Positions 1 to 35,975 of a stretch of 35,975 nucleotides of DNA are shown one piece after another; within the stretch, counting starts at the first letter, position 1, and the number at the start of each line of letters is the position of its first letter. The position numbers and the translations under genes were made by a program. The stretch is taken from assembly GCA_937900875.1 (NCBI GenBank), contig CALCGD010000195.1, positions 1-35,975 on the forward strand, given 5' to 3'. This stretch comes from an uncultured Flavobacteriales bacterium (GTDB lineage Bacteria > Bacteroidota > Bacteroidia > UBA10329). Below the pieces are notes generated by a model. It was not told the DNA's origin, ran no database searches, and saw only the letters and a program-made list of their open reading frames with translations.

Positions 1-2
1 TA

Positions 3-515
3 GGATATACGCTTTCGATATCCCTCAATACCTATGCTCAATTGCCCGATAAGGGCAACTGCCGTTTGTTTACGCATTTGGCTATTAGAGACGATGCGCA
101 TGTGCTCTTCGGTTTTTACAACAAGGCAGAACGCGAATTGTTCCGCCAGCTCATTTCTGTTTCGGGCGTTGGCGGAAATACGGCTTTGGCCGTGCTTTCC
201 AGTTTAGATCCATCGGGTGTACAGACCACCATTGCCAATGGCGATGTGGCTACGCTTAAATCAATTAAAGGCGTTGGGCCCAAAACTGCCGAACGGATAA
301 TTGTGGATCTGCGCGATAAGATGGGTAAAGTGGAGGTTGGAGAATTGGCGTTGGGACTTCCGCAAAATAAAGGACGAGAAGAAGCGTTAACCGCCCTCAT
401 GACCTTAGGGTTTGCCAAGAATGCAGCAGAAAAAGCCATCGAAAAAGTGCTGAAGAAATACGGTAACGACCTCGGTGTCGAAGAAATAGTGAAACATGCT
501 TTAAGCAGTTTCTAA
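3..515 (+). CDS. ruvA: Holliday junction branch migration protein RuvA (5' end outside window)
   Basis: RuvA binds the four-way DNA junction as a tetramer and loads the RuvB motor during recombination repair. The reading frame is already open at base 3 (GYTLSISLNTYAQLPDK), which matches the end of the N-terminal OB-fold, so the true start lies roughly 25 codons upstream of the window and the TTG at 42 is not the start. The double helix-hairpin-helix region follows (SVSGVGGNTALAVLS, then SIKGVGPKTAERIIVDL). The C-terminal domain III that contacts RuvB ends in EEIVKHALSSF. About 170 of an expected 195 or so residues are visible. The gene stops 18 nt before sprA on the same strand; the ruvA-sprA order is one I recall from other Bacteroidota. 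Confidence 0.95.
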   Translation, partial: GYTLSISLNTYAQLPDKGNCRLFTHLAIRDDAHVLFGFYNKAERELFRQLISVSGVGGNTALAVLSSLDPSGVQTTIANGDVATLKSIKGVGPKTAERIIVDLRDKMGKVEVGELALGLPQNKGREEALTALMTLGFAKNAAEKAIEKVLKKYGNDLGVEEIVKHALSSF

Positions 516-533
516 GCTAAGATGTAGTACTTG

Positions 534-3500
534 ATGCTGAGATTTTTAAATAAGATGGTTTTTGTGCTTGCAGGTGTTACCGGTCTCGGTTTCGCTGCGG
601 TTTCAGATGCCTCAATCTCAAAGCATTCGTCAAAGGCTTGGAACACAGATATGCAGCTTTTTGCGCTGGATACAGATTCCTTGGCCTTGCCTTACCCGCT
701 GCAAGATTCGTACGACCCAACTCCTACCGGAAATGAAAATGGGCTGTACCTCAGCGACCCATCTAACGTTGAAACCGAAATTGAGTACGACCCAGAAAGT
801 GGAGAGTACAACATCAATCAGAGTATTGGCGAAGACATCAACTTTCGTCCGCCAACATATATGTCATTCGATGAGTTTCAGGACTATAATTCGAGTCAGG
901 CACTAAGAGATTATTGGAGAGAAAAAGCGGCAACTCAATCAGAAAGTCAGCGAAAGCCACTTATCCCAAAGCTTAACATTAAGAGCAAGTTGTTTGAGAC
1001 CATTTTCTGTGGTTCAACCGTAGAAATCCGTCCGCAAGGTTCGGCAGAACTCATATTTGGGGTAAACGTTTCTAAGATTGATAACCCTGCATTGCCAGAC
1101 AATCAGAAGACCAACACCACCTTCAATTTCGACCAAAGCATACAGCTTAACGTAACGGGTAAAATTGGAGACGCTATGACGCTTGGCGTTAACTACAACA
1201 CCGATGCAACATTCGATTTTGAAAATCAAATGAAGCTGAAGTGGGAGGCGTGTGATGAAGACAACATTCTTAGAAGTATTGAAGCGGGTAACGTTTCGTT
1301 GCCTCTTACGGGGTCGTTGATTTCGGGTAGCCAAAACCTGTTTGGAGTGAAAGCGGTTACTCGCTTTGGAAGACTGACTGTTACTGGAATTTTCTCTCAG
1401 CAAAAGAGTGAAAGCAACTCGGTAGAAACACAAGGCGGTGCGCAGGTCACCAAGTTTGAGGTGAAGGCAGATGAATACGAGTCTAACCGTCACTTCTTCC
1501 TTTCTCAGTTTTTTAGAGACGGATATGATGAATGGTTGAAAGACCTTCCATTGGTAAAATCTCCGATTAACATTACCAGAATTGAGGTTTGGGTTACCAA
1601 TACAAGTGCGCAAACAGATGGAGGCCAGCGAGACATTGTAAGTTTTATGGACCTTGGAGAACCACTTGCCGAGGCGTATAACCAAACGCTTATTGGACCA
1701 GGTTCTGGAAACCAATCGTTGCCAAACAACAGCGCAAACAACCTTTATCAGCAACTTACTTCTACCTACATAGGGGCTAGAGATGTAAATAACGTGGAGA
1801 ACGTATTTACCTCGCTAGTTAACACGCACAATTTTGTCAACTCACAAGATTATGAAGGGTTAGAATTTGCAACCTCGCTGAACTCATCCGAATTCAGATT
1901 GAATCCGCAGTTGGGTTACATCTCGCTTAACAGAGAAATGCAGCCGAATGAGGTGTTGGCAGTAGCTTTCCAGTACACCTATGGCGGTCAGGTTTATCAA
2001 GTAGGTGAATTCTCCACAGATGGTATTTCTGGAGATAACGCCCTCTATGTAAAATTGCTGAAGAGCACGGTTACCAATCCTAAAATTCCACTTTGGGATT
2101 TGATGATGAAAAACGTGTACAACATTGGTGCTTACCAGGTATCTAAAGAAGACTTTAGACTGGATGTGATTTATGATAACATTGAGGCAGGAACAAGAAC
2201 CAATTACCTTACAGAAGGAGCGATTAATGGTCAGATTCTATTGCGTACGCTCAACCTTGACCAACTCAACTTTAACAATGACCCGTATGCTGATGGTTTC
2301 TTCGATTATGTAGAAGGAATTACCATCAACAGCCAAAACGGTAGAATTATCTTCCCTGTAAAAGAACCTTTTGGAGAATATTTAGAGAACAAATTTGCCT
2401 TGCCGGGCGAACAAGAAATTGCTGACAAGTATGTTTTCAAGCAACTCTATGATTCTACCAAACAGGCGGCACTCAACTTTCCGGAGCTGAACAGATTTAT
2501 TTTGGCTGGTACCTACAAAGGAGCTGGCGGTTCGGAAATTTCTTTGGGTGGAATGAATATTCCTCAGGGAAGTGTTAGGGTAACTGCCGGCAGTCAAACA
2601 TTGGTAGAAAATCAGGATTACACGGTAGACTACACCTTGGGCCGAGTGAAGATTATCAATGAAGCCATCATTGCATCTGGACAGAAAATTACTGCCACGT
2701 TTGAGAGTAATTCCTTGTTCAATATTCAGCAGAAAACCTTGGGTGGGGTTCACTTAGACTATAAGATTAGCGATGACCTTGTGTTTGGGGCTACTGTATT
2801 AAACTTGAGCGAGCGGCCACTTACCCAAAAGGTAAACATGGGCGATGAGCCAATTAACAACACCATTTGGGGTGTGAATGGAAACTATCGAACAGAGTCG
2901 CGTTTCCTTACCAAAATGGTGGATAAGATTCCGCTGATTAACACCAAGGAAATCTCAACCATTTCGGTAGCAGGAGAGTTTGCACACCTTATTCCGGGCA
3001 ACGCAAAAGCCATTACCAAAGGTGGTATTGCTTACATCGATGACTTTGAGGGAAGTGTAAACTTTATCGACCTTAAAAGCCGACAGTCTTGGGTGCTGGC
3101 TAGTACGCCACAAGGTCAATCTGAATCTTCCATGTTTCCAGAAGGATTGCTAAGTAACGACCTTGGAAATGGTATGAACAGAGCACGATTGGCTTGGTAT
3201 ATTATTGACCCACTTTTCTACAGAAATAATACGCTGACGCCAGACCACATGACGGCAGAGGACCGATCTATTCAATACTCTAGAGAGGTACTTGAACAAG
3301 AGATTTTCCCAAATAAGCAATCGCAAATTGCCAATCAGCAAACGAACCTACCAATGTTCGATGTGGCATTTTATCCAAACGAAAAAGGACCCTATAATTA
3401 TGATGCTGATGGTATTACGCCAAGCGGACAAGTTGTAGCTGCGGGTGTTGATGGAGACGGAAGACTGAACGACCCAGAATCGAGATGGGGCGGTATTATG

Positions 3501-6500
3501 AGACCTGTTCAAACCAGCGACTTTGAGTCGAACAACATCGAGTTTATTCAGTTTTGGATGATGGACCCTTTCCATGACGATGTTTCAAATGCACATACTG
3601 GTGGAGACCTCTTTTTCAACATTGGTAACGTGTCTGAAGATATTTTGCGAGATGGGCAAAAAGCGTTTGAAAACGGACTCCCAACTCCAACTAACCAAAA
3701 CCCTACCGACACCACAAACCTTGCAATCGTTTCTAGTGTTCAAAACATCATTAATGTTTTCGATAACGACCCCGCAGCCCGTCCATTTCAGGATGTTGGT
3801 TTGGATGGTATGAACGATGAGCAGGAGCTAGATTTTCACACTACAAGCAGCTCGAATTACGTTCAGAGACTGAATGATAGATTAGGTACAGGAACCTTGA
3901 CGCAAGCAGCTTACGATAAGTTGATTTCGGATATCTCTTCTGACAACTTCCTCTACTACCGTAGTGATGAATGGGATTCGCAGCAAGCGTCTGTATTAGA
4001 GCGTTACAAGCAGTTCAATGGATTAGAAAATAACTCGCCAACAGCAGAGCAGTCGGGAACGTCTTTCCAAGCATCTTCGACTACCATTCCTGATGGTGAG
4101 GACATCAACCGAGATTACACCATGAATAAGTCTGAAAATTACTTTCAGTACAAGGTGAGTTTGAGAAAGGAAGACCTTGTAGTTGGGCGTAATTACATTA
4201 CCAATGAGGTAGAAGGACGAGGTACATTGGATAACGGAAACCCGATTACAGTAAAGTGGTATCAGTTTAAAATTCCGGTTAGAGACCCAGACCGTATTGT
4301 AGGTAACATTCAAGATTTCCGTTCAATCCGTTTTATGAGAATGTTCTACAAAGGATTTGAAGATTCTATTGTTACGCGTTTTGCAAGATTAGAATTGGTG
4401 CGGGGAGAGTGGAGAAGATATTTATTCTCATTAGAGGAGCCAGGAGAATACATTCCAGGAGACCCAAGTGACGAAACACCGTTCGACATTTCTGTTGTAA
4501 ACATTGAAGAAAACGGAGAAAAGGAGCCAATTAACTACATCCTCCCTCCAGGAATTGACAGACAGCAAACGCCTTCGAGTAATACCACGCTTCGTCAGTT
4601 AAACGAGCAAGCCTTGTTGCTTAAAGTCTGCGATTTGGCCGATGGCGATGCGAGGGCCGCATACAAGAACACCGAGTTCGATATTCGATCGTACAAGAAA
4701 TTGAAAATGTTCATTCATGCCGAGGCGGTTGGAGATGAACTGCTTAATGATGATGATGTTACCGTTTTCCTTCGATTAGGAACAGATTTCGATAACAACT
4801 ATTACGAATACGAAGTGCCGCTTACGGTTACTCTTCCGGGAGATTATAGCCAAGATATTTCGTCAGACAGATATGATGTTTGGCCTCTGCTAAACAACAT
4901 AGATTTAGATTTCGCGGAGCTTACCCGAACCAAGCAGCAACGAAATAGAGATTTGGTCTCAAACCCTGAAGTTTCCATTACCAAACGGTATGAGATTGAC
5001 CACGGACCACGAAACAAGATTGTAATTAAGGGTAATCCAAACTTGGCCAACATCAAGTCGATGATTATTGGAATTAGAAACCCGAAAAAAGAAAATGCAC
5101 ACGATGGCGATGATGGTCTTACTAAGTGCGTAGAGGTTTGGGTAAACGAATTAAGACTTACCGATTTCGATAACAAAGGAGGTTGGGCTACCAACGGTCA
5201 GGTAAATGTGAAGCTTGCCGATTTTGCTACACTGAATGGTGCTGCTGATTACACCAAGTTCGGATTTGGCGCATTTGATAGTAAGCCAAGCGAAAGAAAC
5301 CGTGAAAGTGTTGCCAACTACGACCTTTCTGCACAGATTAAGCTAGGTATGTTCTTCCCTAAAAAGTGGGGAATTAACGTGCCAATTTATTTAGGATACG
5401 GAGAAACTTTCGGAACTCCAGAGTACAATCCACTCGACCCTGATATTACGATGGCGGCTTCGCTTTCAAACCTAAATGAGACCTCAGCAAATCCTGACTC
5501 TGCACGAACGGCCTTAAAGCAGCAATCCGAGCGATACAACAAACGGAGGAGCATGAACTTTACCGACATTAAAATCGGTATCAAGAGCAAAAAACCAATG
5601 CCTTGGGATCCTGCCAACTTCGGATTCAACTACTCCTACAATCAAGATTATTATCGCGATATAAACACCCAATACCGAGAAACACGAACCTATCGTGGAG
5701 GTATGAATTACGATTACAACCCGAGTGGAAAGAATGTGCGTCCGTTTGCCAAATTGAAGTTGGTAAATGCCATGGTTGATGCCACCAAGGAAAAACAGCA
5801 GGAGAAACACGCCAATCAAAAGGCGGTAGTAGATAGCCTGAAGCGCGCAAAAGTGAAGGGAGAAGAGTTGAGCGATGCTGAAGATAAATTGGAGAAATAC
5901 TCCAAGCGAAAAGAAAGCTACAACAAGTGGTCGAGAAGCATGCTTCGTTCAGATTGGTGGCGTCCAATTAAAGATTTCAACTTCAATTATCTACCAAATA
6001 GACTTGGGTTTAGAACCAATGCAGATAGGCGATATACAGAGCAGCAACTGAGAAATACTACCTCTTATGCCGATATAAAAATTGACTCTACTTTCCAGAA
6101 GTCGTTTCTATGGAACAGGTCTTATCATTTCAAATACGACCTAACTAAGGCCATCAAAATTCAGTTCGATGCCTTCAACTTTGGTAGGGTAGACGAACCA
6201 GAAGGACCAGTAGACAGGAAGTTTGACAATTGGGAACACATGCGCGATTCTATTTGGAGCAACGTGTTAAGAGGAGGTCGAACAACGCAGTATAACCACA
6301 CCACAACTTTAAATTGGACACTGCCAATTAACAAGTTTCCAATTTTGAGTTGGGTTACTGCCACTGGATCTTACACAGGTAATTACACGTGGAACGCGGC
6401 ACCACTAGAGCGACAGGACGATGGCTCTTTCACACAGTCGAGTTTCGGAAATACGGTACAGAACTCGCAAAACTGGCAGATTAACGGAAATGCAAACCTT

Positions 6501-8093
6501 ACTCAGTTGTACAATAAGGTGCCTTTCTTAAAAAAGATTAATCAGAACCAAAGAAGATCTGCTGGGGCAAGAAAAGCAGCAGCAAAATCGAAATCGAACA
6601 AAGCCAAAGCAGGTGGTAAAGAGAATGTGCCAGACAGCCTTAAGACAGATGAGAACAAACCGAACATTGGAAAGATAATTGGTGAAGGTGTAGCCTCATT
6701 TATCATGATGGTGAAGTCGGTAAACGTTACGTATTCAGAAACCAACGGCACCATGCTTCCTGGCTATAGGCCAAAATCTAAGTACATGGGACTAGATGAT
6801 GGAATGAGCAACATGGGTGGTTTTGTACCCTTCTTATTCGGTTGGCAAGGACGAGCTTTTGATGATGTGAGCACTGGTTACGATATTAGGGAAGAGGCCA
6901 TACGGGGTAATTGGATTACCAATGATACGCTACAGAGTAATCCGCTGGTTCAAACACAATCGAGCTCCTTAAACATTAGAGCCACGATAGAACCAATTAA
7001 TGGATTTAGAATTGACCTCACGGCTACAAGAACCTATACTGAAAGCATCAGCGAGTTCTTTAGATGGGATGAGGCTTTGCAATCGCCTATTAGCTTCAAT
7101 CCTGTTACAACGGGTAATTTCAGCATGTCTTACATCACCATTAACACAACGTTTGTCCGTCCAAGAGACGATAATTCGTCTCCTGTTTTTGATGATTTTA
7201 AAGCGAACAGATTAACAATTGCGCAACGACTGGCTGATGATCATCCGGGAACGTTGGGTTCTCATGAAGAGTTTAGCGAATACCCAGAAGGATATGGTCC
7301 AACTCAGCAAGAAGTGCTTATTCCAGCATTCTTATCGGCCTACGGAGTTTATAATGCAGATGGCGTTAGTCAAAACCCATTTCCACGAATTCCGCTACCA
7401 AACTGGCGTATAAATTATGATGGAATTGGTAAGATTCCGTTTATGAAAAAGATTGCGCGTAACGTAACGCTTGGTCATGCATATCGGTCAACGTATAGCG
7501 TAAGCAACTTTACAACCAACCTAGGTTTTGAAGCGTTGGTAGACGGAGAAGATTTCCCAAACACCAAGGATAGCAGTGACAACTTTATTCCAAGATTGCA
7601 AATCGGTACAATCACAATCAGCGAGCAGTTTAGTCCATTAGTAAGTTTAGATTTCACCTTTAAAAACTCCCTTACAGCCAAGTTAGAGGTGAAAACAAGT
7701 AGAACGCTGTCACTCAATTTCTCAAACAATCAGTTGACAGAAGTTACTAGCGAGGAATACATTGTAGGAGCAGGTTACACTTTCAAGAATGTGAAATTTC
7801 CAATCAGATTTGGAAAAGGGAAAAAGAAGATTCAGTCTGATTTGAATTTCAGAATCGATTTTTCAATGAGAGATAACAGAACAATGATTCGTAAGATAGA
7901 TGAGGATGTAAATCAGGCTACTTCAGGTCAGAAACTCATCAGTATTAAAGTAAATGCCGATTATGTTATCAATCAACGATTCAACATTAGACTGTTCTAC
8001 GATGCAGCTATAAACGAGCCAGTTGTGTCTTCATCTTTCCCTACGCAAAACCACGCAGCAGGGCTTAGTTTGAGATTTACTTTGGCCGATTGA
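534..8093 (+). CDS. sprA: Type IX secretion system outer-membrane translocon SprA (Sov)
   Basis: SprA is the giant outer-membrane beta-barrel channel through which type IX secretion cargo crosses the outer membrane; it is needed for gliding and for secretion of CTD-tagged proteins. About 2,519 residues are encoded, close to the 2,400 or so of the Flavobacterium protein. TTG 531 and ATG 534 are adjacent and in frame; the ATG is preferred. A signal peptide is clear (MLRFLNKMVFVLAG, cleavage near residues 25-29). The body is rich in alternating aromatic/polar beta-strand segments, with SprA-type stretches such as YIDDFEGSV and VEVWVNELRL. Two segments stand out: a charged predicted coiled coil (nt about 5785-5940) and a Lys/Ala-rich basic stretch (nt about 6541-6665). 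Neighbours ruvA and gcvH are housekeeping genes, and no other T9SS gene is in the window. Confidence 0.97.
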   Translation: MLRFLNKMVFVLAGVTGLGFAAVSDASISKHSSKAWNTDMQLFALDTDSLALPYPLQDSYDPTPTGNENGLYLSDPSNVETEIEYDPESGEYNINQSIGEDINFRPPTYMSFDEFQDYNSSQALRDYWREKAATQSESQRKPLIPKLNIKSKLFETIFCGSTVEIRPQGSAELIFGVNVSKIDNPALPDNQKTNTTFNFDQSIQLNVTGKIGDAMTLGVNYNTDATFDFENQMKLKWEACDEDNILRSIEAGNVSLPLTGSLISGSQNLFGVKAVTRFGRLTVTGIFSQQKSESNSVETQGGAQVTKFEVKADEYESNRHFFLSQFFRDGYDEWLKDLPLVKSPINITRIEVWVTNTSAQTDGGQRDIVSFMDLGEPLAEAYNQTLIGPGSGNQSLPNNSANNLYQQLTSTYIGARDVNNVENVFTSLVNTHNFVNSQDYEGLEFATSLNSSEFRLNPQLGYISLNREMQPNEVLAVAFQYTYGGQVYQVGEFSTDGISGDNALYVKLLKSTVTNPKIPLWDLMMKNVYNIGAYQVSKEDFRLDVIYDNIEAGTRTNYLTEGAINGQILLRTLNLDQLNFNNDPYADGFFDYVEGITINSQNGRIIFPVKEPFGEYLENKFALPGEQEIADKYVFKQLYDSTKQAALNFPELNRFILAGTYKGAGGSEISLGGMNIPQGSVRVTAGSQTLVENQDYTVDYTLGRVKIINEAIIASGQKITATFESNSLFNIQQKTLGGVHLDYKISDDLVFGATVLNLSERPLTQKVNMGDEPINNTIWGVNGNYRTESRFLTKMVDKIPLINTKEISTISVAGEFAHLIPGNAKAITKGGIAYIDDFEGSVNFIDLKSRQSWVLASTPQGQSESSMFPEGLLSNDLGNGMNRARLAWYIIDPLFYRNNTLTPDHMTAEDRSIQYSREVLEQEIFPNKQSQIANQQTNLPMFDVAFYPNEKGPYNYDADGITPSGQVVAAGVDGDGRLNDPESRWGGIMRPVQTSDFESNNIEFIQFWMMDPFHDDVSNAHTGGDLFFNIGNVSEDILRDGQKAFENGLPTPTNQNPTDTTNLAIVSSVQNIINVFDNDPAARPFQDVGLDGMNDEQELDFHTTSSSNYVQRLNDRLGTGTLTQAAYDKLISDISSDNFLYYRSDEWDSQQASVLERYKQFNGLENNSPTAEQSGTSFQASSTTIPDGEDINRDYTMNKSENYFQYKVSLRKEDLVVGRNYITNEVEGRGTLDNGNPITVKWYQFKIPVRDPDRIVGNIQDFRSIRFMRMFYKGFEDSIVTRFARLELVRGEWRRYLFSLEEPGEYIPGDPSDETPFDISVVNIEENGEKEPINYILPPGIDRQQTPSSNTTLRQLNEQALLLKVCDLADGDARAAYKNTEFDIRSYKKLKMFIHAEAVGDELLNDDDVTVFLRLGTDFDNNYYEYEVPLTVTLPGDYSQDISSDRYDVWPLLNNIDLDFAELTRTKQQRNRDLVSNPEVSITKRYEIDHGPRNKIVIKGNPNLANIKSMIIGIRNPKKENAHDGDDGLTKCVEVWVNELRLTDFDNKGGWATNGQVNVKLADFATLNGAADYTKFGFGAFDSKPSERNRESVANYDLSAQIKLGMFFPKKWGINVPIYLGYGETFGTPEYNPLDPDITMAASLSNLNETSANPDSARTALKQQSERYNKRRSMNFTDIKIGIKSKKPMPWDPANFGFNYSYNQDYYRDINTQYRETRTYRGGMNYDYNPSGKNVRPFAKLKLVNAMVDATKEKQQEKHANQKAVVDSLKRAKVKGEELSDAEDKLEKYSKRKESYNKWSRSMLRSDWWRPIKDFNFNYLPNRLGFRTNADRRYTEQQLRNTTSYADIKIDSTFQKSFLWNRSYHFKYDLTKAIKIQFDAFNFGRVDEPEGPVDRKFDNWEHMRDSIWSNVLRGGRTTQYNHTTTLNWTLPINKFPILSWVTATGSYTGNYTWNAAPLERQDDGSFTQSSFGNTVQNSQNWQINGNANLTQLYNKVPFLKKINQNQRRSAGARKAAAKSKSNKAKAGGKENVPDSLKTDENKPNIGKIIGEGVASFIMMVKSVNVTYSETNGTMLPGYRPKSKYMGLDDGMSNMGGFVPFLFGWQGRAFDDVSTGYDIREEAIRGNWITNDTLQSNPLVQTQSSSLNIRATIEPINGFRIDLTATRTYTESISEFFRWDEALQSPISFNPVTTGNFSMSYITINTTFVRPRDDNSSPVFDDFKANRLTIAQRLADDHPGTLGSHEEFSEYPEGYGPTQQEVLIPAFLSAYGVYNADGVSQNPFPRIPLPNWRINYDGIGKIPFMKKIARNVTLGHAYRSTYSVSNFTTNLGFEALVDGEDFPNTKDSSDNFIPRLQIGTITISEQFSPLVSLDFTFKNSLTAKLEVKTSRTLSLNFSNNQLTEVTSEEYIVGAGYTFKNVKFPIRFGKGKKKIQSDLNFRIDFSMRDNRTMIRKIDEDVNQATSGQKLISIKVNADYVINQRFNIRLFYDAAINEPVVSSSFPTQNHAAGLSLRFTLAD

Positions 8094-8122
8094 TAGAAAG
8101 ATTGCCTAAAAACATAATTTTG
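8090..8122 (+). promoter_or_regulatory. Candidate promoter of gcvH
   Basis: The -7 element taattttg (8115-8122) is a perfect TAnnTTTG match to the Bacteroidota consensus. TTG at 8090-8092 lies 22 nt upstream and overlaps the sprA stop codon. A transcript would start near 8129, about 20 nt before the gcvH ATG. Confidence 0.55.
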
Positions 8123-8149
8123 GCCAACGTTTAATTCTAATCAGATACA

Positions 8150-8530
8150 ATGAATATTCCAGCAGAACTTAAGTACACAAAAGAACACGAATGGATTAAA
8201 ATAGACGGTGATGTAGCCACTGTTGGCATTACCGATTTTGCGCAAGGCGAGTTGGGTGACATCGTTTATGTAGAAATTGAAACGGAAGGCGAATCATTAG
8301 ATGCTGACGAAGTTTTTGGAACGGTTGAAGCTGTAAAAACAGTATCTGATTTGTTTATGCCATTGTCTGGAGAAGTGTTAGAGATGAATTCTGGTATTGA
8401 AACAGATCCTGAATCTGTGAATAAAGACCCGTACGGAGCTGGTTGGATGATTAAGATTAAGATGTCGGATGTTTCTGAGATTGATAATTTATTATCTGCA
8501 GACGCCTACAAAGAATTGATAGGAGGATAG
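8150..8530 (+). CDS. gcvH: Glycine cleavage system H protein
   Basis: The H protein is the lipoyl-carrying shuttle of the cytoplasmic glycine cleavage complex, passing the aminomethyl group between the P, T and L proteins. At 126 residues it has the usual family length. The lipoylation site is visible as GTVEAVKTVSDLF with Lys63 as the modified residue. The N-terminal KYTKEHEWIKIDGD and the GITDFAQGELGDIVYVE segment are classic H-protein signatures. A consensus promoter lies just upstream, so it probably does not depend on sprA read-through. It stops 1 nt before the VanZ-family gene. The P, T and L genes are not in the window. Confidence 0.98.
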   Translation: MNIPAELKYTKEHEWIKIDGDVATVGITDFAQGELGDIVYVEIETEGESLDADEVFGTVEAVKTVSDLFMPLSGEVLEMNSGIETDPESVNKDPYGAGWMIKIKMSDVSEIDNLLSADAYKELIGG

Positions 8531-8531
8531 T

Positions 8532-8903
8532 TTGACCAAAAATTTAAGATTAATGCAAGTAATACTGGCCGTCCTTTGGACGGCCTTTATTGTTTTTGGG
8601 CTCCTATCTGAGCCTTCAGGTATACCCCGGTTTAAATGGCTAACAATAGAAGGCGTTGATAAACTCATTCACGCCATTCTGTTTCTGGTAGAAGCAGCGT
8701 TATTGACCCTTGTTTTTGCTAAACCAAGTACCTTGAGGGTTGGCCTACTAATTTTGGCTTGGTGCGTATTCTTGGGAGGAATTTTAGAGCTCATCCAACA
8801 TTATTGGGTAAACGGGCGTTCTGGAGATTGGGTGGATTTATTAGCAGATACACTAGGCGCTGTCATTGGTTTTGCCATCATCTCTCGCTTCAAAAAGAAA
8901 TAA
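8532..8903 (+). CDS. VanZ-family membrane protein
   Basis: A small integral membrane protein of up to 123 residues with four hydrophobic segments, ending in a basic tail (SRFKKK). The VanZ-like signature is visible: DKLIHAILF early in the second helix, then ELIQHYWVNGRSGDWVDLLADTLGAVIG. VanZ proteins have been linked to low-level teicoplanin resistance, but the biochemical role of chromosomal homologues is unknown. Two starts are possible: TTG 8532, preceded 5 nt upstream by a perfect AGGAGG inside the gcvH end, or ATG 8553, seven codons later. The protein lies directly behind gcvH, an arrangement I recall from other Bacteroidota, and is probably cotranscribed with it. Confidence 0.87.
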   Translation: MTKNLRLMQVILAVLWTAFIVFGLLSEPSGIPRFKWLTIEGVDKLIHAILFLVEAALLTLVFAKPSTLRVGLLILAWCVFLGGILELIQHYWVNGRSGDWVDLLADTLGAVIGFAIISRFKKK

Positions 8904-8961
8904 TTCAAGGGTTTGTGGAATCTATGAGAATACAACATCTAGATAAGTGAAAATGCGATTG

Positions 8962-8990
8962 TTGTGATTGCATCAATAATTTTAAATTTA
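8962..8990 (+). promoter_or_regulatory. Candidate promoter of the first TonB-type gene
   Basis: TTG (8962-8964), an 18-nt spacer, then taaattta (8983-8990), which matches TAnnTTTG at 7 of 8 positions. Spacing and position 21 nt before the ATG at 9012 fit a Bacteroidota housekeeping promoter. Confidence 0.5.
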
Positions 8991-9011
8991 CGGACCCATT
9001 AAAAGAACATT

Positions 9012-9683
9012 ATGGAGATTAAAAAGAATCCTGAAGTTGACCTAGAGAAGAAACGATCACTGTTTCTACTTGCAGGTTACGTGGTAGCGTTAGCTGTCGT
9101 GCTTACTGCATTCGAATGGAAAACCTTCGAAAAAGGTATTGACGGTCTAGGAAAATTGGTAGTGGATGATATTGAAGAAGAAATCATTCCTATTACTGAG
9201 ATGAACAATCCTCCACCCCCACCTCCTCCACCCCCACCGCCTGCTCCGGAAATTGAGATTGTGGAAGATGACGTTGAGATAGAGGAAGAAGTTGAGATTA
9301 TGGACGTTGAAGCTGATCAAGAGACTATTATCGAAGAGGTAATAGAGGAAGAAGAAGAAGCCGGTCCAGATTTCTTTACTATTGTTGAAGACATGCCAAA
9401 CTATCCTGGCGGAGATGCCGCTTTACTTGGATACATTAACAAGTCTGTAGAGTACCCACCAATTGCAAAAGAAAACGGAATTACTGGTGTTGTTTACGTG
9501 AGTTATATCGTTGATAAAACAGGAAATGTAACAGATGTAAAAGTGGTTAGAGGAGCCGACCCTTTCCTAGACAAGGAAGCGGTTAGAGTTGTTAAAACCA
9601 TTAAAGGTTACAAGCCCGGAAAACAAAGAGGTAAGCCGGTACCTGTGCAGTTTACCATTCCTATTCGGTACGTTCTTAACTAG
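9012..9683 (+). CDS. TonB-family energy transducer (Pro-rich and acidic linker)
   Basis: This protein should couple the inner-membrane ExbB/ExbD proton motor to outer-membrane TonB-dependent receptors. It has a short basic cytoplasmic tail, one signal-anchor helix at residues 16-34 (SLFLLAGYVVALAVVLTAF) followed by the conserved FEW, and then a periplasmic linker. The linker holds 11 consecutive prolines (67-77) and an unusually acidic stretch (about 80-120, mostly Glu/Asp/Ile/Val). The C-terminal TonB domain starts near MPNYPGGDAALLGYI (128-142) and continues through GVVYVSYIVDKTGNV to the terminal IPIRYVLN. Length 223 aa is ordinary. exbB and exbD are not nearby. It is a single-gene unit between its own promoter and a strong terminator. 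Confidence 0.92.
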   Translation: MEIKKNPEVDLEKKRSLFLLAGYVVALAVVLTAFEWKTFEKGIDGLGKLVVDDIEEEIIPITEMNNPPPPPPPPPPPAPEIEIVEDDVEIEEEVEIMDVEADQETIIEEVIEEEEEAGPDFFTIVEDMPNYPGGDAALLGYINKSVEYPPIAKENGITGVVYVSYIVDKTGNVTDVKVVRGADPFLDKEAVRVVKTIKGYKPGKQRGKPVPVQFTIPIRYVLN

Positions 9684-9701
9684 AACGAAACAAAAAACTT
9701 C

Positions 9702-9740
9702 AAAATCCCCCTTAGCTATGTGTTAAGGGGGATTTTTTTT
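9702..9740 (+). terminator. Intrinsic terminator after the first TonB-type gene
   Basis: A perfect 13-bp stem (9702-9714 with 9724-9736) with a 9-nt loop; the core is CCCCC/GGGGG and the 3' arm runs into eight T residues (9733-9740). The A-tract on the other side makes it potentially bidirectional, but no - strand gene ends here. Confidence 0.93.
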
Positions 9741-9800
9741 GCAATAAACTTTTGCTCTCAGCGTTAAAAAGCCAAACAAGCTATATGGTGCACTCATACT

Positions 9801-9808
9801 TAACTTTT
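9801..9808 (+). promoter_or_regulatory. Weak candidate -7 element of the second TonB-type gene
   Basis: taactttt matches TAnnTTTG at 7 of 8 positions and lies 13 nt before the ATG at 9822. No convincing TTG is found at the right upstream distance. A promoter is expected here because a strong terminator separates this gene from the one before. Confidence 0.3.
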
Positions 9809-9821
9809 AATTCCTACCGTT

Positions 9822-10505
9822 ATGAGACTATCAAATGCGCTAATAGAAAAAAGACGTCCTGTGTTTTTAGCAGCTGGGCTAATGTTCGCTCTTTCAGCTA
9901 CCCTTGTTTCTTTCGAATGGAGAACACCCTATGTTGAACCAATCGTTTCCGAGCCCATTTCAGATATTCCTGAAAGCCCGAGAGGAGATATCGTCATTCT
10001 TCCAGATGCCAAGAAAAAGATTAAGGAGCCAGAGCCACCTAAGCCTCCGGTAGAAAAATCGTCTGAAATTAAGCTGACAGATAACGCAACCGCAGAAAAG
10101 GCGTCAGACACCAAGCTTGAATTTTACGATCCAGATTTAGATGGTTTGGATGCGGGAGGAGAAGAACCAGAAGTTGTAGACCCACCTCTAGCACCGCTCG
10201 ACAGGGCTGATGAAAATCCATCTTATTGCGGTGGAGATGTGGCGTTAATGCAGTTTCTAATGTCAAACCTCAAGTACCCTAAAGTTCCGTTGGATAATGG
10301 AATGCAGGGAACGGTCTATGTCAAGTTTGTGGTTGGTAAAGACGGTAAGCTTAGAGATGCCAAAGTGGTACGACCTCTAGACCCGTGGTTAGACGCGGAA
10401 GCTCTGCGTGTTTCTAAAATGTTGGATTGTTTTACTCCTGGTAAGCAAGCAGGTAAGATGGTTGACGTGTATTTTGTGTTACCGGTCCGATTTGTAATCA
10501 AATAG
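9822..10505 (+). CDS. TonB-family energy transducer, paralogue of the preceding gene
   Basis: A second TonB-like protein of 227 residues. It shares the layout and several landmarks with its upstream neighbour: a basic tail (EKRRP), an anchor helix at about 13-30 ending in SFEWRTPY, then a linker and a C-terminal TonB domain. The linker differs from the first copy. It is basic and Pro-rich early (KKKIKEPEPPKPP, 64-76) and acidic later (about 100-120). In the TonB domain, PSYCGGDVALMQFL replaces PNYPGGDAALLGYI and MLDCFTPGKQ replaces TIKGYKPGKQ, giving two cysteines (136 and 203) that the first copy lacks. The two genes look like an old tandem duplication. The partner receptor cannot be told from the sequence. 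Confidence 0.88.
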   Translation: MRLSNALIEKRRPVFLAAGLMFALSATLVSFEWRTPYVEPIVSEPISDIPESPRGDIVILPDAKKKIKEPEPPKPPVEKSSEIKLTDNATAEKASDTKLEFYDPDLDGLDAGGEEPEVVDPPLAPLDRADENPSYCGGDVALMQFLMSNLKYPKVPLDNGMQGTVYVKFVVGKDGKLRDAKVVRPLDPWLDAEALRVSKMLDCFTPGKQAGKMVDVYFVLPVRFVIK

Positions 10506-10513
10506 ATATACCG

Positions 10514-10542
10514 TTGTTCGTTGCAGCGAAGTAATACCTTTG
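10514..10542 (+). promoter_or_regulatory. Near-consensus promoter of the tandem barrel genes
   Basis: TTG (10514-10516), an 18-nt spacer and tacctttg (10535-10542), a perfect TAnnTTTG match. The start of transcription would be near 10549, leaving a leader of only about 10 nt before the ATG at 10559. This is the best promoter match in the window. Confidence 0.7.
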
Positions 10543-10558
10543 TCTCAAGCCATTCACC

Positions 10559-12205
10559 ATGCGCTTGGGATACTTTTTTGCTCTAGTCATATCAATCATT
10601 AGTGTTGTTCCGGGCTTTGCTCAAGAGCAGTACAATCACCCTTTCAACCATACGCAATACGCAGAGTTTGAAGGGTACTTACATGTAAAAGGCTCTGAAT
10701 TCCATTCTGGAATGAAACCATTTAGAGTTAAGCAGTTGAACCAAAGTTGTGCATTCGATTCAATAAGATCAATCAACCATCATAAGAGTAAATTTTCTAA
10801 AACTTTGGTTGGTAGAAAGCTCTTTAGACAAAGCTTGCTTCGGGTAGATTCCGCCAAGTATCAATTTTTTGTGGACCCAGTTTTGAACCTTGAAATTGGT
10901 TGGGATGCAATAAATAAAGAACGCCTAACTGTTAATACAAAGGGTCTGGTGTTTAAAGGCAGCATCGGAAAAACGGTTTCTTTTTACACAGCATTTTGGG
11001 AAAATCAGGCTACATACATGCCCTATCTCAACACTTGGATAGACAAATATCAGGTCGTTCCTGGAGAGGGACGGGTTAAGGACTTTCAGTTTGACAACGC
11101 CATGTATCGGTTCCTTGGCGTTAAAGTCAAGGGATTTGACTTTTCGATTGCTGCTGGCCACGTCTCTTATTCGCCTATCAAAGCAGTCAACTTTCAGTTG
11201 GGGCACGATAAGTTGTTTGTTGGAGAAGGCTACCGTTCTATGCTACTTTCTGATGGCGCTTATAACTATCCGTATCTCAAAATAAGCACTAATCTTTGGA
11301 AGTTTCAGTACGATTTTGTCTTCACGCAACTACAAGACACGCGCTTGTTTTCAACCTTCGAATCTGGATTTAAGAAAAAGTGGGCTTCTTTCCACTACCT
11401 CAGCGTTAACATTGGTAAGAGGGTTCAAGTGGGCCTGTTTGAAGGCGTTATATTCAAAGGTGATAGCGTTGGAAACGGAGGTTTCAATTGGAATTACTTC
11501 AATCCAGTTACGCTATTTAGGTCGGTACAGTATGCCTATGATGGTTCTGGAAATAATGCCTTGGCGGGTATAAACGTTAAGTATGTACCATTCAAAAAAG
11601 CCGCGTTTTATGGCCAATTAGCAATTGATGAACTCGATTTTACCAAGTTTGGGCAGGGCGGATATATAGATCAACGTTTAGGATGGCAAGTAGGATTTAA
11701 GATTTTCGATGCCTTCGGAATTGACCGCTTGTATGCAAGATTAGAATACAACGGAGCTAGACCGTACACCTATTCTCATGAATCATCTTTACAGAGCTAC
11801 ACGCATTACAACCAACCGTTAGCACATCCACTTGGGGCTAATTTCCACGAGTTTGTGGGTGAAGTTGGGTATCGCTGGCGCGATTTAAGACTGAGTTACA
11901 GAATTACATTCGCTTCTGTTGGTCGAGATTCCATTGGAAGGAACTACGGTAATGACGTATACATCCCCGATACCGATGCTTTTTTGGGTGCTCAATCCTA
12001 CGGAAACTCTATTGGACAGGGAGTTAAAACCAGCCTGACCTATCAAACCTTAGAATTGGCTTACGTGGTTAACCGAGCGTCTAACCTTCACCTTATTTTA
12101 GGATTGAGACACCGTTCTTCTAAGAACGAATTAAGCACAGAAAAAAACGTGTATCTGTTTTTCGGTATGAGAACCACCTTAAGAAATCTGTATCATGATT
12201 TTTAG
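10559..12205 (+). CDS. Outer-membrane beta-barrel protein, RemB/Wzi-like (copy 1)
   Basis: An exported protein of 548 residues with a signal peptide (MRLGYFFALVISIISVVPGFAQ, cut near residue 21) and a body of alternating aromatic beta strands, as in an outer-membrane barrel. Segments GHDKLFVGEGYRSMLLSD (from residue 215) and LAHPLGANF (421-429) recall the Bacteroidota RemB gliding/adhesion proteins and the Wzi capsule-assembly family. RemB is a mobile surface component in Flavobacterium; Wzi anchors capsule. Which role applies here cannot be decided from sequence. The gene overlaps its paralogue by 11 nt, so the two are almost certainly translated from one message and may work together. The start is supported by the signal peptide and the promoter just upstream. 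Confidence 0.68.
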   Translation: MRLGYFFALVISIISVVPGFAQEQYNHPFNHTQYAEFEGYLHVKGSEFHSGMKPFRVKQLNQSCAFDSIRSINHHKSKFSKTLVGRKLFRQSLLRVDSAKYQFFVDPVLNLEIGWDAINKERLTVNTKGLVFKGSIGKTVSFYTAFWENQATYMPYLNTWIDKYQVVPGEGRVKDFQFDNAMYRFLGVKVKGFDFSIAAGHVSYSPIKAVNFQLGHDKLFVGEGYRSMLLSDGAYNYPYLKISTNLWKFQYDFVFTQLQDTRLFSTFESGFKKKWASFHYLSVNIGKRVQVGLFEGVIFKGDSVGNGGFNWNYFNPVTLFRSVQYAYDGSGNNALAGINVKYVPFKKAAFYGQLAIDELDFTKFGQGGYIDQRLGWQVGFKIFDAFGIDRLYARLEYNGARPYTYSHESSLQSYTHYNQPLAHPLGANFHEFVGEVGYRWRDLRLSYRITFASVGRDSIGRNYGNDVYIPDTDAFLGAQSYGNSIGQGVKTSLTYQTLELAYVVNRASNLHLILGLRHRSSKNELSTEKNVYLFFGMRTTLRNLYHDF

Positions 12206-13799
12206 GTTAACTCGCTTAATAACAATAGGATTGGTTTTGTGGCTTCCACTGCAAAGCAAGGCACAACGGCTTATAACCGAGCATTCGCCCTTGCTTGAGA
12301 CCTTTCTTCAAGCAGAGCCAATGGGCAGTGGAGTTTACAATTCCCATCATAGCGTGCGACCAGTTGTTCTAGATTCCAAGTTTCAGGAGGCTAGAGCTAA
12401 TCTGTTACAGTCTTTTGTATCAAGTGATAGTTCATCTCTGCGCAGGTTTTCTGATGGGCACTTCTTAGATTATAAGAAGAAATGGTTTGGGATAGAAATA
12501 GACCCGATTTACCACAATGTAGCACGATATGGCACACAATCTGGTTTCACCACCGAGCTTATTGGCGGCTTAAGGGGCGATGTGCTCCTTGGAAAAAACT
12601 TTGTTGCTCACTTCTCTATTCGTGGAGGCGCTTTTAAGCCCGTGGCACATGTAAATGATTTTATGAGTGCCAATAATGTAAATCCTGGGCAAGGAGACTT
12701 TAAGCAAAACGGGTATTTCAATACATTTTTCGACCCAAGTGGCTATTTGTCGTACTCTCCGTCTAAGCATTTTAATGTGCAGGCCGGACACGATAAACTC
12801 TTTATTGGTAACGGTTACAGAACGCTTTTTCTCTCAGATAACGCTGAGCAATACTCCTTTTTAAAACTAGACACGCGGGTTTGGCGACTGAGGTACGTAA
12901 ACATCTTTACCAATTTCAAGGATGTGAGACCAGGCGCTTTTAGAAATAAACTGGGCACATTTCATTACCTCTCTCTAAACATTGCTAAGCGCTTTAATAT
13001 TGGTTTGTTTGAAAGCATAATATGGCAAGGGGCAGATTCTACAGGTGTTCGCGGCTTCGAACTCAATTATATCAACCCAATCATCTTTTATCGACCCGTA
13101 GAGTTCTCTGTAAACTCGCCCGACAACGTTGTGCTGGGCTTCGATTTTCGATACAGAATAGGCAAAAACAATCACCTCTATGGACAACTTGTACTAGACG
13201 AATTCTTACTTGGCGAAGTGTTTAAAAACATTACGGCAAAAAATGATTCTACTGTTCAGAAGGGTTTTTGGGGAAATAAACAAGGTTTTCAAGTAGGGAT
13301 AAAAGGCTGGAATTTACTTTGGATAAAAGATTTGTTCTATCAGTTTGAGTTCAATTGGGTGCGACCATTTACCTACACCCACATTACAATAGAACAGAAT
13401 TACGGCCACTACAATCAGTCTTTGGCTCACCCTATGGGAGCCAATTTTATGGAGTCGGTAAATGTGCTTCGATATAGAAAGGACAATTGGCTGATTGAGG
13501 GCAAATTCATCTATGCCAATTACGGATTAGACACCAATAATGTCAGTTATGGTGGCAACATTTACAAATCGTATTTGCTGCGCGATGGAGAGTACAACCA
13601 TGAAATGATACAAGGGTTGGACACCAAACTATACCTGTGGCAATTTAAAGCCGAATACGTGCTTAACGCTGCTTGGGATATGCGGCTTATGGCGGGTTTA
13701 ACCACTCGAGTTGAACAATCTGCCATTCATAGAAAAGAAGAGCTCTATTTCTTCTTCGGCATTAGTTCTGATATCACCCGACCGTTTGACGATTTTTAA
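12195..13799 (+). CDS. Outer-membrane beta-barrel protein, RemB/Wzi-like (copy 2)
   Basis: A diverged paralogue of the previous gene, 534 residues, also with a signal peptide (MIFRLTRLITIGLVLWLPLQSKAQ). The shared landmarks are GHDKLFIGNGYRTLFLSD (from residue 198), LAHPMGANF (410-418), HYLSLNIAKRFNIGLFES in mid-protein and a C-terminus ending in Asp-Phe, as in copy 1 (YHDF and FDDF). Its start codon lies inside the last codons of copy 1. Its stop interlocks with the stop of the convergent SPOR-domain gene, leaving no room for a terminator. The product is probably an outer-membrane barrel in surface adhesion, gliding or capsule handling; this rests on family resemblance, not on catalytic residues. 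Confidence 0.68.
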   Translation: MIFRLTRLITIGLVLWLPLQSKAQRLITEHSPLLETFLQAEPMGSGVYNSHHSVRPVVLDSKFQEARANLLQSFVSSDSSSLRRFSDGHFLDYKKKWFGIEIDPIYHNVARYGTQSGFTTELIGGLRGDVLLGKNFVAHFSIRGGAFKPVAHVNDFMSANNVNPGQGDFKQNGYFNTFFDPSGYLSYSPSKHFNVQAGHDKLFIGNGYRTLFLSDNAEQYSFLKLDTRVWRLRYVNIFTNFKDVRPGAFRNKLGTFHYLSLNIAKRFNIGLFESIIWQGADSTGVRGFELNYINPIIFYRPVEFSVNSPDNVVLGFDFRYRIGKNNHLYGQLVLDEFLLGEVFKNITAKNDSTVQKGFWGNKQGFQVGIKGWNLLWIKDLFYQFEFNWVRPFTYTHITIEQNYGHYNQSLAHPMGANFMESVNVLRYRKDNWLIEGKFIYANYGLDTNNVSYGGNIYKSYLLRDGEYNHEMIQGLDTKLYLWQFKAEYVLNAAWDMRLMAGLTTRVEQSAIHRKEELYFFFGISSDITRPFDDF

Positions 13800-14317
13800 T
13801 CCGTAGGAATATATTCTCCCGGAACTTCTCCCTCTTCCTCAACCTCTTTCTCCATTTCAATGGACAGTTTAGGAAACTTAACCAAGTCTCTTACAACAAA
13901 TGCCCCGGGGTATTGATAGGACAATTCGCGTTGCAATCGAATGGCTTCAAGTTCTGTTCTAAAATCACCAAGCCTTACCTTAAAATTGGGTTCTTGGTAG
14001 ATGAGATAAGCAGGGGTGTTAGGGTGAATAGAAATAAATTCTGCCCGCAAATTATTGGCTTGCAAGCGTGCTTCTGTACCCGAACCAGAAAAAAGCTGAA
14101 CACGGTATCCGTCAAACCCATCCTTTACCCTATTTACACGAATGTGCTTCATTACCAGAGAGTCTAAACGCACATCTCGTTCAATTACTTGGGTAGAATC
14201 TATTATGTCAGTAAAGTATTCCTGAGCATAGGATTGACCAGAAACACTGACCAAAACAGCTAGAATTATACTTAAACCAATGTGCTTAAACATGAGGGGC
14301 AAGTAACGAAAAATCAT
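13796..14317 (-). CDS. SPOR-domain exported protein
   Basis: A secreted protein of 173 residues with one SPOR domain, a fold that binds denuded glycan strands of septal peptidoglycan. A signal peptide ends at SGQSYAQ (about residue 31). A charged linker with DSTQVIERDVRLDSL follows, then the SPOR repeat pair: YRVQLFSGSGTEARLQANNLRAE (about 71-93) and FKVRLGDFRTELEAIRLQREL (about 112-132). The C-terminal tail is acidic (EMEKEVEEEGEVPGE). ATG 14293, eight codons downstream, gives an equally good signal peptide (MFKHIGLSIILAV) and may be the true start. The gene runs against the barrel gene pair and diverges from the ACIII operon across a 197-nt intergenic region that holds a palindrome. Confidence 0.87.
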   Translation of the reverse strand: MIFRYLPLMFKHIGLSIILAVLVSVSGQSYAQEYFTDIIDSTQVIERDVRLDSLVMKHIRVNRVKDGFDGYRVQLFSGSGTEARLQANNLRAEFISIHPNTPAYLIYQEPNFKVRLGDFRTELEAIRLQRELSYQYPGAFVVRDLVKFPKLSIEMEKEVEEEGEVPGEYIPTD

Positions 14318-14354
14318 TTGTAACTGCGATTACGGCAATAATCACGCTTCTATT

Positions 14355-14373
14355 ATTTAGAACGGTTCTAAAT
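14355..14373. promoter_or_regulatory. 19-bp perfect palindrome, candidate operator
   Basis: ATTTAGAACGGTTCTAAAT reads the same on both strands around a central G (9-1-9). It sits in the divergent region between the SPOR gene and actA. Its core TTAGAAC-G-GTTCTAA has the 7-1-7 geometry seen for Fur-family operators, but the binding protein cannot be named. It lies about 45 nt upstream of the candidate actA -7 element. Confidence 0.55.
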
Positions 14374-14417
14374 TGCAATATTTTAACAAAAATTCTACCG
14401 TCCAATTGTTTGAGTAC

Positions 14418-14425
14418 TATTTTTG
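14418..14425 (+). promoter_or_regulatory. Candidate -7 element of the ACIII-cytochrome oxidase operon
   Basis: tatttttg matches TAnnTTTG exactly and is followed by cg. No TTG lies at the usual 18-22 nt upstream; the nearest is only 9 nt away. That would fit a promoter needing an activator, possibly at the palindrome centred near -68. The leader to ATG 14515 would be about 80 nt. Confidence 0.4.
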
Positions 14426-14514
14426 CGTCAGCCAAAAAACAGCCTCAAAACGCTGTAAAAGTCAACTAAATCAAGGCGTTGGTAAACGATAAGAAATTAA
14501 ATAGAAGTAGCTCA

Positions 14515-15732
14515 ATGAGAATCGCTTCAATTCTATTTTCATCCCTGCTTTTGCTTGCGGCATTCGGTGCTACAGCACAGGATGGAGAAAAGCTTTTCAA
14601 ACAAAACTGTGCCACCTGTCACCTTGCATCAGACAAGGCCTTAATAGGTCCTGGTCTGGCAGGAATCGAAGATCGGGCTCCATCACGTGAGTGGATTGTG
14701 GGTTGGGTGCAAAACCCTGATGGGATGATTGCTAGCGGAGACGCTTATGCTAACACCATTAAGGAATTCAGCCCTACTGCAATGACCGCTTTTGGTTATT
14801 TGGAAGAAGGTGATATTCATGCGATTTTAGATTACATAGCTCACCCTCCAGCTCCGAAAGAAGTAGCTGTTGAGGCTGCTGCTGGTCCAGTTGAAGGTGA
14901 ATCAGGTTCGTTAGATGAAAATACATTGCGAAACGTATTGCTGGCTATTGCTGGTTTGCTATTGGTATTGGTAGTAATTCTAAGCAGTGTAAGGAAGTCG
15001 CTTACTTCTTTGTTGAGTGAGAAAACGGGCGAAACTGCTCCAGAAGAGTTAGGTGCTTGGGGTTCAATTACCAATTGGTTGAATATGAACCGCGGTTGGA
15101 CTGGGGTTATTTTATTGGTAGCTACACTTGCTTTCTTAAGATGGGGAGTTATCGAGTTGATGGAGATTGGAGTTTATCAAGGGTATAAGCCTGAACAACC
15201 AATTGCATTTTCTCATAAAATTCACGCTGGTCAGAACGGTATTAATTGCGTTTACTGCCATACGAGCGCTGAAAAAGGAAAAACTGCAGGAATTCCGTCT
15301 TTAAATGTCTGTATGAACTGTCACTCATACGTTAGCGAAGGGCCAAGCGGAACAGTGGAAATTGCAAAAATTTATGCTGCGTTGGATTATAATCCAGAAA
15401 CGAAAGTTTATGGAGACAGTCCGAAAGCGATAGAATGGGTTAGGGTTCATAATCTACCCGACTTAGCTTACTTCAATCACTCACAACACGTAGTTGTAGG
15501 TAAGATTGAATGTCAGAAATGCCATGGGGCTGTGGAAGAAATGGGAGTTGCCGAGCAACACTCACCTCTTACTATGGGTTGGTGTGTTGACTGTCACAGG
15601 ACAACTTCTGTGCAAGTGGCGAATAACGAGTACTACGAAGACTTACACGAAAGAACTCCGGCTTGGCACGATGGTAACCCAGTTACTGTAGAGCGAATTG
15701 GTGGTTTGGAGTGTGCTAAGTGTCATTATTAA
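14515..15732 (+). CDS. actA: Alternative complex III subunit ActA, multiheme cytochrome c
   Basis: ActA is the multiheme electron-transfer subunit of the quinol-oxidising alternative complex III. Numbered from ATG 14515 (405 aa), it has a signal peptide ending at ATAQ (about 22) and an N-terminal single-heme domain with CATCH at 32-36. Transmembrane segments follow at about 140-158 and 197-217, then a C-terminal domain with five CXXCH motifs: 245-249, 266-270, 333-337, 357-361 and 400-404. The last heme site is one residue from the C-terminus. The six motifs exceed the five I recall for the Rhodothermus subunit. TTG 14479 would add 12 polar residues ahead of the signal peptide and is unlikely. 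First gene of the operon, 33 nt before actB. Confidence 0.93.
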   Translation: MRIASILFSSLLLLAAFGATAQDGEKLFKQNCATCHLASDKALIGPGLAGIEDRAPSREWIVGWVQNPDGMIASGDAYANTIKEFSPTAMTAFGYLEEGDIHAILDYIAHPPAPKEVAVEAAAGPVEGESGSLDENTLRNVLLAIAGLLLVLVVILSSVRKSLTSLLSEKTGETAPEELGAWGSITNWLNMNRGWTGVILLVATLAFLRWGVIELMEIGVYQGYKPEQPIAFSHKIHAGQNGINCVYCHTSAEKGKTAGIPSLNVCMNCHSYVSEGPSGTVEIAKIYAALDYNPETKVYGDSPKAIEWVRVHNLPDLAYFNHSQHVVVGKIECQKCHGAVEEMGVAEQHSPLTMGWCVDCHRTTSVQVANNEYYEDLHERTPAWHDGNPVTVERIGGLECAKCHY

Positions 15733-15765
15733 TAACGAATAAAGATTTTTGGAAAAGCCTCTAAC

Positions 15766-18700
15766 ATGAGCAAAACCAAAATATATTGGACAGGGCTAGA
15801 TCAGCTTCACAACACTCCTGAGTTTCAGGAAAGTGCTGAAAACGAATTTACGCCTGCGACATCCGCAGAACATTTATTGGAAAGCGAGAACCTGGACGAG
15901 GGAACTACCAAGCGTAGGGATTTTCTGAAGTTTCTAGGGTTTAGTGTCGGAGCCGCCACTTTAGCGGCTTGCGAGACTCCTGTAAACAAGGCGATTCCTT
16001 ACTTGAACAAGCCGGAGGAAATCACCCCAGGTGTTCCTAATTATTATGCGTCAACCTTCTTTGATGGCACGGATTACGCGAGTATTCTTGTGAAGACACG
16101 AGAGGGGCGACCAATTAAAATTGTTGGAAACAAGAATTCTAAAGTTACTTCTGGGGCGATTAATTCTAGAGTAAACTCTTCGGTTCTTTCTCTTTATGAT
16201 TCCGCTCGAGCTGGGAGCCCAATGAAGGCTGGAGAAGCGTCTGAATGGGAAACGGTAGATAAAGAAATAGGCGAAGCACTTGCTAAGCTAGGCGAAGCGG
16301 GCGGTTCTATCGTTCTACTTACAGAAACAATCATCAGCCCTTCTGCCAAGAAGGCTATTGCTGAATTTGCTACCAAGTATGGTGAAGGCGTGAAGCACGT
16401 AACGTATGATGCGCTATCCGCTTCGGGTTCATTGGAAGCAAATCAGGCTTGTTTTGGCGTTAAAGCGCTTCCCGCATATGATTTTGCTTCTGCAGATGTT
16501 GTGGTAAGTTTTGGTGCCGACTTTATTGCAGGTTTTCCTAATGGCGCAGCAAATGCTGTTGGTTATGGAAAAATGAGAGACCCCAAAGGCGGAAAGATGT
16601 CACGTCATTTCCAATTTGAGTCTAACATGTCGCTTGCAGGTAGTAACGCTGATGTAAGAGTTGCGATAAAACCATCTGAAAGTGCAGAGGCGATTATTAG
16701 CCTATACAATAAAGTTGCCAAGGCTACTGGTGGAAACACCGTTGGTGGAGGGAATTCTGAATACGAAAGTGCTCTTTCTCAGGCGGCTAAGGAATTGGTG
16801 GGGGCTAAGGGCAAAAGCATTGTTGTATCTAACTCTAATGACGCTGGAGTTCAAACAATTGTAAATGCTATCAATAATCTACTTGGCAACTACGGCTCAA
16901 CTTTAGATATCGCTAAACCATTATACGTTAAGGCAGGAATTGACTCAGAAATGACTCAGTTAATTGCCGATATGAACGCTGGCAAGGTTGGTGCACTTCT
17001 AATGCACGGGGTAAATCCAAGCTATTCTTATGGAGATGCCGCTGCGTTTAATTCTGGATTGGCTAAGGTTGGTCTAACAGTTTCATTTGCAGATAGGTTA
17101 GACGAAACTGCAGCAGGTGTTGCATATCTTTGTCCAGATAATCATTATCTGGAAAGTTGGAATGACTCAGAACCTAAAGCTGGAAGCTACAGCCTTACTC
17201 AACCAACAATTCAACCACTCTTCAAAACGAGACAGTTTCAAGAATCGTTATTGAAGTGGAGTGGAAACGATACTAGTTACTACAACTATATCCAGTCTAA
17301 TTGGGCTGGAATTCATGCTGCAAGTTCAAATGCTAGCATGTTATTCAACGACTTCTTTAATACGGCATTGTTTAATGGTGTGTTTGATGCTTCATCAGAA
17401 GGGGTGGTTACTGAATTTGCAGGTGATGTAAATGCAGCGGCTGGGTCTATTAAGAAAAGCACTACTGGCGATTTCGAGTTAGAGCTTTATGTTAAGGCCG
17501 GTATGGGAGATGGTTCTCAGGCAAACAACCCTTGGTTGCAAGAATTGCCAGATCCTATCTCTAGAGTTACTTGGGATAACTACATAATGATGTCGCCATC
17601 TGATATGATCGCTAACGGTTTTAGCCGTCTAGAAAGAGGTGATTTCATGGCGAATGTGGCTGAGATATCAGTGAACGATGTTAAAATTAAGGCTCCTGTT
17701 TATCCTTCTCCGGGACAAAAGAAAGGAACCATTGGCTTGGCTGTTGGATACGGTAGAACTGCAGCTGGAGCTTGCGGAAATGAGGTTGGAGTGAACGCGT
17801 TTTCTGTGGCTCATGGGTCGTTTACCGTTGGTGCGGTAACAGTTTCTAAGACTGATGAAACGCACGAAATAGCTCAAACACAATCTCATCATACATTGAT
17901 GGGCCGGTCTGCTATTCTTAAAGAAACAACTCTAAGCGAATATAAAGCTGATCCTAAAGCAGGAAATCCCGATGCACTTTTATATGTAAGTAGCGCAGGA
18001 GCTAAGAAAGAAGAAAGCCATGGTCATGGCGATGATCACGGACATGATGATGAAGGACATGGTCACGAAGAAGATGCACACGCAGAAGCTTCGCATGGCA
18101 ATCCGTATGTAGCAGCAAATAAGGTTAACCTTTGGGATGATCACGCGATTGGAAGTGGTCATAGATGGGGAATGTCTGTGGACTTGAGCAAATGCATCGG
18201 TTGCGGTGCATGTGTGACAGGTTGTGGCTCAGAAAATAATGTTCCTGTTGTTGGTAAAGAAGAGGTAAGAAGAGGAAGAGATATGCACTGGTTACGTATT
18301 GACCGGTACTATACTTCTGACATGACAGAGGAAAAAGCGAAAGCCGAAGGAGTTGGTGCGATTGACAAGTTTACAGCAATGGAGGCTGCTGCAGAGCAAC
18401 CTCAGGTTGCTTTTCAACCAGTAATGTGCCAGCATTGTAATCACGCTCCTTGCGAAACTGTTTGCCCAGTTGCGGCCACTACGCATAGCAACGAAGGAAT
18501 GAACATGATGACGTACAACCGTTGTATCGGTACTCGTTATTGTGCAAACAACTGTCCTTACAAGGTTAGAAGATTCAATTGGTTCCAGTATCACAATGGA
18601 AGCCAGGATTTCAGCAAAAATCCGGCTAACGATGACCTTGGCAGAATGGTCTTGAACCCAGATGTTGTGGTAAGAGATAGAGGGGTAATGGAAAAGTGCA

Positions 18701-18963
18701 GCTTCTGTATACAAGGAATTCAAGCAGCCAAATTGAAAGCCAAGAAAGCTGGTAGAAAAGTTGCTGATGAAGAAGTGCAAAGTGCCTGTGCAGAGGCTTG
18801 TCCTACAAATGCCATTGTATTTGGTGATTTGAATGACAAGGACAGCTGGGTAGCAGGAAATGCAAAAGATGAAAGAAGTTATCACCTTTTAGAAGAGGTA
18901 GGCGTTCAACCAAACGTTTACTACATGACTAAGGTGAGAAACGTAGTCGAAAACGAAGCTTAA
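15766..18963 (+). CDS. actB: Alternative complex III subunit ActB (molybdopterin-oxidoreductase-like and FeS fusion)
   Basis: ActB holds the iron-sulfur wire of ACIII on the periplasmic side. The 1,065 residues comprise a Tat-type signal (KRRDFLKFLGFS, R50-R51) that also contains a lipobox-like LAAC (Cys69), a molybdopterin-oxidoreductase-like domain (about 80-745), a His-rich linker (752-777) and a ferredoxin-like FeS domain. FeS ligands are visible at C810, C813, C816, C820; C888, C891, C896, C900; C920, C926, C930; and C978, C981, C1008, C1012. The third motif reads CIGTRYC, with Thr923 where a fourth Cys would stand. That fits the known three [4Fe-4S] plus one [3Fe-4S] content. The first domain is known in this family to lack a molybdenum cofactor; I could not test that here. 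Confidence 0.95.
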   Translation: MSKTKIYWTGLDQLHNTPEFQESAENEFTPATSAEHLLESENLDEGTTKRRDFLKFLGFSVGAATLAACETPVNKAIPYLNKPEEITPGVPNYYASTFFDGTDYASILVKTREGRPIKIVGNKNSKVTSGAINSRVNSSVLSLYDSARAGSPMKAGEASEWETVDKEIGEALAKLGEAGGSIVLLTETIISPSAKKAIAEFATKYGEGVKHVTYDALSASGSLEANQACFGVKALPAYDFASADVVVSFGADFIAGFPNGAANAVGYGKMRDPKGGKMSRHFQFESNMSLAGSNADVRVAIKPSESAEAIISLYNKVAKATGGNTVGGGNSEYESALSQAAKELVGAKGKSIVVSNSNDAGVQTIVNAINNLLGNYGSTLDIAKPLYVKAGIDSEMTQLIADMNAGKVGALLMHGVNPSYSYGDAAAFNSGLAKVGLTVSFADRLDETAAGVAYLCPDNHYLESWNDSEPKAGSYSLTQPTIQPLFKTRQFQESLLKWSGNDTSYYNYIQSNWAGIHAASSNASMLFNDFFNTALFNGVFDASSEGVVTEFAGDVNAAAGSIKKSTTGDFELELYVKAGMGDGSQANNPWLQELPDPISRVTWDNYIMMSPSDMIANGFSRLERGDFMANVAEISVNDVKIKAPVYPSPGQKKGTIGLAVGYGRTAAGACGNEVGVNAFSVAHGSFTVGAVTVSKTDETHEIAQTQSHHTLMGRSAILKETTLSEYKADPKAGNPDALLYVSSAGAKKEESHGHGDDHGHDDEGHGHEEDAHAEASHGNPYVAANKVNLWDDHAIGSGHRWGMSVDLSKCIGCGACVTGCGSENNVPVVGKEEVRRGRDMHWLRIDRYYTSDMTEEKAKAEGVGAIDKFTAMEAAAEQPQVAFQPVMCQHCNHAPCETVCPVAATTHSNEGMNMMTYNRCIGTRYCANNCPYKVRRFNWFQYHNGSQDFSKNPANDDLGRMVLNPDVVVRDRGVMEKCSFCIQGIQAAKLKAKKAGRKVADEEVQSACAEACPTNAIVFGDLNDKDSWVAGNAKDERSYHLLEEVGVQPNVYYMTKVRNVVENEA

Positions 18964-18983
18964 TTAAGACTAAAGCAAGATAA

Positions 18984-20360
18984 ATGTCGAGTCACGAAGC
19001 TTGGATTAGGGAACCACTCGTATTAGGAGATAAATCCTACCACGATATTTCCAATGACATAGCAAAACCTATTGAAGGTAAAGCCAACAAACAATGGTGG
19101 ATAGCCTTTGCAATTGCATTAACCGCCATGCTTTGGGGGGTTGGATGTATCATGTATACAATTGGTGTTGGAATTGGAACCTGGGGATTGAACAAGACCG
19201 TTGAATGGGCTTGGGATATAACCAATTTCGTTTGGTGGGTTGGTATAGGTCACGCTGGAACGTTGATTTCAGCGGTACTTCTATTGTTCCGTCAGAAATG
19301 GAGAATGGCAATTAACCGTTCGGCAGAGGCAATGACCATTTTCGCGGTAATCTGTGCAGCACTCTTCCCTGGAATTCACATGGGGCGTATTTGGATGGCA
19401 TACTGGGTACTACCATTGCCAAACCAATTTGGTTCGTTATGGGTAAACTTTAACTCTCCACTACTTTGGGACGTTTTCGCAATTTCTACGTATTTCAGTG
19501 TTTCTCTTGTGTTCTGGTACATTGGTCTTATTCCTGATTTCGCAACAATTAGAGATAGAATGGAGAAAGCCTCACGACCAATTTCTCAAACTGTTTACTC
19601 TATCATGTCGTTTGGTTGGAGTGGAAATGCTAGAGCATGGCATCGATTTGAGGAGATTTCATTGGTACTTGCTGGCTTGGCAACACCTCTTGTGCTTTCT
19701 GTACACACTATTGTATCTATGGACTTTGCCACCTCGGTAATTCCAGGATGGCATACAACAATCTTCCCTCCGTACTTTGTGGCTGGGGCAATTTTTTCAG
19801 GATTTGCGATGGTACTCACACTTATGCTCGTGATGCGCAAGGTGGTAAACCTAGAAGAGTACATCACTATCAACCACATTGAGTTGATGAACAAGATTAT
19901 TATGCTTACAGGGTCTATTGTAGGTGTAGCTTATATTACTGAGCTCTTCATGTCATGGTATTCTGGTGTGGCTTACGAGCAGTACGCATTCTTAAACAGA
20001 GCATCGGGTCCTTACTGGTGGGCTTACTGGGCAATGATGAGCTGTAATGTTATCAGCCCTCAATTGTTTTGGTCTAAGAGATTGAGAAGAAATATCACCT
20101 TCACTTTTATCTTATCTATTGTGGTAAACATAGGCATGTGGTTCGAGCGATTTGTGATTATCGTAACCTCTTTGCATAGAGATTACCTGCCATCTAGTTG
20201 GTCTATGTTCTACCCAAGCTGGGTTGATATTGGCATCTTCATAGGTACCATCGGAATTTTCTTCACCTTCTTTCTATTGTATGCGAGGACCTTTCCTGTA
20301 TTACCGATAGCAGAAGTGAAATCTATTTTGAAATCTACTGGATCTCAATACAAGAAATAG
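18984..20360 (+). CDS. actC: Alternative complex III subunit ActC (NrfD/PsrC-like quinol-binding membrane subunit)
   Basis: An integral membrane protein of 458 residues of the NrfD/PsrC family, with eight to ten hydrophobic helices. It is expected to bind menaquinol near the periplasmic face and pass electrons to the FeS clusters of ActB. Visible landmarks are the N-terminal [15 protein letters not shown], the first helix pair around [17 protein letters not shown] and [18 protein letters not shown], the segment [14 protein letters not shown], and the late [22 protein letters not shown] with conserved Glu, Arg and His. Length is normal. The gene starts 20 nt after actB and ends 7 nt before actD, so translation is probably coupled. 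Confidence 0.94.
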
Positions 20361-20367
20361 ACTGACA

Positions 20368-20892
20368 ATGAGCACAAAAGAAATACACGGTCTGTTTGGA
20401 GATGAGGAAATCTTGCTTGCTTCTGCAAAGGAGTTAGTGAGCAAAGGAGTACACGTAAAAGATGTATTCTCTCCATTTCCAATACACGGAATTGACCCAG
20501 TAATCGGGGTTCCACCTACACGGTTGCATATTGCCGGTTTTATATACGGTCTTGTTGGAATGGGATTGGCGCTCTTCATGTTCTGGTTTACCCTGATAAT
20601 GGATTGGCCTATGAACATCGGAGGTAAGCCAAACTTCTCGCTACTTCAGAATTTGCCAGCATTTATTCCGGTAACTTTTGAGATGACGGTGTTTTGTGCT
20701 TCACATGGCATGGCAGTGACTTATTTCATGAGGAACACTATTTATCCAGGAAAGAAAAGTTGGAATCCAGATTTGAGAACTACAGACGATAAGTTTTTGA
20801 TTCAGATTGATTTGAGTGAAAACTCAATGAGTGCTGAAGAGATTGAAGGAATTCTTAAGTCAACTGGAGCAGAGGAAATAACTCAAAAATGA
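20368..20892 (+). CDS. actD: Alternative complex III subunit ActD (DUF3341)
   Basis: A 174-residue DUF3341 protein, the small ACIII subunit with two transmembrane helices (about 53-78 and 97-120). The N-terminal half begins STKEIHGLFGDEEILLASAKEL and includes VFSPFPIHGID, typical of the family. Its role is structural, packing beside ActC. The C-terminal tail (SENSMSAEEIEGILKSTGAEE) is soluble. The TGA stop overlaps the ATG of actE (ATGA, 20889-20892), so the two are translationally coupled. Confidence 0.93.
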   Translation: MSTKEIHGLFGDEEILLASAKELVSKGVHVKDVFSPFPIHGIDPVIGVPPTRLHIAGFIYGLVGMGLALFMFWFTLIMDWPMNIGGKPNFSLLQNLPAFIPVTFEMTVFCASHGMAVTYFMRNTIYPGKKSWNPDLRTTDDKFLIQIDLSENSMSAEEIEGILKSTGAEEITQK

Positions 20893-21491
20893 ACAAGGCC
20901 TTGAAATATAATATTTCGCTGGTAGGAGCCGCAATGTTTTGCATGGTTATGCTAATTAGCTCGTGTACTACCGATCCAAATAGCCCTGGAGTAGAGTATA
21001 TGCCAGACATGTACCGTTCGCCATCTTATGAGACTTACAGCGCTAATCCAGTGTTTAAGGATAGTATGACAGCCCAATTACCGGTGGCAGGAACTATTAC
21101 TCGAGGAGAGTGGCCCGCTACTGCAAGTATTGTAAATGCTTTGCCATATGCCTATCCAAATAATTTGGATGGATATATTGCTGCAGGAGAGGAAGTGAAA
21201 AGTCCAATCCAAAAGACAGAAACAACTTCTGCCGAAGGGAAAGCGATATATGAAAAAATGTGTATGCATTGCCACGGTAAAGAAGGACAAGGTGATGGAC
21301 AGTTAATCGAAACTGGAAAGTTTCCACCACCACCAGCGTACAATGGACCTGCATTGAAGGAATTACCGGAAGGCAAAATGTTCCATACAATTACTTACGG
21401 AAAAGGATTAATGGGATCACACGCATCGCAGCTTACCAAAGAAGAGCGGTGGAAGGTTATACATTACATCCAAGAGCTTCAGAAGCTATAG
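20889..21491 (+). CDS. actE: Alternative complex III subunit ActE, monoheme cytochrome c lipoprotein
   Basis: A 200-residue cytochrome c with a lipoprotein signal peptide (AAMFCMVMLISSC, lipidated Cys26), so it is tethered to the outer face of the membrane. The single heme site is CMHCH at residues 125-129, and the likely distal ligand is Met175 in GKGLMGSHASQL. The region between lipobox and heme (VEYMPDMYRSPSYETY, then PVAGTITRG) is characteristic of ActE. It probably takes electrons from the ActA hemes and passes them on toward the oxidase. It overlaps actD by 4 nt and precedes actF by 26 nt. Confidence 0.94.
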   Translation: MNKALKYNISLVGAAMFCMVMLISSCTTDPNSPGVEYMPDMYRSPSYETYSANPVFKDSMTAQLPVAGTITRGEWPATASIVNALPYAYPNNLDGYIAAGEEVKSPIQKTETTSAEGKAIYEKMCMHCHGKEGQGDGQLIETGKFPPPPAYNGPALKELPEGKMFHTITYGKGLMGSHASQLTKEERWKVIHYIQELQKL

Positions 21492-21517
21492 TTAAAACAG
21501 AGAAACAGTAGCCAGTA

Positions 21518-22711
21518 ATGGATTATACATTTAAATCAAGCACTAAACGATTAACCCTTGGCCTTGTAGGCGTAGGCGTTCTTGCTATAGTGTATGCGGT
21601 TTTAACAGAAATTCCGGGTCAGCGCATCTGGGCTAATTTGTTGGTAAACTCGTACTTCTTTGTAGGCATAGGTCTAATGGGAACATTGTGGATGGCAATC
21701 CAGTATGTTTCTGAGGCGGGTTGGTCTTCTGGTTTTAAGAGAATTCCTGAGGCGGTATCACAATTTCTATTGATTGGAGGTCCGATTTTGTTGCTCGTTC
21801 TTTTTGCAGGAAGTCATAACTTTCATTTGCACCACATCTATCATTGGATGGATCCAGATTTGATGGACCCTAACAGCGATCATTATGATTCTATTATTGC
21901 TGGAAAGGCAGCGTACCTGAATGAGCCTTTCTTCTATGCAAGATCGGTTGCTTATGTGTTTATTTGGATTGCTTTCACCGTATTCTTTAGAAAGTCATCA
22001 ATTAAGGAAGATTTAGAAGGAGGTGTTGGTATCCATAAAAAGAGCTACGGTGTAGCTGCTGCTTTCCTTGTGTTTTACGGAGTTACATCATCAACCTCTT
22101 CTTGGGATTGGATGATGTCTATCGACACACATTGGTTTAGCACCCTATTTGGATGGTATAATTTCTCAACCATGTTTGTGTCGGGCATTACAATGTTTGC
22201 CTTAATCGTTATTACTCTAAAGAGAAACGGATATTTAGAACATATCAATCAGGAACATATTCAGGATTTGGGTAAGTTCATGTTTGGAGCATCGGTGTTT
22301 TGGGGATATCTATGGTTCTCACAATTCATGCTGATTTGGTATGCAAACATCCCTGAAGAGGTGACGTACTTTATCGACAGATGGGAAAACTACCTTGTAA
22401 TTTGGGCGGCATTACCAGTATTGAACCTAGCACTTCCTATGCTTCTTCTTATGGATAAATCGGCTAAGAGAAGCTTTAATATGATGACCATTGCAGGTGT
22501 AATTATCATCGTTGGTCATTGGTTTGATGTATTTCAAATGGTTATGCCCGGAGCTGTGAAAGCCGATTGGGGAGTTGGTATCCTTGAAGTTGGTATGTTC
22601 CTAGGTTTCTTGGGCATGTTCCTATTCGTAGTACACAACGCACTGTCAAAGGCACCATTGGTTGCTAAGAATCATCCATATTTAGATGAGGCAAAACATC
22701 ACCATGTATAA
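21518..22711 (+). CDS. actF: Alternative complex III subunit ActF (membrane subunit)
   Basis: A polytopic membrane protein of 397 residues with about ten helices, the second large membrane subunit of ACIII and distantly NrfD-like. Visible are the first helix LTLGLVGVGVLAIVYAVL, a His-rich loop HNFHLHHIYHWMDPDL on the membrane surface, TSSTSSWDWMMSIDTHWFSTLFGWY in mid-protein and GHWFDVFQMVMPG late. Its C-terminus ends in KHHHV. In the described Flavobacterium supercomplex ActF lies toward the cytochrome oxidase, which agrees with coxB following after 36 nt. Confidence 0.93.
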   Translation: MDYTFKSSTKRLTLGLVGVGVLAIVYAVLTEIPGQRIWANLLVNSYFFVGIGLMGTLWMAIQYVSEAGWSSGFKRIPEAVSQFLLIGGPILLLVLFAGSHNFHLHHIYHWMDPDLMDPNSDHYDSIIAGKAAYLNEPFFYARSVAYVFIWIAFTVFFRKSSIKEDLEGGVGIHKKSYGVAAAFLVFYGVTSSTSSWDWMMSIDTHWFSTLFGWYNFSTMFVSGITMFALIVITLKRNGYLEHINQEHIQDLGKFMFGASVFWGYLWFSQFMLIWYANIPEEVTYFIDRWENYLVIWAALPVLNLALPMLLLMDKSAKRSFNMMTIAGVIIIVGHWFDVFQMVMPGAVKADWGVGILEVGMFLGFLGMFLFVVHNALSKAPLVAKNHPYLDEAKHHHV

Positions 22712-22747
22712 TCAGAAGCTGAATAATTCGGTAACAAGAATTGAGAA

Positions 22748-23809
22748 ATGATTAATCTGCTTATTGTAATAGTTCTAATTCTCGCCATTTTGGTTTTGGC
22801 GAAAGTGGTACGAGTTTTGGAACTTAGTACTGATTTGAAAGGGGAAGACCCTTCTGCTGTTACTGACAGTGATAACCGTACACAAGCAAAATTGTTTGTG
22901 GTTGGAATCTTTGCTTGGTTAAGTTTCGTGGTGTATGGGGTTTTTGCTTGGGGAGACCTTATGCTGCCAGTATCTGCATCGGAACACGGGGTGGTTACAG
23001 ATCAGCTAATGAACATCACTTGGATGATTATTGGACCAATGTTCTTTTTGTGCCATATCCTTCTTATGGTCTTTACTTACAAGTATTACTACAGGAAAGA
23101 AAGAACAGCAACGTTCTTTGCTCACAGCACCAAGCTTGAGATGATTTGGACGGTTATCCCAACTATCGTTCTTACAACATTGATTGTTTACGGGCTAAGT
23201 ATCTGGCAGCAAATCACAGGCGATGCACCTGATGATGCAATTGAAATTGAACTCTATGCAAAACAGTTCGACTGGTCGGCACGCTATGCAGGAGGAGATA
23301 ATGTTCTTGGAAAATCTGGGTACAGACTAATTACAAGCGATAACCCTCTTGGCGTCAGCTCTGAAGATCCAGCAGCCAATGATGATAAGATTGTGAGAGG
23401 CGAACTTCATATTCCGGTAGGCAAGCCGATTGTATTCAAGTTCCATTCTAGAGACGTGTTGCATAGTGCTTATATGCCTCATTTCAGAGCACAGATGAAT
23501 TGTGTGCCAGGAATGACTACCCAACTACACATGGTTCCAACAACTACTACCAAGGAGATGAAGGAAATTACAGGAAATGAGGATTTCAACTATCTTCTTC
23601 TATGTAACAAGATTTGTGGTGCGGCTCACTACAACATGCAAATGGACATTATTGTGGAGTCTGAAGAAGACTACGCAGCTTGGTTAGCTGATAAAAAGAC
23701 ATTTGCCGAAACTAATGCTCCGAAAGAAAAAGCAGCGGTTGTAGTTGCAGAAGTAGCAGAAGAAGAGCATACCGAAGAAAACGAATCAGCGGATCCTGCC
23801 GCTCATTAA
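22748..23809 (+). CDS. coxB: Cytochrome c oxidase subunit II (CuA)
   Basis: Subunit II accepts electrons at the dinuclear CuA centre and hands them to heme a in subunit I. The protein is 353 residues long. An N-terminal hydrophobic segment (about 2-20) precedes membrane segments at about 47-68, 90-110 and 134-152; the last two look like the canonical pair. The periplasmic cupredoxin domain follows. The CuA ligands are all present: His239 in DVLHSAYMP, Cys286, Cys290, His294 and Met297 in CNKICGAAHYNM. The residue usually Glu between the two cysteines is Lys288. There is no fused cytochrome c domain; the tail from about 320 is an Ala/Glu-rich extension. Confidence 0.95.
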   Translation: MINLLIVIVLILAILVLAKVVRVLELSTDLKGEDPSAVTDSDNRTQAKLFVVGIFAWLSFVVYGVFAWGDLMLPVSASEHGVVTDQLMNITWMIIGPMFFLCHILLMVFTYKYYYRKERTATFFAHSTKLEMIWTVIPTIVLTTLIVYGLSIWQQITGDAPDDAIEIELYAKQFDWSARYAGGDNVLGKSGYRLITSDNPLGVSSEDPAANDDKIVRGELHIPVGKPIVFKFHSRDVLHSAYMPHFRAQMNCVPGMTTQLHMVPTTTTKEMKEITGNEDFNYLLLCNKICGAAHYNMQMDIIVESEEDYAAWLADKKTFAETNAPKEKAAVVVAEVAEEEHTEENESADPAAH

Positions 23810-23827
23810 TAGCTTTAAAGAATAAAG

Positions 23828-25612
23828 ATGTCAGATCACGCAGCACACGCAGACCACGCGCATCACCATCACGCGAAGCCTGATTTCTGGACTCATTATG
23901 TGTTCAGTCAGGATCACAAGATGATCTCTAAGCAGTTTTTGATTACTGCTATCGTCATGGGGTTTATCGGAATGGCCATGTCTATGCTTTTCCGTCTACA
24001 ACTTGGATGGCCCGGTGAGTCGTTTAAAGTAATTGAATTACTCTTGGGCGATTGGGGTAAGGATGGAATTCTTGACCCGAATATGTATTTGGCTCTTGTT
24101 ACTCTCCATGGTACAATCATCGTGTTTATGGTTCTTACCGGAGGATTGACGGGAACATTTGCAAATTTGCTTATTCCTCTTCAGGTGGGAGCTAGAGACA
24201 TGGCTTCAGGATTCCTGAACATGTTATCGTATTGGTTCTTCTTGGCGTCATCCGTAATTATGGTTGCTTCTGTGTTTATTGAGACAGGACCAGCATCTGC
24301 AGGATGGACCATTTATCCTCCATTAAGCGCATTGCCAGAGGCAATTCCTGGTTCAGGATTGGGTATGACCATGTGGTTGGTTAGTATTGCGTTGTTCATC
24401 GTATCGTCTCTGTTAGGTGGTATTAACTACATCGTTACAATCGTTAACCTTAGAACTAAGGGAATGTCTATGGGAAGGTTGCCACTCACAATGTGGGCCA
24501 TTCTAATCACTGCAATTCTCGGAGTTCTTTCTTTTCCGGTTTTGTTGTCGGCAGCGTTACTCTTGATTTTCGATAGAAGTTTTGGAACGAGTTTTTACTT
24601 GTCAGATATATTTATCGGTGGACAAGCACTAGAACACACCGGTGGTAGCCCAATTTTGTACGAGCACCTTTTTTGGTTCTTAGGCCACCCTGAGGTTTAT
24701 ATCATTTTGCTTCCTGCGCTTGGAATTACTTCTGAGATTATATCTACCAACGCACGAAAGCCAATCTTTGGTTACAAAGCAATGGTTGGGTCGATGCTAG
24801 CTATTGCATTCCTATCCTTTATCGTTTGGGGTCACCACATGTTTATTACTGGAATGAATCCATTCTTGGGTTCTGTGTTCACATTTACAACCTTGCTTGT
24901 GGCTATCCCATCGGCAGTAAAGGTGTTCAACTACCTCACAACGCTTTGGAAAGGAAATATCGTTTACACGCCTGCCATGTTGTTCGCCATTGGTTTGGTA
25001 TCAACATTTGTGACAGGGGGTTTAACAGGAATTATTCTTGGTGATTCTGCTCTAGACATAAACGTACACGACACGTATTTCGTTGTAGCCCACTTCCATA
25101 TTGTAATGGGAGCATCAGCCATTTTCGGAATGTTTGCTGGAGTTTATCATTGGTTCCCAAAAATGTATGGAAAGATGATGAACAAGAAATTGGGTTATGT
25201 ACACTTCTGGTTGACTGTAGTTTCTGTTTATGGAGTGTTCTTTCCAATGCACTTTATCGGATTAGCAGGTGTGCCAAGAAGGTATTATTCAAACGAAGCA
25301 TTTCCGTTGTTTGATGCATTACAAGATATCAATGTGAGTATAAGCATGTTCGCATTTTTAGGAGCCATTGCACAATTCATATTTGCTTTTAACTTCTTCT
25401 ACAGCATTTTTCGTGGGCATAAGGCAAGCTTAAACCCATGGCGATCAAACGCCCTTGAGTGGACTACTCCGCTAAACCCTGGACATGGAAACTGGCCAGG
25501 TGCTATTCCTGAAGTTCATCGTTGGGCTTATGATTATAGCAAGCCTGGGGCAGATGACGATTTTATTCCTCAAACGGTTCCACTTAAGGAAGGAGAAGAA
25601 GATATTCATTGA
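23828..25612 (+). CDS. coxA: Cytochrome c oxidase subunit I (aa3-type heme-copper oxidase)
   Basis: The catalytic, proton-pumping subunit, 594 residues with twelve expected helices. Heme a ligands are His94 (LHGTIIVF) and His424. His422 is the heme a3 ligand (HDTYFVVAHFHIV). CuB ligands are His287, His336 and His337. HPEVY (287-291) supplies the crosslinking Tyr291 and the D-channel Glu289. The D-channel entrance aspartate is Asp124 in GARDM, and the K-channel lysine is in IPSAVKVFNY. These are type A1 features. The N-terminus is strikingly His-rich (seven His in residues 4-15). It is the last gene of the operon, followed after 18 nt by a strong terminator. No cox3 follows. Confidence 0.97.
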   Translation: MSDHAAHADHAHHHHAKPDFWTHYVFSQDHKMISKQFLITAIVMGFIGMAMSMLFRLQLGWPGESFKVIELLLGDWGKDGILDPNMYLALVTLHGTIIVFMVLTGGLTGTFANLLIPLQVGARDMASGFLNMLSYWFFLASSVIMVASVFIETGPASAGWTIYPPLSALPEAIPGSGLGMTMWLVSIALFIVSSLLGGINYIVTIVNLRTKGMSMGRLPLTMWAILITAILGVLSFPVLLSAALLLIFDRSFGTSFYLSDIFIGGQALEHTGGSPILYEHLFWFLGHPEVYIILLPALGITSEIISTNARKPIFGYKAMVGSMLAIAFLSFIVWGHHMFITGMNPFLGSVFTFTTLLVAIPSAVKVFNYLTTLWKGNIVYTPAMLFAIGLVSTFVTGGLTGIILGDSALDINVHDTYFVVAHFHIVMGASAIFGMFAGVYHWFPKMYGKMMNKKLGYVHFWLTVVSVYGVFFPMHFIGLAGVPRRYYSNEAFPLFDALQDINVSISMFAFLGAIAQFIFAFNFFYSIFRGHKASLNPWRSNALEWTTPLNPGHGNWPGAIPEVHRWAYDYSKPGADDDFIPQTVPLKEGEEDIH

Positions 25613-25630
25613 TTCAACAATAATTAGTCT

Positions 25631-25665
25631 AAAAATGTCCTTAAGTAATTAAGGACATTTTTTTT
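25631..25665 (+). terminator. Intrinsic terminator of the ACIII-oxidase operon
   Basis: A perfect 14-bp stem (25631-25644 with 25649-25662) closed by the tetraloop GTAA, a GNRA-type loop, with a run of eight T (25658-25665). The A-tract on the 5' side makes it symmetrical. The next gene's GTG start lies only 3 nt behind the T-run. Confidence 0.93.
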
Positions 25666-25668
25666 GCC

Positions 25669-26289
25669 GTGAAGCGCCAACTTCTAATATCAGCTTTTGT
25701 CACGCTTAGCCTTTTTGGCTGGGCACAGGAGACAAATGGTAAGATTAAGTTTCTTGCTAAAATTGAAACTCGAAATACATTCTTTCAAACACACCACGTT
25801 ACTATGCTTGGGATAAGAGCGGGGTTTGAGTTTAAATTCCCTGTTCGGTGTGGCATTGGATACTATTGGACCCTCACAAAAATTGATTCTAAGCTTTACA
25901 AGGCTTCCGATTATGGCTTGACTGATCCGAAAGCTCAGCCTCGAATGCGTTACGCGTTTGGCTATGTCGACTATAGCTTTTATAAAGAAGACGATTGGAC
26001 TCTTTCTGTTCCAGTCCAAATTGGTTTTGGGGAGACATATTACAAAAGCAACGAGTCCAACCGTTTCGCAAATGACCTAATAATCCCTATGGAAGCGGGT
26101 GTTGCTGTTGACTACCTTTTCACCGAATGGGTTGGCTTTGGGGTAGGACTAGGCTACAGGGTTTTATTAAAAGGAAACAAGCAGGTAAAAGAGAATTTCA
26201 ACTCACCTTATTACCAAATAAGGTTAAACATCCTGTTCACCGAAATATTTCGAGGATTAAAAGCAAAGAAAAAAGCGAAACACGGTTAG
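25669..26289 (+). CDS. Small exported protein, probable outer-membrane beta-barrel
   Basis: I do not recognise a named family. The 206 residues begin with a signal peptide ([20 protein letters not shown]), then alternate aromatic and polar residues in a pattern of about eight beta strands with Gly-rich turns ([35 protein letters not shown]). The pattern suggests a small OmpA/OmpX-like barrel. The C-terminus is basic ([11 protein letters not shown]), which is odd for a barrel, where an aromatic end is common. GTG 25669 is the only usable in-frame start that keeps the signal peptide; the upstream frame runs through the terminator hairpin into a stop. Its stop interlocks with that of metH on the other strand. 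Confidence 0.6.
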
Positions 26290-28958
26290 TCGTAATTCAA
26301 ATTAGGACTTAACCACCTTTCTACTTCCTTTACTTCCATTCCTTTCCGCGCAGCGTAATCTGCCACTTGGTCCTTTTCAATTTTCCCTAATCCGAAGTAC
26401 TTGCTTTCCTGATGTGCAAAATAGAAACCGCTAACTGATGACGCTGGCATCATTGCTAGGCTGTCAGTTAAGGTCATTCCAGTAATAGAACTTGCATTAA
26501 GCAATCTGAACAACTCTGGTTTTTCAGTATGATCCGGACATGCAGGATAGCCTGGAGCTGGGCGTATGCCACGATACTTCTCTCTGACCAATTCTTCATT
26601 GGAAAGTTTAGCAGAATCATACCCCCAAGTTTCTGTTCGGACTACTTCATGCAACTTCTCCGCAAATGCTTCTGCTAATCGATCGGCTAAGGCTTTTAGC
26701 ATGATGGAGTTATAGTCATCATGATCGGCTTCAAATTCAGCTAGTTTTTTCTCGATTCCTAATCCAGATGTGACCGCAAATCCACCCATGAAATCTTGTA
26801 ATCCCGTTCCCTTAGGAGCAACAAAATCTGCTAAGGCCAGGTTAGCCACACTAGCGGCTTTTTTAGATTGCTGTCGCAATGAATGAATCGTAGAAAGCAC
26901 TTCTGAACGGCTTTCGTCTGTGTAGAGTTCTACATCGTCACCAACAGCATTTGCAGGCCAAATACCTACAACCCCGTTTGCAGTCAGCCATTTCTCATTA
27001 ATAATACGCTTGAGCATTGCTTGTGCATCGGCAAACACTTTCGTAGCTGCATCTCCCACAACGTCATCTTCCAAAATCTTTGGGTAACGCCCAGCCAACT
27101 CCCATGTTTGGAAGAATGGTGTCCAGTCTATGTATTCCACCAATTCGCTCAGTGGGAAGTCTTTGAACTCCGTCAATCCCAATTTGTTTGGAGCTTGAAT
27201 ATCTTCCTGCTTCCAATCGATTTTGAACTTGTTTTCTCTAGCAACTTCTAGCGATACAAATTGCTTATCCGCACGCTTACGAGCATGCATTTCACGCATA
27301 TGTGCGTATTCTTCCTTAAGGTTGGAAACAAAGGCTTCTTTCTTGCTTCCCAGTAAACTTTCAACCACCGTTACCGAACGGGAAGCGTCTAATACATGAA
27401 CTGCTTGTCCGCGCTTGTATTTCTCTTCAATCTTAACCGCTGTGTGAACGCGAGATGTAGTGGCACCACCGATCAATAGCGGAATGTCAAACCCAGCATG
27501 CTCCATCTCTTTGGCCAGATGCACCATTTCGTCCAATGATGGTGTTATCAAACCACTCAGCCCAATCACATCCACCTTCTGCTCCTTGGCTTCTTTCAGA
27601 ATTCTCTCAGCAGGAACCATCACGCCTAGGTCAATCACTTCGTAATTGTTGCATGCAAGCACAACCCCAACGATATTCTTACCGATATCATGAACGTCTC
27701 CTTTTACAGTTGCAAGCAAGACTTTTCCAGATTTGGATGCTGTTCCGTCAGCATCTTGTTCCATATATGGAAGCAAATACGCTACCGCTTTCTTCATTAC
27801 TCGCGCACTCTTTACCACTTGTGGCAAGAACATCTTTCCAGCACCAAAAAGGTCGCCCACGATGTTCATTCCAGCCATCAACGGCCCTTCAATTACATGC
27901 AGTGGCTTTTCGGCTTTCAGACGCGCTTCTTCCACATCCACCTCAACATAATCCGCCATTCCTTTTACCAAGGCGTGCGATAGGCGCTCTTCTACGGGCG
28001 CTTCTCTCCACGATAAATCCTCAACTCTTTCTCTAGTTGTTCCAACAAAGGTTTGAGCAAATTCTAAAAGTGCCTCGGTTGCATTCTCATTCCGATTGAG
28101 CAAAACATCTTCCACTCTTACCAACAACTCCTTTGGAATTTCATCATAAACCTCCAACATGGTTGGGTTCACAATTCCCATGTCCATTCCATGCTGAATA
28201 GCATGATACAGGAAGGCAGAGTGCATCGCCTCTCGAACAGGGTTATTTCCTCTAAACGAGAACGAAACGTTACTTACTCCACCGCTCACCTTGGCTCCTG
28301 GAAGATTTTCTTTAATCCATTTAGTGGCATTGAAAAAGTCTACAGCATTATTATTGTGCTCGTCCATTCCCGTTGCAACAGGGAAAATATTTGGGTCGAA
28401 AATGATGTCTTGTGCAGGAAAACCAACCTTGTCTACCAACACATCATACGATCGCTTACATATTTCTATTCTGCGCTCGTAGCTGTCTGCTTGTCCATTT
28501 TCATCAAATGCCATAACCACTGTGGCGGCACCATATCGCTTAATCTTTTTAGCGTGCTCAATAAATTGCGCTTCGCCTTCTTTTAGGCTGATGGAGTTAA
28601 CCACCGATTTCCCTTGAACACATTGCAATCCTGCCTCAATAATCTCCCACTTGGAGCTATCAATCATAATTGGAATACGCGAAATGTCTGGTTCTGCAGC
28701 AAGCAGATTCAGGAATTTCACCATAGCCTCTGCACCATCAATCATTCCCTCATCCATGTTGATGTCGAGCACCTGCGCACCGCCTTCAACTTGGTCGCGA
28801 GCAACCGCTAGGGCTTCATCGAACTTATCTTCCTTGATAAGCCGAAGGAACATGCGTGAGCCTGTGACATTGGTTCGTTCCCCGACATTAATAAAATTGG
28901 AACCAGCAAATACTGTTAATGGCTCAAGACCACTCAGTTGTAAAGGAGGAATTTTCAT
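26286..28958 (-). CDS. metH: Methionine synthase, folate- and cobalamin-binding part (split MetH)
   Basis: The C-terminal three modules of B12-dependent methionine synthase, 890 residues. The pterin-binding domain begins at LSGLEPL and shows [16 protein letters not shown] (22-37). The cap and cobalamin domain contains DVHDIG at 421-426, with His423 as the lower cobalt ligand, followed by [14 protein letters not shown]. The reactivation domain at the end carries the SAM-binding signature [15 protein letters not shown]. Together with the upstream protein it transfers the methyl group of methyltetrahydrofolate to homocysteine. The ATG lies 3 nt behind the stop of the homocysteine half and in the same frame. 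The operon is led by a SAM-I riboswitch. Confidence 0.96.
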
Positions 28959-28961
28959 TAA

Positions 28962-29981
28962 TTAAGCTTCTACTTCTTGGTTTGCAACTCGCGGTTGATA
29001 CTGTGCCGCTATTTCAGCGATAGCCCTAATGTGTGGAGGAGTTGTTCCGCAGCAACCGCCAATTACGTTTATTAGGTTTTCACGAAGAAAGTCTTCTATC
29101 TGTTCCGCCATCATTTCTGGCGTCTCATCGTATTCTCCAAATTCGTTAGGCAAACCTGCGTTTGGATGTGCGCTCACGTTGTACTGAGATTTTGCAGCAA
29201 GCACTTGCAGATACGGTCTCAGCTGCGAAGCACCTAAGGCGCAGTTAAAGCCAATACTCATCAGCGGAATGTGAGACACAGAAATTAAGAATGCCTCTGC
29301 TGTTTGACCAGAAAGGGTTCTTCCGCTTGCATCGGTAATTGTCCCTGAAACCATGATTGGAATGCGGAAACCGAGCTCATCAAACAATTCGTCAATTGCG
29401 AAAAGAGCTGCTTTTGCATTGAGTGTGTCAAATACGGTTTCAACTAAAAGAATGTCCACACCTCCTTCAATCAAAGCTTTTGCTTGGTCTCTGTAGGCTA
29501 TGCGCAATTCGTCAAATGTTACGCCTCTAAATCCTGGATCATTCACATCTGGAGAAAGGGAAGCCGTTCTGTTTGTCGGTCCCATGGCACCCGCCACAAA
29601 ACGTGGTTTGTGTGGTTCTTTTGCTGTGAGCTCATCGGCTACTTCGCGTGCAATTTTAGCCGATTCGTAGTTGATCTTGTACACTGCATCTTCCAAGCCA
29701 TAATCTGCTTGGGCTATAGTGGTTCCGCTAAACGTGTTGGTTTCGGCAATGTCTGCTCCAGCTTCGAAGTACTGTCTGTGAATATCCTTGATAATCTCAG
29801 GTCGGGTAATAGAAAGAAGGTCGTTGTTTCCTTTTAATGGCTTCTCGGCATCCTTAAAGTATTCTCCGCGGTAATCTTCTTCTTCCAGCTTATGCCGTTG
29901 AATCATTGTTCCCATAGCACCATCCAAAACGAGTATTCGTTCTTTCAGGGCTTTCTCTAGTAATTCGGTTCTGTTGCTCAT
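28962..29981 (-). CDS. metH: Methionine synthase, homocysteine-binding part (split MetH)
   Basis: The N-terminal homocysteine S-methyltransferase module as a separate 339-residue protein. It begins [22 protein letters not shown]. The zinc ligands are Cys247 (GFNCALG), Cys310 and Cys311 ([12 protein letters not shown]). It binds homocysteine through zinc and receives the methyl group from the cobalamin half made by the next gene. The break falls exactly at the natural linker between the two barrel domains of full-length MetH. The leader carries an S-box riboswitch and attenuator. I recall that split MetH occurs in other Bacteroidota, so this looks like a lineage feature and not decay. Confidence 0.96.
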
Positions 29982-29992
29982 TTCAATCCAAT

Positions 29993-30024
29993 AAAAAAGC
30001 CTCCAACGATTACTCGTTGAAGGC
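29993..30024 (-). terminator. Attenuator of the metH leader
   Basis: On the - strand, an 11-bp stem (30024-30014 with 30009-29999, one G-U pair) with a GTAA tetraloop is followed by six T (29998-29993). It ends about 12 nt before the metH ATG, so it can only act as a conditional terminator downstream of the riboswitch. Confidence 0.92.
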
Positions 30025-30060
30025 CCTGTTTGTTCAGTTTATAAATGTTCTCACATTTTG

Positions 30061-30165
30061 CTTATCTCTTTCTCTGCTTACGCGGAGAATAGGATTTGGC
30101 ACCTTCCTTTTCAGGGGTTGCCAAGACTTCGTAGGGCCTTATCCCTCAGTCTTTCTTGATAAGAA
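30061..30165 (-). promoter_or_regulatory. SAM-I (S-box) riboswitch upstream of metH
   Basis: Read on the - strand, the S-box core is all present. P1 is CTTATC (30163-30158) paired with GATAAG (30066-30061). Next comes J1/2 AAGA, then P2 AAGACT/AGTCTT flanking GAGGGATAAGGCCC. TTGGCAACCC leads to P3, then GGTGCCAAATCC forms J3/4, and P4 is TTCTC/GAGAA. The GG in the P2 loop can form the pseudoknot with CC of J3/4. SAM binding should stabilise this fold and allow the terminator at 29993-30024, shutting metH off. It controls both metH parts. Confidence 0.95.
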
Positions 30166-30183
30166 TAAATAAAGAACGAGCCG

Positions 30184-30214
30184 CGAAGTTAGGCACCAAA
30201 CTTCAGAGTTCAAA
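30184..30214 (-). promoter_or_regulatory. Candidate promoter of the metH operon
   Basis: On the - strand, TTTG (30214-30211), a 19-nt spacer and taacttcg (30191-30184), which matches TAnnTTTG at 7 of 8 positions. Transcription would begin near 30178, a few bases before P1 of the riboswitch. Confidence 0.55.
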
Positions 30215-30216
30215 CA

Positions 30217-31062
30217 TTAGAATTTGTATCCCTCGTAGTCCTCTGTAAATTCTTCTGCGTGAAAATGTGGGTTTATCTTAAGCTTAGTATACTCATAGGT
30301 GGCCATCAAACCTTTTTCGTCATATAATTTTTGATATAAAGGGAGGAACGTCTCCATATCTATGTACATCTCAATTTTCTTGCAAAGCGAGTTCATTACT
30401 TTGATGCTTTGTCCTGCTTTCACATCGTCAAAATCTTTCATGTTATTCAATTCCAAAAGGGCGTATTCATCTAATCTAAGCTTACGGGCAATCTTAAGGA
30501 TGTCCTCGCCCGGTAGAACGGTGTAAGATTCAATATTGTATTCCTTATTGGTCAGTGTCACGTTCAAACACTTCCGACCATCATACATTATCTCACCATT
30601 TATTGTGACGAATTCGTCAATCTTGCTTTTGTACTTGGTGTAAACATAATTTAAAAGGTCTCCAGTGTATTTAAAACCAAGCTCTTTTACGCTATGATGC
30701 TGGTCTTTTCTAAGGATGTCTCCATCGGGATCTAAGTTCAACGTCATGTACGGAAAGGCATTTGGGTTTACCTTGCAATTTCCTTTGTTTGCACCTTCTA
30801 TGTACAATACTTCTGCACCCTTATTCGGAATGTGAATCTTTAAATACGCTTTAAACGGGCTTGCATTCAGCTTTACATCTTGCGCTCCAGGCATCATTTT
30901 GCCTTTAATTCTTTCCGTTTTATCCAGTCTAAAACTGAGTGTTTTGATGCCTTCAATAGTTGTCATCATTTTGCGAAACATCTCATGTTTGTCAATTTCT
31001 TGAGCAGTCAAAGACCCGCTGAATAGTAAGGCTGTGAAAAGGATGGTGATTAATCTAGTCAT
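30217..31062 (-). CDS. DUF1571-family exported protein with a LysM-like segment
   Basis: An exported protein of 281 residues with signal peptide MTRLITILFTALLFSGSLTAQ. The DUF1571 features are LSFRLDKTERIKGKMM (42-57), SPFKAYLKIHIPNKGAEVLYIEG (68-90) and LNLDPDGDILRKDQHHSVKELGF (108-130), a LolA/LolB-like outline suggesting a periplasmic lipid or lipoprotein carrier, though the role is unknown. Within it, residues 179-223 (SYTVLPGEDILKIARKL to VKAGQSIKV) look like a LysM peptidoglycan-binding repeat, and the DUF1571 pattern resumes with KKIEMYIDMETFLPLYQKLYD. The gene is 22 nt downstream of the phosphodiesterase gene. Confidence 0.8.
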   Translation of the reverse strand: MTRLITILFTALLFSGSLTAQEIDKHEMFRKMMTTIEGIKTLSFRLDKTERIKGKMMPGAQDVKLNASPFKAYLKIHIPNKGAEVLYIEGANKGNCKVNPNAFPYMTLNLDPDGDILRKDQHHSVKELGFKYTGDLLNYVYTKYKSKIDEFVTINGEIMYDGRKCLNVTLTNKEYNIESYTVLPGEDILKIARKLRLDEYALLELNNMKDFDDVKAGQSIKVMNSLCKKIEMYIDMETFLPLYQKLYDEKGLMATYEYTKLKINPHFHAEEFTEDYEGYKF

Positions 31063-31084
31063 GGTTGTGAATTTCGGTTCGAAT

Positions 31085-31969
31085 TTAAGGAAGTATGGTT
31101 AGCGAAATGGCGTAATGATCAGAGAGATGTTTCCGCTTTTTCGACCATTGTTGTGTATAGGTTTTTAATTCTCGTCTTAGTTTGAAGAGGTAACCGGTAT
31201 TGCGTTGCAGAACATAGTCGAGTAGATGAACTTGACCTTTCCATTTTTTCTTAATAAGGTCGTTATTAGCGCAGCCCCACGTAATTGGTTCTTCTACACT
31301 TAATTCAGAAGCGTCCATAACGGAAACATCGCCATCTGTGGCATTCAAGGTTGCCAGCATTCCGCTGTATTCCTCATCTACATTCTTTGAGGTATTCATG
31401 TCACCCAGTAGAAAGACAGGAAGTTTATCGGTCACTTTCTCTGAGATAAGCTGGTCTATCAATGCGAATTGTTTTGCTCGAACTAAGGCAAACTCCTTGC
31501 CATCTTCTGCCTGAACATGTGTATTTATAAAGTGATATAATTGTCCCCGTATTTCAACCGCAAACAGGACCGCCCCCTTCGCAGATTGGCAATCACTAAC
31601 AAGACAGTCATCAAAAAAGATGAGTTCGGGTTTTTCTAGTGGATGTTTGCTCAGAACCCAAAGTCCGTTATTGACGGTTTTCTTGTTGTTTTTAGGTTCA
31701 ATTTCAAACGCATAAGCATCGCCCAAAGCTTTTCGTAACTTCTTTCGGCTAGTTTTTCCAAATGCCTCTTGAAACAGTATGATGTCATAATCTTCCGTTT
31801 TAAGAAGGTCTCCAATAGCCTTAGCCCGTCTAAATTGTCCGTCAAATGTGATAGAATGCGGACGCATGTAGATGTTCCATGTCAGGACTTTTATGGGCCT
31901 GCGATCCTGCGACAGGGCTTCTGGAAGAATGTAAAAAAGGGCAAAAAAGGCCGCTAAAATCAATCTCAT
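31085..31969 (-). CDS. Exported endonuclease/exonuclease/phosphatase-family protein (sphingomyelinase-like)
   Basis: A 294-residue metal-dependent phosphodiesterase with a signal peptide (MRLILAAFFALFYILPEALS). The EEP catalytic set is present: Asn32 (TWNIYMRP), Glu68 (LFQEAF), His151 (NTHVQAEDG), Asp190 and Asn192 (LGDMN), Asp251 and the terminal Asp284-His285 (LSDHYAI). The N-terminal and INTHVQAED segments resemble bacterial neutral sphingomyelinases more than DNases, so a phospholipid or sphingolipid substrate in the periplasm or outside is plausible but unproven. Its ATG overlaps the stop of the upstream MBL-fold gene (ATGA, 31966-31969), so translation is coupled. Confidence 0.86.
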   Translation of the reverse strand: MRLILAAFFALFYILPEALSQDRRPIKVLTWNIYMRPHSITFDGQFRRAKAIGDLLKTEDYDIILFQEAFGKTSRKKLRKALGDAYAFEIEPKNNKKTVNNGLWVLSKHPLEKPELIFFDDCLVSDCQSAKGAVLFAVEIRGQLYHFINTHVQAEDGKEFALVRAKQFALIDQLISEKVTDKLPVFLLGDMNTSKNVDEEYSGMLATLNATDGDVSVMDASELSVEEPITWGCANNDLIKKKWKGQVHLLDYVLQRNTGYLFKLRRELKTYTQQWSKKRKHLSDHYAISLTILP

Positions 31970-32601
31970 TGAAGAAACGGATTGTTCTTTTTTTCAAATC
32001 CAATATTGGTGGAAGGTCCGTGTCCGGCATGAACCTGAACATCTTCTGGCAATGTCAATAATTGTGTTTTAATAGCCTTGATTAGCTGCGCATGGTTTCC
32101 ACCAGGAAGGTCGGTTCTGCCAATGCTTCCATAGAACAGTGCATCTCCTGCAATAACCTGTTTGGATGGCGCATGATAGAAACAAATACTACCAGGCGAA
32201 TGACCGGGAACAAATAAAATTTCTAGCTCAACAGAACCAACCTTAATGGTTTCTCCTTCCTCCAAGAAAACAGATGGCTGCACCATTTCGCCCGTATCGA
32301 AGCCGAAGTTCTTGCCATAATTAGGCACGGAATTCAGCACTGGAAGGTCTAATTTGTGCATTTCCAATCCCAACTCGTACTTCTCAGACAAAAACCGATT
32401 GCCTAAGACATGGTCTATGTGGCAATGGGTATTCAGAAGCTTAATCGGCTTCAAATCTTGCTGCTCAATGAACGCAACTAATTCCTCACGTTCGTGCTTA
32501 TCCGAGCAGCCCGGGTCAATAATGGCGCAGTTCTTTGCCTCGTCCCAAATGAGGTAGGTGTTTTCTTGGAATGGATTAAAAACAAACTTTTTTAGGTTCA
32601 T
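31966..32601 (-). CDS. MBL-fold hydrolase, glyoxalase II-like
   Basis: A cytoplasmic metallo-beta-lactamase-fold protein of 211 residues with no signal peptide. Both metal sites are visible: His59, His61, Asp63 and His64 (NTHCHIDH), His134 (PGHSPGS), Asp153 (AGDALF) and His194 (HAGHGPST). The N-terminal FVFNPFQENTYLIWDE and the compact C-terminus match the YcbL-type hydrolases related to hydroxyacylglutathione hydrolase. The thioester substrate is unknown, and many Bacteroidota use thiols other than glutathione. First gene of a - strand unit with the EEP gene. Confidence 0.93.
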   Translation of the reverse strand: MNLKKFVFNPFQENTYLIWDEAKNCAIIDPGCSDKHEREELVAFIEQQDLKPIKLLNTHCHIDHVLGNRFLSEKYELGLEMHKLDLPVLNSVPNYGKNFGFDTGEMVQPSVFLEEGETIKVGSVELEILFVPGHSPGSICFYHAPSKQVIAGDALFYGSIGRTDLPGGNHAQLIKAIKTQLLTLPEDVQVHAGHGPSTNIGFEKKNNPFLQ

Positions 32602-32618
32602 GGCTGTTTTAGTAGGCG

Positions 32619-32626
32619 CAAAAATA
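32619..32626 (-). promoter_or_regulatory. Candidate -7 element of the MBL-fold gene
   Basis: tatttttg on the - strand, an exact TAnnTTTG match followed by cg, 17 nt before the ATG. The same ten bases (TATTTTTGCG) occur at the candidate actA promoter. No good TTG is seen at the usual distance. Confidence 0.4.
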
Positions 32627-32681
32627 CTATTTCAAGTTCGGGACGGTTCTTAATGTGAGGTCGTCAGGAACAATCAAAACG

Positions 32682-32689
32682 TATCTTTA
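32682..32689 (+). promoter_or_regulatory. Candidate -7 element of the TolB-like gene
   Basis: tatcttta matches TAnnTTTG at 7 of 8 positions and lies 12 nt before the ATG at 32702. There is no clear upstream TTG. It is back to back with the - strand candidate at 32619-32626. Confidence 0.35.
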
Positions 32690-32701
32690 CGTCCCTTCAA
32701 A

Positions 32702-35700
32702 ATGAGGCAGATTTACAACAAGGTTTTAATTGACGGAACAAAGGCGGCAAAAGCCGCTTTACTTGTCTTATTGCCCCTGCTCATAAGCGCCCCATCTTTT
32801 GGTCAGTTTTACAATGGTTCTCAAATGGATTTCGGTAAGAACCGAGTTCAATATGAGAAGACAGATTGGTTCTTTTATCGCTTCGATCGGTTTGATGTTT
32901 ATTTCTATCAAGGAGGAGAAAACCTTGCCGAATACACCATGCGTGCTAGTGATAGAGCCCTCCGAGATTTGGAGAAAACTTTCGACTATACGCTAGATAA
33001 GCGCATTCAAATTGTCATATACAACAAGCTTTCGGAGCAGAAGCAGAGCAACATTGGCCTAGTCACAGATGAGCAGTATAATGTGGGTGGTATAACCTCC
33101 ATTGTGGGCACAAAACTGATGCTCTACTTCGATGGAGATTATAAGAATTATGAAGAACAATTGCGTGCTGGTCTTGCCCGAGTTATGCTCGACCAAATGA
33201 TGTATGGCGGCAGTTTTAAAGATGTAATTAGGAACAATACACTGCTCAATTTGCCAGAATGGTATGTGGAAGGATTGGTGTCATATTTATCTACTGAGTG
33301 GGACACCGATGTGAATAATGAGGTGAAGGATGCCGTGATGAGCGGACGATGGGAAAAGTTTGGTCAGCTTACAGGAAAGGACGCACGTTATGGAGGTCAC
33401 TCTATTTGGAAATATGTAGTGGAGAGCTATGGCCAATCGGTTATCAGCAACATTTTGTACATGACCAGAGTGAGCCGAAATGCAGATAACGGCTTCCTTT
33501 TTGTGCTGGGTGTTTCGCTTAAAAACTTAGCTGCAGAGTGGTTGCATTACTATGATAACATGTACTACCAGCAGGAAGGGAAGTTGTTCTTACCTGATGG
33601 AAAACCGTTAAACAGAGTACGAAAAAGACCACAGCCATATTGCGTAATCGATGAGCCGAGGATAAGTCCTGATGGGAGAAAGTTGGTTTACGTTTGGAAT
33701 GATATGGGGAAGATTAAGGTCAAAATGCAGGACCTTGAAAGCAATAAAAAGAAAACAATTTATCGGCAAGGATATAGAGCACATACCAAGCAGGACGATA
33801 GCTACCCGATACTGGCTTGGCACCCTAGCGGAAAGCTAGTTTCCATTATCACGGAGCACAAAGGCAAGATTAAGTTGGTGCTTTATAACCTTGAAACGGG
33901 TAAGCAGGTTAAACGAGAGCTGTTCTATTTCGAGAAGATTCTATCAGTCGATTATTCGGACGATGGAAGAGAATTTGTGTTCACTGCCGTACAAATGGGT
34001 CGGTCTGATGTGTATATCTACAACATCATCTCAAACGTGTACGAGAAGCTTACGGACGATATTTTCACTGATGTTGATGCCCGTTTCATTGACAAATCGC
34101 GGAAGGTGATTTTTAGTTCAGATAGAACCAACGATACAATCAAGCAGTTCGATATTAAACTATTGCCAAAGAATCTAGACCACAACATTTTTATCTACGA
34201 CCGAAAATCGAAGGAACAGACCTACAGAAGGGTTACCAATACACCGTTTGTTGATGAGTTTGCACCACAGGAATATGACGGAAACAGTTTGTCTTATTTG
34301 AGTGATGAGAAAGGTGTGTTCAACAGATATATTGCAAAGCTAGACAGCAGTATTGCCTACATCGATACCAGTATTCACTACTCTTATTTTACGCGGGCAG
34401 AGCCGCTTACACAGTACCCTCGAGGCATAAACACGTATGATGTAGATACGGTGCATGGAAAGATTGCTGAAGTCATTTTTGCCAAAGGAAATTACCGATT
34501 AACCGTAAAGGATAGAGACGCTGAAAAAGCTGTGGTACTTACCGACATTGGCTTTTCTGGCTTTAAAAACAAGGCAGCCGAACCTCCGAAGAAAAAGAGA
34601 AAGCGAACTTCTATATTGGAAGAACCTGAGCCAGCTCCGGTGATAATTACTCAAAAACCGATAGAGCGAGATACCGTACCAAGGGAGCCAGGTGAGATTA
34701 ACATTTACGATTATCAGTTTGATGTAGATGTCGATTCATTTGATGAGGAGCCTGCTGATGATGATGATTCGGGGAAAATCTTATCTGACGAACCTGCCAA
34801 ATCAAAAAGAGACAGGAAGAGGGATAAGGTGATGGCTCGTATTGATAGTTTGCACGCAGCGCTGGAGGCAATTAAAGATGTCTCTGTAGAAATGCAACTA
34901 CCGCCACAGCGTAATTACGATGTAGCCTTTAGAAGCGAGTATGTTGTAACTCAATTAGACAATGCCTTTGTGAATAGCACTTACCAGCGCTTTACGGGTG
35001 GTGGATCGTTCAATAATCCTGGGCTAAACGGATTTTTCAAGACTGGCATTACGGATATCCTAGATGATTACAAGGTTGTAGGTGGTTTCAGAATTACAGG
35101 AAATTTAGGAACGAATGAAGTGTTTATTTCCGCCCAAAACTTCAAGCGAAGGCTAGACAAGCAGTTGGTTTTCCATCGTCAGACATTTGAAGACTTGGTG
35201 AGTATTTCAACCTTAGCTAAGGTTTATACGCATACCCTTACTTGGAAAATGAACTGGCCGTTTAGCGATTTCTCAGCAGTGAGGGCTAACGTTCTGGGTA
35301 GAAATGACCGAACGGTATATAAGAGTACTTCTGATAGGAATTTAGAACGACCAGACGATATGCAATGGACGGGCGGCTTAAAAGTTGAGTACGTCTTCGA
35401 TAATACGCTATCGCTTGGCTTGAATTTATACCGCGGAACACGACTTAAGATATTTGGCGAATACTACCAAGACATTGATTCAGATGCCAAGAATTTATTT
35501 GTGGTTGGGCTTGACGCACGTAATTACATAAAGGTTCATAGAGAGCTTATTTGGGCAAACAGGTTGGCAGCAAGTACATCTTTCGGTAATCAGAAATTGG
35601 CATATTTCTTAGGCGGAGTTGATCAATGGATTGCCCCATCCTATAACAACGACATTCCTGTTGATTTTGACCAGAACTATGCTTACCAAACGCTGGCTAC

Positions 35701-35975
35701 CAACATGCGTGGCCATGCTCAAAACATTAGAAACGGAAACAGCTTTGCGGTAATAAACTCAGAGTTGAGATGGCCAATTTTCAGATACTTAATTAACCGT
35801 CCTATCAAGTCAAATTTCCTTTACAATTTTCAGATCGTTGGCTTTGGAGATATTGGTACAGCTTGGACAGGGTTGCACCCGTTCTCTGATGAAAACTCTC
35901 TCAATCGTGAAGAAATTCAACAAGGTTCTGTGCTGATTACCGTTCAGAATAGAAGAGAGCCAATTGTAGGTGGCT
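32702..35975 (+). CDS. Large exported TolB-like propeller protein with C-terminal outer-membrane barrel (3' end outside window)
   Basis: The frame stays open from ATG 32702 to the window edge (1,091 codons seen). A signal peptide ends at SAPSFGQ (residue 35). An N-terminal domain (about 40-260) has the helical outline of a peptidase-MA-like region, including LPEWYVEGLVSYLS (184-197), but no HExxH. PD40/WD40-like propeller repeats follow, e.g. ISPDGRKLVYVW and LAWHPSGKLVSII. A Lys/Glu/Asp-rich low-complexity linker covers nt about 34570-34820. From about nt 34900 the sequence becomes aromatic beta strands like the Omp85/surface-antigen barrel, ending at VQNRREPIVGG. Probably only a few dozen residues are missing. 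The function is not established; an outer-membrane role is likely. Confidence 0.82.
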   Translation, partial: MRQIYNKVLIDGTKAAKAALLVLLPLLISAPSFGQFYNGSQMDFGKNRVQYEKTDWFFYRFDRFDVYFYQGGENLAEYTMRASDRALRDLEKTFDYTLDKRIQIVIYNKLSEQKQSNIGLVTDEQYNVGGITSIVGTKLMLYFDGDYKNYEEQLRAGLARVMLDQMMYGGSFKDVIRNNTLLNLPEWYVEGLVSYLSTEWDTDVNNEVKDAVMSGRWEKFGQLTGKDARYGGHSIWKYVVESYGQSVISNILYMTRVSRNADNGFLFVLGVSLKNLAAEWLHYYDNMYYQQEGKLFLPDGKPLNRVRKRPQPYCVIDEPRISPDGRKLVYVWNDMGKIKVKMQDLESNKKKTIYRQGYRAHTKQDDSYPILAWHPSGKLVSIITEHKGKIKLVLYNLETGKQVKRELFYFEKILSVDYSDDGREFVFTAVQMGRSDVYIYNIISNVYEKLTDDIFTDVDARFIDKSRKVIFSSDRTNDTIKQFDIKLLPKNLDHNIFIYDRKSKEQTYRRVTNTPFVDEFAPQEYDGNSLSYLSDEKGVFNRYIAKLDSSIAYIDTSIHYSYFTRAEPLTQYPRGINTYDVDTVHGKIAEVIFAKGNYRLTVKDRDAEKAVVLTDIGFSGFKNKAAEPPKKKRKRTSILEEPEPAPVIITQKPIERDTVPREPGEINIYDYQFDVDVDSFDEEPADDDDSGKILSDEPAKSKRDRKRDKVMARIDSLHAALEAIKDVSVEMQLPPQRNYDVAFRSEYVVTQLDNAFVNSTYQRFTGGGSFNNPGLNGFFKTGITDILDDYKVVGGFRITGNLGTNEVFISAQNFKRRLDKQLVFHRQTFEDLVSISTLAKVYTHTLTWKMNWPFSDFSAVRANVLGRNDRTVYKSTSDRNLERPDDMQWTGGLKVEYVFDNTLSLGLNLYRGTRLKIFGEYYQDIDSDAKNLFVVGLDARNYIKVHRELIWANRLAASTSFGNQKLAYFLGGVDQWIAPSYNNDIPVDFDQNYAYQTLATNMRGHAQNIRNGNSFAVINSELRWPIFRYLINRPIKSNFLYNFQIVGFGDIGTAWTGLHPFSDENSLNREEIQQGSVLITVQNRREPIVGG

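Follow-up and report, generated by a model that had tools for sequence, protein, structure and literature searches.

A proposed L2/P2b antiterminator in the S-box leader of metH in an uncultured Flavobacteriales bacterium

Introduction

How does an S-box riboswitch govern its terminator when the outer helix of the aptamer finds no partner in the terminator arm? The leader of metH in an uncultured Flavobacteriales bacterium raises this question. Riboswitch expression platforms share the principle of strand exchange, with the switching sequence most commonly placed in the first helix (PMC10907184). P1 provides the switching strand in most riboswitches (PMC2258182), and a P1 strand does so in SAM-I (PMC3656099).

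The window analysed here is the whole of a 35,975-nt stretch (contig CALCGD010000195.1, assembly GCA_937900875.1), to which, among named relatives, MAGs under labels such as Flavobacteriales UBA10329 come closest. An earlier note, made from its letters, had pointed to a perfect complementarity between the L2/P2b region of the aptamer and the 5' arm of the terminator, and had proposed that these two strands form the antiterminator. We have followed up this proposal by folding the leader and by comparing it with leaders of the same genus and of the class.

Results

By its sequence the leader element is a true SAM-I (S-box) aptamer, for which SAM binding is predicted: the minus strand matches the Rfam SAM model (RF00162) from 30165 to 30059 with 81.9 bits, against a gathering threshold of 44.4, and all model positions (1-108) are covered. 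An intrinsic terminator lies 3' of the aptamer and 5' of the regulated gene; a terminator scan recovers a hairpin at 30027-29996 followed by a T tract, and the terminator ends 12 nt upstream of the metH ATG at 29981 (Table 1). The metH locus (26286-29981, minus strand) consists of two adjoining genes, coding for 339 aa and then 890 aa, the longer of which we take to be the pterin-, cobalamin- and activation-domain part. The predicted promoter, TTTG-N19-TAACTTCG, called on the Bacteroidota consensus, starts right after the stop codon of the upstream gene, and the genus alignment has a TAnnTT[TC]G box at the same place.

Table 1. Features of the metH leader and locus in the window (minus strand; positions of the whole stretch).
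Feature	Coordinates	Strand	Basis or detail
Predicted Bacteroidota-type promoter	30184..30214	-	TTTG (30214-30211), 19-nt spacer, TAACTTCG (30191-30184)
Conserved 5' leader GTTCTTT	30171..30177	-	genus alignment and folding
SAM-I (S-box) aptamer	30059..30165	-	RF00162 covariance-model match; P1 = 30163-30158/30066-30061
L2 (AAGG, pseudoknot strand) and P2b 3' strand (CCCU); proposed antiterminator strand	30133..30140	-	
J3/4 CCU, partner of L2 AGG (30139-30137) in the pseudoknot	30091..30093	-	place in RF00162 alignment
Hairpin AAATGT-GAGA-ACATTT, between P1 and terminator	30043..30058	-	sequence; kept in six species
AGGGCCTT, terminator lower 5' arm; proposed antiterminator strand	30020..30027	-	
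Intrinsic terminator	29993..30027	-	stem 30027-30014/30009-29996, T tract 29998-29993 (six Ts)
metH first half, 339 aa, homocysteine methyltransferase domain	28962..29981	-	
metH second half, 890 aa	26286..28958	-	ORF

On the minus strand the octamer AAGGCCCT (30140-30133) is a perfect 8-nt complement of AGGGCCTT (30027-30020), as the earlier note had read it. In the aptamer, its AAGG forms the 3' portion of loop L2 and its CCCT the 3' strand of P2b. The AGG of L2 is complementary to the CCU of J3/4, both standing at the places expected for the L2-J3/4 pseudoknot, which presumably forms here as in the known SAM-I structure. The GAGA hairpin that the same note had placed between aptamer and terminator is also found, and is kept in six species; it may serve as the bridge that the note proposed.

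Folding makes the octamer the predicted partner of the terminator arm. The energies given here are for nested, SAM-free structures that leave out the pseudoknot, and rest on what is effectively one energy parameter set. In growing transcripts the aptamer fold prevails before the arm emerges, and the 8-bp helix enters the lowest-energy fold once 30020 has been transcribed (-38.0 kcal/mol just before, -44.7 after); once the 3' arm is complete, the terminator wins (-57.5 versus -52.1 kcal/mol). Before that point, of 21 combinations of transcript ends, 20 give the helix a probability of 0.87-0.95 and one gives 0.41. Moving the 5' end between 30184 and 30163 leaves the prediction intact, the partial exception being an early 3' end in the longest transcript, and the helix is preferred to the state with P1 formed by 4.4-4.8 kcal/mol between 15 and 37 C. 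Replacing GGG by CCC in the terminator arm in silico brings back the aptamer fold, and folding offers the arm no other partner. The prediction of P2b/L2, the strand proposed in the note, is robust to the assumed 5' end and to temperature. The direct nested path from aptamer to antiterminator meets a barrier near 16 kcal/mol and would be slow; the change would have to occur during transcription, before P1 closes, or by way of a pseudoknotted intermediate with L2/P2b open and P2a and P1 still in place. SAM and the pseudoknot, both left out of the nested energies, would favour the aptamer, as a switch requires.

The 5' leader was considered as a further element. A GTTCTT box lies 3' of the promoter in all genus leaders, and other families have GTTCAT there. 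In our folds GTTCTTT has a partner in each state: the P2b 5' strand when antiterminated, the GAGAAC that follows P1 when the aptamer forms. The latter pairing, of GUUCUU (30177-30172, minus strand) with the GAGAAC of the GAGA hairpin (30051-30046), can lengthen P1. Both segments are invariant in the six species, so covariation offers no evidence for it. A specific role of a 5' leader hairpin in sequestering the P2b 5' strand was rejected, as shuffled 5' leaders give equal gains; since shuffling does not weaken the switch, the role of the 5' leader is unproven.

The classical alternative, that an antiterminator made with the P1 3' strand exists and was missed by our tools, has in its favour the behaviour of the class and the rule generally followed by SAM-I riboswitches (PMC2258182, PMC3656099), and we consider it very improbable. 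The best duplex of the P1 3' strand (30068-30057) with the terminator arm reaches -1.7 kcal/mol versus -14.6 for P2b/L2, and adding the hairpin to the P1 3' strand only brings it to -3.1; pairing of the P1 3' strand carries no mass in any of the eight genus leaders. The absence of a terminator partner for this strand, already remarked upon in the note, is thereby confirmed, and folding yields no more stable P1 3' antiterminator. For the class, we collected 42 leaders with a detected terminator, of which 40 are distinct (8 from the genus, 32 others), and all counts ignore relatedness. Outside the genus, 28 of the 32 leaders have the P1 3' strand within the predicted partner of the arm, against 0 of the 8 inside it, which indicates that the genus lost the classical arrangement or never had it; six of its members are predicted to have the P2b/L2 arrangement instead. 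A pattern search of 396 genomes of the class for an S-box with GGGCCT at this spacing found none outside this genus; the pattern occurs in three genomes of the genus (G000, G002, G005), and the other matches look like chance matches in coding sequence. Searches at genus, family and order level return the same nine genomes, so nothing is sampled between genus and class.

Within the genus, eight of the nine genomes have one S-box each, always before metH, and one (G006, 94% complete) gave no S-box match. In all eight leaders a terminator sits between aptamer and start codon. In six of them the 5' arm is complementary to the L2/P2b 3' strand and prefers it before the 3' arm is made: these six keep GGGCCTT and GGGCCTTC..GGAGGC, and the same octamer helix is predicted in each. 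Fourfold-degenerate sites of metH are saturated (25-45% identity among the genus members that could be compared), and across the six leaders the octamer columns are 96% identical versus 45-56% in P4 and the linker, with 7/8 invariant columns in the octamer, 2/22 in P4 and 3/13 in the linker.

The terminator itself covaries in the six species, three pairs of its upper stem having changed on both sides. In its lower half, all six retain an internal U.G pair, and opposite the U tract stand two Gs of the 5' arm, which form G.U pairs there except that one of the two pairs is G-C in one species. In sequence, the lower terminator resembles one whose 5' arm is tied to a second partner as well. A constitutive terminator, or one serving mainly another purpose, with SAM control exerted on translation or RNA stability, is very improbable: many relatives in the class do have metH S-box leaders with no recognisable terminator, but here the terminator covaries and keeps its position between aptamer and start codon in all eight genus leaders.

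Covariation of the octamer helix itself, to which the note had appealed, did not materialise: among the genus leaders there are 0 compensated pairs and 3 broken outer-pair cells. The outer pairs are broken without compensation in L003 (aptamer CAGGCCCA) and L004 (arm TGGGCCTT), and the six inner pairs never vary. This test has little power because the aptamer side (30133-30140) is nearly invariant, fixed by SAM binding, and we therefore set aside covariation of the octamers as a proof. The two remaining leaders, L002 and L005, form a sister clade with other terminators, lacking both the octamer and GGGCC. For their arms (GCCCCTC and GCCCATCC) folding gives a weaker pairing, to the P2b 5' strand/L2, that stays within the range of random terminators. 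The idea that they are independently rewired cases (P2b 5' strand with CCCCUC or GCCCAUCC) was consequently dropped.

These observations bring up the alternative that the octamer is a coincidence of a GC-rich arm and a sticky GGCCC, attenuation being achieved by some other form of competition between the terminator and the folding of P1 and the aptamer, for instance by the linker hairpin or by kinetic folding. Besides the missing covariation and the absence of the octamer in L002 and L005, null comparisons give it some weight. We used 44 other terminator-like hairpins of the genus, drawn from 20 stretches of related genomes and the window. When these are placed behind the eight genus aptamers, roughly 10-70% pair first with P2b/L2. 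Measured by pairing with GGCCC against such random terminators, L006 and L008 are similar to the window and L003, L004 and L007 weaker; by the energy gain of their own arm, only L001 and L007 win clearly. Class-wide, 8-bp helices to GGCCC occur in 12 of 122 leaders versus 6.5 expected, and outside the genus most involve the terminator 3' arm. On the other side, 0 of the 44 hairpins reach a complementarity of at least 8 nt to the window aptamer (maximum 7), none exceeds 6 nt to the P2/L2 segment, and about 95-98% of random terminators fall short of the window's arm in pairing with P2b/L2. Counting both strands, 428 kb of genus DNA contain AGGGCCTT 6 times. The octamer by itself is thus unusual (a few percent or less), still possible by chance, and not decisive, because GGCC can pair with itself and GGCCC is both exposed and sticky. 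Against coincidence also speak the lack of another predicted partner of the arm and the retention of the octamer at saturation in six species, including bases that the terminator does not need. We regard coincidence as unlikely, though a serious contender.

A different complementarity appeared in the wider comparison. The region after P1 contains a complement of at least 8 bp to the aptamer 5' strand (J1/2, P2a) in 59 of 122 class leaders, versus 23 of 122 expected from dinucleotide shuffles. In many metH S-box leaders of Flavobacteriia and Cytophagia, a linker segment such as CTTTTCTTGATGACA complements P1 5', J1/2 and P2a 5'; examples are L112, L065, L046-L087, L080, L083, L098, L057 and L054, the longest complement being 25 bp in L112 (4-28 downstream of P1). 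Pairing at variable J1/2 positions exceeds that in shuffles (p about 0.002-0.008, relatedness ignored), and the J1/2 bases covary with the linker, with CC facing GG in L080 and L083 and GA facing TC in L057. This excess, together with the counts above, suggests that many Bacteroidota metH leaders may switch with the 5', not the 3', strand of P1, a possibility that may merit separate study.

Discussion

We propose, with a probability of roughly 0.55, that the switching strand of this leader is the L2/P2b 3' segment in place of the P1 3' strand. This reading is the best supported because of the folding, the lack of a P1 3' partner, conservation at saturation and the difference between genus and class. 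The earlier note's antiterminator thus stands as far as the predicted partner of the arm and the lack of a P1 3' antiterminator are concerned, and finds no backing in covariation or in the two leaders of the sister clade.

The leader would act as a SAM-I riboswitch of the split metH operon, working by transcription attenuation and OFF with SAM. When SAM is absent, the 5' arm of the terminator (AGGGCCUU) would invade the P2b hairpin as it emerges: its CCUU would take the unpaired L2 bases AAGG as a 4-nt toehold, and its AGGG, identical to the P2b 5' strand, would displace that strand from CCCU. Indeed, in its sequence the octamer looks like a strand-displacement invader, a likeness that the earlier note does not mention. 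With the arm caught in the resulting 8-bp antiterminator and unable to reach its 3' partner, metH would be transcribed. With SAM, L2 would be held in the pseudoknot with J3/4 and P2b locked; the toehold would be gone, the terminator would form and metH would be off. We infer that the helix forms in the cell and acts as a regulatory antiterminator, gated by toehold and pseudoknot.

The SAM-I attenuator of Bacillus subtilis yitJ has the same aptamer architecture, the same OFF logic and a terminator before a methionine gene, but switches of its type use a P1 strand, where the window leader is proposed to use the L2/P2b 3' strand. The same difference exists within the class: the Bacteroidia leaders L011, L018 and L026 share the aptamer and the terminator position, but their arm pairs with the P1 3' strand and the adjoining linker (AGTCAGAG with CTCTGACT), not with P2b. 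Our proposal can be likened to AdoCbl and SAM-II riboswitches, in which a loop or pseudoknot, not P1, couples the ligand to the platform (PMC2258182). Those are other aptamers, and their ligand-bound state contains a pseudoknot to the platform, whereas here the platform would compete with the pseudoknot. In a literature search of limited and incomplete coverage we found no description of an S-box with a P2b/L2 platform, which is weak evidence of novelty.

The chances are about even that in one S-box lineage the switching strand has shifted away from P1 to the L2/P2b arm, giving a switch that works by toehold strand displacement at the pseudoknot side of the aptamer, in which the terminator arm mimics the P2b 5' strand and a SAM-stabilised pseudoknot excludes it. 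The P2b/L2 mechanism would give a known riboswitch class a new variant of expression platform. If it is true, platform predictors that examine P1 alone will miss such switches, and these leaders would offer a natural toehold-type switch in which to study how SAM gates strand exchange. It would also mean that, inside a single riboswitch class, the point at which the S-box aptamer is coupled to its platform is able to shift, the pseudoknot arm taking over from the outer helix.
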